64,000 nt of DNA. Source: Desulfobulbus sp. (GTDB lineage Bacteria; Desulfobacterota; Desulfobulbia; Desulfobulbales; Desulfobulbaceae). A program made the translations under genes and the position numbers. The DNA is taken from NCBI GenBank assembly GCA_031280615.1, contig JAITGO010000023.1:1-64000 (forward strand), in the 5' to 3' direction. The notes below the pieces were generated by a model. It did not search any database. It saw nothing but the letters and a program-made list of their open reading frames with translations, and was not told the origin of the DNA. The number at the start of each line of letters is the position of its first letter. The stretch's first letter is position 1. Below, piece by piece: positions 1 through 64,000 of the stretch.

Positions 1-7
1 GAAAACA

Positions 8-48
8 AAAAGGGCCAGAAGCCCCATAATGAGAATTCTGACCCTTTT
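8..48 (-). terminator. Rho-independent terminator ending the phage operon
   Basis: Positions 8-20 and 36-48 form a 13-bp inverted repeat with one mismatch. Read on the minus strand, the hairpin is followed by TTTTTGTTTTC. It overlaps the stop codon of the last phage gene, so it is the likely end of the minus-strand operon. Confidence 0.7.
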
Positions 49-365
49 CATGGCGCAACACACATCTTCCCGGTCGGTTCGGGATTGATCGAATGCGAAG
101 CAAAGGCATCGTCGCCGCACTGGCAGCGATAGCGTTGGGAATCAGGGTTGTATTGTTCGCCCAGGCAGGTGAAACGAAACAGGCCGTCACGGTCGGCGCA
201 GGACTTCTCACAGGCGGTCAGGTATTCCCGGCAGGGCTTCGCCGGTTTAGGACTGCGGCCGGTGATGCCACCGGGGGCCGAGGACGGAAAGCCGCCAGTG
301 GGTTCGGCTTGGGCCAGGGTGGGGTTGAGGATGCACAGCGACAGCAGGAAGATCAGGCTATACAT
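48..365 (-). CDS. Small secreted cysteine-rich protein of the phage module
   Basis: This 105-residue protein begins with a clear signal peptide (MYSLIFLLSLCILNPTLAQA). The mature part is rich in Pro and Gly at first and then carries seven cysteines (CREYLTACEKSC, CLGEQ, CQCGDD, CVAP), which suggests a disulfide-bonded periplasmic or virion-associated protein. Its start overlaps the end of the zot-like gene by 8 nt, so the two are probably translationally coupled, and a terminator sits on its stop codon. No family is recognised. A minor virion or assembly role is inferred from position only; it is too small to be a classic pIII adsorption protein. Confidence 0.7.
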   Translation of the reverse strand: MYSLIFLLSLCILNPTLAQAEPTGGFPSSAPGGITGRSPKPAKPCREYLTACEKSCADRDGLFRFTCLGEQYNPDSQRYRCQCGDDAFASHSINPEPTGKMCVAP

Positions 366-1206
366 GGCAGGCTCCGGGGCAGATGTTTTGATGGTAGTCG
401 TAGGTGATTGAGGATTCGGTAATAGCCTGGTGTTTTTCTCTCAGCTTTTCCGCTGCGGTTTTGTAGTATGACTGCGGATGCAAGCCGAGGTGCTCAAGGC
501 CGTATTCTTCTTCGTGGGCATCGTCCTTGAACAGCTTGAAGGTGTCGTAGAGGTCGCAGGTGTCGAAGTCCAGCTTGTAGGTGAAGCGCTCTTCGGTCAT
601 GCCTTTGAAGGTGCCTTCACCATTGACGATGGACTGAGTTGCGAAGCGGGGTTGCTTGTAGAAAAGGCCAAGCGAGACGCCGAGGATTTTCCGTTTCTGC
701 ATGTTCCGGCACCAAGTCACCAGGTCGACCTTGCCGCGGATCTGCTTGTCGATGTCCTCTGAGTTATGGGTCATGAAGATGGCTTGCACCTTGAACTTGC
801 GAATATTGATGAAATATTCGATAAATTGGTTGTTGCGGGCTCTTTGAAAATCGCGGGCATTGAAATATAAACTGGCTTCATCGAACACTTGCAGGCCCCA
901 CTCTTCCCTGGTCTCTGCCTGCCTGCCGGTGGCTTGTTGCGCGACCTGATTGGCAAACTCATAGCAGGATTGCACGGAGCCGAAGCGGTAGGCTCGTTCG
1001 TAATACTCCACGGCCCTGTCCAGAATTTGCTGTTCGGAAGCATAGGGCGGCAGGATGCGGGATGCGTATGTGATGGCCCATTCGTCGACCAGGGGGTAGT
1101 TCAGGCCGATGACGCCACCGCGCCGGAGGAACTTGAAGGCAATGGAATTGACAATGGCCGATTTGCCATTGCCCATGGAGCCGCAGAACATTTCAATGAC
1201 CGCCAT
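358..1206 (-). CDS. Zot/pI-like inovirus assembly ATPase
   Basis: The 282-residue product has a Walker A motif near the N-terminus (FCGSMGNGKSA, about residues 6-16), a Walker B-like segment (LQVFDEASLYF) and the sensor-like IFMTHN, as in Zot (zonula occludens toxin domain) proteins. These are the pI-type ATPases that extrude filamentous phage through the inner membrane. The ATG at 1206 is chosen because GGTGAG lies just upstream; an in-frame start at 1284 would overlap the preceding gene. Unlike typical pI/Zot proteins I see no strong transmembrane helix after the ATPase domain. The family call is good; whether it is functional is unknown. Confidence 0.85.
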   Translation of the reverse strand: MAVIEMFCGSMGNGKSAIVNSIAFKFLRRGGVIGLNYPLVDEWAITYASRILPPYASEQQILDRAVEYYERAYRFGSVQSCYEFANQVAQQATGRQAETREEWGLQVFDEASLYFNARDFQRARNNQFIEYFINIRKFKVQAIFMTHNSEDIDKQIRGKVDLVTWCRNMQKRKILGVSLGLFYKQPRFATQSIVNGEGTFKGMTEERFTYKLDFDTCDLYDTFKLFKDDAHEEEYGLEHLGLHPQSYYKTAAEKLREKHQAITESSITYDYHQNICPGACHV

Positions 1207-1210
1207 GATC

Positions 1211-1363
1211 TCACCTGAAGGACATGAAGCGGGAGAAGAGCCGCAAAGCGGCAATCGCGGCGATGACAGAGGCGAAAACGCCAAAGATACTCACCACCGC
1301 GATTGCCAGCCAGCCGGATGCTGCCGTGGCCATGTCAAGGTATGATATGACCGGCAAGCCCAT
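1211..1363 (-). CDS. Small phage membrane protein (50 aa)
   Basis: This 50-residue reading frame, MGLPVISYLDMATAASGWLA onward, has one long hydrophobic helix (about residues 15-40) and a basic C-terminal end (RLFSRFMSFR). It lies 2 nt after the coat-like gene and 4 nt before the zot-like gene, as minor coat or assembly genes do in filamentous phages. The helix, the basic tail and the packing between two supported genes are the evidence; there is no recognisable homology. Confidence 0.6.
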   Translation of the reverse strand: MGLPVISYLDMATAASGWLAIAVVSIFGVFASVIAAIAALRLFSRFMSFR

Positions 1364-1365
1364 GT

Positions 1366-1515
1366 TTAGCGCCCCGAGATGAGACGGCTGAACATGGAAA
1401 GGCCGACCTGGACACCTTTGATGGAACCATAGATGCCCATGCCGCCAGTGATTGCCAGGGCGACCATGGCGGTTACTTCGGTTGCTGCGGCCGTGAATTG
1501 TGCTGCGTTCAACAT
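1366..1515 (-). CDS. Probable major coat protein of an inovirus
   Basis: The 49-residue product has the usual pVIII layout: a short polar, Ala-rich N-terminal part (MLNAAQFTAAATEVTAM), one transmembrane segment (VALAITGGMGIYGSI) and a basic C-terminal part (KGVQVGLSMFSRLISGR). A strong ribosome site AAGGAGG lies 6 nt before the ATG, the best in the operon, as expected for the most abundant virion protein. No signal peptide is seen, which resembles inoviruses whose coat inserts without processing. The call is by architecture and synteny just ahead of zot, not by sequence identity. Confidence 0.65.
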   Translation of the reverse strand: MLNAAQFTAAATEVTAMVALAITGGMGIYGSIKGVQVGLSMFSRLISGR

Positions 1516-1561
1516 AATAGCCTCCTTGTGGAGTGTGGGTGGTTGAGGGCCGAGGCCCCGT

Positions 1562-1684
1562 TTACAGCCAGATAATGGATTTCAGGTAGTTGAGAACCAG
1601 GTGGTAACCAACGGCTGAAACCCAAATCAGTAGGCCGACCCCGAAGGACGATCCAAAAATGGCGATGAAATCGAACTCGTTCAT
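1562..1684 (-). CDS. Small phage membrane protein (40 aa)
   Basis: A 40-residue frame, MNEFDFIAIFGSSFGVGLLI onward, is almost entirely one or two hydrophobic segments. Its ATG overlaps the TGA of the preceding 50-residue gene (ATGA overlap), which supports translation by coupling. It is probably a minor virion or assembly protein of the filamentous phage module; no family is recognised. Confidence 0.55.
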   Translation of the reverse strand: MNEFDFIAIFGSSFGVGLLIWVSAVGYHLVLNYLKSIIWL

Positions 1685-1833
1685 GATCGGCCCAATCGTA
1701 TTTGCACGGTTGAGGCTACGATATTGGCCGCCAGCAGCCCGGCATTGATTGCCAGGAGGGTAGCGACCCAGTAGCCGATTGCTCTCAGCTCTTCGAGACG
1801 GGCGAAGAGGCCGAGCACGTCGTCAGGGGTCAT
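1681..1833 (-). CDS. Small phage membrane protein (50 aa)
   Basis: This 50-residue frame begins MTPDDVLGLFARLEELRAIG and continues with a hydrophobic helix (WVATLLAINAGLLAANIV). It overlaps its neighbours on both sides by ATGA junctions: its start with the stop of the ssDNA-binding-like gene, and its stop with the start of the 40-residue gene. Such chained overlaps are typical of filamentous phage operons. The function is inferred only from location. Confidence 0.55.
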   Translation of the reverse strand: MTPDDVLGLFARLEELRAIGYWVATLLAINAGLLAANIVASTVQIRLGRS

Positions 1834-2093
1834 GCCTGGGCAAAGCCGATCAATTTGCCGTCATAGAAGGTCGGGACGATCTTCATGGTGACGGGTTCCA
1901 TGATCACGTACTGCGATTTGTCCGTGCTGCCGGAAAGCTCCACCTGAAGGGAATTCGCGGCGCCGGGAACCATGATCAGCAGTTGGGTAATGATCTCGCC
2001 GGTGTTCTTTCGGGTGTACTGGCGGAATCCGTTGCACAGGCCGCGAATAACGAGGCCCAAATCTTTTCGCTGTTCAGTCGCTTTCTCACTCAT
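1830..2093 (-). CDS. Probable phage single-stranded DNA-binding protein (pV-like)
   Basis: The 87-residue protein (MSEKATEQRKDLGLVIRG...) looks like a compact beta-rich domain: VIRGLCNGFRQYTRK, EIITQLLIMVPGA, LQVELSGSTDKSQYVIM, VTMKIVPTFYDGKLIGFA. Its size, composition and place upstream of the coat and zot genes match helix-destabilising pV proteins of inoviruses, which coat the phage ssDNA before extrusion. Its start overlaps the preceding zinc-ribbon gene by 8 nt. Homology is not demonstrated; a structure prediction showing a five-stranded OB-like fold would settle it. Confidence 0.5.
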   Translation of the reverse strand: MSEKATEQRKDLGLVIRGLCNGFRQYTRKNTGEIITQLLIMVPGAANSLQVELSGSTDKSQYVIMEPVTMKIVPTFYDGKLIGFAQA

Positions 2094-2400
2094 TGTCTTT
2101 CCTCATGGTGTTGTGGTTGGTGGTACGGTTTTTCGGGGTCAACAGGATTGCAAAGCTGCCAACCACCTTGCCCCGGTCCGGTGGGACCAGGGCAAGGTGG
2201 TTGGCTCGGGAAACAGGGATTCGGCAAAGGCATTTCGGGCAAATCAGATTCTCGAAGTCACGGCCACGGGAAACGAGCAATGACAGTTGCGAGCGCGCCT
2301 TGCAGCGAGAGCAGATAATGACCGCGATTTCGCGGAGGGGGTATTTCTCGGGTCCAGCCAAGGATTCAAGTTCTGTCTGCTTCACGGCTTCTCGTTCCAA
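2086..2400 (-). CDS. Zinc-ribbon protein of the phage module
   Basis: The 104-residue product carries two CxxC pairs (CSRCKA and CPKCLC, about residues 30-57) spaced as a zinc ribbon, so it probably binds nucleic acid or protein. The start overlaps the end of the 66-residue membrane-protein gene and its own stop overlaps the ssDNA-binding-like gene. The C-terminal third is encoded across a large inverted repeat (2158-2205), so this tail may be shaped more by a DNA or RNA structure than by protein function. No named family is recognised. Confidence 0.55.
   Translation of the reverse strand: MEREAVKQTELESLAGPEKYPLREIAVIICSRCKARSQLSLLVSRGRDFENLICPKCLCRIPVSRANHLALVPPDRGKVVGSFAILLTPKNRTTNHNTMRKDNE
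2158..2205. repeat. 22-bp near-perfect inverted repeat, candidate phage packaging hairpin
   Basis: Arms 2158-2179 and 2184-2205 pair over 22 bp with a single mismatch (2174 against 2189) around a 4-nt loop. There is no T-tract on either side, so a terminator is unlikely. Filamentous phages use an imperfect hairpin in their ssDNA as packaging signal, and others serve as complementary-strand origins; this is the only such structure I see in the module. It lies inside the zinc-ribbon reading frame. Confidence 0.75.
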
Positions 2401-2582
2401 TCGATTGATTTGATGTCTTCCTTCGGGATGCCGAGGCTCCGGGCATAGAGTTTGGCGAACCGAGGAAAAAGGAGGACATGGAAACGGAGCAACAGGCCGA
2501 CAAGCTGGAGGTAGATCAGCAGGCCAAGACCCAGGTAGATAATAAAGAGGCCGAAAAGGATCAGGGCGTCGGTCAGGTTCAT
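2382..2582 (-). CDS. Small phage membrane protein (66 aa)
   Basis: A 66-residue protein with one or two hydrophobic helices (ALILFGLFIIYLGLGLLIY and QLVGLLLRFHVLLF) followed by a polar tail (YARSLGIPKEDIKSIDWNEK). GAGGA precedes the ATG. It sits in the leftward phage operon and overlaps the next gene. No family is recognised. Confidence 0.55.
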   Translation of the reverse strand: MNLTDALILFGLFIIYLGLGLLIYLQLVGLLLRFHVLLFPRFAKLYARSLGIPKEDIKSIDWNEKP

Positions 2583-2621
2583 GGGGTGTCCTCGTTTGCC
2601 AGGGTGGCGTTGTCGTAAAGG

Positions 2622-2906
2622 TTAAAACCGGATCAGTCGGTGGACCTGTTCGGTCAATATCTCTGCGGTCAGTTCCTGGAAGTCGGCGGTAAAGGCCGGG
2701 TCGATCCAGATTTCGCCTTGGCCGGTCACGATGGAAAAGCCGTTCTTCATGTCAGGGATTTGTTTATTTAGGGCCTGTTTCAGTTTCTGGAGGCGGTGCT
2801 CCGGGGTATCGAAACAGGGTGCGGGTACGGTCAGGATTTCCATGGTTTGGGTTCCGGGTTTCGAGTGGTTGAAGATGGATCGTGTCTTGGCAGTGTCAGC
2901 GATCAT
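2622..2906 (-). CDS. Phage-module protein of unknown function (94 aa)
   Basis: A 94-residue soluble protein with no signal or membrane segment. The start at 2906 has GAGG six nt upstream and overlaps the preceding gene by 11 nt, suggesting coupling; the later ATG at 2843 (MEILTVPAPC) is an alternative. No replication-protein motifs (HUH, Tyr) are visible. Its position early in the leftward operon would suit a DNA-handling or regulatory role, but that is only inference. Confidence 0.45.
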   Translation of the reverse strand: MIADTAKTRSIFNHSKPGTQTMEILTVPAPCFDTPEHRLQKLKQALNKQIPDMKNGFSIVTGQGEIWIDPAFTADFQELTAEILTEQVHRLIRF

Positions 2907-3168
2907 GGACAGCCTCGCTTGGCGGAGCTTGAGCAGGTAACGAATCGTGAGTGGCGGGAAGGCTGGGAGACGCGGGCGTTTGGCTCAATCGGTCGTCAAT
3001 TTTTAAAAAGAGCTTGCAAAGGAGCCGAAACGACACGAACAGCAAAAAGGCGAAGAGCGCCAGACCTATCACGATGAAAGCGAAAGTGAAAAAGGCTTGG
3101 AAAACGAGGTAGACGACGTCCAGGTCGACGAGACCGAAAAACGTGGTGCAAGGTTCTGTTCTAGGCAT
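2896..3168 (-). CDS. First gene of the phage operon, small membrane protein
   Basis: From the ATG at 3168 (CTGGAG six nt before it) the product is 90 residues with a long hydrophobic stretch (VVYLVFQAFFTFAFIVIGLALF, continuing LFVSFRLL) and a polar, Pro/Ser-rich C-terminus. An upstream in-frame ATG at 3219 has no good ribosome site. It is the first gene downstream of the divergent promoter region shared with the repressor gene. No family is recognised. Confidence 0.5.
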   Translation of the reverse strand: MPRTEPCTTFFGLVDLDVVYLVFQAFFTFAFIVIGLALFAFLLFVSFRLLCKLFLKIDDRLSQTPASPSLPATHDSLPAQAPPSEAVHDR

Positions 3169-3249
3169 GTTGTCTCCAGGGCTTGGGGTGTAGGTTGTTG
3201 GGTGTGGGGTTGGTTCCAAGTGCTGATCAATGCGGCATGACTAAAAAAT

Positions 3250-3316
3250 ATCCGTTATCGGATTAATATATGGAGTATCGGATAATGTCAACGGAAAAAT
3301 ATCGCCCTTCGGATAA
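3250..3316. promoter_or_regulatory. Candidate operator cluster between repressor and phage operon
   Basis: A perfect palindrome ATCCG-TTAT-CGGAT lies at 3250-3263. The half-site CGGAT(A/T)A recurs at 3279-3285 and at 3310-3316, inside the start of the repressor gene. The spacing and placement between divergent genes suit binding by the phage-type repressor at 3285. A related ATCCGATAAG lies near 3778 and a GTTATC-T-GATAAC palindrome at 4825-4837. Confidence 0.5.
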
Positions 3317-3716
3317 CGGTATAGGAGAAAGGCTTTTATTTTACAGGAAAATGCTACAGAAAAGCGGTGTTGAATTTTCGAATATCATAGGAATATCACA
3401 AGGATCACTGTCGGATATCGAGCGAGGCAAAACGAAGCCATCAGTCAAGGCATTAATTGGATTAATCCAAAGAACCGACATCGATATAAGATGGTTACTA
3501 ACTGGCGAGGAACCCAAGAGACAAGCTGATCTTATTGACCATTTCTCATTTTACGAAGAACTCGAACAGTGGGCGAGGGAAACGGGCCGATCCGAGAATA
3601 CGCAGTGGATGCGCAACCAAATCGAAAGCTTTTTTCCAATGTTTACAGAATGGAAAAAGAGAAGGGCGGAAGGGGATGAGGATACGCCTAGACACCCAGC
3701 GTCGAAAATAGCATAA
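3285..3716 (+). CDS. Phage-type HTH repressor
   Basis: The 143-residue protein has an N-terminal XRE/CI-type helix-turn-helix (IGERLLFYRKMLQKSGVEF, IIGISQGSLSDIERGKTKP, then KALIGLIQRTDIDIRWLLTG; residues about 12-76) and a helical, charged C-terminal half that may dimerise. The ATG at 3285 is chosen because GGAG lies nine nt before it; the ATG at 3270 has none. It is divergent from the phage operon with operator-like repeats between, so it probably represses that operon and its own promoter, as CI-like proteins of inovirus prophages do. Confidence 0.75.
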   Translation: MSTEKYRPSDNGIGERLLFYRKMLQKSGVEFSNIIGISQGSLSDIERGKTKPSVKALIGLIQRTDIDIRWLLTGEEPKRQADLIDHFSFYEELEQWARETGRSENTQWMRNQIESFFPMFTEWKKRRAEGDEDTPRHPASKIA

Positions 3717-3879
3717 TTGGATGTGAGGAAAAATGCTTATGTCGTTTCAGTTGAGCGATGGCAAGGGAAACTAGGTCGATCCGATAAGGGACGAGGGAAG
3801 GTGGTGACAAACCTGAAACCCATCATTTAAGAGTGGCATGATGGTGGACAACAGGCCAGAGAGAAGAAAAGGAGGAGCC

Positions 3880-4818
3880 GTGATTGAAAAGAACGATGGC
3901 GGCACAAACACGTATAGAAAAGCTGATGCTCTTTTTACAAAAGCCGAAAAAATTTTTCTTGATGTGCTAGAAGATGCCGTAGGTGATCAATTCACAATAA
4001 ACGGAAAAACACGCCTTGCGGATATAGTGACGGTCGATCATATTTCATGTCAAAGGGAAAAGAGAATAGCATTTAACAAAATAAAAGCAAAACATATAGA
4101 TTATTTGTTATGCAACAAAAAAGACAAATCTCTCGTTTGCGGAATAGAGCTTAACGATAGTACACACAATAGAAAAGATAGGCAGGATAGAGACATTTTT
4201 GTTAATGATGTTTTTGAAGAGATTTCATTGCCTCTTGTGATGATAAAATGGCAAAATAACTATTCAGTCGATGAGGTGCGACAAATAATATTTAACGCTA
4301 TAAAATACGAGCAAAATGAGCAAAATATCAAAACTGAAGATATAAAAATACCAGAATCGAAAAATTATAAATACAAGAAGATAAATAGATACAGAAAAGT
4401 ATCAATAATAAGCACAATAAAATCACGCTTTACTTTTGAAGTAAAATTACAACTTCTAGTATTTGCAATAATTTTCGTTGCGATGAGTGTATTTACATGG
4501 ACTTCATCCAATGTATTCAAAAACTTTTCGGAGTCAAACAGAGCCAAAACACAAACCGGCGTCCAGAGCAAAATGCAACCGACACAAATCGAACCTGCGC
4601 CATTCAAAGCGCCTTATGAGCCACAAAGAAAACAAATGACAGATACGGCAAATGAAATGGGCAATTTTCGACAAGCAGGGCCAGGGGGAAGAGAGGCAAA
4701 GAGAAGAGTGGAAAGGCAAACAATCTACAGCTGGATAAACGAAAAGGGTAACAGAGTTTATTCAAACACGGGTTTCCCGGAAGGCCGTAAATATACCGAT
4801 CCAAGGATTGATCAATAA
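3880..4818 (+). CDS. DUF2726 nuclease-like domain fused to a membrane helix and DUF4124-like end
   Basis: From the GTG at 3880 (GGAGGAG just upstream; the ATG at 3838 has no ribosome site) the product is 312 residues. The N-terminal half resembles DUF2726, a PD-(D/E)XK-type domain: an acidic helix (FTKAEKIFLDVLEDA), then HIDYLLCN and CGIELNDSTHN with the E-x-N/D position, and the closing VMIKWQ. A single transmembrane helix follows (LLVFAIIFVAMSVFTW, about 200-216), then a Gln/Lys/Arg-rich linker, and a C-terminal segment (YSWINEKGNRVYSNTGFP) like the DUF4124 motif of exported proteins. GC content is far below the flanking genome. Possibly a membrane-tethered defence or nuclease protein; function unproven. 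Confidence 0.6.
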   Translation: MIEKNDGGTNTYRKADALFTKAEKIFLDVLEDAVGDQFTINGKTRLADIVTVDHISCQREKRIAFNKIKAKHIDYLLCNKKDKSLVCGIELNDSTHNRKDRQDRDIFVNDVFEEISLPLVMIKWQNNYSVDEVRQIIFNAIKYEQNEQNIKTEDIKIPESKNYKYKKINRYRKVSIISTIKSRFTFEVKLQLLVFAIIFVAMSVFTWTSSNVFKNFSESNRAKTQTGVQSKMQPTQIEPAPFKAPYEPQRKQMTDTANEMGNFRQAGPGGREAKRRVERQTIYSWINEKGNRVYSNTGFPEGRKYTDPRIDQ

Positions 4819-4824
4819 CGGGAC

Positions 4825-4837
4825 GTTATCTGATAAC
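4825..4837. promoter_or_regulatory. Palindromic operator-like site
   Basis: GTTATC-T-GATAAC is a perfect 6-bp palindrome with one central base, in the AT-rich gap ahead of the 141-residue gene. It resembles the CGGATAA half-sites near the repressor and may be another site for it. Confidence 0.35.
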
Positions 4838-4923
4838 TTTAATATATTATTGCAAGACCAAATAATAATTACATCAATAAAGAATAAACAGTTAAATTAA
4901 AATTTAAACCATATTTATTCAAT

Positions 4924-5349
4924 ATGAATCAAGGTAAAATTGAAAAAAAAGATATAATTGAAAAAGAGATGTCATCGGTAAGTGAAAAAATCAAACACAG
5001 AATAGAGGTGTTTCGCAGGGAAGGTATACTTTTATTTGCAATATCTGTTGGATCTGCAAGTATTAGCCATGTAATTTTTAAAAATTTATCTCTTCTTATT
5101 GCTTTTTCAATTTTTATTAGCGGTATATTTATCGGAAAAAATGATAGAGAAGATCTTGAAGCAACTATAAATTCGATAGAGAAAAAAATAGATCAATTCA
5201 ATGATGATGAATATTGGTATAGAGAAAGAATTTGTGAGATTGAAATATTAAAGAAAAAGTTGTCATGTCGAGGTATTATAACAAATAATTGGATATATTT
5301 TGTTTGTTGTTTGTTCTGGATAACGCTTTTCTTCGTCAAAACAAATTGA
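4924..5349 (+). CDS. AT-rich membrane protein of unknown function in the island
   Basis: The 141-residue protein starts with a charged helix (IEKKDIIEKEMSSVSEKIKH), then two hydrophobic segments near residues 36-68 (ILLFAISVGSASISHVIF, LSLLIAFSIFISGIFIG), a coiled-coil-like acidic region (EDLEATINSIEKKIDQF) and a last transmembrane helix (WIYFVCCLFWITLFFV). The gene is about two-thirds A+T, quite unlike the chromosome, so it is recently acquired cargo. No family is recognised. Small membrane proteins of this layout occur among toxins and abortive-infection effectors, but nothing here proves it. Confidence 0.55.
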   Translation: MNQGKIEKKDIIEKEMSSVSEKIKHRIEVFRREGILLFAISVGSASISHVIFKNLSLLIAFSIFISGIFIGKNDREDLEATINSIEKKIDQFNDDEYWYRERICEIEILKKKLSCRGIITNNWIYFVCCLFWITLFFVKTN

Positions 5350-5464
5350 TCACCATATTGAAATATATAACCGCGCAAATGCGCTTTTTAATGCGCTCTT
5401 GACCGCGCCTGTGACCGAAAAACGAGCTGCCTGGCCAATAAAACCTCGAAAGGAAACGTGCGAA

Positions 5465-5513
5465 TCGGCCTTTCACGTCGGCAACACCGGTTCAAATCCG
5501 GTTGGGGACGCCA
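5465..5513 (+). other. 3' half of tRNA-Glu(TTC), attachment-site scar of the island
   Basis: The stretch matches the second half of a bacterial tRNA-Glu. The anticodon stem is 5465-5469/5477-5481 with loop CTTTCAC (anticodon TTC). The T-arm is 5486-5502 with loop TTCAAAT. The 3' acceptor strand TGGGGAC is followed by discriminator G and CCA at 5511-5513. No matching 5' half (it should begin GTCCCCA) lies upstream; AT-rich island DNA is there instead. This is the usual footprint of integration into a tRNA 3' end, so it marks the island's right boundary, with the restored tRNA expected left of the window. Confidence 0.75.
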
Positions 5514-5520
5514 GATAAAA

Positions 5521-5560
5521 AACAGGGATTAGCTCGGCTGAGCTAATCCCTGTTTCTGTT
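5521..5560 (+). terminator. Terminator of the host tRNA-Glu locus
   Basis: A perfect 15-bp inverted repeat (5521-5535 and 5540-5554) around GGCT is followed by a T-rich tract. It lies 7 nt after the tRNA-Glu CCA end and is probably the original terminator of the tRNA gene, retained on the chromosomal side of the insertion. Confidence 0.8.
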
Positions 5561-5599
5561 TTGGGGCTTCAGGGGCTTTGTTCTAAAATTTTCCCCCGG

Positions 5600-5656
5600 G
5601 CAAAAAAGAAAACCCGCTGACGGCTTGAGAGTTTCTCGTTGCCATAACAGCGGGTT
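5600..5656 (-). terminator. Rho-independent terminator of ssrA
   Basis: AACCCGCTG at 5611-5619 pairs with CAGCGGGTT at 5648-5656. Read on the minus strand, the hairpin is followed by TTTTCTTTTTT. It begins 9 nt beyond the tmRNA 3' end. Confidence 0.8.
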
Positions 5657-5664
5657 GCAATAAA

Positions 5665-6022
5665 TGGTGGAGGCGCCGGGAGTTGAACCCGGGTCCGAAA
5701 ATTCTCCCCTCGTGTCTCTACATGCGTAGTTCCGGGATTAAATCTCGCATCCGCTTCTCACCCGGAACAGGGATAGTCGGTTGCCAGCCTGAAAAATCTC
5801 GTCATCCGTGCCCCAGGCGTTCACGGACAACCAGCCTGAGAAGTCGACGCTCCGAATCCGGCCTTACAGGCGAAAGCCGGTGGAACGGCATGGCAGGTTA
5901 AGCTGCCAGTGCGTAATTATAATCGTCTGCGATTATATTTAATTCCGCCAATTTTACGAGCTGACAGAAACTCGGCATGCAACAACAAGCTTCAATATCC
6001 CCGTCGAATCCGTTTCGCCCCC
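5665..6022 (-). ncRNA. ssrA: tmRNA
   Basis: On the minus strand the RNA begins GGGGGCGAAACGGATTCGAC at 6022, the conserved tmRNA 5' end, and finishes GTTCAACTCCCGGCGCC-TCCACCA at 5665. The ends form a 7-bp acceptor stem, and the T-arm is present. The tag frame resumes at GCA and encodes ADDYNYALAA followed by TAA. It tags proteins on stalled ribosomes for proteolysis together with SmpB, whose gene lies directly upstream on the same strand. The length is about 358 nt, normal for one-piece tmRNA. Confidence 0.95.
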
Positions 6023-6063
6023 ATCGGTGTGCGTCAAAGGTGATGAGCCGGCAGCATAAGGAA

Positions 6064-6519
6064 TCAGTCGTCATGGCGCATGGAGCGTTCCATTTCCCGA
6101 TTCGATTCCCTTTCCTTGAGCGCCGCCCGTTTGTCGTAGAGTTTCTTGCCGCGGGCCAAGGCCAGTTCGACCTTGGCTTTCCCATTTTCAATAAAATAAA
6201 TCTTGAGTGGGATCAGCGCAATGCCTTTCTCGTGGAGCTTGCCGATGAGCTTGCGGATCTCGCGCCGATGCATCAGCAGCTTCCGGACCCGAAGAGGGTC
6301 CTGGTCGATATGGGTGGCATAAGAGTAGGGCGAAATGTGGACATTGTGCAGAAAAACCTCGCCGTCCTTGAGCTGGGCATAGCCGTCGCGAAGATTCACC
6401 TTGCCGGCCCGCAGCGACTTGACCTCCGGCCCGCTGAGCACCATGCCGGCCTCGAAGGTCTGCTCGATATGGTAGTCGTGGAAGGCCTTTTTGTTTTTGC
6501 TGACGATTTTCTGTCCCAT
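6064..6519 (-). CDS. smpB: SsrA-binding protein SmpB
   Basis: The 151-residue protein matches SmpB over its whole length: [19 protein letters not shown] and [19 protein letters not shown] at the N-terminus, then [29 protein letters not shown] and [19 protein letters not shown] near the end. It binds tmRNA's tRNA-like domain and delivers it to stalled ribosomes. It lies 41 nt upstream of ssrA on the same strand, a common pairing. The length is standard. Confidence 0.97.
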
Positions 6520-6593
6520 GCTTCGCCAATCGCTCCTTGTTCCCGTTTCGCCGTCACACTATAGGGCGTGTTGGCCCGAACGCCAGAAAAAAG

Positions 6594-8423
6594 TCATCCC
6601 GCTTCGGTTTCTCCGGTTACCCGCAGCACCTCTTCCACCGTGGTCAGCCCGGCCAAAACCTTCCGCCAGGCATCCTCGCGCAAAGTAGTCATGCCTTCCC
6701 GGATGGCCACCTGTCGCAGTTCCAGGCCGTTGGCCTTGGCGGCGATCAGCTTTTTTATCTGGTCCGACATCGGGAACACCTCGAAAATTCCGATCCGGCC
6801 TAAGTAGCCGGTATTGCGGCACTGGAGACATCCCTTGCCCTTCTTTAGCTCGACCAACTCCTGGTTGCCGACCGGAAAGCCGAGTTTGCGCAGACCCGCG
6901 CCATCCACCTTGTAAGGCTCGATGCAGTGGGGGCAGTTGCGCCGCACCAGTCGCTGGGCCAGGGCGCCCAGCATGGTCGAGGCGATGAGAAAGGGCTCGA
7001 GCCCCAGATCTTGCAGACGGACGATGGTCGAGACCGCGTCGTTGGTGTGGAGGGTGGAGAACACCAGGTGTCCGGTCAGGGCCGCCTGAACGGCATGGGT
7101 GGCGGTTTCCAGATCGCGGATTTCGCCGATCATGATCACGTCCGGGTCCTGGCGCAGGATGTTGCGTAGGATGGTGGAGAAGGTGACGTCGATCTGCGAT
7201 TGCACCGCGATCTGGTTGAAATCCTCGTGGACCATTTCCACCGGATCCTCGACGGTGACGATATTTTTTTCCGGCGAGGCGATCTGCTTAAGGGTGGAGT
7301 ACAAGGTGGTCGATTTGCCGCTGCCGGTCGGGCCGGTGACCAGGACGATGCCGTGGGCGGCGGTCATGAAGCTGTTGAAAACGATCCTGTCCCGTCGGGC
7401 AAAACCGAGATGATCCAAATCTTGGAAGATGACTTCGGGATTGAGAATACGCATTACCGCCTTCTCGCCAAAGGCGACCGGAACGGTGGAGATACGGAGT
7501 TCCGCGTCGCTGCCTTCGGCCTGGTGGCCGATCTTGATCCGGCCGTCCTGGGGCCGCCGTTTCTCGGCAATGTCCATTCGCGCCAGGCTTTTGATCCGCG
7601 AGACAATGGCGGCATGTACAGCCTTGGGCAGTTTGTAGATGGTGTGCAGAACACCGTCGATCCGGAACCGGACCAGGCAGCTGTCGCGCTTGGGCTCGAT
7701 GTGGATGTCGCTGGCCCTTTGCTCCAAGGCGTACACGAACAGGTGATTGACCGCCGCCTTGATGTGCTGATCCGTGGAACTCAGTTCCTTGGTCGTGGCC
7801 AGGCGCACGTATTGCTCGAGGTTGCCGATGTCGACGGTGGCAGAGGAGCCGCTGCTGACGAACTGGGACTCGGCGGCCGTGATCGAGCGCTGGAAGCCGA
7901 AAAATTCGGCCAGGATCTTCTTGATGTCGGTCCTGGTGGACAAAAACGGCCGGACCTTGACCTGGTTGACCCGCTCGATATCCTCGAGCACCGGATGAAT
8001 ATCGGGGTGATAGGTGACGATGTCGAGGATGCCGTTGTTGAGGCCCACGGGCAGGATCAGGTGGTTGACGGCAAAGGACCGGGGGATCGTCTTGGTGACC
8101 GTGTCCATGTCCAGTTCGAGGGGATCGAGCTTCTTGAAGGGAATCTTGAGGGCGTGGCTGACGGCCTGGATGATTCTCTCTTCGGTCACCGGACCGGGCG
8201 TCGGTCCGGCGCTCTCCAACTCGAGCGAAACGACGATGTCCACCATGTCGGGGAAACCTCTGTCCCGCTTGTTTTCCTCTTCTTGCCGCCGGACGCCTTG
8301 CTGCTTGAGCAGTTTCTGCCGTTGCCGCCCCTTGTGCAGGAGAATCAATTTCCGCTGTTCGGCGGAAAGCAACCGCTCTTTGACAAGGACATCCAACAGG
8401 GTATCGCTATTGAGGAAGGACAT
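6594..8423 (-). CDS. GspE/PilB-family secretion or pilus-assembly ATPase
   Basis: The 609-residue protein has an N-terminal MshEN/T2SSE-N-type region, then the secretion-ATPase core: Walker A GPTGSGKSTTLYSTL near residue 365, the Asp box (VTVEDPVE), Walker B (IMIGEIRDLETA), the His box (LVFSTLHTND) and a tetra-cysteine zinc site (CPHC and CLQC). It powers assembly of a type II secretion pseudopilus or type IV pilus at the inner membrane. No other pilus or secretion gene is adjacent, so the partner system is unknown and GspE versus PilB cannot be decided. ATG 8423 is taken; a GTG two codons earlier is possible. Confidence 0.9.
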   Translation of the reverse strand: MSFLNSDTLLDVLVKERLLSAEQRKLILLHKGRQRQKLLKQQGVRRQEEENKRDRGFPDMVDIVVSLELESAGPTPGPVTEERIIQAVSHALKIPFKKLDPLELDMDTVTKTIPRSFAVNHLILPVGLNNGILDIVTYHPDIHPVLEDIERVNQVKVRPFLSTRTDIKKILAEFFGFQRSITAAESQFVSSGSSATVDIGNLEQYVRLATTKELSSTDQHIKAAVNHLFVYALEQRASDIHIEPKRDSCLVRFRIDGVLHTIYKLPKAVHAAIVSRIKSLARMDIAEKRRPQDGRIKIGHQAEGSDAELRISTVPVAFGEKAVMRILNPEVIFQDLDHLGFARRDRIVFNSFMTAAHGIVLVTGPTGSGKSTTLYSTLKQIASPEKNIVTVEDPVEMVHEDFNQIAVQSQIDVTFSTILRNILRQDPDVIMIGEIRDLETATHAVQAALTGHLVFSTLHTNDAVSTIVRLQDLGLEPFLIASTMLGALAQRLVRRNCPHCIEPYKVDGAGLRKLGFPVGNQELVELKKGKGCLQCRNTGYLGRIGIFEVFPMSDQIKKLIAAKANGLELRQVAIREGMTTLREDAWRKVLAGLTTVEEVLRVTGETEAG

Positions 8424-8572
8424 GGGCACCGGTGGGGGAAGGGGACAAAAACAAAACCGCCACGGCCCGACTGCTTCCGGCAGGGCGGAACGGCGCGGGG
8501 TGGCGCGATGAACGTGCCGACATCGGAGCGGGACGGTCCCGCAGCGGACGGGAGCCCGTAAAAAAAATCAAC

Positions 8573-9226
8573 TCAGTTCGGCCAGCCGTGGGCGCCGATC
8601 AGATCGACGAAGCGGACTTGTTCGATGGTGGTCACGGTGATGCCGCCGTCCCGTTTGTCCACGACCTGCAGTTCCTGCACGTCCTGACCGCCGACCGGCA
8701 TGACCAGGCGGCCGGGATCGGCCAGCTGGGTGACGAGCGGCTCGGGAATCCTGGGGCCGCCGGCGGTGACGATGATGGCGTCGAACGGGGCTTCCGCCGG
8801 CCAGCCGACGGTGCCGTCATCGATGCGCGAGACGATGTTGTAATAGCGGAGCCGGTCGAAAACCTTTCTGGCCCGGCCGACCAGGGCATCGAGCCGCTCC
8901 ACCGTGTACACCTTCTGACAGAGGCGGGAGATGATCGCCGCGTGGTAGCCCGACCCGGTCCCAATCTCCAGCACCTTTTCGGAGCCGGTAAGACGCAGGG
9001 TCAGGGTCATGAGGGCCACGATGTAGGGCTGAGAAATGGTTTGTCCGGAACCGATCGGCAGGGGGAAGTCGCCGTATGCATGCGCCTGGATGGCATCCTC
9101 GACGAACAGGTGCCGGGGGACGGTCCGCATCGCTTCCAGCACCCGCTGGTCGGTGATGCCGCGGGCCACCAGCTGTTCCTCGATCATGCGCTCCCGGTTG
9201 ATGTCAAAAGTCGACGGCGGACTCAC
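8573..9226 (-). CDS. pcm: Protein-L-isoaspartate O-methyltransferase
   Basis: The 217-residue product shows the PCMT signature: RMIEEQLVARGI, LEAMRTVPRHLFV, the loop GSGQTISQPYIVA, the SAM-binding VLEIGTGSGYHAAI and the closing GRLVMPVGG. It repairs isoaspartyl residues in damaged proteins using S-adenosylmethionine. The GTG at 9226 is chosen: it overlaps the upstream gene's stop as GTGA and gives the usual N-terminal length; ATG at 9187 is the alternative. It is coupled to the lipoprotein gene upstream. Confidence 0.93.
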   Translation of the reverse strand: MSPPSTFDINRERMIEEQLVARGITDQRVLEAMRTVPRHLFVEDAIQAHAYGDFPLPIGSGQTISQPYIVALMTLTLRLTGSEKVLEIGTGSGYHAAIISRLCQKVYTVERLDALVGRARKVFDRLRYYNIVSRIDDGTVGWPAEAPFDAIIVTAGGPRIPEPLVTQLADPGRLVMPVGGQDVQELQVVDKRDGGITVTTIEQVRFVDLIGAHGWPN

Positions 9227-9603
9227 TTGATTTCCTGGTCCCAGGTGAAATCTTCCCGCCATTTGCGATCCGACTGGTTGAAGTTGCGGAACTCGCAATT
9301 GGTGACGACATCGTTGCTGACCGTGACCACGATCATTTCGTATCCGGCCGGTCCGGTCATCGAACCGAGCACCGGCATGGAGCCGAATATGCCCGGCCGG
9401 TTCTCGAAGTAGACGTACTCGCTGACGCCGGGAGCCACTTCCCGCCGGCCGTCGGGTTCGCCGAGATATTTTTGCATCTCCTTGGCCGTGGTCTGGCCGG
9501 GTTTGATCAGGGCGGCGTCGGATGCCAAGTGGCGGACCTGCTTGGAGTGGCAACCGCCAAGCAGAAGAAGTGTGCACAGCAGCACGGACAGGGGGTGTCG
9601 CAT
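9223..9603 (-). CDS. Small outer-membrane-assembly-like lipoprotein of unknown function
   Basis: The 126-residue product begins with a lipoprotein signal (MRHPLSVLLCTLLLLGGC) with a lipobox ending at Cys18. Ribosome site GGAGGG lies close upstream of the ATG at 9603. The mature part (LIKPGQTTAKEMQKYLGEP, then PAGYEMIVVTVSNDVV) recalls small SmpA/OmlA-like folds with a conserved Gly-Glu-Pro turn, but the match is weak. It precedes pcm with an overlap, so the two are co-transcribed. Confidence 0.75.
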   Translation of the reverse strand: MRHPLSVLLCTLLLLGGCHSKQVRHLASDAALIKPGQTTAKEMQKYLGEPDGRREVAPGVSEYVYFENRPGIFGSMPVLGSMTGPAGYEMIVVTVSNDVVTNCEFRNFNQSDRKWREDFTWDQEIK

Positions 9604-9633
9604 CGATTCCCTCCAGGAACACTCCGGACAAAT

Positions 9634-9674
9634 AAAAAAGGTTGTGTTCATATATCGTGAACACAACCTTTTTT
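9634..9674. terminator. Terminator downstream of htpG
   Basis: A perfect 17-bp inverted repeat (9634-9650 and 9658-9674) with a 7-nt loop is bounded by A6 on one side and T6 on the other, so it can act in either direction. It lies between the end of htpG and the start of the lipoprotein gene and most likely ends htpG transcripts. Confidence 0.9.
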
Positions 9675-9759
9675 CAAGTTCTGATCCTGGGCTTTCCTGG
9701 AAATCCAACAAAAGACCGACCCGTTAGGCGACGGATGACTTCCGGGGCAGGGGAAAGGG

Positions 9760-11652
9760 TCAGGCGGCGTCTGCCGGTCCGCCGGCAATCCGCTCCAGAA
9801 TGCGGTAATTTCGTCGGACCATCACCATGGGATCGACGAGAAGTCCGGCCTGGATCATGGCATTGTCGTATAACTGCTCGACCAGGTCCTTGGCAAAGTC
9901 GGGGTCGCCCTCCCGCAGGGCCGCGAGTTTTTTGATCAAGGGGCTGGAACCGTTGATTTCCATGTCTTTCTTCGAGCCCATGCCAAAGGCCTCGCCCTGG
10001 CCGGAGGCCTTGAGGATCCGTTCCATCGAGGAGGTCATGTAGCCGTCGACGTTGACAATCATCGCCGGGCTGTCCACCAGGCGATCGGAGGCCTTGACCT
10101 CCTGGATACGGTCGCCGAGCATCTCCTTCATCCAGCGGCAGAGCGAGGTCAGCACGGCGGCGGCCAGCGGCTCGGCCGTGTCCTGGGCAGCGGCCTGGTC
10201 CGCATCCGCAGCGGGCTCGGGCAGGCTTAAGTCGGCCCGGTCGGCGGAAACCAGCTTCTTGCCGTCGTATTCGCCCAAATGGTTGAGGACGAAATCGTCG
10301 ATCGGCTCCAGGGTGTAGAAAATCTCGATGCCGCGCTTCTTGAACAGCTCCACATAGGGGCCGTATTCCACCGCAACCCGGCTGGGACCGTTGATGTAAT
10401 AGATCTTGTCCTGGCCGTCCTTCATCCGGCCGATATACTCGTCCAGGGAAATCATGCTGCCCGGCTCGCTGGCCGAGGATTCGAAGCGAAGCAGCTTGGC
10501 CAGCTCGGTGCGGTGCTCGAAATCCGAGGTCACGCCCTCCTTGATGAAAATGCCGAAAGTCTGCCAGAATTCGCGGTAGGTGTCGGCGTCGCGGCCGGCC
10601 TCTTCGGCGAAAAATTTGATCACTCGCTTGGTCAACACCTTGCGCAGCTTGACCACCAGGGCGTTGTCCTGCAGCGACTGGCGCGAGATATTGAGCGGCA
10701 GGTCTTCGGAATCGACCACCCCTTTCAGGAAGCGCAGCCACTCGGGCAGGATGTTCTCGCTGTGCTGGTCGATGAGCACTTTTTGGCAATAGAGGTTGAC
10801 GCCGGGCTGCATGCGTCCCATGCCCAGCACCTCGAAATTCTCCTTGGGCACGTAAAGCAGGGCATTGATCGCCAGGGGCGCGTCGGCCGAGAAATGGAGC
10901 CGATAGAGCGGTTCGTCCACCGCGTTGCCCACGAATTTGTAGAACTCGGTGTATTCTTCGTCGGTGATCTCGGATTTGGATCGGGTCCAGATAGCCTGGA
11001 CCGTGTTGACCTTTTTGCCTTCCACCTTGACCGGGAAGGGGACGAAGGTGGAGTATTGCTGGATGATGCGCTCCAGGGTGAATTTGGAGGCATAGGTGTG
11101 GGCGTCGTCCTTGAGCTCGATGATGATTTTGGTGCCGCGGTGCAGGCCGGGGCAAGGACCGATGCTGTAGGTGCCGCCGCCGTCCGAGCTCCACTCCCAG
11201 CCCTCGCTGCCGTCCCAGGAGCGAGTCTGCACCCGGACCGACTTGGCGGCCATGAACACCGAATAGAAACCGACCCCGAACTGGCCGATCAGGTTGACGT
11301 CCTTTTTCGCGGCCTCGGCCAGTTGTTCGAAGAAATGCTGCGAGCCGGAGTGGGCGATGGTGCCCAGGTTGGTTTCCAGCTCCTCCCGGGTCATGCCGAT
11401 GCCGGTGTCGGCGATGGTCAGGGTGTGCTTCTTGTCGTCGCCGTCGATGACGATTTCCAGGGGCACGTGGCTGTCGAACTCGATTTTTTCGATCAGGCTC
11501 TGGTGGCGGAATTTCTCCAAGGCGTCGGCGGCATTGGAAACCAGTTCGCGGACAAAGATGTCGCGTTCGGTGTAGAGTGAGTTGATGACAATATCAAGGA
11601 CCTTTCTGGTCTCCGCCTGAAACTGCTTGGTTTCAACCTGTTCTGCTGTCAT
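9760..11652 (-). CDS. htpG: HSP90-family chaperone HtpG
   Basis: The 630-residue protein begins with the GHKL ATPase domain (FQAETRKVLDIVINSLYTER, ELVSNAADAL, TIADTGIGM, GTIAHSG, GQFGVGFYSVF), then the middle domain (including VDSEDLPLNISRQSLQ) and the dimerising C-terminal domain. It is an ATP-driven cytoplasmic chaperone. ATG 11652 is chosen because GAGGAA precedes it and the family start fits; a longer in-frame extension to 11724 does not. It is transcribed divergently from the hemG-type gene and is followed by a strong terminator. Confidence 0.97.
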   Translation of the reverse strand: MTAEQVETKQFQAETRKVLDIVINSLYTERDIFVRELVSNAADALEKFRHQSLIEKIEFDSHVPLEIVIDGDDKKHTLTIADTGIGMTREELETNLGTIAHSGSQHFFEQLAEAAKKDVNLIGQFGVGFYSVFMAAKSVRVQTRSWDGSEGWEWSSDGGGTYSIGPCPGLHRGTKIIIELKDDAHTYASKFTLERIIQQYSTFVPFPVKVEGKKVNTVQAIWTRSKSEITDEEYTEFYKFVGNAVDEPLYRLHFSADAPLAINALLYVPKENFEVLGMGRMQPGVNLYCQKVLIDQHSENILPEWLRFLKGVVDSEDLPLNISRQSLQDNALVVKLRKVLTKRVIKFFAEEAGRDADTYREFWQTFGIFIKEGVTSDFEHRTELAKLLRFESSASEPGSMISLDEYIGRMKDGQDKIYYINGPSRVAVEYGPYVELFKKRGIEIFYTLEPIDDFVLNHLGEYDGKKLVSADRADLSLPEPAADADQAAAQDTAEPLAAAVLTSLCRWMKEMLGDRIQEVKASDRLVDSPAMIVNVDGYMTSSMERILKASGQGEAFGMGSKKDMEINGSSPLIKKLAALREGDPDFAKDLVEQLYDNAMIQAGLLVDPMVMVRRNYRILERIAGGPADAA

Positions 11653-11726
11653 GGGGCTGTTCCTCTTCAGGGTGCAAAGGGCTGTTTCGTTGATCGGAAA
11701 GACATGATTTTCCGGAGATACCAAGG

Positions 11727-11750
11727 GGATAAAGGGCCTTTCCTTTATCC
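11727..11750. promoter_or_regulatory. Inverted repeat in the htpG-hemG divergent region
   Basis: GGATAAAG (11727-11734) and CTTTATCC (11743-11750) form a perfect 8-bp inverted repeat with an 8-nt spacer, 75 nt upstream of the htpG start. It is not the CIRCE sequence. It may be an operator for either gene. Confidence 0.35.
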
Positions 11751-11832
11751 GGGCAACATGGTAAGCACGAATGATCGACTGTCAAGAAAACCCTCAATCG
11801 GCCGTCTGCGGCCGACTGGATTGGAATGCTTT

Positions 11833-13233
11833 ATGAAATCAAGTGCATATGATGTCGGCATCGTCGGTGCCGGCATCTCCGGCCTGAGCGTGGCCACCTT
11901 TGTCCGGGCATTGCGGCCCACGGCGCGTCTTGCGGTCCTGGAGCAGGCGGCCGAACCGGGCGGCGCCATCGCCAGCTTTAGCGAATCGGGCTATCTGGCC
12001 GAATGGGGGCCGCACGGATTCCTCGACAACTGCGCCGAGAGCCGCGAACTGGTCCGCCTGGCCGGACTGGAAGACGAGGTGGCCACTGCCCCCCTGTCCA
12101 GGTTTGTCCGCTATGTCTGCCTCGACGGCCGGCTGCAGTGCATCCCCCAGAAACCACTGGCGATTTTGCGTCAGCCTTTGATGCCCTGGCTGGACAAGCT
12201 GCGGATCGTGGGCGATCTGTGGCGCCGGCCGCTGCCGGGCGAACCCAGTGTGGCCCAGTGGGTAGCCCATCGGTTCGGTTCGGCCCTGCTGCCCTTTGCC
12301 GACGCGGTCTTCACCGGGACCTATGCCGGCGATATCGAACGGCTCGCCATCGACGCGGTGATGCCGGGGGTACGGGAGTTGGAACGGACGCACGGCTCCG
12401 TGATCCGGGGCCTGTTCGGCAAAATGCGGGCAACGAAAAAGGAGGGGCGGGAGAAAAAGGGATTGCCGGCCATGGCCAGTTTCAAGGAGGGAATGGCCGT
12501 ACTGCCCCGACGGCTGGCCGCAGATCTGCATGCCGCGGAGATGCTTGCCTACGACAGCCCGGTCCGGGAGATTTCCCGTCAGGAGGACGGGTGGCAGCTG
12601 GCAACCGGCCAGGGTGAGCTGTCCTGTCGCCAGCTGGTTCTGGCCTTGCCGGTGAATCGCTGTCTGCCTTTGGTGGCTGCTGCCCTGCCAGGCATGCCGC
12701 CGCCAAGGGCGGCCATCCCCGAAGCCCGGATTCTCTCGGTGCTGCTCGGTTTCGACCAGCGCGCCCAGATCCCCTTTGGTTTCGGCTACCTGGCCCCGGA
12801 GAAGGAACAGCGTTTCGCCCTGGGAGCGCTGTTTTCCTCGCATATGTTTCCCGGCCGCGCCCCGGCCGGCTGCCAGTTGCTGGAGGTCCTGGTCGGCGGC
12901 CGCCGGCATCCGGAACGGCTGGAGCTGCCGGATGCGGAATTGATCGAGGCCGTCTATGCCGACCTCAGCCGCCTGATGGTGCTGCCGCGGCCCGTCTATA
13001 CCGCCGTGCTCAGACCCAGGGCAGGCATTCCCCAGTTGGAGGCCGGGTACACGGAGCTGCTCCGCTGGCGCGGTGCGGTCCAGACCGCTCACCCCAACCT
13101 CCACCTCTGCGGCTTCGGCTGGAAGGGAATCGGCATCAATGACATGATCAAGGAGGCCCGGCGGATTGCCGGGGCGATCGATGCCCCGGCCGCACCGGAG
13201 GCGGGCGCCGAGGTCAAGGGAGTCTATTTCTAA
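11833..13233 (+). CDS. Protoporphyrinogen/coproporphyrinogen oxidase (FAD, HemG/HemY type)
   Basis: The 466-residue flavoprotein starts with the dinucleotide fold YDVGIVGAGISGLSVA and the glutamate-bearing VLEQAAEPGG. It then has the family's EWGPHGFLDN segment and a C-terminal FAD-binding part (LHLCGFGWKGIGINDMI). It oxidises a porphyrinogen in haem synthesis. Whether it acts on protoporphyrinogen IX or coproporphyrinogen III cannot be told here; no other hem gene is adjacent. ATG 11833 directly precedes the FAD motif. Longer starts (11704, 11758) would add a tail without homology. Confidence 0.88.
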   Translation: MKSSAYDVGIVGAGISGLSVATFVRALRPTARLAVLEQAAEPGGAIASFSESGYLAEWGPHGFLDNCAESRELVRLAGLEDEVATAPLSRFVRYVCLDGRLQCIPQKPLAILRQPLMPWLDKLRIVGDLWRRPLPGEPSVAQWVAHRFGSALLPFADAVFTGTYAGDIERLAIDAVMPGVRELERTHGSVIRGLFGKMRATKKEGREKKGLPAMASFKEGMAVLPRRLAADLHAAEMLAYDSPVREISRQEDGWQLATGQGELSCRQLVLALPVNRCLPLVAAALPGMPPPRAAIPEARILSVLLGFDQRAQIPFGFGYLAPEKEQRFALGALFSSHMFPGRAPAGCQLLEVLVGGRRHPERLELPDAELIEAVYADLSRLMVLPRPVYTAVLRPRAGIPQLEAGYTELLRWRGAVQTAHPNLHLCGFGWKGIGINDMIKEARRIAGAIDAPAAPEAGAEVKGVYF

Positions 13234-13299
13234 ACAGTGCGTCCGCGAGGAAGGGCGGATGTTGGGCCTGTGGTGGCCCGGCAGCCCGCCGCGCGGCCG

Positions 13300-14619
13300 T
13301 TATCTTTTGAGTTTGGCGCAGAGCATCTCGACCTGGAGGCGGACCGCATCCTGCTGGCTCATGTCCCGGGTGATGGTCTTGATGGCGTGCAGGACCGTGG
13401 AGTGGTCGCGATTGTAGATGCTGCCGATATCGGCCAAGGAGCGGTTGGTGAACTTACGGGTGAGGTACATGGCCATCTGCCGGGGAAAGGCGATGGAGCG
13501 TTTGCGCGACCGCGACCGCAACTCCTCGACGCTGACCCGGAACTGATTGCCGATGAGGTCGCGGATGGCCTCGCCGGTGATTTCCTCCATGGCGCCGCCG
13601 GTCAACCCCAGAATCACTTCCCGGACCATGGCCATGTCCGGCGGGGTGCCCCGCAGGCAGGACTTGGCCTTGATGCCGATGATGGCGCTTTCCATCCGGC
13701 GGATGTCGGTGTGGAGGTTTTCGGCCATGAATCCCACCAGATCCTCGTCCGCACCCAGGCCGTGGCTCTGCATCTTGTGGCGGATGATCCGGGCCCTGGT
13801 TTCGTAATCCGGCGACTCGATCCCGGTGACCAGTCCCGAAGTCATGCGGCTGCGGAAATCGTCGTCGATGCCGGCCAGCTTGGCCGGTGCCAGGGCCGAG
13901 GTCAAAATCACCCGAGATCCCGATTTGATCAGGTAATCAAGGATGGTGTTGAGTTCTTCCTGGGTCTTGGTTTTGCCGGTGAGGGTGTGGACATCCTCGA
14001 CCAGCAGGATGTCGCAGTTGTTGATGAATCGTTTTGAAAACTGCTCCATGGAGTTGGTGCGGATGTTCTTCACCATCTCGGCGGAAAACTGCTGGGCGGT
14101 CAGGTACTGCAGCCGAGTGGAGGGGGCGGTGCTCAGGACCTGGTGGACAACGGCCTGTGTCAGGTGGCTCTTGCCCAACCCGGTGCTGCTGTTCATGAAC
14201 AGGCAATTGCCGAAGGTGGAATCGCCGGTGGCCAGGGCCTTGCAGGCGGCCCGGGCCAGCAGGTTCGATTCGCCCACCATGAATTGGTCGAAGGTGAAGG
14301 CCGGATGCAACGAGCGCAGGCGGGGCGGAGGCGTGGTTCCCGGCAGGAGCAGTTGGCCGCCCTTGCCGCCGGCAAAGGAACGGGCCCGGCTTTCGGCGAC
14401 GGCCAGGCGGACCTCGTCGATGCCGCCGATCTCGCGCGCCGCGCGCCGGATGAGCTCAAGGTAGCGATCTTCCACCCAGGCGCAAAAAAAACGGTCAGGT
14501 CCGGAAAGCTCCAGCATCTGCCCCTCCTGCAGCCGACATTCCAGCGGTTTGATCCACAGGCCGTATTCACTCTCCGGCAGGGAGCTGTGCAGGGATTTTT
14601 TGATCGCGTTCCACTTCAT
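13300..14619 (-). CDS. dnaA: Chromosomal replication initiator DnaA
   Basis: The 439-residue protein has domain I (KKSLHSSLPESEYGLWIKPL), the AAA+ domain with Walker A GLGKSHLTQ near residue 145 and Walker B ILLVEDVH, sensor II (DIRRMESAI), and the DNA-binding domain with the DnaA signature (FTNRSLADIGSIYNRDHSTV). It binds DnaA boxes and opens the origin. dnaN does not follow; instead the gene is convergent with the hemG-type oxidase. The 480 nt upstream hold direct repeats and DnaA-box-like sites, so autoregulation or an origin there is plausible. Confidence 0.96.
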   Translation of the reverse strand: MKWNAIKKSLHSSLPESEYGLWIKPLECRLQEGQMLELSGPDRFFCAWVEDRYLELIRRAAREIGGIDEVRLAVAESRARSFAGGKGGQLLLPGTTPPPRLRSLHPAFTFDQFMVGESNLLARAACKALATGDSTFGNCLFMNSSTGLGKSHLTQAVVHQVLSTAPSTRLQYLTAQQFSAEMVKNIRTNSMEQFSKRFINNCDILLVEDVHTLTGKTKTQEELNTILDYLIKSGSRVILTSALAPAKLAGIDDDFRSRMTSGLVTGIESPDYETRARIIRHKMQSHGLGADEDLVGFMAENLHTDIRRMESAIIGIKAKSCLRGTPPDMAMVREVILGLTGGAMEEITGEAIRDLIGNQFRVSVEELRSRSRKRSIAFPRQMAMYLTRKFTNRSLADIGSIYNRDHSTVLHAIKTITRDMSQQDAVRLQVEMLCAKLKR

Positions 14620-15098
14620 AAAAAGCCGTTTCCTTTGTATCGCAAGGGTCTTCCCGAAAACCGGGCAACCGGTCGAATGGTGATCATCTACCGAAAATCC
14701 GGCGACCGGTCAAAAACGGTTTGCGGCGATTTCGTGATACAAACAGGGCGATTGACAACAGCATGGAACTCCTTGGAGCTATAAGGCGTTACGAGGGGAA
14801 AAACCGTATAACCCTCAATAACGACGTCCGTTTTGCCGATATCAATAATAAATCGAATTGAATCGGGATGTTATTTTTGTGGTCAAAAAGTTATCAACAA
14901 AATGTCCACAGTGTCCGATCCCCGCCTATCTCGATTTTACTCGCCAAAGCTCGACAATGCTCCGTTTTTATCTTACCAGACGCTGGCAGTGTATAACCCC
15001 CTCTCATTCCATTGTTTCGAAAACCGGGCGGGAAAGAAAAAAAAATAGGGGAAGAAAGGGGGATTTTTACTGAATTAAAACAGGAAGAAAGGAGGAAA
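14620..15098. promoter_or_regulatory. Region upstream of dnaA: candidate origin or autoregulatory region
   Basis: This 479-nt gene-free stretch is much more AT-rich than its surroundings in 14820-15060. It holds TTATCAACA (14891-14899), one base from the DnaA box consensus, and TGTCCACA (14903-14910), a reverse partial box, 3 nt apart. A 24-bp direct repeat with 20 identical positions occurs at 14654-14677 and 14691-14714 (period 37), each copy ending in ACCGGTC. These features suit a dnaA promoter under self-control or oriC itself; a GC-skew plot would decide. Confidence 0.45.
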
Positions 15099-15173
15099 AT
15101 GGCGACAGGTGCCGAAGTGGAGTGGACCCATTGGGGTGCGTTGCAACGCATCGGTACACATCAAAACGCGTAG
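15099..15173 (+). CDS. Possible 24-residue peptide gene
   Basis: A short frame encoding MATGAEVEWTHWGALQRIGT plus HQNA follows a strong ribosome site (AAAGGAGG, about 4 nt before the ATG). Nothing similar is recognised, and the next 190 nt hold no further gene. The ribosome site is the only support; it could be a leader peptide or a chance match. Confidence 0.3.
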   Translation: MATGAEVEWTHWGALQRIGTHQNA

Positions 15174-15310
15174 GAGCCGCATCGGGAGAACCGGTGCTTG
15201 GCGCTCGGGACGACGGAATGGCGCGATGATCGCACAAGAAAAGGGGCTGGTCTGCCCGGGGCCTGCGTTCTGCCCGTCGGGCCGGAGAAAAGGTCCGGAA
15301 AAAAGGAAGG

Positions 15311-15340
15311 GGGACAGCCCGCCCGGCGCGCGGCTGTCCC
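15311..15340 (-). terminator. Terminator of the exported-protein gene
   Basis: GGGACAGCC (15311-15319) pairs with GGCTGTCCC (15332-15340). On the minus strand the stem is followed by CCTTCCTTTTTTCC. It lies 18 nt after the stop codon of the gene at 15359. Confidence 0.75.
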
Positions 15341-15358
15341 GATTGCCGGTAAGGCCGC

Positions 15359-16012
15359 CTATTCGATGACCACCACGGTGTCCTCGGTGGGGCTGTAGTT
15401 GTTGCGGTTGGTTTTCACCAGGTAGCGGCGCTGCTGCTTGCCCGAATTGAAATCGCCCAAGGTATTGAGGCCGCCGTAGAGTTCGGTGCCGTTGAGGAAC
15501 CGGAGCCCGACCTCCGAGTAAGGGAACCTGCCCTTGGCATCCAGGAAAAAACTTTCCGCCAAACCGTATCCGGCACCCAGAGCACCCTGGACGTGGTTGG
15601 TGCCGTACAGTCCGAGCACTTCCCCGGAGATGTTCCAGTCGCCCAGCACGGTGACAAACACATTGCCTTCGACGCCATACACCCGGTTGCCCTCGTCCAC
15701 CTGGGTCGCGGCGGGCGTTTCGACGCTTTCGGTCAGCGTGCCGTTGACGTAGGTGTTGGTTATTCCTCGGGTGGTGGTGATCTTGTCCTCCTCCACGTTC
15801 GCGTACTGGCAGGTCATGCCCAGCCGGATGGCGCCGGGGTCGAACAACGAGCGCTCCGAACTGAGATTGAAGGGGATCTGGACCACGGCGCCGACCCGGA
15901 TTTCATCGTCCGCCTTGACGGCCTGGGCCGGCAAGGCGAGCAGCAGGCCGGTCAACAGACCGGAAAGGATCGGGCCGGGGAGACGGTGCCCGTATGGTTG
16001 TCGGTCGTTCAT
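15359..16012 (-). CDS. Exported protein, possibly a small outer-membrane barrel
   Basis: The 217-residue product has a signal peptide (basic start MNDRQPYGHRLPG, core ILSGLLTGLLLALPAQA, cleavage near A-VKA). The mature part has alternating polar/apolar strands (EIRVGAVVQIPFNLS, YGVEGNVFVTVLGDWNISGE, VLGLYGTNHVQGALGAGYGL, AKGRFPYSEVGLRFLNG) like a small beta-barrel or porin-family protein, ending in charged residues rather than a terminal Phe. The ATG at 16012 follows GAGGGAAG. It has its own terminator, so it is monocistronic. Function unknown. Confidence 0.65.
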   Translation of the reverse strand: MNDRQPYGHRLPGPILSGLLTGLLLALPAQAVKADDEIRVGAVVQIPFNLSSERSLFDPGAIRLGMTCQYANVEEDKITTTRGITNTYVNGTLTESVETPAATQVDEGNRVYGVEGNVFVTVLGDWNISGEVLGLYGTNHVQGALGAGYGLAESFFLDAKGRFPYSEVGLRFLNGTELYGGLNTLGDFNSGKQQRRYLVKTNRNNYSPTEDTVVVIE

Positions 16013-16347
16013 ATTCTTCCCTCGGGTATAAAACGAGTTAGCAGGATAATCTCGACCGGGAGTAAACATCTTTCTATAATTTTTTCAAGAGGATCTTGTA
16101 TAAATTGCAAGAGCGGCCATCCATGAAAAGTATTTTTCTTAAAACGCGGTTGACCGCCTCTTTTTCCGCCGGGAAAACCCTGTTTCATATCGGGGTGGCC
16201 GGTGGCCGGGACAGGGGCGGGCGAAAAGCTGTTGACTGTTGTGGCGCGATTCTCTAAAGAGGCTCGTGGAGCACGAAGGCGATGGCGAACCGCTGACCGC
16301 AACAGGCGTTTTAGCCGCTGAAAGCCGTGGCGGAGGAGTGATTGCGC
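16013..16347. other. 335-nt gap between the exported-protein gene and the cob operon
   Basis: No gene is seen. A cobalamin riboswitch would be expected here, but neither the B12 box nor the CCGCAACTGT core is present. The only promoter-like match is TTGACT at 16232-16237 and TAAAGA at 16255-16260 with 17 nt between, which could drive cobO. Confidence 0.4.
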
Positions 16348-16863
16348 ATGCAGGGATTTGTCCAGGTTTATACCGGCGACGGCAAGGGTAAGACCACCGC
16401 CGCCCTGGGGCTGGCCGTACGAGCCGTCGGAGCGGGGTTGCGGGTCTACGTCGGCCAGTTCATCAAGAACGCCGAGTACAGCGAATTGAACACCCTGCGA
16501 CACCTGTCCGAGTCCATCGCCATCGAGCAGTACGGCCTGGGGTGCATGCTGGTGCACGCGCCCACCCGGGAGGATATCGACGCGGCCCGTCGGGGCCTGA
16601 CTGCCGTCGATGCGGCCATGGCCTCGGGCGCCTTTGAGGTGGTCATTGCCGATGAGATCAACGTGGCCTGCGCCCTGGGCCTGCTGGCCGAGGAAGATCT
16701 GCTCGGCTTGATGGCACGGCGGCCGCCCGCGGTGGAATTGGTGCTGACCGGCCGGGGCGCGCCGGACGCGGTATTGGCTCGTGCCGACCTGGTCACCGAG
16801 ATGCGGTCGGTCAAACACTATTATGAGCGGGGCATCGCTGCCCGCAAGGGCATCGAGGGCTAG
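16348..16863 (+). CDS. cobO: Corrinoid adenosyltransferase (CobO/BtuR type)
   Basis: The 171-residue protein has the family's P-loop VYTGDGKGKTTAALGLAVRA, then VYVGQFIK, the Walker B-like VVIADEINVA and the closing VELVLTGRGAPDAVLARADL with EMRSVKHYYERGI. It transfers the adenosyl group of ATP to the cobalt of corrinoids in the cytoplasm. ATG 16348 has GGAGGAG nine nt before it; a TTG two codons upstream is a weaker choice. It heads the cob operon, with cobQ starting 54 nt later. Confidence 0.95.
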   Translation: MQGFVQVYTGDGKGKTTAALGLAVRAVGAGLRVYVGQFIKNAEYSELNTLRHLSESIAIEQYGLGCMLVHAPTREDIDAARRGLTAVDAAMASGAFEVVIADEINVACALGLLAEEDLLGLMARRPPAVELVLTGRGAPDAVLARADLVTEMRSVKHYYERGIAARKGIEG

Positions 16864-16917
16864 GCATGCGCGGCGGACAGGCCGGCGCGGCGGGTGCCCC
16901 CACGCGCAGGAGACAGC

Positions 16918-18429
16918 ATGACGCATAAAGCCGCCTGTTTGGCCGTGCTCGGGACCGGGTCGGATGTGGGCAAGTCGATCGTCGCCACCGCCCTGTGCCG
17001 AATCTTCGCCAACCGGGGTTTGCGGGTGGCGCCGTTCAAGGCCCAAAATATGTCCAACAATTCCGGGGTGACGCCCGAAGGGGCGGAAATGGGCCGGGCC
17101 CAGATCGTCCAGGCGGAGGCGGCGCGGACCGCGCCCCATTGCGACATGAACCCAGTGCTGCTCAAGCCGGTGAGCGACCTCGGCTCCCAGGTGGTGCTGA
17201 ACGGCAGCGCCTGGATGGACGCCTCCTCCCAGTCCTATTACCGCAACAAGGATTTTTTGTTCGCCGAGAGCCGAGCTGCGCTCGACCGGCTGCGCGGCGC
17301 CTACGATGTGATTATCCTCGAAGGAGCCGGATCTTGCGCCGAGGTCAACCTGATGGCCAACGACATCGTCAACCTCAGGATGGCCGCCTATGCCGAGGCG
17401 CCGGTGGTGCTGGTGGCCGACATCGACCGGGGCGGCGTCTTTGCCCAGATCGTGGGCACCCTGGCCTGCATCGCGCCCGAACAGCAAGCGCGGATCGGCG
17501 GTTTCGTCGTCAACCGGTTCCGGGGCGATCTCAGCCTCTTTCGGCCGGGAATCGACTGGATCGAGCAGTACACCGGCAAGAGGGTGTTCGGCGTGCTCCC
17601 CTGGTTCCGGCATTTTCGCATCGAGGCCGAGGACGCGGTGGTGATCGAAAGCCCCCGGCCTTTCCAGCCGACAGAGGCGGCCGAACCGGCGATCGCGGTC
17701 ATCCGCCTGCCCCACATCTCCAATTTCACCGATTTCGAGCCGCTTACCCAACTGGACGGCTGCCGGCTCGTCTACCTGGAACAGCCCCAAGCATTGAGCG
17801 CCTTTTGCGCCGTCATCCTGCCCGGTACCAAGGCCACCTGCGCCGATCTGCAATGGCTTGCCGACAGCGGCTGGCGCGGGCATCTGCTCGATTACGCAGC
17901 CGGTGGCGGCCACCTGCTCGGCATCTGCGGCGGCTATCAGATGCTCGGCACCTGGGTGCGCGATCCCGACGGCATCGAAGGCGCGCCGGGCGCCACCGCC
18001 GGGCTCGGTCTCCTACCGGTGGAAACCGTGCTCAAGGCTCCCAAGACCACCACCTTGACCGACTTCACCTGGGACGGCATCGCCGGCAGAGGCTACGAGA
18101 TCCACATGGGACGGACCCAACCGCCCGAGGCATGCAGCCTGATGACGGTGCAGGCCCGCAACCGACAGACCTGCGCCGACCGCGACGGCTGCGTCGCCGC
18201 CGATGGCCGGATCATGGGCACCTACATGCACGGCCTGTTCGACACTCCGGCCATCACCCGCCGCTGGTTGGCCGGAATCGGCCTGACGCGGATCGAGGTC
18301 GACCGGCTGCACGGCCCGGCGGCCCGCGACCAGGCCTACGAGCACTTGGCGGCCCATGCCCTGGCCCACCTCGACATCGAGGCGCTGACGGCGCTGTTGC
18401 CGACCAGCCTCCGGGAGCGGCTGCGATGA
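16918..18429 (+). CDS. cobQ: Cobyric acid synthase
   Basis: The 503-residue enzyme has an N-terminal dethiobiotin-synthetase-like ATPase (VLGTGSDVGKSIVATALCRI, PFKAQNMSNNS, LEGAGSCAEVNL) and a C-terminal class I glutamine amidotransferase with the nucleophile in GICGGYQMLG and the His in GTYMHGLFD. It amidates four side chains of adenosylcobyrinate a,c-diamide using glutamine and ATP. AGGAG precedes ATG 16918. It is the second gene of the cob operon; the length is normal. Confidence 0.97.
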   Translation: MTHKAACLAVLGTGSDVGKSIVATALCRIFANRGLRVAPFKAQNMSNNSGVTPEGAEMGRAQIVQAEAARTAPHCDMNPVLLKPVSDLGSQVVLNGSAWMDASSQSYYRNKDFLFAESRAALDRLRGAYDVIILEGAGSCAEVNLMANDIVNLRMAAYAEAPVVLVADIDRGGVFAQIVGTLACIAPEQQARIGGFVVNRFRGDLSLFRPGIDWIEQYTGKRVFGVLPWFRHFRIEAEDAVVIESPRPFQPTEAAEPAIAVIRLPHISNFTDFEPLTQLDGCRLVYLEQPQALSAFCAVILPGTKATCADLQWLADSGWRGHLLDYAAGGGHLLGICGGYQMLGTWVRDPDGIEGAPGATAGLGLLPVETVLKAPKTTTLTDFTWDGIAGRGYEIHMGRTQPPEACSLMTVQARNRQTCADRDGCVAADGRIMGTYMHGLFDTPAITRRWLAGIGLTRIEVDRLHGPAARDQAYEHLAAHALAHLDIEALTALLPTSLRERLR

Positions 18430-18502
18430 AATTCGGCGCCGCTTCATACCATGTGCCGCGCGCCTGGCGCGGGACACCAACCGTTTCCAAGGGAAGGCGG
18501 CC

Positions 18503-19585
18503 ATGATCCAGGGACACGGCGGCAACATCTTCGGCCTGGCCGAGCAGCTGGGCTGCCGGCCTGAAGAGATCGTCGACATGAGCAGCAACATCAATCCGCT
18601 CGGCACCCTGCCCGGATTGATCGAGCATCTCCGAGGGCGGATGGACCGGATCAGCGCGCTGCCCGAGGTCGATGCCCGCTCGGCCGCCCGCGCCATCGCC
18701 GCCCTGCTCGGGGTGGCCGAAGAGCGGGTACTGGCGGGGGGCGGGACCACCCAGTTCATCTATGCCGCCTGTGCGGCCCTTGCCTCCCGGAAGGTGTTGA
18801 TCGTCGGCCCGACCTATGCCGATTACGCCGACGGCTGCCGGGTCTGCGGCATCGAACCGGATTTTTTCCTGGCCGGGGCGGCGCACGATTTCGCCTTGGA
18901 CGTCGAACGGCTGGCCGCCGCACTCCCCGGCTACGATACGGTTTTTTTGTGTAATGCCAACAATCCCACCGGCCATCTCGTCGACCATGGCGCCTTGCTT
19001 GCGCTGTGCACCCGCCATCCCCGCGTCCGCTTTGTCATCGACGAGTCGTACCTGCCCTTTGCCCCGGCGGATCGCAGCCACAGCATGAGCGGCTGCGGTC
19101 TGGACAACGTCGCGGTCCTCTGGTCGGTGTCCAAGATTTTCGGTATGCCGGGCCTGCGGGCCGGATTTCTGGTGGCCAACACTCCGGCGATCGACCGGTT
19201 CCGCCGCCTGATGCAGCCCTGGAGCATGAACAGTTTGGCCCAGGAGGCGGTTTGCTTCCTCGGCACAGATCCGGAAGCAGTGGCGGCCTTCATCGACCGC
19301 ACCCGTGCCTACCTGGCCGAGGAAGGGCGCCGTTTCCGGCAGCGTCTGCAAACCGGCAGGCTGATTCTCTATCCGAGCGCCACCTCCTATGTGCTCATCG
19401 GCCTGCCTGCGGACCGCACCGCCACGACGGTCTGCCGCGCCCTGGCCGAGCAGCGGTTTCTCATTCGCAACTGCGCCAATTTCTACGGCCTTGACGAGGG
19501 CTTTATCCGCATCGCCCTCAAGGATGCAACTGTCAACGAAACCGTCGCCCGCCATCTGCTGGCCGCTGTCGGCGAAAAAAAGTGA
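18503..19585 (+). CDS. cobD: Threonine-phosphate decarboxylase (CobD/CobC, PLP enzyme)
   Basis: The 360-residue protein is a fold-type I aminotransferase relative of HisC: MIQGHGGNIFGLAEQLG and VDMSSNINPLG at the start, NANNPTGHLVD, FVIDESYLPF and the PLP lysine in SVSKIFGMPGLRAGF. The HGG-N and SSN-NPLG motifs, and its place between cobQ and cbiB, point to L-threonine-O-3-phosphate decarboxylase, which makes the aminopropanol phosphate linker of cobalamin, rather than histidinol-phosphate aminotransferase. Confidence 0.9.
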   Translation: MIQGHGGNIFGLAEQLGCRPEEIVDMSSNINPLGTLPGLIEHLRGRMDRISALPEVDARSAARAIAALLGVAEERVLAGGGTTQFIYAACAALASRKVLIVGPTYADYADGCRVCGIEPDFFLAGAAHDFALDVERLAAALPGYDTVFLCNANNPTGHLVDHGALLALCTRHPRVRFVIDESYLPFAPADRSHSMSGCGLDNVAVLWSVSKIFGMPGLRAGFLVANTPAIDRFRRLMQPWSMNSLAQEAVCFLGTDPEAVAAFIDRTRAYLAEEGRRFRQRLQTGRLILYPSATSYVLIGLPADRTATTVCRALAEQRFLIRNCANFYGLDEGFIRIALKDATVNETVARHLLAAVGEKK

Positions 19586-19592
19586 GGGCGCC

Positions 19593-20561
19593 ATGACTGT
19601 TGCCGATCTCCTGCCGTGGCTGACCATTCCGGCGGCCTTTGCTCTGGATGCCATGCTTGGCGACCCGCGTTGGCTGCCGCACCCGGTCCGCTGGATGGGC
19701 TGGACCATCGCCAAGGCAGAGCCCCTGTGCCGGAAATGGATTGCCGATGAGCGGCTGGCCGGCCTTTGCTTCGCGCTTGGCTTGATTGTCGGCTGGTGGG
19801 GACTTGCCGCCCTGGTCGTCGGAGTGGGCTGGCGGCTGCATGGGGTGATCGGCTTTGCGGTCGAAACCGTGCTGCTGTTCTACTGTTTGTCGGCTCGTTC
19901 GCTGGGCCAGGCAGCCATGGCGATTCACCGGTCGCTGGCCAAAGGTGCGGTCGATCAGGCCCGTTCGGAGGTGGCGATGATCGTTGGCCGGGATGTCGAG
20001 AACTACCAAGCCGGCGACATTGCCCGGGCCACGGTGGAGACCGTGGCCGAGAACGTGGTCGACGGCGTGCTGTCGCCGCTTTTTTTCGCGGCCATCGGCG
20101 GGGCGCCGCTCGCCGTGGTCTACAAGATGGTCAACACCCTGGATTCGATGGTGGGCTACAAGAATCCGCGCTATCTGCTCTTTGGCCGGGTCGCGGCCAG
20201 GATCGACGATGTCGCCAATTTCATTCCCGCCCGGCTGGCGGCGCTGCTGATCGGGCTGGCCGCCCGACTGTGCCCCGGGCTTAACGCTCGCCGCGCCCTG
20301 ATCACTGCCTGGCGTGAGGGCAGCCACCATGCCAGCCCCAACGCCGGCTATCCCGAGGCGGCCTTTGCCGGGGCCCTGGGCGTGTGCCTCAACGGCCCGA
20401 ATTACTACCACGGGGTCCTGGTAGACAAGCCCTACATCGGGGTCGGCCTGGGTGCGGTCGAGATTGGTCATATCCCCCTGGCCTGTCGCCTGATGACCCG
20501 CACCGCGCTGCTCGGCTGCGGTGCGGCCTGGCTGGGTACCGTGGCAGCCGCCATCTTGTGA
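19593..20561 (+). CDS. cbiB: Adenosylcobinamide-phosphate synthase
   Basis: The 322-residue integral membrane protein shows CbiB landmarks: DAMLGDPRWLPHPVRWMGW near the start, DVENYQAGDIARATVETVAE, VDGVLSPLFFAAIGGAPLA, YKMVNTLDSMVGYKNPRY and SPNAGYPEAAFAGALGV. It joins cobyric acid to the aminopropanol phosphate made by CobD. ATG 19593 lies 8 nt after the cobD stop. It is the last gene of the cob operon; nucleotide-loop genes (cobU, cobS, cobT) are not in the window. Confidence 0.95.
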   Translation: MTVADLLPWLTIPAAFALDAMLGDPRWLPHPVRWMGWTIAKAEPLCRKWIADERLAGLCFALGLIVGWWGLAALVVGVGWRLHGVIGFAVETVLLFYCLSARSLGQAAMAIHRSLAKGAVDQARSEVAMIVGRDVENYQAGDIARATVETVAENVVDGVLSPLFFAAIGGAPLAVVYKMVNTLDSMVGYKNPRYLLFGRVAARIDDVANFIPARLAALLIGLAARLCPGLNARRALITAWREGSHHASPNAGYPEAAFAGALGVCLNGPNYYHGVLVDKPYIGVGLGAVEIGHIPLACRLMTRTALLGCGAAWLGTVAAAIL

Positions 20562-20997
20562 CCTCCTTCCCGAGGCGCTGTTCCGCGCCCGTTCTCCCGT
20601 GGCCAGCGGCCAGAAAATGAAGCGGCTTTTTTTCCCTCGTTTTTTCTCCTAATTCCTGCCCAGACAGCGCTCAACCGGCGGCCAGCCCCGGCGAGGCTTT
20701 TGCTCCGCTGACTCCCAACGCAACCGCTTCCGTTTTGAACTCCTGAGTATACAACAGCCGCTGTTGCGGTCCATGGGCAGCCCTTTGAAAATATCGCCGA
20801 TGCGATGATGAATCTTGGCCGCGTCCGTGGGCAACGCTTCCTCGACCATTTGGCCGCTTGACGCGCCCTTGGCGCTGGAAAAATGCATCTCTTTTTGTTC
20901 ATGCTCAGTTTTCCTGCTATGATGGGAAGGAAAAGGCCAAGGCGGCATCGGGCCGTCTTTATCCCCGTAATCTATTCCTTGTGACCTCTCTCCTGCC
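20562..20997. other. 436-nt gap between the cob operon and the moxR operon
   Basis: The gap holds T-rich tracts at about 20628-20648 but no convincing hairpin. One doubtful minus-strand frame (20649-20888) is listed separately. Nothing else is recognised; the moxR promoter should lie in 20890-20997. Confidence 0.4.
20649..20888 (-). CDS. Doubtful small protein gene
   Basis: A 79-residue frame begins MHFSSAKGASSGQMVEEALP and contains a plausible amphipathic helix (TDAAKIHHRIGDIFKGLPMD) and a basic C-terminal part (SSKRKRLRWES). The ribosome site is poor (AAAAGAG). It would be convergent with cbiB and divergent from moxR. No homology is recognised; it may be non-coding. Confidence 0.3.
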   Translation of the reverse strand: MHFSSAKGASSGQMVEEALPTDAAKIHHRIGDIFKGLPMDRNSGCCILRSSKRKRLRWESAEQKPRRGWPPVERCLGRN

Positions 20998-21987
20998 ATG
21001 GATACCCGGCAAGCAAACCAGTGCCCATCTCCCCCTGGCCAGAGCGCCGCTCCGACCGATGTTCCGGCCAAGGCCCTGCAACTGTTCGCCGCCCTGGAGC
21101 AGCGGCTTGGCGTCCATGTGCTCGGCAAAGAAGAGCAGATCAGGCTGTCGCTGTGCTGTCTTTTGGCCCGAGGCCATCTCTTGATCGAGGACATTCCCGG
21201 CATCGGCAAGACGACGCTGGCAAAGGCCCTGGCCAAGGTGTTGGGCCTGAAATTTCGTCGTGTCCAATGCACCAATGACATGCTGCCGGGCGACATTCTG
21301 GGCGTTTCCGTCTTCGATCAGCGCAGCGGCCTGTTTTCCTTCCACCCCGGCGCCATCTTCACCCAGATTCTTTTGGTCGACGAAATCAACCGGGCGACGG
21401 CCAAGACCCAGAGCGCCCTGCTCGAAGCGATGGAAGAGCGGCAGGTGTCGATCGAGGGTGAGAGCCGCCCGCTGCCCGCGCCTTTTTTCGTCGTCGCCAC
21501 CCAAAATCCGCTGGAACAGGCTGGAACCTATCCGCTGCCGGAGTCGCAACTCGACCGCTTCCTCATGAAAATATCCCTCGGCTATCCCAACCACGAAGCG
21601 GAGCGGCAATTACTGGTGGCGGGTGGGACCGTGGTCCGCGATGACGAACAAGGGCTCGTTGACGCCGAAGTCGTTTTCCAGTTGCAGGAGCAGGTCAGCC
21701 AGGTGCGTCTTTCCCAAGCGCTTGTTGATTATCTCCAGGATATTCTTAATTTTTCTCGGAACAGTGGCCGCTTCGCCATCGGCCTTTCGCCGCGCGCCGG
21801 CTTGTCCTTGGCCAGGGCCAGCCAGTCGCACGCCCTACTGCATGGGCGGAATTTCGTGCTACCGGAGGATGTGCGCCGCGTACTACCCTATATCGCCATC
21901 CACCGCTTGAAAACAGCCGATTCCCTGGCCGCCCTGACCATCGCCGAACTGGAGGTCGCTTTCCAGGCGGTTCCGGTCCCGGCATGA
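20998..21987 (+). CDS. MoxR-family AAA+ ATPase
   Basis: The 329-residue protein has Walker A (IEDIPGIGKTTLAKALA), Walker B (LLVDEINRATAKTQSALLEA), MEERQVSIEG, sensor 1 (FVVATQNPLEQAGTYPLPE) and the DRFLMKI arginine region, all typical of MoxR. MoxR proteins act as chaperones or activators for partners such as von Willebrand A or membrane proteins. Here it is first in an operon with a DUF58 protein and a transglutaminase-like membrane protein, an arrangement widespread in bacteria. The stop overlaps the next start. Confidence 0.93.
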   Translation: MDTRQANQCPSPPGQSAAPTDVPAKALQLFAALEQRLGVHVLGKEEQIRLSLCCLLARGHLLIEDIPGIGKTTLAKALAKVLGLKFRRVQCTNDMLPGDILGVSVFDQRSGLFSFHPGAIFTQILLVDEINRATAKTQSALLEAMEERQVSIEGESRPLPAPFFVVATQNPLEQAGTYPLPESQLDRFLMKISLGYPNHEAERQLLVAGGTVVRDDEQGLVDAEVVFQLQEQVSQVRLSQALVDYLQDILNFSRNSGRFAIGLSPRAGLSLARASQSHALLHGRNFVLPEDVRRVLPYIAIHRLKTADSLAALTIAELEVAFQAVPVPA

Positions 21988-22934
21988 TGACGGACCGAAT
22001 GGGGACAAGTCAGGGTATCGGTCTGAAAAACAGGTCGTTCGCCCGCTTTGCTGTGCCCGCCTTCGGCGTCCGCCTGCTCCTGACCGGCCACGGCGTCGTT
22101 TATGTGGTACTGCTGGCGGCGCTGTTGGTTGGATCGATCAATCACAACAACAACCTCGGCTATCTGCTGACGTTTTTATTGAGCGCCATTCTCCTGGTCT
22201 CCATCATCTTTACGCTCCGCAATATCAACGGTTTTACTTGTCAGGGGCATGGCGAAGCCGCGGTCTTCGCCGGGCAGGCGCTGCCCTTTTCCCTGTCGCT
22301 TCAGGCCAAGGACGGCCCTTGCTATGGTCTGGCCCTGTCGCTTGATGGCAAAAGCTGGGTCAGGGTGGAGCGGGTCGATGCGTTGTCGGTGGCGAGCCAG
22401 GTTTTGATGCCGGTCAACCGCCGGGGCCGGATCGAGATGCGCCGGATTTTTGCCGCCAGCGCCTTTCCGTTGGGGTTGTTGCGGGCAACGCGTGAAATTT
22501 CCGTAATTTTGACCGGATTGGTGTATCCGAAGCCATTCCCGACCCACGCGGGGAGCGAAAAAATCCAGGGCGAGCGCGAGGAGAACGACAAATTACCCCT
22601 CCATACCGCGGGCCACGATTTCGATGGCCTGCGCCACTATCGCCCCGGCGACCCCCCAAGGCGGATCCACTGGAAGAGTTTGGCCGCCCAACGCGGCCTT
22701 TTCGCCAAAGTTTTCGAAGAAGACGAGGGCGGCGGGGCCATTTTTTCCCTGGCCGATATGCCGGGGGAAATTTTTGAGGATAAGCTCGGTGAGCTTTGCT
22801 ATCTCATGCTGCGGGCGGACGGCAACGGCGCCCGTTACGGCCTGCGTCTGGGCGGACAATTGATCGCGCCGGGCCGTGGCCTGTCTCACAAGAGCCTCTG
22901 CCTACGGGCGCTGGCCCTGTACCAATCGTCATGA
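21984..22934 (+). CDS. DUF58 membrane-associated protein
   Basis: The 316-residue protein has two N-terminal transmembrane helices (VVYVVLLAALLVGSIN and YLLTFLLSAILLVSIIF) and a C-terminal DUF58 region with the hallmark FDGLRHYRPGDPPRRIHWKS. DUF58 proteins resemble vWA folds and are thought to be MoxR partners. Both ends overlap neighbours by ATGA junctions, so it is coupled to moxR and to the transglutaminase gene. Confidence 0.9.
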   Translation: MMTDRMGTSQGIGLKNRSFARFAVPAFGVRLLLTGHGVVYVVLLAALLVGSINHNNNLGYLLTFLLSAILLVSIIFTLRNINGFTCQGHGEAAVFAGQALPFSLSLQAKDGPCYGLALSLDGKSWVRVERVDALSVASQVLMPVNRRGRIEMRRIFAASAFPLGLLRATREISVILTGLVYPKPFPTHAGSEKIQGEREENDKLPLHTAGHDFDGLRHYRPGDPPRRIHWKSLAAQRGLFAKVFEEDEGGGAIFSLADMPGEIFEDKLGELCYLMLRADGNGARYGLRLGGQLIAPGRGLSHKSLCLRALALYQSS

Positions 22935-24967
22935 CCACCCGAGCGAACGCCACGCCGGGTTTCGCCCCCAGCCGCCAGGAAGCGCATCTGGTGCTGTACA
23001 CGGTTATCCTCTGCACCCTGCCGCATTTCTTCAATATCTCGGTTCCAGCCATCCTGCTCTGCCTGGTCCTCTGGGCCTATCATTTCGCCGCGCATCGCTG
23101 GAGCCTGCCCAGAGCGGGCCTGATGACGAGAACCTTGTTGGGCGTCTTGTTGTTCGCGGCGGCCATCGTCACCAACGAGGGGCTGACACTCGAAGCCTTC
23201 GTCTCGCTCCTGACCATGATGATCGCCCTGAAGCTGTTTGAACAGCGGCATCAGCGCGATGAAATGACGGTGGTCATTCTTTGTTATTTCCTGATTGTTT
23301 CCGGGATGTTTTTCGATGATTCCATCCTCTCCACCGCCTATATCCTCGGCTGCATCCTGTTCACCACGGCGGTGCTCATCCATATCCAATTTCCGGCCTT
23401 GGCGCTGACGCCGGCGCTCGCTTTGTCGTGGCGGCTCACTTCCCGGGCCTTCCCCCTGATGCTTTTGTTATTCCTCGTTTTTCCGCGTATCCAAGGCGGC
23501 TTGTGGGGCCGGCCGGCCCTTTTGGAGAGCAACACCGGTTTTGCCGACGAAATTTCCTTTGGTGCCGTCGCCCGACTGGCGGTGCGAGGCGACGCCGCCT
23601 TCCGCGTCACCTTCGAGAATGGATTTCGGCCCACGAAAAACCAACTCTACTGGCGCGGCATCGTGTTGTGGGATTGTCAAGGCGAGACCTGGAAGCAGGG
23701 AGGGCAGATGCGCCCGGCGGAACGGGATATGGATATGGGGGCGCAGGAGGAGCGGCGTGGCTATACCGTCACCTTGGAACCGCACAATCAGCGCTGGCTG
23801 TTTGCCCTCGATCTGCCGGTGCGGGTCACCAGCCAGGGAAGCCGGCTGCATGACGATTTTGCCATCCATCGGTCAAGGCCGGTGACGTCGCGTTTGAGCT
23901 ATCAGGGCGAGTCGATCCTTGATCTCCAGCCGGTGTATCAACCAACCGAGGACGACCGGCCCGGCCTGCAACTGCCTCGTGGTGGCAATCCCCGGGCACG
24001 AGAACTGGCGTCCCGGCTACGGCGGACAGCGGCAACGGATGCGGAGTTCGTCGAGAAACTCTTCGATTTTTATCGGGAAAATCGTTTCACCTACAGCATG
24101 ACCCCAGCAGTGGCGCCCTCTGGAACGGATGCCATCGACTGGTTCCTGTTCAACAGCCGCAGCGGTTTCTGCGAGCATTTCGCCGCCTCTTTCGCTTTCC
24201 TGCTACGGGCGGCGGGCGTCCCGGCTCGGTTGGTCAACGGCTATTTCGGCGGCGAGGAAAATCCCTTTGGCGGCTATTGGCTGATCCGTCAATCCGATGC
24301 CCATGTCTGGGTTGAGGTGCGAAATGGCGACTTCTGGCAACGGATCGACCCAACTCTGGCCGTTGCCCCGGAACGCGGCCTGGAAAACGCCAGGGTGGCC
24401 ACCGGTGCCGAGGGGCGGGATTCGCTTTTTTCCCAGTTCAAGCAGAGTGCCGTCGGCCAGTGGACGGCCAGCCTGTTCAATGCCTGGGATATGGCCAACA
24501 GCCGCTGGAACCAGTGGGTCATGGAGTATTCCTTTGCCGATCAGTTTCGCTTATTCGCTTCGCTGGGCATCGACCTGGAAAAATTCAAGGGGCTCTTCCA
24601 ATTGCTTCTCATCGCAGTGGCGGTACTGGGGGCAACGGTATTTTTTTTCCTGGCTCTGGCATTCATGCGGAAAATGCCTCGGGAGGGCGATCAAGTGGCG
24701 CGGACCTGGAGGGTTTTTCGAGAAAAGCTTGAGCAGGCAGGCGTCATCGCCCACGATTATCAGGGGCCTGCCGATCTGCTGAAGGCGGTGACCGCGGCGC
24801 GGCCCGATTTGCGGGGCCGGGCGGAAGTCATCATCGACTTCTACATTGCCATCCGTTACCGCGAGCAGGCGACAGCGGAGATGCTCGCGGCCTTCCGCCA
24901 GGCAGTCAGGCAATTCCGGCCTGGGAGGCCAGGGCGGCACAACCGGATGACCGGTGTCGGCAACTGA
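22931..24967 (+). CDS. TgpA-like membrane transglutaminase (DUF3488 plus transglutaminase core)
   Basis: The 678-residue protein has several N-terminal transmembrane helices (DUF3488 type), a large periplasmic region with the transglutaminase-like triad (Cys in SGFCEHFAASFAFLLRAAGV, His in SDAHVWVEV, then the aspartate in RIDPTLAV), and a final helix (LLLIAVAVLGATVFFFLALA) with a cytoplasmic DUF4129-like tail. It is probably an inner-membrane enzyme acting on periplasmic substrates. The start ATG overlaps the DUF58 stop; the third gene of the moxR operon. Confidence 0.9.
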   Translation: MTTRANATPGFAPSRQEAHLVLYTVILCTLPHFFNISVPAILLCLVLWAYHFAAHRWSLPRAGLMTRTLLGVLLFAAAIVTNEGLTLEAFVSLLTMMIALKLFEQRHQRDEMTVVILCYFLIVSGMFFDDSILSTAYILGCILFTTAVLIHIQFPALALTPALALSWRLTSRAFPLMLLLFLVFPRIQGGLWGRPALLESNTGFADEISFGAVARLAVRGDAAFRVTFENGFRPTKNQLYWRGIVLWDCQGETWKQGGQMRPAERDMDMGAQEERRGYTVTLEPHNQRWLFALDLPVRVTSQGSRLHDDFAIHRSRPVTSRLSYQGESILDLQPVYQPTEDDRPGLQLPRGGNPRARELASRLRRTAATDAEFVEKLFDFYRENRFTYSMTPAVAPSGTDAIDWFLFNSRSGFCEHFAASFAFLLRAAGVPARLVNGYFGGEENPFGGYWLIRQSDAHVWVEVRNGDFWQRIDPTLAVAPERGLENARVATGAEGRDSLFSQFKQSAVGQWTASLFNAWDMANSRWNQWVMEYSFADQFRLFASLGIDLEKFKGLFQLLLIAVAVLGATVFFFLALAFMRKMPREGDQVARTWRVFREKLEQAGVIAHDYQGPADLLKAVTAARPDLRGRAEVIIDFYIAIRYREQATAEMLAAFRQAVRQFRPGRPGRHNRMTGVGN

Positions 24968-24984
24968 AGCGTGCATTCCCGCCT

Positions 24985-26793
24985 CTATGAGCGGTTGGCC
25001 ATGGGCAGGATGAGGGTGAAGGTCGAGCCTTTGCCGAGAATGCTTTCCACCTCCACCGCACCCCGATGGAGATGGGCGATGTGTTTGACGATCGCCAAGC
25101 CGAGGCCGGTGCCGCCTTGGTCGCGGCTGCGCGCCTTGTCGCAGCGATAGAAGCGTTCGAACAACCGGGGGAGATGTTCCCTGGCGATGCCGGGGCCGTT
25201 GTCGGCGACGGCAAGGTGGATCTGCCGTTCCCCTTCCAGGGTGATGGTGTCCCGGCAGCGCAGAGTCACCACCGAGCCGCGCGGACTGTAGGCGATGGCG
25301 TTCTTGAGCAGGTTGATCATCGCCTGCTCCAGCAGCGGCTGGCTCATGGCCGCCTTGAGTCCCTCGTCGCATTCCATCTGCAGGACGATGTTCTTTTCGT
25401 CGGCCAGCACCGCGCAGGTCTGGAGCGCGCTCTCCAGCACCGGCCCCACCTCGCCCGACTCCAGGGCGATTTCCTCCTTGTTCTCCCGGTCCTCGATTCG
25501 GGAGAGGGTCAGCAGATCGTCGACGATGGCATCCAGCCGGTTGGCCTGGCGGTTGACGATGGCCAGAAACCGGCGCGCATGGTCCGCGTCGCCGAGCGCC
25601 CCGTCCAAAAGAGTTTCGACATACCCCTTGATCGTGGTGATCGGCGTCTTCAACTCGTGCGAGACATTGGCCACGAAATCCTGGCGGACGGTCTCCAGCC
25701 GATTGAGCTTGGTCAAATCGTTCATTACCAGCAGCACGCCCATGCTGCGGTTGTCCTCGTCGCGCAGGGGCACGGCATGGACCTGGAGCATGACCGGATC
25801 GGCGCCGTTGAACAGGGTCACCTTCTGCTCCTGCGGCAAATTGTGGGCAAGGGTCATCTCGATCGTCTCCAGGAGATAGGCGTTGCGGATCACGCCTTCC
25901 ACCGCCTTGCCCTTGACCGCGTCCGCCGGCAGGCCGAACAGGGCGGCCGCCGCCTGGTTCATGCGGATGATCTTGCGGTCGGCGTCGATGGCCACCACCG
26001 AATCGGCCATGCTGGAAAAGACCGCTTCCAGTTCGTTGCGCTGCTGGATGATGATCCGGATGCGACGATTGATCTGCTCGGCCATCTGGTTGAGCGAGGC
26101 GGCTAGGCCGGCCATCTCCGCCGACATGCGCCCGCCGTCGATCTTGACCAGTTGATCGATCCGGCCCGTGGTCAGCTGTTCGGCGCCCCGCTTCATTTCC
26201 TCCAGGGGGCGGCTGATCCTGCGGGCGGAGTAGAGGGACAGCAGCCCGGCCAGCCCGGCGACGGCCAGGGCAATGCCGGCCATCTTCTTGTGCAACAGGG
26301 CCAGCATGTCCTCAACCGGCGTCACCGCAAGGGCAAGACGCAGGGCGCCGCGATGCCGGTCCGCCCCGATTTTGACCGGGATGGCGGCATACAACATGCC
26401 TTCGCCTAAGGTCCGGCTGCGGCGCAGGGCATAGCCGATCTCCCCGGCCAGCGCCGGTTCCACCTCGGGCCGCCTGGCATGGTTGTCCATGAGGGTGTGG
26501 TCTTCGTTGGAATCGGCCAGCACCGCGCCGTTGCCGTCGATCACCGTGATCCGGGTCGCCGCCCGCCGGCCGGTCTGGCGGACGAAATCATGGAACAATC
26601 GGTCGTCGCCGCCGCTGAGGGCCGCAACGGTGGGCTCGATCAACAGGGCCCGCTCCCGGATTTCCTCCTTGAGGCGCTCGAGGTAGAAGGCGCGGCCGGT
26701 GGTGGAGGCCAGCCAGACCACCGCCAGCATGGAAACCAGGGTGATGCCGAGGCAGACCGGGAAAATCTGCCAGAAGAGACGGATGTTGCGCAT
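24985..26793 (-). CDS. phoR: PhoR-type sensor histidine kinase
   Basis: The 602-residue kinase has a first membrane helix at residues 6-28, a periplasmic loop, a second helix near 170-190 (MAGIALAVAGLAGLLSLYS), a HAMP segment, a PAS domain (LEAVFSSMADSVVAIDADRK) and the catalytic core: H-box FVANVSHELKTPITTIKGY near residue 378, N-box NLLKNAIAYSPRG, and G-boxes (VADNGPGI, GGTGLGLAIV). With PhoB it senses phosphate limitation through Pst and PhoU. ATG 26793 is the family-like start. It lies 84 nt downstream of phoB on the same strand. Confidence 0.92.
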   Translation of the reverse strand: MRNIRLFWQIFPVCLGITLVSMLAVVWLASTTGRAFYLERLKEEIRERALLIEPTVAALSGGDDRLFHDFVRQTGRRAATRITVIDGNGAVLADSNEDHTLMDNHARRPEVEPALAGEIGYALRRSRTLGEGMLYAAIPVKIGADRHRGALRLALAVTPVEDMLALLHKKMAGIALAVAGLAGLLSLYSARRISRPLEEMKRGAEQLTTGRIDQLVKIDGGRMSAEMAGLAASLNQMAEQINRRIRIIIQQRNELEAVFSSMADSVVAIDADRKIIRMNQAAAALFGLPADAVKGKAVEGVIRNAYLLETIEMTLAHNLPQEQKVTLFNGADPVMLQVHAVPLRDEDNRSMGVLLVMNDLTKLNRLETVRQDFVANVSHELKTPITTIKGYVETLLDGALGDADHARRFLAIVNRQANRLDAIVDDLLTLSRIEDRENKEEIALESGEVGPVLESALQTCAVLADEKNIVLQMECDEGLKAAMSQPLLEQAMINLLKNAIAYSPRGSVVTLRCRDTITLEGERQIHLAVADNGPGIAREHLPRLFERFYRCDKARSRDQGGTGLGLAIVKHIAHLHRGAVEVESILGKGSTFTLILPMANRS

Positions 26794-26877
26794 GGGCTGT
26801 TCTCTTGGAAAATCGGTGGTTGTGTAGGCGCTCCGCCGCGAAGGAGGCACGCCGGCGGGTGAGGGGCGGTGCGGCGG

Positions 26878-27573
26878 CTAGGCCCTGATTCGATAGCCGA
26901 TCCCCCGCACCGTTTCGATGCAGGTGCCGGCGTCTCCGAGTTTTTTGCGCAGGCCGAAGATCTGCACGTCCACGGCCCGAGGGGTGATGCTGTAGTCGTA
27001 GCCGCGGATTTGGTCGATGATCTGTTGCCGGGAAAAGACCCAGCCGGGCCTGCCGGCCAGTAGCTCCAGGATGGTGAATTCGGATGCAGTCAGATGGATT
27101 TCGCGGCCGTTCACCCGCACCTCGTGCCGGCCGGGGTGGATCTCCATGCCGTACCGGCCAAGGAGGACCGATTCGCTCTCCGGCTTGCCGCAGGGCTCCG
27201 GCTGGCGCCGCAGGGCTGCCTCGATCCGGGCGATCAGCACCCTGGGGCTGAAGGGCTTGGTGACATAGTCGTCGGCCCCGCATTCCAACCCGGCCACGAT
27301 GTCGTCTTCCTCGCTCTTGGCGGTCAGCATGATGATCGGCAGGGCGCGGGTTGATTCCTGGCTGCGCACCGCTCGGCAGACCTCGCCGCCGTCCTTGCCG
27401 GGCAGCATCAGATCGAGCACCATGGCGTCGACCGGTTCCTTGGCCAGCAGCTGCAGGGCCTCCTCGCCGCTGTCGGCGCAGGTGACGTTGAAGCCGGATT
27501 TGATCAGGTTGTAACTGACAAGCTGTTGGATGTCGGTGTCGTCCTCGACAACCAAGATGCGCGGTTTTCTCAC
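26878..27573 (-). CDS. phoB: PhoB-type response regulator
   Basis: The 231-residue protein has a receiver domain (ILVVEDDTDIQQLVSYNL, phosphoacceptor Asp in MVLDLMLPGKDG, conserved Lys in DDYVTKPFSPRVL) and a winged-helix OmpR-type domain (LTASEFTILELLAGRPGWVF, ITPRAVDVQIFGLRKKLG, IETVRGIGYRI). It is expected to bind direct repeats such as those between it and phoU and activate pst genes. It is transcribed ahead of phoR. Confidence 0.94.
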   Translation of the reverse strand: MRKPRILVVEDDTDIQQLVSYNLIKSGFNVTCADSGEEALQLLAKEPVDAMVLDLMLPGKDGGEVCRAVRSQESTRALPIIMLTAKSEEDDIVAGLECGADDYVTKPFSPRVLIARIEAALRRQPEPCGKPESESVLLGRYGMEIHPGRHEVRVNGREIHLTASEFTILELLAGRPGWVFSRQQIIDQIRGYDYSITPRAVDVQIFGLRKKLGDAGTCIETVRGIGYRIRA

Positions 27574-27652
27574 GTTTTCACTCCGTTGGGCTGCATGGTC
27601 TTGGCGGTAGTGTTATGCAGCTCCGGACGGGTTGCAAGCGAAAAGAAAAAAG

Positions 27653-27690
27653 CTAACGCGATCCTAACCGGTTTCTAATCGGGCGGTAAC
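27653..27690. promoter_or_regulatory. Pho-box-like repeat array between phoB and phoU
   Basis: Four repeats at exactly 11-nt intervals: CTAAC 27653-27657, CTAAC 27664-27668, CTAAT 27675-27679, GTAAC 27686-27690. An 11-bp period is the known geometry of PhoB direct repeats. The array lies between the divergent phoB and phoU genes, so it may control both. Confidence 0.7.
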
Positions 27691-27754
27691 GCGGAGACGG
27701 TACCTAACAACGGTACGCATCTTTTTCCCATCCTACATCAATCGGAGGCATCCC

Positions 27755-28429
27755 GTGGCCAAGCACATGCATTTCCATCGCGAGATCGATGAACTGAAAA
27801 AAACGATCCTCACAATGGGGACTCTGGTGGAGGACCGGCTACGGCGGGCTTGTGCCATTCTGGAAACCAGGGACCGGGACCAGGTCCAGGCGATCATGGC
27901 CGAGGATTGGGAAGTCGACGACATGGAGATCCGAGTCGAGGAGGAATGCCTGAAGATTCTCGCCCTGCATCAGCCGGTGGCCCGCGACCTGCGATTGATC
28001 GTTTCGATCATCAAGATCAACAACGAGCTGGAGCGGATCGCCGACATCGCGGTCAATATCGCCAAACGGATCAGCACCATCATGGCCACCGCCACCGCGG
28101 ATTTCTCCCTGAGGCACGACTATCAGCCCATGGCCGCCAAGGTGATGGAGATGGTCAAGGCCAGCCTGGACGCCCTGGTCACCGAGGACGCGGCCCTGGC
28201 CCGCACCATTTTCCTCATGGACGACCAGGTCAACGGCCTGCGCGATGTCGCCTACAAGACGGTGATCGAGGAGATCGGCCACCGCCCGGACAATGCCGCC
28301 TCCCTGATCAACGCCTATCTCATTGCCCGCCATCTCGAGCGGATCGGCGACCGGGCGATCAACATCGCCGAGGAGGTCATTTACCTGGTGGAAGGCGAGA
28401 TCGTCCGCAGCAGCGAGGACCCGGTCTGA
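27755..28429 (+). CDS. phoU: Phosphate-uptake regulator PhoU
   Basis: The 224-residue all-helical protein has the two PhoU repeats with metal-binding E/DxxxD motifs: IKINNELERIADIAVNIAKR and LIARHLERIGDRAINIAEEV. It restrains Pst transport and PhoR signalling when phosphate is plentiful. The GTG at 27755 has GGAGG six nt upstream and is preferred over ATG 27767. It is separated from pstB here and instead faces phoB across a Pho-box-like array. Confidence 0.95.
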   Translation: MAKHMHFHREIDELKKTILTMGTLVEDRLRRACAILETRDRDQVQAIMAEDWEVDDMEIRVEEECLKILALHQPVARDLRLIVSIIKINNELERIADIAVNIAKRISTIMATATADFSLRHDYQPMAAKVMEMVKASLDALVTEDAALARTIFLMDDQVNGLRDVAYKTVIEEIGHRPDNAASLINAYLIARHLERIGDRAINIAEEVIYLVEGEIVRSSEDPV

Positions 28430-28474
28430 GGGAGCTGTGACAAGTTTTCCGGCTCGGACTTACCGATCCTCCTT

Positions 28475-28500
28475 GCCGGTGCCGGCTCGGTTTTCTTCCT
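28475..28500 (+). terminator. Weak terminator after phoU
   Basis: GCCGG (28475-28479) and CCGGC (28482-28486) form a short GC-rich stem followed by a pyrimidine-rich run with several T stretches. It lies between convergent phoU and the vWA gene. The 2-nt loop makes it a weak call. Confidence 0.3.
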
Positions 28501-28506
28501 TTTTCT

Positions 28507-29874
28507 TCAACATCCTTCTAAAAGATATTTTCTGTATTTGACGGCCTTGCGCTCCCGGACACGCTCGTCTCTGCTGAGTTGTCGATCCAGCGACTCCAAC
28601 AATGCCTTGGTTTGCTCAATTTCCCTGAGCAGTTTGTGGTTGCTGGTACTCAGCGCCCGCAAACTGCTCAGGCTGTCCGCCAGTGTTCGGCGGGCCAAGA
28701 CCACGTCGCCGCGTTCCACCGCTTCCGTTGCCCGTGCTCTGGTATATTGGGCCTCGAAAATCCGTGAACGTTCGGACACCTCCCGATTGCGCCCTTCCTC
28801 GATGGCGGTTCCCGGCGAGACATAGGCAAGCTGGATCGGCATGTCCTGGTGCTCCTCCCGTTCGACTCCCGGGATACGATAGTTCATGCGAAGGGTCCCG
28901 ATCGACCGCATGCCTTCCGGGAGCGACGGCGCTTCGAACCGGATTTGAATCCGCCGCCGTTCACCCACCGGAATGTCGCCAGCCTGAATGACCAGCTCAT
29001 CGTCATACTGTTGAAAACTGTTGGCGAACACCTCGGCGACCCGTACCCCGGCTTGCCAGTGCAGTGTCAGGCGAACATCTCTGGCGGCGAGTTGCCGCGT
29101 GGCATTGAACTCCTTGGTCAGCATGGTCTCAACATGGCGGGGATCGTCGATAAAATAGTACATGCCCCGGCCGCGTTCCGACAGATCGGCCATCAGGTCT
29201 TCGTTGAAATCCAACCCTACCCCGAAGGTGGAGAGGGAAACCCGCTCCTGAGCCTGGTGTTCCGCCATGGCTGTCAACTGGCGAGGATCGGTGATCCCGA
29301 TATTGGCCAGCCCATCCGAAAGGAGCAGCACCTTGTTGACCGCATTCGGCCGCACTCCGGCCCGCACCTGGCGATATCCTTCGGCCAGCCCGCCTCCGAG
29401 ATTGGTGCTGCCTCCCGGCGTGATGCCGTCGATCAGCTCCTCCACGCGACGGGGATCCAGGTCTGCAGAGGAAGGCATCAGCACCTGCACTCGATCATCG
29501 TAGGCGATCAGTGAGAACTGGTCGCCGGGCTGCAGGCGCCAGACCATTTCCTTGGCAGCGGCTTTGACCAGATCGAGTTTTCTGTTGCTGGCCATTGAGC
29601 CGGAACGGTCGATAACGAGAGCAATGTTAAGCGGCAATGCTTGCAACTGCGCCTCCCGGTCTGGCGGAGACGCCGTTTGGACCAACAGTTCGAGGAAACG
29701 TGTCCCGGACCGGGAAATATCGACCTGGGGGTTGTCGAAGGCAATCTGCAGGGAAACCGGTGTATCGGCCAGGGATAGGGGCGGTCGGAAACATGAAAAA
29801 GCAAGCAACAGGCCTGCGATTGCGGCTCTCAAAACTGTTTTCGCAAATACTCTTGGTTGGGCGTACGGGTTCAT
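28507..29874 (-). CDS. Secreted von Willebrand A-domain protein ending in LEGC
   Basis: The 455-residue protein has a signal peptide (RAAIAGLLLAFSCFRPPLSL, cleavage near LADT), a vWA domain with an intact MIDAS (VIDRSGSMASN, GGSTNLGGGL, LLLSDGLANIG), a beta-rich middle region and a long basic/acidic helical C-terminal region. It ends RKYLLEGC. ATG 29874 follows AGGAGG; a longer frame upstream lacks support. The same last four residues end two other proteins across the intergenic region (30144 and 31465). The architecture is close to YfbK-like vWA proteins, but the tail is unlike them. Role: metal-dependent adhesion or scaffold in the periplasm or at the surface (inferred). Confidence 0.85.
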   Translation of the reverse strand: MNPYAQPRVFAKTVLRAAIAGLLLAFSCFRPPLSLADTPVSLQIAFDNPQVDISRSGTRFLELLVQTASPPDREAQLQALPLNIALVIDRSGSMASNRKLDLVKAAAKEMVWRLQPGDQFSLIAYDDRVQVLMPSSADLDPRRVEELIDGITPGGSTNLGGGLAEGYRQVRAGVRPNAVNKVLLLSDGLANIGITDPRQLTAMAEHQAQERVSLSTFGVGLDFNEDLMADLSERGRGMYYFIDDPRHVETMLTKEFNATRQLAARDVRLTLHWQAGVRVAEVFANSFQQYDDELVIQAGDIPVGERRRIQIRFEAPSLPEGMRSIGTLRMNYRIPGVEREEHQDMPIQLAYVSPGTAIEEGRNREVSERSRIFEAQYTRARATEAVERGDVVLARRTLADSLSSLRALSTSNHKLLREIEQTKALLESLDRQLSRDERVRERKAVKYRKYLLEGC

Positions 29875-30143
29875 GGGTTCCTCCTGATTGCACGATGTGC
29901 GGACCGATGAGATACCGGCCCTGTTGCTCGTAAGATAGCCGAGGTGGCCACGAACACAGCGCCACATCCATGGACATCCATTGCGGTCGTGGTTGGGCGT
30001 GGCCGTATCTCTTGCGCCGAGATGGCCTGGAATCCGCCAGCTCAATTGATGTGGGTTGATGTCCGGTTTTCAGGGAAGCAAGGGCGAGGTAATGTCGAGT
30101 CAACAGGGCAATGATGCCCGACAAACACCAGGAGGATACCCAG

Positions 30144-30386
30144 ATGAAAACGAAGAACTTGTGGTGGACTGCCCCGATTTTGGTACTGGCCCTGGCAAGC
30201 CTTGGCTATGCGCAGTATGTCAAGGGGTACAAGGTGAGCGCGGTCGCCGCCGAACAGGTGGAGATCGTAACGCCGCAGGGCGACACGCTGGTCGTTCCGG
30301 ACCGCTCCGGGAAGTATACCAAGGGAGACAAGGTGGAATATGACGCCCAGAAAAATAAAATCAGACCCACGCTGGAAGGGTGCTGA
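30144..30386 (+). CDS. Small secreted protein (80 aa) ending in LEGC
   Basis: An 80-residue product with a signal peptide (MKTKNLWWTAPILVLALASL, cleavage after GYAQ or nearby) and a roughly 57-residue mature domain of short beta strands (VKGYKVSAVAAEQVEIVTPQ, GDTLVVPD, GDKVEYDAQKNKI), perhaps an OB- or SH3-like barrel. It ends RPTLEGC with a C-terminal cysteine. AGGAGG lies 8 nt before ATG 30144. It is divergent from the vWA gene and 92 nt upstream of the HTH regulator gene. No family is recognised. Confidence 0.75.
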   Translation: MKTKNLWWTAPILVLALASLGYAQYVKGYKVSAVAAEQVEIVTPQGDTLVVPDRSGKYTKGDKVEYDAQKNKIRPTLEGC

Positions 30387-30478
30387 CAAGCACCTGCGCG
30401 CAGCACCCTGACCGGACGGCAATGCTTTTTTCAGGCGCAACATTGTGTAGCCCTTCGGAGTTATGCTAGGCTGCAACC

Positions 30479-31450
30479 ATGGAAAACGAGAACATCCTTT
30501 TTGTTGACGGGAAAAAGCTGCGCCGGGTCAGGGAACAACGGAAGGTTACCCAACTGTTTTTAGCCACGGCGGTGTCGGTGTCCACCGAAACCATCTCGCG
30601 GTGGGAAAACAATCGCGTGCCCACCATCAAGCGGGAGAACGCCCTCAAGCTTGCCGAGGTGCTGGAGGTGGGGCTGGAAGAGCTGGTCCGAACGAATGAG
30701 CCCGAACGCGGGGAAATATCCGATAACGAAGCCGAGAAAAAGGGGGGCCCGCTGCGCCGGGCCGCCACGGTGCGCCACCTTGCTCTCTGGATGGGAGGCA
30801 TACTGCTGGGGCTCGGTTGCGTGCTCTTGTTTTTCTTGATCCGGCCTGTTGGGGGGAAACCGGCTGCCGGGGAAATCCGGGCCATGCGGCAGCTGCCTCA
30901 CAATACTCTTCCCGGGCGGCCTTTTCCGGTAGTGATCAAGATCGAAGCGCCTGCCGGCATCGGCGCCTTCATGCTCCGCGAAACACCGCCGCCGGGTTGC
31001 ACGGTTGTCCGGGTGACGCCTCCGATCGTGGATGGCGAGGGCACGGCGTCCTCCCCGCTGAAATGGGTGCTGCCAGGGGAGCAGTCACGGCCTCTCGTCG
31101 TCCGGTATCTCGTCATTCCGGGAGCGGAATCCACCGGCCAGCGATTGCCTTTTGCCGGCACCTTGGTCACCAGCCGACGTGGAGCCCTGGAACCTGTGGT
31201 GGAGGGAGTGGCAATGGTTGCGGTTTCGGCATATCACTGGGCGGATGAGAACTGCGACCATCGAATTGACGACTATGAGATCCTTTCGGTGATCGAGCGC
31301 TTTCCCGATGGAAACCTTCACGGCATCGATTTGGATGAGATCAGGGCAATATGGGCCGGGCAGGGATATCGTTGGCACGACGAAAGCGGTCAATTGGAAA
31401 TTATCGGACAGGCAGGCACGGAAACCGGTGGGGGGCAACAACGGCCATGA
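30479..31450 (+). CDS. Membrane-spanning HTH regulator with beta-sandwich and dockerin-like ectodomain
   Basis: The 323-residue protein has a cytoplasmic XRE-type HTH (LRRVREQRKVTQLFLATAVS, SVSTETISRWENNRVPTI; residues 13-65), one transmembrane helix (LALWMGGILLGLGCVLLFFL, about 101-120), a periplasmic beta-sandwich (about 140-250) and a C-terminal calcium-loop segment (ADENCDHRIDDYEILSVIER, canonical DxNxDxxIDxxE, then a weaker second motif), as in dockerin repeats. Its beta-sandwich resembles the next protein (shared PPI...KW...PGE pattern). It probably senses an extracytoplasmic ligand and controls neighbouring genes directly. It is the only member of the cluster not ending in LEGC. Confidence 0.75.
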   Translation: MENENILFVDGKKLRRVREQRKVTQLFLATAVSVSTETISRWENNRVPTIKRENALKLAEVLEVGLEELVRTNEPERGEISDNEAEKKGGPLRRAATVRHLALWMGGILLGLGCVLLFFLIRPVGGKPAAGEIRAMRQLPHNTLPGRPFPVVIKIEAPAGIGAFMLRETPPPGCTVVRVTPPIVDGEGTASSPLKWVLPGEQSRPLVVRYLVIPGAESTGQRLPFAGTLVTSRRGALEPVVEGVAMVAVSAYHWADENCDHRIDDYEILSVIERFPDGNLHGIDLDEIRAIWAGQGYRWHDESGQLEIIGQAGTETGGGQQRP

Positions 31451-31464
31451 AGGAGATGAGATCC

Positions 31465-31965
31465 ATGGGAGAACAGGGAACAAGCCGGACTGCGGCGATG
31501 CGACGATGGATTTTTCCTCGTGTCCTTTCCCGGTTGCCAACAATGTGCCTGGCGGGAGGGTGGCTCGTTGTCGGGGTTCTTCTATGCGTTGGCGCCGCTT
31601 CCCTGTCGCTGGCCCGGGAAGTGGAGGGCACGTATCGCCACCGGGACGATACCATCCAGTTGCGGGTGATCGTGCCGGAGGAAAAACCCGCGGCGGTCAT
31701 TGTCATCCAATATCTTCCGCCTCTCACGAAGATTATCGAGGCGAAGCCACCGATCAGCAATTACGCACCTGAGACCGGGGTCGTGAAGTGGCTGTTCAGC
31801 GATGTTCGGCCCGGTGAGCTGATCATGCAATTGCAATTAGGCGCGCCAGTGGACAGTAAGGATGTGAAAGCGGAAGTGTTGTTTTTAGACGGTTCCGGGC
31901 AGAGCAGTTCCTATTTTTTGGATACGCCCCGCCCCATGAAGCGACGGGGCTTGGAGGGCTGCTAG
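31465..31965 (+). CDS. Exported beta-sandwich protein (166 aa) ending in LEGC
   Basis: The 166-residue product has an N-terminal hydrophobic signal or anchor (MCLAGGWLVVGVLLCVGAAS, cleavage possible after SLA-R) and a beta-sandwich domain similar to the regulator's ectodomain (IIEAKPPISNYAPETGVVKW, then VRPGELIMQLQL). It ends PMKRRGLEGC. ATG 31465 has AGGAG (31451-31455) nine nt upstream. The gene starts 14 nt after the regulator's stop, so the two are co-transcribed. Family not recognised. Confidence 0.75.
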   Translation: MGEQGTSRTAAMRRWIFPRVLSRLPTMCLAGGWLVVGVLLCVGAASLSLAREVEGTYRHRDDTIQLRVIVPEEKPAAVIVIQYLPPLTKIIEAKPPISNYAPETGVVKWLFSDVRPGELIMQLQLGAPVDSKDVKAEVLFLDGSGQSSSYFLDTPRPMKRRGLEGC

Positions 31966-32013
31966 GGGTTCCATGCCGCCTCGGCAAGATCGAGGTGCCG
32001 GGAGGGATTCGCC

Positions 32014-33144
32014 CTACACCGCCTGATTGCCCAAACAGGTGCCGGTTTCCAGGGCGGCCTTGATCCAGGGATGATCCAGCGGCACCACCTTGCGTTTGCC
32101 GACCACCTGGGCCAGGTCCACCAGCTCCGTCGACTCCCCCTTGACCGCCACCATGCAGCCGTATTGGCCGGCATCGATGGCGGCGACGCAGGCCGAGCCC
32201 AGACGGGTGGCGAGGATGCGGTCGGCGGCGGTGGGCGTGCCGCCCCGTTGGAGGTGGCCCAAAATGGTCACCCGACTTTCCAGGCCGGTGAGCAGTTCCA
32301 GCTGTGCCGACAGCCGCAGGGTGTTGCTGGCGTGTTTGGCTTGGAAGGCTTCCAGGGCGGCCGCGATCTTTTTTTGCTTTTTTTCATCCTTGGCTTCGAG
32401 TTTCTTTTCCTTGAGCTCGGCCAATTCCTTGGCATCTTCCTGCGCCAACGCCCCTTCCGAGACCGCGACAATGCTGAAATTCTTGCCCCGGTGCCGGCGC
32501 CTGCGGATGGCTTCGGCCACCTGGTGCACGTCGTAGGCAATCTCGGGGATGAGGATGACGTCGGCCCCGCCGGCCAATCCGGCGCCCAGGCCGAGCCAGC
32601 CGGTGTTGTGGCCCATGATCTCGACCACGATGATCCGGTGGTGGCTGTGGGCGGTGGAATGGAGGCGGTCGATGGCATCGGTGGCGATCGACAGGGCGGT
32701 GTCGAAACCGAAGGTGATGTCGGTCATGGCCACGTCGTTGTCGATGGTCTTGGGCAGGGTGACCACGTTCATCCCGGCCTGGGCCAGGCGGTGGGCGTTT
32801 TTCTGGGTGCCGCCGCCGCCGATGCAGATCAGGGCCTCGAGGTTGTGGCGATGGTAGTTGTCGAGCATCACCTCGGTCATGTCCTGGACCTTGGAGCCTA
32901 CCGGCATCTTGTGCGGCTTGTCGCGGCTGGTGCCGAGGATGGTGCCGCCCAGGGTAAGGATGCCGGAGAGAATTTCCCCTTCCAGGTGTACGGTGCGGTT
33001 TTCCATCAGGCCGCGGAAACCGTCGCGGAAACCGATCACCTGCAGGTCAAACGCGGTGAGTGCGCTCTTGCCGATGGCTCGGATGGCGGCATTGAGGCCG
33101 GGGCTGTCCCCGCCAGCGGTCAGTACGCCGATACATTTTCCCAT
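32014..33144 (-). CDS. 6-phosphofructokinase (lysine-type, donor uncertain)
   Basis: The 376-residue enzyme matches the PfkA superfamily: [18 protein letters not shown], the catalytic [40 protein letters not shown] and [17 protein letters not shown]. Lys in PKTIDND and Gly in IGGGGTQ (where ATP enzymes have the Asp of GGDGS) place it among the mixed/PPi-type group, so the phosphoryl donor may be pyrophosphate or ATP. A highly charged Lys/Glu insertion ([16 protein letters not shown], about 233-248) is unusual. It phosphorylates fructose 6-phosphate in glycolysis. Confidence 0.88.
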
Positions 33145-33195
33145 GATTCCCTCCTTGATGCGATTTGGTCCGGCCGATAACGTTTGCCCGGAAAA

Positions 33196-34467
33196 TTATT
33201 GGAAAAAACTGACGAATAGCAGCACATTCAACCCGGAAACCACCACTCCGATCGTCCACAGCATGATCTTGGTGGACAGGGGATTGGCATGTTTCCCCAT
33301 CACCGTGGGCGAGGAGGTCAGGTAAATCTGCATCCAGATGGTCAGCGGCAACTGGATGCTCAGGGCCATCTGGGAGACGATCAGCGCCTTGAAGGAGTCG
33401 TTGACCCAAAAGAGCAGCAACAGGGCGCCGATGACCGAGATGCAGACCCCCAGCCGGGAATGGCTGTCCTTGATGTCGTAGGGTTCGTTGAAGATACCGG
33501 CGAAAATCGAGCCGCCGGCCATGGCCGAGGTCACGGTCGAGGCCAGGCCGGCGAACAGCAGCGCCACCGCGAAAACGTCGGCTGCGCTGGTGCCGAGCAG
33601 GGGCACCAGCAGGCTCTGGGCTTGGGGCAGCTCGTCCACCGGGGTGCCGTTCTTGAAGAAGGTGGTGGCTGCCAGCAGGATCATGGCGCTGTTGATCGCC
33701 CAGCCGACCAGCATGCTGAACAGGGTGTCGAACAGTTCGTAATCCAGCTGCTTTTTGATCACCGTCTCGGATTCCAGGTTCCACTGCCGGCTCTGGATGA
33801 TCTCACTGTGGAGAAAGAGGTTGTGCGGCATCACCACCGCGCCCAGCACGCTCATCACGATCATCATGCTCCCTTCCGGCAGCCGGGGGGTGACCCAGGC
33901 GATGCCGGCGCTGGCCCAGTTGATGTCGACCAGAGTCAGTTCATAGAGGAAGGAAAGCCCGATGATCGACACAAAGCCGATGATGATCTTCTCCAGGGTT
34001 TGGTACGATCGGGTGAACAGCATCAGGCCGACAAAGCCCGCCACCAGCAGGGCGCCGGCCTGCATGGGGATGTCGAACAGCATGTTCAGGGCGATGGCCC
34101 CGCCCAGGATTTCGGCCAGGGAGGTCGAGATCGAGGCCAGCATCGCCGAGCCGAGTACCAGCCGCCCGGTCCAGGCGGGAGCGTATCGGGCGGTGGCCTC
34201 GGAAAGACACAGGCCGGTGACGATGCCGAGGTGGGCGACATTGTGCTGAAGCACGATCAGCATGACGGTCGACAGGGTCACCATCCACAGCAGGGCATAG
34301 CCGTAGCGGGCGCCGGCGGCGATGTTGGAGGCCCAGTTGCCCGGATCGATGAAGCCGACCGTGACCAGCAGACCGGGGCCGATATAGCGGAGGACATGGA
34401 GGGCGCCCAGGACCGGTTTGTGGTCGCGGCGGCGCAGGTCGGCGAGAAATTCGACAGGGTTCATCAT
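33196..34467 (-). CDS. NRAMP-family divalent metal transporter
   Basis: The 423-residue protein has about eleven transmembrane helices and both metal-binding signatures: DPGN in helix 1 (TVGFIDPGNWASNIAAGA) and MPHN in helix 6 (LGAVVMPHNLFLHSEII). It imports Mn2+, Fe2+ or similar ions with protons across the inner membrane. ATG 34467 has AAGGAGC upstream. It lies between the phosphofructokinase gene (same strand) and the divergent pst operon. Confidence 0.9.
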   Translation of the reverse strand: MMNPVEFLADLRRRDHKPVLGALHVLRYIGPGLLVTVGFIDPGNWASNIAAGARYGYALLWMVTLSTVMLIVLQHNVAHLGIVTGLCLSEATARYAPAWTGRLVLGSAMLASISTSLAEILGGAIALNMLFDIPMQAGALLVAGFVGLMLFTRSYQTLEKIIIGFVSIIGLSFLYELTLVDINWASAGIAWVTPRLPEGSMMIVMSVLGAVVMPHNLFLHSEIIQSRQWNLESETVIKKQLDYELFDTLFSMLVGWAINSAMILLAATTFFKNGTPVDELPQAQSLLVPLLGTSAADVFAVALLFAGLASTVTSAMAGGSIFAGIFNEPYDIKDSHSRLGVCISVIGALLLLFWVNDSFKALIVSQMALSIQLPLTIWMQIYLTSSPTVMGKHANPLSTKIMLWTIGVVVSGLNVLLFVSFFQ

Positions 34468-34590
34468 CTTGCGCGCTCCTTGTGCGCGGCGCGGCGGTAC
34501 CGCGTCCATCCCCGGCGGCCGGTCGGCCGTGGGGTCGGTCGATGTTCATCAGTGCTTTTTAATCACTTTGACCGGCGACATGCAAGAATC

Positions 34591-34617
34591 CTAACGGAAA
34601 TCTAACCGGGGCCGAAC
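34591..34617 (+). promoter_or_regulatory. Pho-box-like repeats upstream of pstC
   Basis: CTAAC 34591-34595, CTAAC 34602-34606 and CGAAC 34613-34617 recur with an 11-nt period, the same motif and spacing as between phoB and phoU. They lie 36 nt upstream of the chosen pstC start, so they may overlap the promoter's -35 region. Confidence 0.65.
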
Positions 34618-34652
34618 CCGGTTTGAATAAAGCGTCGGTAGGGTCTCGGACA

Positions 34653-36077
34653 ATGAACGAGGCCCTTTGCCCCCTGACCGACGGTGCCGCCATGTCTTCT
34701 TCCCTGCTCATTGCCCTGATCCTGCTGCTGTCTTCGCTGGCCTATTGGCTGGGCTGCCGACGTGCCGTCGCCCTGGCGCAGCGGCCATCGGCGGCCCGGT
34801 TGCATTCCCGGCCCGGCTATTACGGCGTTCTGGCCGGGGTGTGGTGCGGCCTGCCGGCCCTGCTCATCGTGGCGGTCTGGCACCTGGCCGCCGACCCGCT
34901 GCTGACCCGGATGGCCATGAACGGGGTCGCCGCGGCCAAGGGAGTCGTCAGTCCGGATCAGGTCGATTTGCTGGTCAACGACATGCGCAACCTGGTGGCC
35001 GGCAACGTGGTGATGCACGAGGTCGATCCCCTGATCCAGGCCGCGGCCGACCAGTATATCGGCCTGCAACGGCTCAGCGACCTGGCTCTGGCGACGGTGG
35101 CTCTGGCCACAGCCCTGGCTGGCGTCTCCCTGTTCCTGGGGCGGATCCGGCCGGCGTTGCGGGCTCGAAACCAGGTCGAACGCATCGTCAAGATCGTCCT
35201 CACCCTTTGTTCCACCTTTGCCGTGTTCGTCACCGTCGGCATCGTACTGTCGGTGCTGTTCGAGTCGATCCGGTTTTTCCAGCAGATTTCGCCGGCCGAT
35301 TTCCTCTTCGGCCTCAAGTGGAGCCCGCAGATGGCCATCCGGGCCGATCAGGCGGGTAGTTCCGGCAGTTTCGGGGCGATACCGGTGCTCGCCGGCACCT
35401 TCCTCATCTCCGGCATCGCCATGGCCATTGCCGTGCCGCTGGGCCTGATGTCGGCCATTTACCTTTCCGAATACGCCAGCTCCAGGTTCCGGGCCGTGGT
35501 CAAACCGCTCCTGGAGATCCTGGCCGGCGTGCCCACCGTGGTCTACGGCTTTTTCGCGGCCCTGGTGGTGGCGCCGGCCATCCGGAACCTGGGCGGGCTG
35601 GCCGGCCTGCCGGTGGCCTCGGAAAGCGCCCTGGCCGCCGGGCTGGTGATGGGGATCATGATCATTCCCTTTGTCTCCTCGCTCTCCGACGATGTCATCA
35701 ATGCCGTGCCCCAATCGCTGCGCGACGGCTCCTACGGCCTGGGGGCCACCAAGAGCGAGACCATCAAGCTGGTCATCCTGCCCGCGGCCCTGCCCGGCAT
35801 CGTCGGCTCGATCCTGCTGGCAGTGTCGCGGGCCATCGGCGAGACCATGATCGTGGTCATGGCCGCCGGCCTGGCCGCCAATCTCACCTTCAATCCCCTG
35901 CAGGCGGTGACCACCGTGACCGTGCAGATCGTCACCCTGTTGGTCGGCGACCAGGAGTTCGACAGCCCCAAAACCCTGGCAGCCTTTGCCCTGGGCATGT
36001 TGCTGTTCGCGGTCACCCTGGCGCTCAATGTGGCCGCCCTCTATGTGGTGCGCAAATACCGTGAAGAATATGAATAG
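34653..36077 (+). CDS. pstC: Phosphate ABC transporter permease PstC (long form)
   Basis: The 474-residue protein is longer than the usual 300 because of an N-terminal part with extra transmembrane helices and a periplasmic loop (about residues 1-175). The permease core holds the EAA loop region (LRDGSYGLGATKSETIKLVI) and SRAIGETMIVVMAAG, conserved in PstC. With PstA it forms the channel of the high-affinity phosphate transporter. ATG 34653 is taken; ATG 34692 is also possible. Pho-box-like repeats lie upstream, and pstA overlaps its end by 8 nt. Confidence 0.92.
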   Translation: MNEALCPLTDGAAMSSSLLIALILLLSSLAYWLGCRRAVALAQRPSAARLHSRPGYYGVLAGVWCGLPALLIVAVWHLAADPLLTRMAMNGVAAAKGVVSPDQVDLLVNDMRNLVAGNVVMHEVDPLIQAAADQYIGLQRLSDLALATVALATALAGVSLFLGRIRPALRARNQVERIVKIVLTLCSTFAVFVTVGIVLSVLFESIRFFQQISPADFLFGLKWSPQMAIRADQAGSSGSFGAIPVLAGTFLISGIAMAIAVPLGLMSAIYLSEYASSRFRAVVKPLLEILAGVPTVVYGFFAALVVAPAIRNLGGLAGLPVASESALAAGLVMGIMIIPFVSSLSDDVINAVPQSLRDGSYGLGATKSETIKLVILPAALPGIVGSILLAVSRAIGETMIVVMAAGLAANLTFNPLQAVTTVTVQIVTLLVGDQEFDSPKTLAAFALGMLLFAVTLALNVAALYVVRKYREEYE

Positions 36078-37374
36078 GCATACGGAAGACAACAGCCGGT
36101 TCAACGAACCGGACGGCATGGGCGCCACCGCCAAGGTTCAGGCCGGTTTGGCGGCCCGCTATCGCAAGGAGCGGCGTTTCAGGTTGTTCGGGCTTGCGGC
36201 CATTGCCGCCAGTCTGCTGTTTTTGGTGGTGCTGCTCGGCTCGATCGTGGCCAAAGGCTACACCGCCTTCTGGCAGACTCAGATATTGCTCGATATCCAT
36301 TTCGATCCGGCGGTGCTCGATGTCAACAACCTCGCCACCGCCAACTATGCCGCCTTGGTGCGGGAAGCGACCTTGCGTCTTTTTCCGCAGGCGGCAAGCC
36401 GGCAGGACCAGCGGGCCCTCGCCAAATTGGTCAGCACCGGCGTCGCCTATCAGGTGCAGGAGATAGTGACGAGCAAGCCGGAGTTGATCGGCTCCATCAT
36501 ACCGATCTGGGTGGTGGCCGACGACGAGGTCGACATGTTCGTCAAGGGGTACATTCCCCGAGAGGTGCCCGAAAACGAGCGCCGGATCAGCGACAAGCAG
36601 GCGGCCTGGATCGATCAGCTTGCCGCCGCCGAACGGCTGCGGCAAGGCTTCAATGCGACCTTTTTCCAGGCGGGCGATTCCCGCGAACCCGAACTGGCAG
36701 GCATCCGAGGGGCGGCCATGGGCTCGCTGTTCACCCTGGCCGTCACCCTGACGCTCAGCTTTCCCATCGGCGTGGCCGCTGCGGTTTATCTGGAGGAGTT
36801 CGCGCCCAAAAATCGTTGGACCGACCTGGTCGAAGTCAACATCAACAATCTGGCTGCCATCCCATCGATCGTCTTCGGCCTGCTCGGATTGGCCGTTTTT
36901 CTCGATTTCATGCACCTGCCTCGCTCCGCCTCTCTGGTCGGCGGCCTGGTGCTGACTCTGATGACTTTGCCGACGGTCATCATTGCCAGCCGAGCCTCGC
37001 TGAAATCGGTGCCGCCCTCGATCCGCGAGGCTGCCCTGGGGATCGGAGCCTCGCAGGTCCAGACCATTGTCCACCATGTTCTGCCGCTGGCCATGCCCGG
37101 CATGATGACCGGGGCCATCATCGGCATGGCCCGAGCCCTGGGCGAAACCGCCCCGCTGCTGATGATCGGCATGGTGGCCTTCATTGTCGACATTCCGCAC
37201 AGTTTCAGCGATCCGGCCACGGCGCTGCCGGTGCAGATCTATCTGTGGGCCGACAGCCCGGAGCGCGCCTTTGTCGAGCGGACTTCGGCGGCGATCATGG
37301 TCCTGCTCCTCCTGTTGCTGGCCATGAACGCCGCCGCGGTCCTGCTGCGCAATAAGTTCGAACGCCGCTGGTAA
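36070..37374 (+). CDS. pstA: Phosphate ABC transporter permease PstA (long form)
   Basis: The 434-residue protein has an N-terminal helix (LFGLAAIAASLLFLVVLLGS), a periplasmic insertion of about 170 residues, and the PstA permease core with FLDFMHLPRSASLVGGLVLT, IREAALGIGASQVQTIVHHV and MARALGETAPLLMIGM. It pairs with PstC. The ATG at 36070 overlaps the pstC end by 8 nt, so the two are coupled. The long insertion is shared in kind with PstC, a variant seen in several proteobacteria. Confidence 0.92.
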   Translation: MNRHTEDNSRFNEPDGMGATAKVQAGLAARYRKERRFRLFGLAAIAASLLFLVVLLGSIVAKGYTAFWQTQILLDIHFDPAVLDVNNLATANYAALVREATLRLFPQAASRQDQRALAKLVSTGVAYQVQEIVTSKPELIGSIIPIWVVADDEVDMFVKGYIPREVPENERRISDKQAAWIDQLAAAERLRQGFNATFFQAGDSREPELAGIRGAAMGSLFTLAVTLTLSFPIGVAAAVYLEEFAPKNRWTDLVEVNINNLAAIPSIVFGLLGLAVFLDFMHLPRSASLVGGLVLTLMTLPTVIIASRASLKSVPPSIREAALGIGASQVQTIVHHVLPLAMPGMMTGAIIGMARALGETAPLLMIGMVAFIVDIPHSFSDPATALPVQIYLWADSPERAFVERTSAAIMVLLLLLLAMNAAAVLLRNKFERRW

Positions 37375-37381
37375 TGCAACC

Positions 37382-37408
37382 GGAACCGTTTGCTAACGGA
37401 AAGCAAAT
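37382..37408 (+). promoter_or_regulatory. Weak Pho-box-like repeats before pstS
   Basis: GGAAC 37382-37386, CTAAC 37393-37397 and CAAAT 37404-37408 recur with an 11-nt period in the pstA-pstS gap. Only the middle copy is a full match, so this is a weaker call than the two other arrays. It could give pstS its own promoter. Confidence 0.4.
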
Positions 37409-37472
37409 AGAACGGGTGTACCGTTCTGGGCAGCAAACGAACGAACAGATCAATTTTTTCAGGAGATCATCC

Positions 37473-38528
37473 ATGCAGAAATTCGCACGTATCCTGGTCG
37501 CCGCCGCGCTGTTCGCCGGCTCGGCCGCCCCTGCCCTGGCCGCCGAGGGCCGCGATTACATCTCGATCGTCGGCTCGTCCACGGTCTACCCCTTTACCAC
37601 CGCCGTGGCCGAGCAATTCGGCAAGACCACCAAGTTCAAGACCCCGAAGATCGAATCCACCGGTACTGGCGGCGGCTTGAAGCTGTTCTGCGCCGGTGCC
37701 GGGGTCGATACCCCGGATGTGGCCAATGCCTCGCGCCCGATCAAGAAGTCGGAAATCGAGACCTGCGCCAAGAACGGCGTCTCCCAGATCGTCGAGATCA
37801 AGGTCGGCTACGACGGCATTGTCCTGGCCAACAGCAAGAAGGCCGAGCAGATGCAACTGAGCCGTAAGGACCTCTACCTGGCCCTGGCCAAGGACGTGCC
37901 CAGTCCCGAGGGCGGCGACCGGCTGGTGGCCAACCCCTACAAGACGTGGAAGGACGTCAATCCCAAGCTGCCGGCGAACAAGATCGAGGTGTTGGGGCCG
38001 CCGCCCACCTCGGGCACCCGCGATGCTTTTGTCGAGATGGTCATGGACCACGGTTGCGCCGAATTCCCCCAGATCAAGGCGCTGCAGGCCGCAGACGAGA
38101 AGAAATTCAAGGCGATCTGCCAGACCCTGCGTGAGGACGGCGCCTATATCGAGGCCGGCGAGAACGACAACCTGATCGTCCAGAAGCTCGAGGCCAATCC
38201 CAGGAGCGTGGGCATCTTCGGCTTCAGCTTCCTCGATCAGAACGCCGACAAGATCCAGGCCTCGGCCATCGATGGCGAACTGCCGGAATTCAAGACCATT
38301 GCCGATGGCAAGTATCCGGTGGCCCGGCCGCTGTTCATCTATGTCAAGAAGGACCATGTCGGCAAGATCCCCGGCATGGCCGAGTTTCTGGCCGAGTTCG
38401 CCAGCGACCGCGCCTGGGGCGAGCAAGGATATCTGGCGGAAAAGGGCCTGATCCCCATGCCGAAGGACGAGCAGAAGGCCATGGCCGCCGTTGCCAAGGC
38501 CCTGAGCGCGATGGTGAATAAAAAATAA
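37473..38528 (+). CDS. pstS: Periplasmic phosphate-binding protein PstS
   Basis: The 351-residue protein has a signal peptide (MQKFARILVAAALFAGSAAP, cleavage after ALA-AEG), then the phosphate-binding loops ISIVGSSTVYPFTTAVAEQF and PPPTSGTRDAFVEM. Its C-terminal half keeps the substrate-binding fold (LIVQKLEANPRSVGIFGFSF). It delivers phosphate to PstC/PstA. AGGAG lies 7 nt before ATG 37473. It comes third in the operon, after the permeases, rather than first as in E. coli. Confidence 0.94.
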   Translation: MQKFARILVAAALFAGSAAPALAAEGRDYISIVGSSTVYPFTTAVAEQFGKTTKFKTPKIESTGTGGGLKLFCAGAGVDTPDVANASRPIKKSEIETCAKNGVSQIVEIKVGYDGIVLANSKKAEQMQLSRKDLYLALAKDVPSPEGGDRLVANPYKTWKDVNPKLPANKIEVLGPPPTSGTRDAFVEMVMDHGCAEFPQIKALQAADEKKFKAICQTLREDGAYIEAGENDNLIVQKLEANPRSVGIFGFSFLDQNADKIQASAIDGELPEFKTIADGKYPVARPLFIYVKKDHVGKIPGMAEFLAEFASDRAWGEQGYLAEKGLIPMPKDEQKAMAAVAKALSAMVNKK

Positions 38529-38741
38529 TACCTGCATCCTGTGGGCAGGCCGCTTGAGGTACAAAACGATGCGCTCGCATCCGGCCCGATGCCCGACGGG
38601 CGATACGGGGCGGACCCGGCTGGCGGTGGCAAGGTTGTCGCCGTCGGTCGGACCGCCTTCGCTGGTTCAGGATGGAAATGAGGGGAAAAAGCCGTTTCGT
38701 GCCGGCAGGGCGGGCGGCATCCCCGCGGAGGTGGAGCAATA

Positions 38742-39635
38742 ATGGCTGCGATTCTGGGTACGGTCCTTGATATGCGTGACGTGGCGAGGGAAAAAAACGA
38801 GGCGGATGCGGCCGTGGCGGCCAGGGTGCGCAAGGTAGACCGCGACCAGCGCCAAACCGTGGGCCTGCCCTTTGTCGAGGAGCCCCGGATGATCTGCCGG
38901 GAGGTCAACGTCTATTACGGCGACAAGCACGCCATCAAAAATGTCAGCATCGATGTCGGCAAGAACGAGGTGTTGGCCATGATCGGCCCCTCTGGCTGCG
39001 GCAAGTCGACCTTTCTCCGCTGCCTCAACCGGATGAACGACACCGTGGCCGGCTGCCGGGTCACCGGGGAAATAGTGCTGGACGACCTTGACATCTACGA
39101 CCGCAAGGTGGACGTGGTGCCGCTGCGGGCTCGGGTGGGCATGGTCTTCCAGAAACCCAATCCCTTTCCCAAATCGATTTTCGACAATGTGGCCTACGGA
39201 CCCAAGATCCACGGCCTGGCCGGCAGCAAGTCCGAGCTCCGGGACATTGTCGAGGGATCGCTGAAAAAGGCCGGCCTGTGGAACGAGGTCAGCGACCGCC
39301 TCGACCAGCCGGGCACCGGGCTGTCCGGTGGCCAGCAGCAACGGCTCTGCATCGCCCGCGCCATTGCCGTGCGGCCCGAGGTCATCCTCATGGACGAACC
39401 CTGTTCCGCCCTCGATCCCATTGCCACCGCCACAGTGGAAGACCTGATTACCGAGCTCAAGGAGCAGTACACCATCGTCATCGTCACCCACAACATGCAG
39501 CAGGCGGCGCGCGTTTCTCAGCGCACCGCCTACTTCCACCTCGGCGATCTGGTCGAGGTCGGCTCCACGGACCGTATTTTCACCAATCCCCGACACCAGC
39601 TGACCGAGGACTACATCACCGGCCGATTCGGTTGA
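38742..39635 (+). CDS. pstB: Phosphate ABC transporter ATPase PstB
   Basis: The 297-residue ATPase has Walker A ([20 protein letters not shown]), the Q-loop ([20 protein letters not shown]), the ABC signature [16 protein letters not shown], Walker B ([13 protein letters not shown]) and the His switch ([15 protein letters not shown]). An N-terminal extension of about 49 charged residues precedes the usual start. ATG 38742 has GGAGG upstream; an internal ATG at 38889 also has GAGGAG and gives a standard 248 residues. The gap to pstS is 213 nt with no gene. Confidence 0.95.
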
Positions 39636-39694
39636 TCCCCGGCGCCGCAGGCCTTAGTTCGAGGAAATCGGCCGGTGCCGGCATTGCAGCCGGT

Positions 39695-39868
39695 TTATCT
39701 CCGGCGGTAATAGGGGCCTCCCTGGCGGTATTGATCGTAGGTATCGTAGGATCGATCATAGTACCTGGACTGGCCAGGGCCGTGATGGTGTCCATATCCG
39801 GGCCAGCAACATCCGCCAAGGGCCAGCAGAACGGCCAAAACGACGCTACCAACAAACATCCTGTTCAT
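39695..39868 (-). CDS. Small Tyr/Arg-rich lipoprotein (57 aa)
   Basis: This short gene encodes a lipoprotein signal (MNRMFVGSVVLAVLLALGGC, lipobox LGGC with Cys20) and a 38-residue tail rich in Gly, His, Tyr, Asp and Arg (CWPGYGHHHG, YYDRSYDTYDQYRQGGPYYR). A good ribosome site (GGAGAG) lies 5 nt before the ATG. It is convergent with pstB. No family is recognised; such small tyrosine-rich lipoproteins are easily missed by gene finders. Confidence 0.65.
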   Translation of the reverse strand: MNRMFVGSVVLAVLLALGGCCWPGYGHHHGPGQSRYYDRSYDTYDQYRQGGPYYRRR

Positions 39869-40206
39869 TGCTCTCTCCTTTCACTGCGTTCATGGTTGAT
39901 GCATCGGAACGAACTGTCCTGACAAAGCATGCGCGATGCCAGGGGCTCAGGGAGAAGGGGTGATGGAAAAAGAATGAATGAAATTACCAGGTTGAACGGG
40001 AAAGGTGTCCTGCGGGGCCAGAGTTCGACCCCTGGGTGGATATTTTTTACCCAGTTGTCGGGGGCGTGGCAAAAGTTTTTTGGAAATATGGAGTTAAAAC
40101 AAGATGTTGCAAGTTGAAATTCCCGGCAATGGCAACCGCGCCGGATGGATAGTTGTTGCCCAGGTGATCAGGGGGTACGGGGAAGGGCGATCGAGGGGCC
40201 GGCCGG
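39869..40206. other. 338-nt gap ahead of the gltD end
   Basis: I see no convincing gene. A 47-residue plus-strand frame from 39974 (MNEITRLNGKGVLRGQSSTP) has only a weak ribosome site. The promoter of the small lipoprotein should lie in the first 80 nt. No clear terminator for gltD is seen. Confidence 0.35.
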
Positions 40207-41640
<1,434 letters not shown>

Positions 41641-41647
41641 TTAAGGG

Positions 41648-46096
<4,449 letters not shown>

Positions 46097-46227
46097 GCCA
46101 GGTCCCGCCGGTTGAAGAATAATGAATGATGTTAAGCATCAGTCGCCGGAATAAGCAACAGGAATCGTTCTCGGGTGATGTAACTGTTTTTGAGTGTTTT
46201 ATTGATAAATCGGTATTGGCCTTTATT

Positions 46228-46245
46228 TACCGAGTATATCCGGTA
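46228..46245. promoter_or_regulatory. Inverted repeat upstream of gltB
   Basis: TACCG (46228-46232) and CGGTA (46241-46245) flank AGTATATC in the AT-rich 230-nt region between divergent gltB and the DHH/CBS gene. It may be an operator for either; no sigma-54 type promoter is evident. Confidence 0.3.
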
Positions 46246-46329
46246 TATTGCATCAAAGGGTCCATTGTTTTCGCATACGGTGTCTGTTGCTGCGGCCGCC
46301 GTTGAACTTTTTTACGTCTTCGATGCTCC

Positions 46330-47628
46330 ATGCAGATTGCCACCACGCACCGCAATACCGACTTCGACGGGCTGGCCTCCATCGTGGCGGCCACCCTGCT
46401 GTATCCGGGCACCGTTGCCGTGTGCCCGAAAAACGTCAATCCCAATGTCCACCGCTTTCTCTCCCTGCACAAGACCTCCTTCGACATCATCCTGGCCGGC
46501 GAAGTCGACCCGGAAGCGGTCAATCGCCTGATCGTCGTCGACACCAACCAATGGCGGCGGCTCGACCGGGTCGACTGTCTCCGGGGGCGGGACAACGTCG
46601 AGGTGGTGCTGTGGGATCACCACATGGGCCTGGGCGACATCCAGCCCACCTGGCAGTGCGTCGAGAAGATCGGCGCCACCATCACCCTGCTGGTGCGGGA
46701 AATCAGGGAGCGGAAGCTAGCGCTTACCCCGTTGCAGGCCACCTTGTACCTGATCGGCCTCTACGAGGACACCGGCCAGCTGACCTTCAGCTCCACCACC
46801 CCGGAAGACGCCCGCGCGGCCGCCTTTCTCCTGGAGCAGGGCGCGGACTTGACCATTGCCGTCGATTTCCTCAACATGGCCTACGGCGAGATGCAGAAAA
46901 AGGTGCTGTTCCGTCTGATGCGCGACGCCGAGCAACACGATATCAAGGGGAAAAAGGTGGGGATCGGCGTGGTCCACATCGACAAGCATGTCGAGCTGTC
47001 CATGGTGGTGCAGCTCTATGGCAAGATCGTCAACGCCGATGCGGTGTTCGTGATCTTTGTCAACGAAGGCGGCGGCTATTTCATCATCGGCCGCAGTTCG
47101 ACGCCGGAGATCAACGTCAACAACATGCTGCAGCGATTCGGCGGCGGCGGCCATCCGGGAGCGGGGTCGGCGACCATCACCGACACCAAGATGACACCCG
47201 TCGAGGTCCGGCAGAAAATCATCGCCGCCCTGCACGAAATGCAGCGCGGCGCGGCCCTGGTGGCGGACATGATGTCCTTTCCGGTGACCACGGTATCGCC
47301 TGAGACCACCATGGATCAGATCCGGCACATCATGGAGGAAGAACGGATTCGCGGGGTGCTGGTCGCGGAAAACGAATGCCTGCGCGGCATCGTTGTGCTG
47401 TGGGATTTGAAGAAGCTGCGGCTGAACAAGCAGTGGAACAGTCCGGTCAAGGCCTTCATGAACCGGCAGGTCACCACCATCGCGCCCGACGCCCTGGCCA
47501 GCGAGGCGGCGGAATTGATGGTGCAGAAGAACATCGGCCACCTGCCGGTGGTGCAGGGGGAAAAGGTGATCGGCATCGTCACCCGCACCGACATCATCAA
47601 CTATCTGTACGGTATGCTGCCGACCTGA
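46330..47628 (+). CDS. DHH/DHHA1 phosphoesterase with two CBS domains
   Basis: The 432-residue protein has a DHH domain (ATTHRNTDFDGLASIVAAT, IVVDTNQWRRL, LWDHHMGLGD), a DHHA1 domain with GRSSTPEINVNNMLQRFGGG and GHPGAGSA, then a CBS pair (VADMMSFPVTTVSPETTMDQ and VKAFMNRQVTTIAPDALASE). The arrangement equals the N-terminal half of certain bacterial tRNA nucleotidyltransferase/poly(A)-polymerase-like proteins, but the polymerase domain is absent. It probably cleaves a small nucleotide or short RNA, with the CBS pair binding adenosine nucleotides. Substrate unknown. Confidence 0.85.
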   Translation: MQIATTHRNTDFDGLASIVAATLLYPGTVAVCPKNVNPNVHRFLSLHKTSFDIILAGEVDPEAVNRLIVVDTNQWRRLDRVDCLRGRDNVEVVLWDHHMGLGDIQPTWQCVEKIGATITLLVREIRERKLALTPLQATLYLIGLYEDTGQLTFSSTTPEDARAAAFLLEQGADLTIAVDFLNMAYGEMQKKVLFRLMRDAEQHDIKGKKVGIGVVHIDKHVELSMVVQLYGKIVNADAVFVIFVNEGGGYFIIGRSSTPEINVNNMLQRFGGGGHPGAGSATITDTKMTPVEVRQKIIAALHEMQRGAALVADMMSFPVTTVSPETTMDQIRHIMEEERIRGVLVAENECLRGIVVLWDLKKLRLNKQWNSPVKAFMNRQVTTIAPDALASEAAELMVQKNIGHLPVVQGEKVIGIVTRTDIINYLYGMLPT

Positions 47629-47656
47629 CCCGGCCGGGAAGGGGGCGGTCCGGCGA

Positions 47657-47998
47657 TCAGCCCGGAGGCCAGGCCATGTGGCGTCCGCCCAGAATGTGCA
47701 TGTGCAGGTGGAAAACGGTCTGGCCCGCCTGGGCGCCGTTGTTGAACACCAACCGATAGTGCGGTATTCCTTCCTTGCGGGCGATTTCGTTGCCCACCCG
47801 TATCAACTTGCCCACCACTCTCTCGTCTTCCTCGGCGACCGCCACCGGCCCGCTGAGGTGTTTTTTCGGGATCACCAGAATATGGACCGGGGCCTGGGGC
47901 GCGATGTCGCGGAAAGCCAGGACGTCGTCGTCCTCGTAGAGTTTGCTGGCCGGGATTTCTCCCCGGATAATCTTGCAGAACAAACAATTGTCGGGCAT
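47657..47998 (-). CDS. HIT-family nucleotide hydrolase (HinT-like)
   Basis: The 113-residue protein shows CLFCKIIRGEIPASKLYEDD, LVIPKKHLSG and the catalytic HIT motif HLHMHILGG near the C-terminus. HinT proteins are dimeric purine-nucleoside phosphoramidases of the cytoplasm. Two N-terminal cysteines (CLFC) are common in the family. It lies 30 nt upstream of the end of the next minus-strand gene, so they may be co-transcribed. Confidence 0.93.
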   Translation of the reverse strand: MPDNCLFCKIIRGEIPASKLYEDDDVLAFRDIAPQAPVHILVIPKKHLSGPVAVAEEDERVVGKLIRVGNEIARKEGIPHYRLVFNNGAQAGQTVFHLHMHILGGRHMAWPPG

Positions 47999-48028
47999 AA
48001 GAACCTCTCGTGTGGGGGCTGGGAATGG

Positions 48029-48640
48029 CTAGCGCCGGGGGCCGACCCGCGGCAGCATCTGGAAGACCAGGGAGTTGTCGACGCCGGCGATGCCGACCGG
48101 CTCCATGGCGATGGGGATCAAGCGGGTACCGACCTTGAGGTTGATCGTTTCTAGGGCATCGAGATCGACCGCGTACTCGCGGCCGCCGAGGCTGCCGAGC
48201 AGGGAGGGCAGCGCATCCTGGGTATTGCCCGGGTTCTGGGCGGTTTCCTTGAATTGGGGCGTGACGAACAGCTTGCGCTTGACCGGATCGAACCGGGTCT
48301 GTAAGTCACAGGCCACCGGCAGGCGGACTTCGCCGACCCGGAGCTGCAGATCCTGGCCGGCAAGATTGGTGGTCACGACCAGGTTTTTGCCGGAAAGCGT
48401 GCCGCGCACCGAGATGACGTTGTTGCGGATGGAGAGCCGGTCCACCGATTCGACGGTGATGTCGCCCTGCAGTTGCCGGCTCTGCGAGGGGATGTCTAGG
48501 GGCAGGGCCTTTTGCAGCGAGGCCAGCACGGTTTCCGCCGGCAGGGTCAGGACGATGTTTCTCTGGCCATCGGCGGCGGCGGAGAAGGGACACAGCAGCA
48601 GGCCGCACAGCAGCCAGAAGGAGCGCAGACGATTTCTCAT
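48029..48640 (-). CDS. Exported protein of unknown function
   Basis: From the ATG at 48640 the 203-residue product has a signal peptide (MRNRLRSFWLLCGLLLCPFS, cleavage near AAA-DGQ). The mature domain is beta-rich and repetitive (LPAETVLASLQKALPLDIP, GDITVESVDRLSIRNNVISV, GTLSGKNLVVTTNLAGQDLQ, LRVGEVRLPVACDL), reminiscent of lipid-binding DUF-type folds of outer-membrane biogenesis. Two upstream in-frame starts (48649, 48658) exist; none has a clear ribosome site. Function not assigned. Confidence 0.65.
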   Translation of the reverse strand: MRNRLRSFWLLCGLLLCPFSAAADGQRNIVLTLPAETVLASLQKALPLDIPSQSRQLQGDITVESVDRLSIRNNVISVRGTLSGKNLVVTTNLAGQDLQLRVGEVRLPVACDLQTRFDPVKRKLFVTPQFKETAQNPGNTQDALPSLLGSLGGREYAVDLDALETINLKVGTRLIPIAMEPVGIAGVDNSLVFQMLPRVGPRR

Positions 48641-48886
48641 GTTCAACATGTCGGCCAATCAATAGGAAAAGCGGTAAGTCCATGGCTTGCGCCGCCGCCG
48701 GGTTGATGATGGCCACGGCGGCAACAGAGACTCGGACAGGGGTCCGAAGCCGGCGTGGCGATGTCGGGCCGGGTCGGAGGGCAAGGAACCGGCACAGGAG
48801 AAAACAGACAAAAATGCTCGATTTTCGTTCCCCTGTCAAGCTGACGGGCAGAAAAAAGGCCGGTTGCTCTTGGTCGCGACCAAGCC

Positions 48887-50257
48887 ATGGCCGGTAATAA
48901 CGGACCGGTGCCGCGCCTTGCGGTCGATCGGGAATGTTGCCTCAGCGATGCGGCCCCGGAGTTGCTGGCGGCCATCCGGGCCGAACTGACCATCGACAAT
49001 CCCCAATACCAGGCCGCCAAACAATTCGGCCGCTGGATCGGCAAGAAGCTCAAGCCGCGGCTTTTTTTCTTTCGTGAAGAAGACGGCCAGCTCTTTTTCC
49101 CACGTGGCTTCGGCAACCAGGCGGTGCGACTCTGCCGCCGGATCACCGGACTGACGCCGATCATCGACGACCGCCGCCGCCTGCTCCCCGCAATCGATCT
49201 CTCGTTTCAGGGCAGCCTGCGTCCCTACCAGGAAGAAGCGGTGGCGGCAATGCTGGCACATTCCTTCGGGGTGCTCGAGGCGGGCACCGGTTCGGGCAAG
49301 ACCGTCATGGCTCTGGCGGCGATTGCCCGGCGGCAACAGCCGACCTTGATCGTGGTCCACTCCAAGGAGTTGATGCGCCAGTGGCAGCAGCGAATTGCCC
49401 AATTCCTCGGCCTGGAGGCCGGCCTGGCCGGCGACGGCATCCTCGATATCCGGCCGGTGACCGTGGCCATCGTCAACACCGTCAAGAAGCATCTGGACAC
49501 CCTGCCGGACCGATTCGGCCAGCTGGTGGTCGACGAATGCCATCGGGTGCCGGCCACGCTGTTCACCGACGTGGTTTCGGCCTTCGACTGCACCTATATG
49601 CTGGGCCTATCCGCCACCGCCTTCCGCCGAGAGGACGGCATGACCCGGCTGATCCACATCTCGATGGGCGACCGGGTCCATGCGGTCGACAACCGGATGC
49701 TGGCGGCCAGCGGCGCGGTGATCCGGCCGGTTCTGCAGCAGCGGCCGACCGCTTTCAGCTACGGCTACCAGGGCGAATACGCCAAGCTGATCAAGGCGCT
49801 GGCCGCCAATCTGCCACGCAACCGCCTGATTACGGACGATATTCTCGCCTTGCTGCGGCAAGATCATCAAGGCACCATCCTGGTGGTGTCGGACCGGGTG
49901 GCCCATTGTCGGATTTTGGCCGAGTTGCTGGCCGGACAAGGCGTGTCCGCCCCTGTCCTTACCGGCCAGTCGCCGCCCGAGGAACGGATGGGAATTGTCG
50001 CCGATGTTCAGGCGGGACGTGTGATTGTGCTGATTGCCACCGTGCAGTTGATCGGGGAGGGGTTCGATTGTCCGGGCCTGTCCACCTTGGTCCTGGCCAC
50101 GCCGATCAAGTTCGAGGGCCGACTGTTGCAGGTGGTGGGGCGGATCATGCGGCCGGCCGAAGGCAAAGAGGCCCGGGTGATCGACTATGTCGACGAGGCC
50201 GTCCCGGTCCTGCGGCGTTCGGCCGCCGCCAGAAGGGCGGTGTTCGCGGAGTGGTGA
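48887..50257 (+). CDS. Superfamily 2 DEAD/DEAH-type helicase
   Basis: The 456-residue protein has Q/Ia-like SLRPYQEEAVAAML, Walker A VLEAGTGSGKTVMALA near residue 130, motif II DECH (LVVDECHRVPA), motif III (LGLSATAFRR) and the C-terminal helicase half with motif V (LIGEGFDCPGLSTLVL) and VI (LLQVVGRIMRP). The layout resembles XPB/RAD25-like or phage-type helicases. Residues 1-115 form an N-terminal domain of unknown role. Substrate and pathway are not evident from its neighbours. Confidence 0.88.
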   Translation: MAGNNGPVPRLAVDRECCLSDAAPELLAAIRAELTIDNPQYQAAKQFGRWIGKKLKPRLFFFREEDGQLFFPRGFGNQAVRLCRRITGLTPIIDDRRRLLPAIDLSFQGSLRPYQEEAVAAMLAHSFGVLEAGTGSGKTVMALAAIARRQQPTLIVVHSKELMRQWQQRIAQFLGLEAGLAGDGILDIRPVTVAIVNTVKKHLDTLPDRFGQLVVDECHRVPATLFTDVVSAFDCTYMLGLSATAFRREDGMTRLIHISMGDRVHAVDNRMLAASGAVIRPVLQQRPTAFSYGYQGEYAKLIKALAANLPRNRLITDDILALLRQDHQGTILVVSDRVAHCRILAELLAGQGVSAPVLTGQSPPEERMGIVADVQAGRVIVLIATVQLIGEGFDCPGLSTLVLATPIKFEGRLLQVVGRIMRPAEGKEARVIDYVDEAVPVLRRSAAARRAVFAEW

Positions 50258-50333
50258 AGGGAAGGTGCTGCTGCCCGGGGCCGCGGCTTGCTGTTCGACG
50301 CCACGCGCTGCCGCAATGCCCGGCATGAAGGCA

Positions 50334-51065
50334 TCACTTCACAGGGGGCGGCGGGCCTCCTCGCAGCATTCGCACTTCCGGATCGTCTGCCGGGACCTCC
50401 ACCTTGATTTTCCGGCCCGTGTTGGTGCCCAGATAAGGCTTCATGGCCGCGACCATGTAAGGGATAATCAACCGCAGGTCGTCGCTCTGGCCGGTGCTGA
50501 CCACGCTGGTCGTCCACACCTGCGTCATTTTCCTTTCCTTGATGTAGGCTTGCACGTCGTAGGCATCCAGGAATAAAAAACGGGTGTACACCGTGTCGGT
50601 CCCGATGTGCGTGGTCGATCCGGTGATGCCGTAGGTCGGGGTGTAGACGGTGGTGCCTGAGTAGGTGGCCACACCTCTGTAGGAGGATATGGTGCCAAAG
50701 GTGTTCGCCGAGGACACACCCGTCTGGCCCCAGGTGGGGATCGAATAGGCGTACTGGTATGTTTGCGGGTCGCCGATCGCGTACGCCAGGAAAATGGCCA
50801 CCTCGGCATCCTGAAAGGTAGCCACCTTCACAAACCCTTTTTCGGCCAGAATTTTTTCGACATAGGCCGCGAATTCCTGAAACTGGAGGTCGCCGGCCTC
50901 GATCCCCTTGCCGCCGGGCAAGAGGACATAGCGCTTTTTCGTGCCTGCGTCCGTCTGGGCAAGGGAATCGACGTCCGAGGCGAATCGCGATTGCATGGCG
51001 GCGCAACCTGCCAGTAGGGCGACGCCTACAAGCAGTACAGCCAGTAGGATATTGTTGATGCGCAT
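50334..51065 (-). CDS. DUF4136-like lipoprotein
   Basis: The 243-residue product has a lipoprotein signal (MRINNILLAVLLVGVALLAG, then CAAM; lipobox LAGC). The mature domain (FQEFAAYVEKILAEKGFVKV, DAEVAIFLAYAIGDPQTYQ) continues with a Ser/Thr/Tyr-rich stretch (about residues 105-155). This suits DUF4136-type outer-membrane lipoproteins. Function unknown; a single gene with no clear operon partner. Confidence 0.75.
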   Translation of the reverse strand: MRINNILLAVLLVGVALLAGCAAMQSRFASDVDSLAQTDAGTKKRYVLLPGGKGIEAGDLQFQEFAAYVEKILAEKGFVKVATFQDAEVAIFLAYAIGDPQTYQYAYSIPTWGQTGVSSANTFGTISSYRGVATYSGTTVYTPTYGITGSTTHIGTDTVYTRFLFLDAYDVQAYIKERKMTQVWTTSVVSTGQSDDLRLIIPYMVAAMKPYLGTNTGRKIKVEVPADDPEVRMLRGGPPPPVK

Positions 51066-51143
51066 GCGTCCTCCTCGGATACGCGTTCATTAGCAAAGGC
51101 GCCAGCGCTCAACATTGTCCTGTTCCGTCCAGCAGCTTGCGCA

Positions 51144-51464
51144 TCACGTGTAAAACACCGCCAGCCAAATGGTGACGTCGCCGGGATCTGTCCACGACAC
51201 CCTGTGCCGGCAACGGGCCGGGATGTTGAGGTAATCGCCTGCGGACATGGTGCAGTGGGAGCCGTCAGCAAATTCGATCGCCGCCTTACCCGCCACCACC
51301 ATCACCCATTCATGCTCATCCTGATCGTACCACCCTTGCTCGGGTGAGGCTTGCCCTTTGGAGACGATACGCTCAATGCGCACCCCGGGGACGCGGAGAA
51401 TATCTTCGAAGGTTTCGATTTCAAGCGTGTCCGGCAACGCGTCGCGTATGTTTTTTGGTTTCAT
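51144..51464 (-). CDS. Small cupin-domain protein
   Basis: The 106-residue protein is one beta-barrel: the first cupin motif with metal ligands (WYDQDEHEWVMVVAGKAAIE, H and E) and the second (GDYLNIPARCRHRVSWTDPG). It probably binds a metal and small ligand. ATG 51464 is the start closest to the family; one at 51491 is possible. It stands near the DUF4136 gene, with no functional link visible. Confidence 0.85.
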   Translation of the reverse strand: MKPKNIRDALPDTLEIETFEDILRVPGVRIERIVSKGQASPEQGWYDQDEHEWVMVVAGKAAIEFADGSHCTMSAGDYLNIPARCRHRVSWTDPGDVTIWLAVFYT

Positions 51465-51526
51465 GGCGTAACGGTACGTGGCGAATGGCATGGACCGGCG
51501 GCAAGCGGTCGGGCTGCGCGCCTTGA

Positions 51527-52525
51527 TTAAGCGATATGCAGTATTGAGGTTTTCATTGCCCCGTCGATCATTTCATTCTTCCGCCATGAGCTTTCATCAT
51601 TCATGGTGATCCACCTGCGTTCTTCCGCCCTGTAAAACCAATTTTTATCTTGCTGGAAAAATACCTGCATATTCGATGATTCCAGAATATTCAGGATCTC
51701 ATTGCTATGTGCTCTGATCTCGCTGAAGTCGGTAGTGGCCTTTTGCCCCATCTCACTGTAGAGGTTGCTCAGGTTGAGCAACATTTGATGGATTTCCTTG
51801 TCCATGAATTGTGCGTTCAGTCCCAATTTTTGCGCTTCGTTGAGCAGGATCGGGTAACCATGGCTGGGATATTTCGAATTTAATGTTTCCGAGATGTCGT
51901 TGGATTTTTTTTCGTCTTTCATGTGATAAGACAGTATCTCCTTGCAGAGCATAATCGATAGAGATTCCGCCCTGTCGACCGCACCAATGACCAGTGGATG
52001 AACATATTCGAACAAATATTGATACGGATTCTTGTTTTCTTTGTTCTCCTTGCTCCAAAGTTTAATAACTCTGTTCAGTTCATCTAAGCTAACGGATACC
52101 CTGTCGTTATCTCTGTCAATAGGTGATAAGTCATGGGTTATCGAGGTGTCGACAGCCGAAAGATGAGCCATGGGCCCCATTTGGATTTCATCGGCTCCCA
52201 GCGCTATCATGGTGGCTGCCGAAGAGCATTCCAATGGAACAAGCGCAGTTAATTTTCGACAATACTGCCGTAAAAGGCTGACGAAACGCAGCGATGCTTT
52301 TCCGTTTCCTCCATCTGACTTGACAAAAAGGTAAATTTCTTCGTGATTTCCTATTTTTCCCAATATTTCATATAATACTATGACGTCACTCGCGCAAATA
52401 CTCCCACGAGGGTTGTTCCAATAGCAAATAACCGGAGCATTGAATATCTCTTCCAGTTTTTTTATGATCGATTGCGTCTCGTTGAATAAAATAGGCGGTT
52501 CCTTTATTTTTATTTCGTCCGACAT
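51527..52525 (-). CDS. ClpP/SppA-fold serine protease homologue (serine dehydrogenase proteinase family)
   Basis: The 332-residue protein has the ClpP/crotonase fold as in the SDH proteinase family: EIYLFVKSDGGNGKASLRFV (oxyanion loop), the probable nucleophile in VPLECSSAATMIALGADEIQ, and GPMAHLSAVDTSITHDL. A helical C-terminal region of about 150 residues follows, ending polar. GGAG lies 6 nt before ATG 52525. No signal peptide or membrane helix is seen. The gene is distinctly more AT-rich than its neighbours, which suggests transfer. Possible role: membrane-associated protease or stress protein. Confidence 0.75.
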   Translation of the reverse strand: MSDEIKIKEPPILFNETQSIIKKLEEIFNAPVICYWNNPRGSICASDVIVLYEILGKIGNHEEIYLFVKSDGGNGKASLRFVSLLRQYCRKLTALVPLECSSAATMIALGADEIQMGPMAHLSAVDTSITHDLSPIDRDNDRVSVSLDELNRVIKLWSKENKENKNPYQYLFEYVHPLVIGAVDRAESLSIMLCKEILSYHMKDEKKSNDISETLNSKYPSHGYPILLNEAQKLGLNAQFMDKEIHQMLLNLSNLYSEMGQKATTDFSEIRAHSNEILNILESSNMQVFFQQDKNWFYRAEERRWITMNDESSWRKNEMIDGAMKTSILHIA

Positions 52526-52940
52526 TTCGTCTCCAATCCTTGGTTTGTGCAATATTTTCTTGTTAATAACCGCAGTCCATCTTCGTTTGGAATTGGCGGT
52601 TGGCCGATTCTGTCAATGCTCCGGTGCGTGAAGAAAAGGTTGCCTGGAATCACCGGGGATACGGAAGTGAATCCGTGCCTGTTTCGATGTAGTCGAGTAG
52701 CCGTTCGGGCCACCTGGAGCGCGGGCCGTTCGCCGGCTCTCGGCGAGGTTCCCTTGGTATTCTCCCTGTGTCGACCAAAGAATCCCGTCTTCCTTCCCTG
52801 GTTGGCAACATGGATCAATGATACGGCAAAGGCGGATCCGATACCAGCGTTGGCGAATTTTTTTCACGGATAGCGTCCGGCGCAGACCGCCTTGTGGGGT
52901 TGCGGGCAGGGCTTGGGAACTTCTGGCAAAGTGCCTGTGG
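52526..52940. other. 415-nt gap without a convincing gene
   Basis: Short overlapping frames exist on both strands, but none has a clear ribosome site or recognisable domain. The promoter of the protease-like gene must lie here. No repeat or terminator with a T-tract was noticed. Confidence 0.4.
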
Positions 52941-54440
52941 CTAGGCTGCGGTCGGGTGCAGCAGGCGCATCCAAGGTACGCCGATGACCAGGAAAAACGC
53001 GAGATACAGCATGCCGAAAAGAAAACCCAAAATCCAGAATGCCTTGGGCGAAATATAGCCGGCACCGTACCAGATGGGGCTGGGACCCGCCCCGTAAGGC
53101 GTGAGAATGCCCATCAGCCCCAGGCTCATGGCCAACAGGAGGGCCGTCTGGTGTGCGTCCACGCCGGGGATGCCGTTAGCCGTGGTCACGAACAGGCCGA
53201 GCAGGGCGGTGACATGGGCGGTGACGCTGGCGAAAAGATAATGGGAAAGAAAAAAGATGACCAGCAGGATCAAGGTGATTTTCTCCGGTGAATAGCCTCG
53301 GACGAAGCTGGCACTGCCGTGGGCGAACCAGGCCAGAAAGCCAACGTGATTCAGGCCTTCGGCCAAAGTGACGAGGGTGCCGAACCAGATCAATACGTTC
53401 CAGGCCGATTTGTTGCCCAAAATGTCGTCCCAGCTGACCACGCCAAGCAGCGGCATGAGCATGAAGACAATGAGCGCCGTTTCGGTACCGTCGGCAAGGT
53501 GCGATCCCCAAATCCACAGGACAAGGGCAAAAAACGCCAGGGCGAGCATGATGCATTCCCGCCGCGACATGGCGCCCATCTTCTCCAGTTCCTTCCGCGC
53601 CCAGACGGGAGCATCCGGCGCTTTTTTCAATCCCGGAGGATACAGGAAATAGGTGAGCAGGGGCACGAGCAGCAACAGGGGGATGCCCACGGGTGCCATG
53701 GTCAGGAACCAGTCGGTCCAGGTGAACGCGATGCCGTTGCTGTTCAAAATGCCGCCGGCCAGGATGTTGGGGGCCAGGCCGGTATAAAAGAGAGAACTGG
53801 TCACGCAGGTGGATGCCAGCGCGACCCAGACAAGATAGGCGCCGAGCTTGCGCGGCTCCTTGTCTGGGAAGGAACCGAACATGGCCGGGATATTGCGGAT
53901 GATCGGGAAAAGCGTGCCGCCGCTGCGGGCGGTGTTCGAGGGCATGAATGGCGCCAGCGCACAGTCGGACAAGGCCACGGCGTAACCGAGGCCGAGGCTG
54001 TTTTTCCCGAGATATTTCACCAGAATGAGGGCTATGCGTTTGCCAAGCCCTGTTTTTTCGTAGCCCATGGCAAACATGAACGCCACGAAGATGAGCCAGA
54101 CCGTGCTGTCGGAAAAGCCGGAAAGGCCCCAGGTCAGGGCCTCTTTCACGGAAATGCCGCCGTCGTGGCCGGGTATGGCTCCCACCCGCAGGAAGGCGGC
54201 TGCGACCACGCCGATGAAACTGACCAGGGCGGCTGGCAACGGTTCCAGGATAAGACCGACAACCACGCCGATGAAAATCGAAAAATACAGCCACGCCTCC
54301 GGATGGAGCCCCGGAGGGACGCCGACCGCGAAAAGCGCCCGCCCCCCCGGCATGGGAGAAGCACCCAAAAGAGTGGGCAGCAGATACATGGCAATCACAG
54401 CGAGAATGGCGATGATTCCTTTCAGGCTTCGAGAATTCAT
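52941..54440 (-). CDS. DASS/SLC13-family anion transporter
   Basis: The 499-residue protein has about twelve transmembrane helices and both DASS substrate motifs: PFMPSNTARSGGTLFPI and LMGILTPYGAGPSPIWYGAG. It resembles the CitT/TtdT branch, which exchanges or takes up di- or tricarboxylates such as citrate, tartrate, malate or succinate. The ATG at 54440 is preceded by GAGG. It stands alone, so the substrate cannot be fixed. Upstream lies a palindrome at 54482-54504 that may control it. Confidence 0.88.
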   Translation of the reverse strand: MNSRSLKGIIAILAVIAMYLLPTLLGASPMPGGRALFAVGVPPGLHPEAWLYFSIFIGVVVGLILEPLPAALVSFIGVVAAAFLRVGAIPGHDGGISVKEALTWGLSGFSDSTVWLIFVAFMFAMGYEKTGLGKRIALILVKYLGKNSLGLGYAVALSDCALAPFMPSNTARSGGTLFPIIRNIPAMFGSFPDKEPRKLGAYLVWVALASTCVTSSLFYTGLAPNILAGGILNSNGIAFTWTDWFLTMAPVGIPLLLLVPLLTYFLYPPGLKKAPDAPVWARKELEKMGAMSRRECIMLALAFFALVLWIWGSHLADGTETALIVFMLMPLLGVVSWDDILGNKSAWNVLIWFGTLVTLAEGLNHVGFLAWFAHGSASFVRGYSPEKITLILLVIFFLSHYLFASVTAHVTALLGLFVTTANGIPGVDAHQTALLLAMSLGLMGILTPYGAGPSPIWYGAGYISPKAFWILGFLFGMLYLAFFLVIGVPWMRLLHPTAA

Positions 54441-55013
54441 GGGCAACCTCATTGGCGAAATTGGGGGAAGGGTTGTTGGGCTTCGAAACGTTCACCGTTT
54501 CGAAAGCGTTGTTGACCGGCATGGCGCCCTTGCGATGCAAAAAAAAACGAATCGCCGAGATCGAGGCCACGGGACACGAGAGTGGTACAACTGTTGTCAA
54601 CATAAGCATGAAATGGGAGCGATGGTCCCAAAAGGCCGCCATTTTGAGAGAATCCGGCAGGGGCGTGTAGATAATTTTGCGTAAACAACATTCTGGTGAA
54701 AAATTCGACATCCGGCACCGAGAGATGCTTGCCGTTTCCTGCCGGCCGGATCGATGGCGGCGCGCTCCTCGAGCAGGCGTTTTCCAAGCCATGACGGAGC
54801 CGTAGGCGTTTTTTCTTGATCCCACTGGCCGGGCCCCGCGTCAATCTCCTTGTCTTCTTGTCCTTCTTCCGTTATATAAACTCTCTTTTTCGTTTGAGGG
54901 CCGGTCCGTTTTTTCCTCTAGATATCCTGCCGGTTCCTATCCGCCATCAGTTGCCTTCCGGTTGTCCGGGACAATCATCGTGCATCACAGACGCCCCTTG
55001 GGGCAGGAGCAGT
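54441..55013. other. 573-nt divergent intergenic region between the DASS transporter and typA
   Basis: No gene is recognised. The region has a palindrome at 54482-54504, an A8 run near 54540, and a TTGACA-like hexamer on the minus strand at about 54594-54599. Promoters for both flanking genes are expected here. Confidence 0.4.
54482..54504. promoter_or_regulatory. Palindrome upstream of the DASS transporter gene
   Basis: TTCGAAACG (54482-54490) and CGTTTCGAA (54496-54504) are perfect 9-bp arms around TTCAC. There is no T-tract. Lying 42 nt upstream of the transporter's ATG, it looks like a regulator's operator. Confidence 0.5.
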
Positions 55014-56813
55014 ATGGAGCAGAAGTTTATTCGCAATGTCGCCATCATCGCCCATGTCGATCATGGCAAGACCACCCTGGTCGATCAGTTGTTTCGCCAA
55101 AGCGGCATGTTCCGCGACAACCAGCAGGTGGCGGAGCGGCTGATGGACTCCATGGACCTCGAACGCGAACGCGGCATCACCATTGCCTCGAAGAACGGGT
55201 CCTATCTGTATGGCGACTACCAAATCAACATCATCGACACGCCGGGCCATGCCGATTTCGGCGGCCAAGTGGAACGGGTGCTGCGCATGGCCGACGGGGC
55301 GGTGCTGCTGGTCGATGCCCAGGAGGGACCGATGCCCCAGACCTTTTTCGTGGTGAAAAAGGCCTTGGCCGCGGCCCTGCCGATCCTGGTGGTGGTCAAC
55401 AAGATCGATAAACCGGCCGCTCGCTGCGACTGGGCGGTGGACCAGGTTTTCGGCCTGCTGGACCGTCTCGACGCTCCGGATCATATCCTCGATTTCCCGG
55501 TGGTCTACGCCTCGGCCAAGGCCGGGTACGCCCTGGCCGAACCGGATACGCCGGTGACCCCCGAAACCGGCATGCAGGCAGTGTCCGAGATGATTGTCAA
55601 GCACGTGCCGCCGCCGTCGGGCAGTGCCGAGGCACCCCTGCAGCTCCAGATCAACACCATCGATTATTCCCCCTATCTCGGCCGGTTGGGTATCGGCAAG
55701 CTGGTCAACGGCCGACTCGATCTGCGCACTCCGCTGGCCGTGGCCCGGCGCGACGGCTCGATCACCTCGGTGCGGATCAACAAGATTTTCGGTTTCAGCG
55801 GCAGCCAGAAGGTGCCGGTGGACAGCGCCTCGGTGGGCGATATCGTGGCCGTGGCCGGCATGGAAGACGTGACCGTGGGCGTCACCTTCACCGATCCCGC
55901 CGATCCCCGGCCCCTGCCGTTGATCGAGATCGACCCGCCGACCATCTCCATGAACTTTATCCCCAACGATTCGCCCTTTGCCGGCCAGGACGGCAAATAT
56001 GTAACCTCGCGCCATCTCGAGGAACGGCTCGCCCGCGAAACCCTCTCCGATGTGGCCCTGCAGGTCGAGCCGCTGACCGAGGGCATCGGCTACCGGGTTT
56101 CCGGCCGGGGCGAACTCCATCTTTCCATTCTCATCGAGAAAATGCGCCGGGAAGACTACGAGTTCCAGGTGACCCGGCCGCAAGTGATCATGCGCGAGGT
56201 CGATGGCAAGCTGCTCGAGCCCTACGAAGAGCTGTCGGTGGACGTGGACGAGCAGTTTCAGGGGGTGGTGATCGAAAAGTTGGGGAAATTGAAGGGTGTG
56301 CTGCTCGACATGCGGGTGGAGAAGGAGATGACCCGGATGAAGTTCAAGGTGCCGACGCGGGGACTGTTGGGCTACCGTTCGGTGTTCATGACCGATACCC
56401 GGGGCATGGGGGTGATGAACTATATCTTCGCCGAATGGGGGCCCCATGCCGGCGAGATCCAGAATCGGGTCAACGGGGTGATGATCGTCAAGGAGCCGTG
56501 CGCCACCGTGGCCTATGCCCTGTTCAACCTGCAGGAGCGCGGCAAGCTTTTCCTCGGCCCCGGTGTCGACGTTTATCCCGGCATGATCATCGGCGAGCAC
56601 TGCCGGCCTGCCGACCTGATCGTCAATCCGGCCAAGGGCAAGAAATTGACCAACGTCCGCGCCTCGGGCTCCGACGACGCGGTCATTCTTACCCCGCCGG
56701 TTGACATGAGTCTGGAGGATTGCATATCCTATATCAATGACGACGAGCTGGTGGAAATCACGCCCAAGGCCATCCGGTTGCGCAAGAAAAAGGACGCCAA
56801 GATTCGAGGGTAG
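55014..56813 (+). CDS. typA: Ribosome-associated GTPase TypA/BipA
   Basis: The 599-residue protein has G1 ([17 protein letters not shown]), G2 ([11 protein letters not shown]), G3 ([11 protein letters not shown]) and G4 (NKIDKPAAR), then domain II, the EF-G III/V-like domains ([20 protein letters not shown]) and the TypA-specific C-terminal domain ([20 protein letters not shown]). It assists ribosome assembly and stress translation. AGGAG precedes ATG 55014. It heads a likely operon: the Sec-type small gene begins 24 nt after its stop. Confidence 0.97.
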
Positions 56814-56837
56814 CGCTTTTCCCGGCAAGGAGGTACC

Positions 56838-56999
56838 ATGGAAGAGTTGCTTATGGTCGGGGCGGCCGCCCTGGCCGGAATCGCCGCTTTTGTTGTTTTG
56901 CGAAAACGCGTGGACGGCGACTGTCCTCCCTGACTGCTGCTGTATGGCTCCGTAGGTACGGGGCTGGCCGTGTACGCGATCCTCAAGATGCTGTTCTGA
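56838..56999 (+). CDS. Probable 53-residue membrane selenoprotein with a CPPU motif (in-frame TGA at 56931)
   Basis: After a strong ribosome site AAGGAGG (56827-56833) the frame encodes a membrane helix (LMVGAAALAGIAAFVVL), a loop RKRVDGDCPP, then TGA, then in the same frame a second helix (LLLYGSVGTGLAVYAILKML) and TGA at 56997-56999. Reading the first TGA as selenocysteine (residue 32) gives a C-P-P-U redox motif between two helices. Twenty nt after that TGA is a 4-nt loop AGGU on a 7-bp stem (56947-56953 with 56958-56964), in the range of bacterial SECIS elements. Codons beyond the TGA keep GC-rich third positions (18 of 21). It lies between typA and the proline-rich protein gene. Alternative: a 31-residue protein ending at 56933. 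Confidence 0.6.
56945..56966 (+). promoter_or_regulatory. Candidate bacterial SECIS stem-loop
   Basis: GCTCCGT (56947-56953) pairs with ACGGGGC (56958-56964), one pair being U-G. The loop is AGGU with G in the second position. The loop starts 20 nt after the in-frame TGA, similar to the spacing in E. coli fdhF. Confidence 0.5.
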
Positions 57000-57012
57000 C
57001 TGGTGCGCAACA

Positions 57013-57975
57013 ATGCCTGGTGACGCCGAGTTTTCCCCGGAAGCCCCTGCTACCCGTATCCGGGCGAGGATGAAGGAACGGCGGGTGCTCGAGGCCCGGT
57101 TTCTGCTGCGTCAATTCAGCGATGGGATCGAGGCCGAACAGCGGCAGGCGCTGGAGCGGGAAGTGAGCCGGCTGCTGGCCGAGGCGGAGCGCCTGCGCCA
57201 TCTGGCCAGGAACGCCGCCGCCGAAGGACGGCGGGAAGAGGCAGGGAAGCTGTACCGCGACATCGAGCGGCTGGTGGTCGATATGCCGGGTCTGCCTGAA
57301 GAACAGGCTGCCCTGGCGGGCGCGGAAGCGGTGTTTTCCCGTCTCTCGGTCCGGTCTGAAGCTGCAAGAGACGCGGATGGGCCGTCGTTGGCATCCAGCC
57401 AGGAGTTGACGGGGCCCGAGAAGACGCCGATAGGAATGGCCGCCACCCAAGGACAGCAGACGGCCGCATCGGTCGATTTTTCCATACCGGCAACAGCGGC
57501 CTTGCCACCGCGCCGTCCCCGCCGGTTCCCCGGCCTACGGCTTGCGGTTGTCGGCTGCACCGGGCTGGCCGTTCTGGTGCTGCTGCTGATCTGGCAGGGA
57601 CGATCGAAAGAGCCGTCAGCCATCCTGCCGCCATCTCCTGTGCAGACGCCAGCCCGCAACCTCGCCCCCCGGCCGGTACCTTCCGATGTCCCGACTTCGT
57701 CGCCCCTGCCGACCTCACCGACCACTCCGGTCGCGCCCCCAGCGTCGGAAACTCCCGCGCCGACGACCAGCACAGCGATCAAGCCTCAGGCCGCGCCAGC
57801 TCGAAAACCGGCACCTCCGCCGCCCAAGCAGGCGGTTACCCCCCGTGTTCCTGCCCCGCAACCCACCTTCAAGCTGGGAACCTTGCAGGTCGAGGACGCA
57901 AAACGGAATAAAGACGGCTGCGTGCCTGTCGCTCAGAAAAACGGCCGGCGGCCGCTTTGCTTGAAGGCGAAATAA
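57013..57975 (+). CDS. Single-pass membrane protein with coiled coil and Pro-rich exterior
   Basis: The 320-residue protein has a cytoplasmic N-terminal half with a charged coiled-coil helix ([40 protein letters not shown]), one transmembrane helix ([20 protein letters not shown], about 178-197), a long Pro/Ala/Thr-rich spacer, and a short C-terminal part with two cysteines ([22 protein letters not shown]). It starts 13 nt after the Sec-type gene, so the two likely share an mRNA. The paired C-terminal cysteines may be an extracytoplasmic redox target. The 3' end overlaps the convergent NUDIX gene by 43 nt. No family is recognised. Confidence 0.7.
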
Positions 57976-58376
57976 TCCCGCAGGATACGCTGGTGGTCAA
58001 AGACCAAGGGGGGCAGATTGGCCTCATGGAACACCTCTGCCCGCTGGGCGTCGTCCGCCGCCACTGGATGGCCGCTGGCCGTGGCGACGTAGACGGTTGA
58101 GGCGGTGTGCTGGCGGGCATCGCGGTCCGGGGCCGAATAGGTGTGGAACTGGAGGGTCAGAGTCACAGCCAGGCCGGTTTCCTCTGCGGCTTCCCGCCGG
58201 GCCGCATCTTCGAAGGACTCGCCGTAATCGACGAATCCCCCGGGCAAGGCCCAGCCAAAGGGGGGATTCTTGCGTTCGATGAGGACAATGCCGCCCTCGG
58301 TCTCGATGATGATGTCCACGGTGGGAACCGGGTTCTTGAAGGGGGTGACCTGGATGCCGCAGGCAGGGCAGCGCAT
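57933..58376 (-). CDS. NUDIX hydrolase with N-terminal zinc knuckle
   Basis: The 147-residue protein has a CPAC motif at the start ([20 protein letters not shown]) and a complete NUDIX box ([24 protein letters not shown] region). It probably hydrolyses a nucleoside diphosphate derivative or dinucleotide. ATG 58376 follows GGAGG. A longer frame upstream is not supported. It is followed 19 nt upstream (in transcription order) by the HAD gene on the same strand. Confidence 0.9.
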
Positions 58377-58395
58377 GGGAGGTCCTCCGGAAAGG

Positions 58396-58974
58396 TTACA
58401 GGCAGAGATCGCGGATTTCCGCCCAGGTGCGCACCGAGGGCAGGGTGTGGCGGTCACGGTTCCAGGGCTGGCTGAAGACGATGGCCGTGATTCCGGCCCG
58501 ATGCAATTGCATGCAGGTCTCGGCCCGGTCGTCGATAAAGGCGGAAAGCCCCAATTCCTTGACGTGCCGGGTTTTGTCGTCGTGGTCGCCCATGGCCACC
58601 ACCTGGATACGCTCCCAGACGGGTGCCGGGAACACCGCCCGCAGCCAGGTATGCACCGGTTGCACCTCCGGCCGGGCGGTGACCACCTTCACCTGGGCCT
58701 GCCGGGACAGATCGCCGAGCACCTCGACCGCTCCCGGCATGGGCAACAGGCCCGTTCCTACCGAATCGCGCAGGATGTCCAGAAAAATGGCATCGGCCAG
58801 GCCGGCTTCCATGGACAGGCATTCCTCCACCGCAAAATCGGTGATCTGTTCCGGGCGAATTCCACAGTGGCCGTATTGTTCGCAGGCCAGGCGGATGAAG
58901 GCCTCGACCGTGTCGGCGATGACGCCGTCGAAATCAAAGCCGATCTCGGCTGGGTGGATCCTGGGGACGGGCAT
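58396..58974 (-). CDS. HAD-superfamily hydrolase (nucleotidase-like)
   Basis: The 192-residue protein has HAD motif I ([18 protein letters not shown]), motif II ([16 protein letters not shown]) and motif IV ([20 protein letters not shown]). The DFDGV motif and small cap resemble 5'-nucleotidase (NT5C)-like proteins. ATG 58974 is chosen because earlier starts would run into the preceding gene. Substrate unknown. Confidence 0.82.
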
Positions 58975-58990
58975 GGGCGGAACCGGTGGC

Positions 58991-59848
58991 TTATTTTTCG
59001 ATCTTGGCATCTTCGACCAGGACATCGTACCGGTAGCCCGCGCCGAAATCCTTGTCGGCGGCCAGCTTGCCCTCGATGGTGACCACGGTGCCCTCGCCGG
59101 GGTCCTCTTGGGTGGTGACCACCAGGTCGTGATGATTTTTCAGTGGGTTGCCGGTGCCATCCTGGATGTGCAGCCAATTTTTGCCCATGATCATCCGCGA
59201 GATCTTCATCACCTTGCCCCGGACCCGGACCGTCTTGCCGTTCAACTCCTTGCCCTGTTCGAAACACTCGCCCACCGAGTAGCTGTTCGGGCCGGCGGCC
59301 TTATGCACGTTGACCTCGGACGAAGGGACCACTGCACCGGCGCTGCCGGTCGAGGTGCCCAGGCTGGCATCGGAGCCGCCTTCGGGCTGGGTGGCTGCGT
59401 CCTTGGCGCCGGTCGCTTCGGCCCGGAGGGCGGCATCGAAACCGCCTCCCTGGGCGGGCTTGGCCGCCTCGGCCGCTGCTGCCGGGCGAGAGCCCTTGTC
59501 CGGGCCGGGGGCGAAGACGATGCGGTCAAAGGTGCGGTTCAAGGTCTTGGAGGTGAAATTGAACATGGTCATACCCGGGGCGATGGCCAGATTCTGCCCG
59601 ACCTTGACCTGGGTTTCCGGGATGGCGACCCAGATTTTCCCCTGGGCCGCATCGAGAAGCAGATAGGTGTAGCCGTTGCTGTTCATGGTCTCAAGGACGT
59701 TGCCCTGCATGGTCTTGCCGTCGAGCGCGGCCTCGGCGGCCTTTTCTTTCGGCGGGGCGGCCGGTTGTTCCGCGGCCAGGACTGGAACCGGGGCGATCAG
59801 GGTCAGGCAAAGGGCGGTACGAAGCAGGATTTTGGACGATAGAAACAT
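58991..59848 (-). CDS. Exported protein with two OB-fold domains (NrfJ-like)
   Basis: The 285-residue protein has a signal peptide (MFLSSKILLRTALCLTLIAP, cleavage near VLA-AEQ). The first OB-like domain (GNVLETMNSNGYTYLLLDAA, GKIWVAIPETQVKVGQNLA) resembles NrfJ-type proteins; an Ala/Gly-rich linker follows. The second OB-like domain (LNGKTVRVRGKVMKISRMIM, GKNWLHIQDGTGNPLKNHHD) is of the same general type. TTGGAGAG precedes ATG 59848. NrfJ-like proteins occur next to cytochrome nitrite reductases, but none is here. Probably a periplasmic structural or cofactor-related protein. Confidence 0.75.
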   Translation of the reverse strand: MFLSSKILLRTALCLTLIAPVPVLAAEQPAAPPKEKAAEAALDGKTMQGNVLETMNSNGYTYLLLDAAQGKIWVAIPETQVKVGQNLAIAPGMTMFNFTSKTLNRTFDRIVFAPGPDKGSRPAAAAEAAKPAQGGGFDAALRAEATGAKDAATQPEGGSDASLGTSTGSAGAVVPSSEVNVHKAAGPNSYSVGECFEQGKELNGKTVRVRGKVMKISRMIMGKNWLHIQDGTGNPLKNHHDLVVTTQEDPGEGTVVTIEGKLAADKDFGAGYRYDVLVEDAKIEK

Positions 59849-59966
59849 GCGAACTCTCCAAGATATGAGAAAAAACAAATGAAAGCAGGGGCGAAGGGCC
59901 TTGGGCGACCGCTGGTGCGGTCGGGATTGCACATCGGTTTTGTAATAAGAATTTACCTGTCGCCTG

Positions 59967-60506
59967 TCAACTTCGGCTGCTGTCGGGAAACAGGCCCTGC
60001 AGGCAGCGTTCGATCTCGCCGGCCCAGACCTGGTATCCCCTGGTGCTGAGGTGGACGTTGTCGGCGAGAAAGCCCGGCTGGGTAATGGGGAGGCACTGTT
60101 CGAAAAAAGGCTCGACCAAATCGAGAAAGACGCAGTTTTCGGTGGCCGCCGCCACTTCGGCCAACTGGCGGTTGACCTGTTCGATCTCGTGGCTGGGGGC
60201 TGCGGGCATGGGCATCAACGAGCAGAGAATCAGCGGCACACCCGGATAGCAGGCGTGCAGCCGCTGCATCATGGTGGAGAAGATCGCCGGGAAAAACATG
60301 TATCCCATCAAGAGGTTATTGGTTCCGGATTGGACCAGGACCGCGTCCGGGCCGGGGCAGTCGTCGATTTCATCCATCAGCCGGGCCGACAGCTCCTCGG
60401 TCATCTCGCCGGCAATGCCCCGGTTGATGACAACGACATGGGGAAGGTGCCTGGACCAGTTGCCCCATTCCACCAGCGAATCGCCTAGCATCAACAATTT
60501 GATCAT
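59967..60506 (-). CDS. SGNH/GDSL-family hydrolase
   Basis: The 179-residue protein has block I (MIKLLMLGDSLVEWGNW, nucleophile Ser in GDSL), block II Gly (VINRGIAGE), block III (QSGTNNLL) and block V (LADNVHLSTRGYQ, with the Asp-x-x-His pair). Such enzymes cleave esters of lipids or carbohydrates. No signal peptide, so it is cytoplasmic. GAGGTG lies 5 nt before ATG 60506. It is 13 nt downstream of glgX on the same strand, suggesting co-transcription. Confidence 0.9.
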   Translation of the reverse strand: MIKLLMLGDSLVEWGNWSRHLPHVVVINRGIAGEMTEELSARLMDEIDDCPGPDAVLVQSGTNNLLMGYMFFPAIFSTMMQRLHACYPGVPLILCSLMPMPAAPSHEIEQVNRQLAEVAAATENCVFLDLVEPFFEQCLPITQPGFLADNVHLSTRGYQVWAGEIERCLQGLFPDSSRS

Positions 60507-60519
60507 GTGGTCACCTCGT

Positions 60520-62607
60520 TCATCGCGACTGCAAAACCATGCAGCCCATGTTGGCAACAAGAAGGGTTTGGCCGCACTCTACCGTATCGCCATGCCCCGG
60601 GTCAACGAAGTCCTGGGGCGAGCGGCGGCCGGTGTCGATGAGCGTGACCCAGCTTTTGCCCCGGCTGGCCGCGGGAACGGTGAACCGGGCGGCGTCGGCG
60701 GAGCTGCCGTTGAGCATGACGAAAAAATCCGCGTCCGCCGGTTGCAGGTCGGCACCGATGAGATGGAAGGCCAGGGTCCGGCACTCCCGAGACCAATCCT
60801 GCTCGCCCGGCCGCAGGCTCTGCCAGAGGATTTCAAGCGGCTGCCCCTCCAGCTTCTGCCCTTGGCCGTCGTACAGGAAAAAATCCTCGCGCCGGAAGAC
60901 CGGGTGCGACTTGCGCAGCCGGATCAATTTGCGGAAAAAACGCAACAGCGGCTTGTTGGTTTGCACCAGGGTCCAGTCGACCCAGCTGACCGCATTGTCC
61001 TGGCACCAGGCATTGTTGTTGCCCTGTTGGCTGCGGCCGAATTCGTCGCCGGCAACCAGCATCGGCACCCCCTGGGAGAGCAGTAGAATGGTGGCCATGG
61101 TGCGGATGCGCCGGGAACGGAGATTCAGGATGGCCGTGTCGGAGCTCGGTCCTTCCGCACCGCTGTTCCAACTGAGGTTGTTGTTGTCGCCGTCGCGGTT
61201 GTCCTCGCCGTTCATCAGGTTGTGCTTCTCGTTGTAGCTGACCAGATCGGCCAGGGTGAAGCCGTCGTGGCTGGTGACGAAGTTGATCGAGTTGCAGGGC
61301 CGGCGGTTGGAATGCTGATAGAGATCGGAGCTGCCGGCGATGCGGGTGGCCAAGGCCGGAACCGCGCCGGCCTGGCCGGCCATGAAGGCGCGGACATCGT
61401 CGCGGAAGCGGCCGTTCCATTCGGCCCAGCGGCGGTGCCGGGAAAACTGGCCCACCTGGTACAGCCCGGCCGCGTCCCAGGCCTCGGCGATGATCTTGGT
61501 GTCGGCCAGGACCGGGTCTTCGGCGATGCGCTCCACCACCGGCGGGTTGGACAGCACCTGGCCGCTCGAATCCCGGCCGAGAATCGAGGCCAGGTCGAAG
61601 CGAAAGCCGTCGACGTGCATGTCGATCACCCACCAGCGCAGGGCGTCCATGATCAGGCTGCGGACAATGGGATGGTTGCAGTTGCAGGTGTTGCCGCAGC
61701 CGGAAAAATTGAGGTAGGCGCGGGTCCAGGGATCGAGCAGGTAATAAATGGTGTTGTCGATGCCTCGGAAACTGGTCGTCGGCCCGTCGGCCCCACCTTC
61801 GGCGGTGTGGTTGTAGACGATGTCGAGGATGACTTCGATCCCCGCCCGGTGCAGGGCCTTGACCATGTCGCGGAACTCGGTGAGCGGCGCCAGGAGATCG
61901 CTGCTGTAACTGCATTTGGGCGCAAAAAAAGAGAGCGGACTGTAGCCCCAGAAATTTTTCAGCCGTTCGCCGGTTTGGGGATTGGTGAAGATGGGCTCGT
62001 TCTCGTCGAATTCGGTCACGGGCATCAGCTCCACGGCCGTTATTCCCAGTTTTGTGAGATAGGGTATTTTTTCGACGATGCCCTTGAAGGTGCCGGGACA
62101 ATCGACCCCGGAAGATGGGTGGCGGGTGAAGCCGCGGACATGCAGTTCGTAGATGATCGAATCCCGCAGGGGGATGTTGAGCGGTCGATCCCCTTCCCAG
62201 TCGTAGACCTGTCTGGCCAACAGGCAGCAGGGCTCTGATCCGAGGCAGGTCCGGGTCCGGCCCCAATCCGGGGAATGGATTTCCTTGGCATAGGGATCCA
62301 GCAGGATGCGTCGGGCGTCGTAGCGATGCCCGCTTTCCTGCCGGTCGTCAGGGCCGTCGATTCGATAGCCGTAGAGCAGGGGCAGGGGGATGTCGCTGAG
62401 CAAAATATGCCAGATATCGCCGGTTTTGTTGGCCTGCGGATTCAAGGGGATCTCGATCCAGCCTTGTTGCCGGCTGGCCTCTGGGGCTATGACCAGAGTG
62501 ACCGCGGAGGCATGGCGCGAGAAAAGGGCAAAATTGACCCCCTGGTGAGTGATGGTGGCGCCGAGCGGCAGCGGCGAGCCTGATTTTGTCCGGATGGTCT
62601 TTTTCAT
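60520..62607 (-). CDS. glgX: Glycogen debranching enzyme GlgX / isoamylase-type
   Basis: The 695-residue enzyme has an N-terminal CBM48 domain (GATITHQGVNFALFSRHASA) and a GH13 catalytic barrel with region I (VILDIVYNHTAEGG), region II (VDGFRFDLAS, catalytic Asp), region III (KIIAEAWDAAG, catalytic Glu) and region IV (NFVTSHDGFTLADLV). It cleaves alpha-1,6 branches of glycogen or maltodextrins. ATG 62607 begins at the family-typical residue; an in-frame extension to 62688 is unlikely. It is divergent from the DUF1566 gene. Confidence 0.94.
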   Translation of the reverse strand: MKKTIRTKSGSPLPLGATITHQGVNFALFSRHASAVTLVIAPEASRQQGWIEIPLNPQANKTGDIWHILLSDIPLPLLYGYRIDGPDDRQESGHRYDARRILLDPYAKEIHSPDWGRTRTCLGSEPCCLLARQVYDWEGDRPLNIPLRDSIIYELHVRGFTRHPSSGVDCPGTFKGIVEKIPYLTKLGITAVELMPVTEFDENEPIFTNPQTGERLKNFWGYSPLSFFAPKCSYSSDLLAPLTEFRDMVKALHRAGIEVILDIVYNHTAEGGADGPTTSFRGIDNTIYYLLDPWTRAYLNFSGCGNTCNCNHPIVRSLIMDALRWWVIDMHVDGFRFDLASILGRDSSGQVLSNPPVVERIAEDPVLADTKIIAEAWDAAGLYQVGQFSRHRRWAEWNGRFRDDVRAFMAGQAGAVPALATRIAGSSDLYQHSNRRPCNSINFVTSHDGFTLADLVSYNEKHNLMNGEDNRDGDNNNLSWNSGAEGPSSDTAILNLRSRRIRTMATILLLSQGVPMLVAGDEFGRSQQGNNNAWCQDNAVSWVDWTLVQTNKPLLRFFRKLIRLRKSHPVFRREDFFLYDGQGQKLEGQPLEILWQSLRPGEQDWSRECRTLAFHLIGADLQPADADFFVMLNGSSADAARFTVPAASRGKSWVTLIDTGRRSPQDFVDPGHGDTVECGQTLLVANMGCMVLQSR

Positions 62608-62705
62608 GTTGAAGTGGGAATTGTTATCATTATATTGTCGATAAATTCTGCTTACTCTGTATCTAACGGGCTTGCAGATCATTTTCAACCTTAGTGGAGG
62701 TCAGG

Positions 62706-63644
62706 ATGGGGCTCTTCAAAAAACTGGTGCAACCGGAAATAGCGGCGATCGATTGGGAAATGACCCCTGAGTACACCTTTGGCACGTTCGAGAGCTGGGG
62801 TGGCCGGGAGCGGGTCCGGAGCAAGAACGAACGAATTTATTATTTCTTCATCGACGCCTGGGACGAAGAGCCGAAACTTTGCCTGATGGAACGCGGCATC
62901 AAGCATGCCCGGGTGATCGCCGAAATCCTGGCGCCGCCGGAGATGGTCCGCCGGTGCGTCGACGAACAGGGCAAGGTGGCCCGCTTCGAGCGGACCCACC
63001 CCATCAACGAGGAGCTGAAACAATGGCTGCTCGCCAACGTGGTGGAAAGCGAGGACGATTCCAAGGTGATCCCCCTGGTCGAAACCAGCCGTGCCCCGGT
63101 GGCCGGCACCGACCTGCCGGGACGGGATGCGGCGCCGGCCGTGCCGGAGCGGATCGTCCTGCCGCACGAGCCCGTCGAAATGAGCGAGGAGAATGTGACC
63201 GCCTTGGTGCTCCGCTTCAATTTCGTCGAACAGGAGCGCAATCCCCAAGGGAGTTTCGTTAAGGTGCTGGTCGACAATGATGACGGCTTGACGGTCAGCG
63301 ACCGGGCCACCGGCCTGATGTGGCAGCGCGGCGGCACCGATATCATGAGCCACCGCTCGATGCGCCGGGAGATCGAACGGATCAACGGAGCCGGGTTTGC
63401 GGGATTTTCCGACTGGCGCCTGCCTTCGATGGCCGAGGCCCTTTCCCTGCTCGAACGCGAGCAGTCCGCGGCGGGCCAGTATCTGCACGGCTGTTTTTCC
63501 GGAGAGCAGCCCTTTGTCTTTGTCGATGCGACCAGGAAACCGGGTGGGCAGTGGTTTGTCGACTTCAAACAGGGGCGGGCGTTTTGGTCTTCAGGAACTA
63601 TTCCGGGCGGTTTCGGGCGGTTATGCCGCCGGGAAAAAGACTGA
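62706..63644 (+). CDS. DUF1566 (Lcl C-terminal-type) protein
   Basis: The 312-residue protein begins MGLFKKLVQPEIAAIDWEMT, with a soluble N-terminal domain of about 180 residues. Its C-terminal DUF1566 domain has VSDRATGLMWQRGG, INGAGFAGFSDWRLPSMAEA, WSSGTIPGGFGRLCRRE. DUF1566 domains are common in proteobacteria with unknown, possibly carbohydrate-binding, function. GGAGGT lies 7 nt before ATG 62706. No signal peptide is seen, so this form is probably cytoplasmic. The next gene is a response regulator 92 nt away. Confidence 0.8.
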   Translation: MGLFKKLVQPEIAAIDWEMTPEYTFGTFESWGGRERVRSKNERIYYFFIDAWDEEPKLCLMERGIKHARVIAEILAPPEMVRRCVDEQGKVARFERTHPINEELKQWLLANVVESEDDSKVIPLVETSRAPVAGTDLPGRDAAPAVPERIVLPHEPVEMSEENVTALVLRFNFVEQERNPQGSFVKVLVDNDDGLTVSDRATGLMWQRGGTDIMSHRSMRREIERINGAGFAGFSDWRLPSMAEALSLLEREQSAAGQYLHGCFSGEQPFVFVDATRKPGGQWFVDFKQGRAFWSSGTIPGGFGRLCRREKD

Positions 63645-63736
63645 TCCCGAGAAAAAGCTGTTGAATCGCGCGGGGACAACTTGTAGGATGCGCAGAATGC
63701 AATAAATACTATTTTGCAATAAGGAGTGGAAGGTTC

Positions 63737-64000
63737 TTGAAACGGATACTGGTGGTCGACGACGAAGCGCAAATCCGCACCATGCTGACCCAGATGCTGG
63801 AGCAGGAGGGCTATACCGTTCACACCGCTGAAAACGGTGAGGAAGGGCTGGCGCTGGTCGGTCGCCATGCTTTCGATCTGGTCATCACCGACATGATCAT
63901 GCCGATCAAGGATGGCCTGAAGTTCATCATGGAATTGGTACGCGATTATCCCGAGCTGAAAATACTGGCCATTTCCGGCGGCGGCGCCATCAAGGCGGAA
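63737..64000 (+). CDS. Response regulator receiver domain (truncated by window end)
   Basis: The visible 88 residues from a TTG start (63737) are a receiver domain: KRILVVDDEAQIRTMLTQML, the phosphoacceptor Asp in LVITDMIMPIKDG and the start of the switch region (ILAISGGG). The output domain lies outside the window. AAGGAG at 63721-63726 is 10 nt before the start. Two TGCAATAA copies at 63698 and 63715 precede it. Confidence 0.85.
   Translation, partial: MKRILVVDDEAQIRTMLTQMLEQEGYTVHTAENGEEGLALVGRHAFDLVITDMIMPIKDGLKFIMELVRDYPELKILAISGGGAIKAE

Follow-up and report, generated by a model that had tools for sequence, protein, structure and literature searches.

The stretch of DNA analysed here (the window, 64,000 nucleotides of a Desulfobulbus sp. 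genome) contains a cluster of four genes, three of which encode exported proteins with the same last four residues, LEGC. The gene on the minus strand (28507..29874) encodes an exported vWA-domain protein (PF00092, E 2.4e-18) of 455 amino acids, counted from the ATG at 29874, which ends in KYRKYLLEGC-TGA, with the LEGC codons at 28510-28521 and the stop codon at 28507-28509. The remaining genes lie on the plus strand. P2 (30144..30386) is a small exported protein of 80 amino acids with the tail KNKIRPTLEGC (LEGC codons at 30372-30383, stop TGA) and a predicted small five-stranded beta fold (pLDDT 73.6). It is a weak relative of the ExtJ family of selenite/tellurite reduction operon proteins (NF040942; 26.5 bits, E 6e-6), and membership of that family is not met because the score lies under the cut-off of 52.5. 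The next gene encodes a membrane-spanning XRE-type HTH protein without tail (30479..31450; PF01381, E 5e-11), which has an extracytoplasmic Ig-like region and an EF-hand/dockerin-like stretch. The fourth encodes an exported Ig-like protein of 166 amino acids (31465..31965) with the tail MKRRGLEGC (LEGC codons at 31951-31962, stop TAG). This protein is predicted to form a beta sandwich (pLDDT 75.5); no Pfam family matched it, and fold searches with it and with P2 returned nothing at E 0.001 or better. The only Cys residues are 28 (in the signal region) and 455 in the vWA protein, the last residue in P2, and 28 and 41 (in the signal region) and 166 in the Ig-like protein, and thus none of the three has a Cys outside the signal region other than the C-terminal one. 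Reading of the ORF ends confirmed the three LEGC ends and codons reported in the initial annotation. No membrane helix follows the tail, Cys being the last encoded residue.

Within the window, Gly-Cys ends just three of the 344 ORFs of at least 60 residues, exactly these three. When the whole assembly is searched with YTNGARGGNTGYTRR, five matches are obtained versus two for the control (the pattern read backwards), and all five are the ends of exported-looking ORFs. The looser pattern GARGGNTGYTRR, taken as bare DNA, shows no enrichment here (11 matches versus 17 for the control); only five of its 11 matches coincide with ORF ends (ORFs of at least 50 residues with a start codon), the same five found with YTNGARGGNTGYTRR, and the other six fall in short or start-less frames. 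By the same ORF definition the assembly has only five EGC-ended ORFs, all exported-looking: the three of the window, one for an Lpp-like lipoprotein and one for an ExtJ-family protein. The last of these, L001, is a member of NF040942 (54.6 bits). Over 23 genomes of the genus, a tail pattern that also lets in Phe and Trp codons matches 60 times versus 15 for the control (sums over genomes).

A count without tail-selection bias was obtained from 80 loci picked by the HTH gene, which is a conserved neighbour of tailed genes and whose product has homologues in 99 of 144 genomes of the class (aligned as A1). The EGC end is present in 41 of these loci, on 50 ORFs, while the runner-up xxC end accounts for four ORFs and control triplets for 0-2 ORF ends each; the concern that LEGC ends might occur at background rate is thereby answered. 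All ten Geomonas/Geobacter loci, together with several cut contigs, fall among the 39 tail-less loci. A separate set of 40 loci, whose genomes are partly the same as in other loci examined, has the EGC end in 16. The 50 tails are encoded by 23 distinct codon strings followed by TGA (28), TAA (12) or TAG (10) stop codons. Because codons and stops vary freely, the tail is kept at the protein level and not as copied DNA, as had been proposed from the three window genes. The varying stop codon also rejects selenoprotein read-through past the Cys, which would need TGA throughout.

The constant core of the motif is a basic run followed by [hydrophobic]-E-G-C-COOH: a Lys/Arg run leads, usually through Ala or Lys, to one hydrophobic residue and to Glu-Gly-Cys at the C-terminus. 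The LEGC of the initial annotation therefore needs widening to [L/I/V/M/F/Y]EGC after a basic run, since EGC is invariant but Leu, whose position drifts to other residues, is a preference of this genus. Among 146 tails, the nine residues before EGC contain on average 3.4 Lys or Arg, and never none, versus 0.2 Asp or Glu. Past the signal region, with haem CxxCH excluded and the tail included, the number of Cys is odd in 115 of the 146 proteins (three in 92, one in 20) and even in 31, meaning that in most tailed proteins a pair can form with the tail Cys left over. In family f42, adjacent genes have the longer end AGAKKKVEGC in common.

Among 395 genomes of the phylum, the strict form KKx[hydrophobic]EGC-stop has 25 matches, distributed over 18 genomes, versus none for the control. 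Of these matches, 22 are the ends of ORFs that look exported and fall into several unrelated kinds; many tails are missed by this form (e.g., G004 and G022, of the same genus, give no match). Exported-looking bodies of at least seven kinds, for which neither family search nor inspection by eye indicates a relationship, bear the tail; they include the vWA protein, alanine-zipper lipoproteins, BON proteins, cytochromes and ExtJ. Our signal rule was passed by 146 of 151 tailed ORFs and failed by five, although it is crude and home-made, is also passed by 29% of 4000 sampled ORFs, and many of the loci had been fetched for holding tails. Two or more tagged proteins can occur in one cluster (L226, L294), and some have the N-terminus of a lipoprotein (L002, L139 and others).

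Whether homologues share the tail was determined in the 80 HTH loci using queries cut before the tail and complete ORFs. The EGC end is present in four of four vWA homologues and in 25 of 28 ExtJ/P2-like homologues, in which the conserved C-terminal Cys expected from the initial annotation is thus upheld. This expectation fails for the Ig-like homologues, eight of 52 of which (mostly the nearest relatives of the window protein) are tailed and 44 are not. Tailed vWA and Ig-like proteins occur in the cultured strains Desulfobulbus rhabdoformis DSM 8777 and Desulfogranum japonicum DSM 18378. Cytochrome homologues end in EGC in five of 16 cases, leaving 11 untailed. Some of the untailed Ig-like and cytochrome homologues sit at loci holding another tailed protein. 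Loci of more distant vWA homologues across 55 genomes show no tailed vWA ORF besides the window's own, so that the tail does not belong to the vWA family in general; two vWA paralogues in this genome also lack it. The tail is kept where present, yet is no fixed part of these protein families, and is thus a module subject to gain and loss. The EGC invariance in alignments A2, A3 and A4 (12, 9 and 5 sequences) is by construction, because their rows were chosen among EGC-ended ORFs.

The ExtJ family is not the only one with the tail. The 30 best-scoring ExtJ loci of the class all end in [I/L/V]EGC; members without tail also exist (L188, L352, L353). In Geomonas, ExtJ ends in GDELQGC without basic run. 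LQGC ends six ORFs in five Geomonas genomes, and no other Geomonas protein with the GDELQGC-type end was found among the loci examined. A parallel QGC tag in Geomonas/Geobacter was discarded, as among 30 of the 41 matches an export-type start was found only in ExtJ. In the part of the source consulted, ExtJ figures just as a small protein whose function is unknown (PMC5877670).

A search for the motif, limited to open-licence PMC literature, found no account of it, consistent with the earlier view that this form of tail is undescribed. PEP-CTERM tags carry a membrane helix that is removed by a protease or transpeptidase. As far as the portions of the sources available to us go, the same applies to LPXTG and MYXO-CTERM tags (PMC11980579), and the EGC tail resembles the PEP-CTERM/exosortase (PMC1569441) and LPXTG/sortase (PMC11980579) systems in being a short C-terminal tag of many exported proteins in some genomes only, but differs from them in its motif and in lacking the membrane helix and the basic cluster that follows. 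Neither an LPXTG nor a PEP-CTERM signal is met, since nothing comes after EGC and the basic run precedes it. With MYXO-CTERM the tail shares an invariant Cys in a C-terminal tag of exported proteins; in the accessible part of that description the Cys is proposed to be lipidated and cleavage to occur distal to it, with the mature protein ending there (PMC11980579). However, in MYXO-CTERM the Cys is followed by a transmembrane helix and then by a cytoplasmic end rich in Arg, and cleavage by MrtX is needed (PMC11980579, same portion). In the EGC tail the basic residues come before the Cys, and the tail does not qualify as MYXO-CTERM because Cys is the last encoded residue. The marine proteobacterial sortase target TIGR03788 aligns with residues 64-272 only of the vWA protein, at 68.6 bits, and its cut-off of 551.65 is not met.

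The lipobox follows the rule [hydrophobic]-x-[G/A/S]-C with uncharged upstream residues at an N-terminal signal peptide. The Gly-Cys of the tail fits this rule, but Glu at -2, the upstream Lys/Arg and the C-terminal position do not, and an ordinary Lgt lipoprotein is thus not met. PF01790 (Lgt) has one match in this genome and one or two in other tail-bearing genomes, and is also found in the tail-less G019, a genome without ExtJ whose congener G009 bears tails. Its single copy here and its presence in tail-less genomes indicate that this genome has no dedicated Lgt, and a second Lgt as tail enzyme is unsupported. The Lpp/OprI alanine-zipper lipoprotein model NF040598 weakly matches the bodies of L002 and L119 (E 6e-6 and 4e-6, below cut-off). 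In E. coli Lpp the C-terminal residue is a Lys that is attached to peptidoglycan, whereas the tailed Lpp-like bodies end in EGC. Analogies in another kingdom are the Ras-type eukaryotic lipid anchors, in which a polybasic run lies beside a C-terminal Cys (cytoplasmic, with CaaX processing), and SKL, a short free C-terminal peroxisomal tag read by Pex5; the likeness, in the basic run with C-terminal Cys and in the short free tag, respectively, is analogy only.

The terminal thiol is judged to be an attachment or modification site, likeliest for membrane anchoring, although no enzyme was found and chemical evidence is lacking. More specifically, the tail is tentatively regarded as a C-terminal tag, modular in nature, on proteins translocated across the inner membrane, the Cys of which anchors them, likeliest by an S-linked lipid; this is quite possible, without yet being probable. 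Slightly better placed, and close to evenly balanced, is the idea of a general bacterial tag system in which a dedicated and undescribed envelope machinery reads the free basic-[hydrophobic]-EGC end of folded, exported proteins and covalently couples its Cys to a lipid or other envelope structure without helix or proteolysis. The basic run would dock on a membrane at its anionic periplasmic face, one common envelope factor would recognise the free C-terminal EGC, and the Cys thiol would serve as attachment point, resulting in C-terminal anchoring via an S-linked lipid. This would effectively be a MYXO-CTERM end in which neither helix nor cleavage is needed because the gene already ends at Cys. 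The membrane-spanning HTH protein may act as an envelope sensor that regulates the tagged cluster. Homologues without the tail are otherwise preserved, which fits a localisation tag better than a catalytic thiol. Against anchoring stand the lack of any shared non-housekeeping enzyme gene among those seen beside tagged genes outside Desulfobulbia, the lack of a dedicated Lgt in this genome, the broken lipobox rule, the untailed majority of Ig-like (44/52) and cytochrome (11/16) homologues, and the Geomonas ExtJ without basic run. Moreover, some tagged proteins already are N-terminal lipoproteins, for which another lipid would be superfluous except as a bridge between two structures.

Two rival readings draw on the neighbourhood of ExtJ. 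With genes named by eye, a TlpA/Redoxin gene lies near the main ExtJ gene in eight of 11 loci of 20 kb, ccsA, sirC and hemA are also near, and ExtJ keeps the terminal Gly-Cys even without basic run. In Geobacter, ExtJ belongs to the extHIJKLMNOPQS selenite/tellurite cluster, together with the rhodanese-like ExtH, according to the part of the source available (PMC5877670). The C-terminal Cys could accordingly be a reactive thiol carrier, a swinging arm for sulfur, selenium or reducing power with TlpA-type thioredoxins as partner, but one would not expect such an arm on bodies as diverse as a vWA protein, BON proteins, cytochromes and alanine-zipper lipoproteins, or its dispensability in homologues, making this reading unlikely although not negligible. 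Also close to ExtJ is a Methyltransf_16 protein (PF10294, E 4e-21), whose nearest solved structure by sequence is METTL21A; its gene lies within 2 kb of ExtJ in 28 of the first 30 cases (by eye; in one it is on another contig and for one the ExtJ row was not shown). In 144 genomes both genes are present in 116, ExtJ only in nine, the enzyme only in seven and neither in 12 (Fisher p 9e-8, uncorrected for kinship or linkage, and with G171 scored enzyme-less as the sole unlisted genome). The basic run might be methylated before export by this METTL21-like protein, but the nine genomes with ExtJ only make it a correlated and not an obligatory partner, G064 and G076 have the enzyme yet an untailed cytochrome, and neither EGC nor the Geomonas end is accounted for; the idea is thus highly improbable.

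The tail thiols might instead form intermolecular disulfides or thioethers, mutually or with one scaffold, to build an envelope network. The single non-signal Cys of the window proteins, the clustering of tags (L226, L294) and the tails of N-terminally anchored lipoproteins would suit such cross-linking, which is nevertheless doubtful because disulfides alone need no invariant Glu-Gly before Cys in unrelated bodies. The organisms, moreover, are strict anaerobes. A C-terminal secretion signal read non-covalently, for outer-membrane export or by a chaperone, with Cys needed only for recognition, is no less doubtful: the motif lies right at the free C-terminus, and vWA and ExtJ-like homologues retrieved with tail-free queries usually end in EGC, but no receptor candidate is at hand and likely periplasmic cytochromes and lipoproteins are among the clients. 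Coincidence or a copied DNA end, for which the unenriched bare EGC-stop pattern of this genome (11 versus 17) and the shared end of the f42 neighbours could be cited, is scarcely tenable given the ORF-end enrichment and conservation; we consider it ruled out by the 80-locus counts, the phylum pattern, the homologue counts from queries cut before the tail and the codon variety.

If the anchoring tag proves true, a soluble, helix-free and Cys-ended tag would represent a new way to place or modify envelope proteins, and the unexplained ExtJ protein would gain a class. In Desulfobulbia and relatives the tag is found on cytochromes, a selenite-cluster family, lipoproteins and vWA bodies, and the tail is a search handle for an unknown enzyme. 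In 13 neighbourhoods outside Desulfobulbia, only housekeeping-looking genes were, by eye, shared between families beside tagged genes. One such gene encodes ribulose-phosphate epimerase (L329, L336-L338).

A C-terminal tail made up of a basic run, a hydrophobic residue and a final Glu-Gly-Cys (EGC) is a protein-level module borne by exported-looking proteins of several folds. In the window, it is carried by the vWA protein (28507-29874, minus strand; PF00092, E 2.4e-18), the 80-residue P2 (30144-30386) and the 166-residue Ig-like protein (31465-31965), in which no Pfam family was matched. Reading of the ORF ends confirms the LEGC termini reported in the initial annotation, and only these three of the 344 window ORFs of at least 60 residues end in Gly-Cys. 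P2 is weakly related to ExtJ (NF040942, 26.5 bits, under the cut-off of 52.5), which has been published as a small selenite/tellurite-cluster protein whose function is unknown (PMC5877670). The untailed neighbour is a membrane-spanning XRE-type HTH protein (30479-31450; PF01381, E 5e-11).

The tail-type pattern YTNGARGGNTGYTRR occurs five times in the 3.4 Mb assembly, against two for the same pattern read backwards, the matches being the three window proteins, a 61-residue ExtJ member (KKALEGC) and an Lpp-like lipoprotein (KKKLEGC). A looser EGC pattern gave 11 matches against 17 in its control, showing no enrichment of the string at the DNA level; among these 11, only the same five close ORFs of at least 50 residues with a start codon, and each of the five begins, by eye, with an exported-type N-terminus. 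Separately, positions 1-8000 of the window have a G+C content of 0.49-0.53, against 0.57-0.66 elsewhere in it, and are perhaps acquired DNA.

In a set of 80 loci selected solely through the HTH protein, EGC is the end of 50 ORFs in 41 loci, whereas the next commonest xxC end closes 4 and control triplets 0-2, which argues against the background rate that would have made the shared tail a coincidence. These 50 tails use 23 distinct codon strings and all three stops, in support of the earlier proposal that the tail is kept at the protein level and is not copied DNA. The closest named matches of the HTH protein lie in a Desulfobulbus MAG (47%; P2 end KDFEGC, Ig-like end KRRQMEGC), D. rhabdoformis (43%; vWA end KYKKYLLEGC, Ig-like end KRKMLEGC) and Desulfogranum japonicum (37%; vWA end SYVIEGC, Ig-like end KRRAIEGC), and two further MAGs (L226, L294) each have four tailed genes after the HTH gene. 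The named matches put the window within or close to Desulfobulbus, in the class Desulfobulbia. Homologues, counted only as complete ORFs, were collected with queries trimmed by 14 residues, so that the tail could not drive their selection. EGC ends were found in 4/4 vWA, 25/28 ExtJ/P2-like, 5/16 cytochrome and 8/52 Ig-like homologues of this named set of 80 loci, and in 1/1, 6/7, 5/8 and 2/27, respectively, of 40 other HTH loci, some genomes being in both sets. The expectation that homologues conserve the C-terminal Cys thus holds in these loci for the vWA and ExtJ/P2-like proteins and fails for the Ig-like family; these counts strengthen the module reading without shifting the odds of the explanations, and any claim of family-wide tail retention in Ig-like proteins is dropped. 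The nearest relatives of the window Ig-like protein are among its tailed homologues. In aligned rows picked for having the tail, the bodies are 20-41% (P2), 31-42% (Ig-like) and 35-45% (vWA) identical to the window proteins, and the fourth-last residue varies, mostly among hydrophobic residues.

The tail extends to unrelated bodies. In this class, Desulfobulbia, ExtJ is present in 125/144 genomes, and it ends in [I/L/V]EGC after Lys in all 30 best-scoring ExtJ loci. Other tailed bodies include tetraheme class III cytochromes (L204, KKNKAVEGC; PF02085, E 1e-10), a BON/OsmY-like protein (L135; NF007858, E 1e-28, under cut-off), a monoheme cytochrome (L325) and a BON-like lipoprotein (L324), the last two recognized by eye, as well as alanine-zipper lipoproteins, Glu/Pro-rich lipoproteins and Lys/Ala-rich small exported proteins. 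Across 395 phylum genomes, KKx[hydrophobic]EGC-stop has 25 matches in 18 genomes and its control none; 22 of these close exported-looking ORFs, the other three (L303, L304, L311) being short frames. Outside the class, good matches occur in families f42, f69, f78, f79 and f96. In 146 tailed ORFs passing a crude export rule, the nine residues before EGC contain on average 3.4 K/R, never absent, and 0.2 D/E. A small lipoprotein of f42 ends in EKK in one genome (L328, 9214-9492) and in AGAKKKVEGC in another (L335, 15-266), and the latter tail is also on a neighbouring gene in the EKK-ending genome, an apparent tail transfer.

HTH protein homologues occur in 99/144 class genomes, often with a downstream Ig-like gene, mostly untailed; the divergent gene is often either a tailed ExtJ-like one or a tetraheme cytochrome, tailed or untailed. 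All six fetched class genomes with tailed cytochromes (G024, G032, G058, G075, G086, G093) have an ExtJ match of E 2.8e-13 or better, that of G058 (51.6 bits) being slightly below the cut-off of 52.5. Three fetched class genomes have untailed cytochromes, of which G171 has no ExtJ and G064 and G076 have weak ExtJ matches (4.5e-8 and 6.6e-4); more distant untailed cytochromes (L172, L189) adjoin a tailed ExtJ-like gene. For the untailed cytochromes of the named set (n=11), ExtJ status is known only for five Geomonas/Geobacter genomes, with an LQGC-form ExtJ in three Geomonas genomes and no ExtJ match in the other two. ExtJ, the HTH protein and a METTL21-like methyltransferase are all missing from G019, a genome of the same genus (one contig, 99% complete). 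This co-occurrence and these losses would be consistent with dedicated machinery for the tag and are only suggestive.

The methyltransferase lies within 2 kb of the main ExtJ gene in 28 of the first 30 rows by eye (of the other two, one is on another contig and one has no ExtJ row shown), and joint presence is 116 both, 9 ExtJ only, 7 enzyme only and 12 neither (p 9e-8, uncorrected for kinship). A TlpA/Redoxin gene is near the main ExtJ in 8/11 loci of 20 kb, with sirC, ccsA and hemA, named by eye without family search, close by. Desulfobulbia ExtJ loci (L159, L170, L174, L177 and others) keep the order TlpA, ExtJ, (UppP), methyltransferase, sirC, ccsA, hemA; a protein-lysine methyltransferase adjoining a Lys-rich exported protein is an odd pairing. 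By eye, 13 neighbourhoods mostly outside the class have only housekeeping genes in common between families, and a group II intron-like reverse transcriptase ORF lies near an ExtJ/HTH locus (L164, 6506-7831).

By inference, one envelope factor would read the tail, with the thiol as attachment site, and the attachment would most likely be membrane anchoring via an S-linked lipid. That N-terminal lipoproteins also bear the tail is the strongest objection to plain lipid anchoring and equally the strongest point in favour of cross-linking or bridging. Cys counts including the tail, taken past the signal region without haem CxxCH and pooling lipoproteins with other ORFs, are odd in 115/146 and even in 31/146. 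Lgt is single-copy in the window's genome, and no tail enzyme is proposed with confidence. Nearest in idea to the tail is MYXO-CTERM, where lipidation of a Cys is proposed; unlike the tail, it requires a helix and cleavage (PMC11980579). No description of the tail was found in the open-access literature searched, a search mostly without subscription papers. P2 is modelled as a small fold of five beta strands, and its last ten residues average a pLDDT of 74; in the beta-sandwich model of the Ig-like protein, pLDDT is near 51 in the last block, its C-terminal end being a predicted loose tail. Fold searches with both models gave no solved relative at E 0.001 or better. The HTH protein (30479-31450) has an Ig-like extracytoplasmic region and, by eye in the alignment of homologues, a conserved HWAD...D.E.L with dockerin/EF-hand resemblance; cohesins are among the weak fold matches of its Ig-like partner, and a cohesin-dockerin-like sensor pair is possible.

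Several observations count against a simple reading. In Geomonas, six ExtJ ORFs from five genomes (L341-L345, L350) lack the basic run and end in the acidic GDELQGC in place of the Lys-rich [ILV]EGC, so the terminal Gly-Cys may predate the basic run. No other export-type protein has this end in 30 fetched loci of four Geomonas/Geobacter genomes, and the EGC end is absent from 10/10 Geomonas/Geobacter HTH loci. A cytosolic-looking protein of family f1 ends in KKIVLEGC (L130), and untailed ExtJ-like paralogues exist (L188, L352, L353). Separately, one ExtJ-like protein (L275, 4557-4859) ends in KRKADAGC, with Gly-Cys and the basic run kept and the Glu lost.
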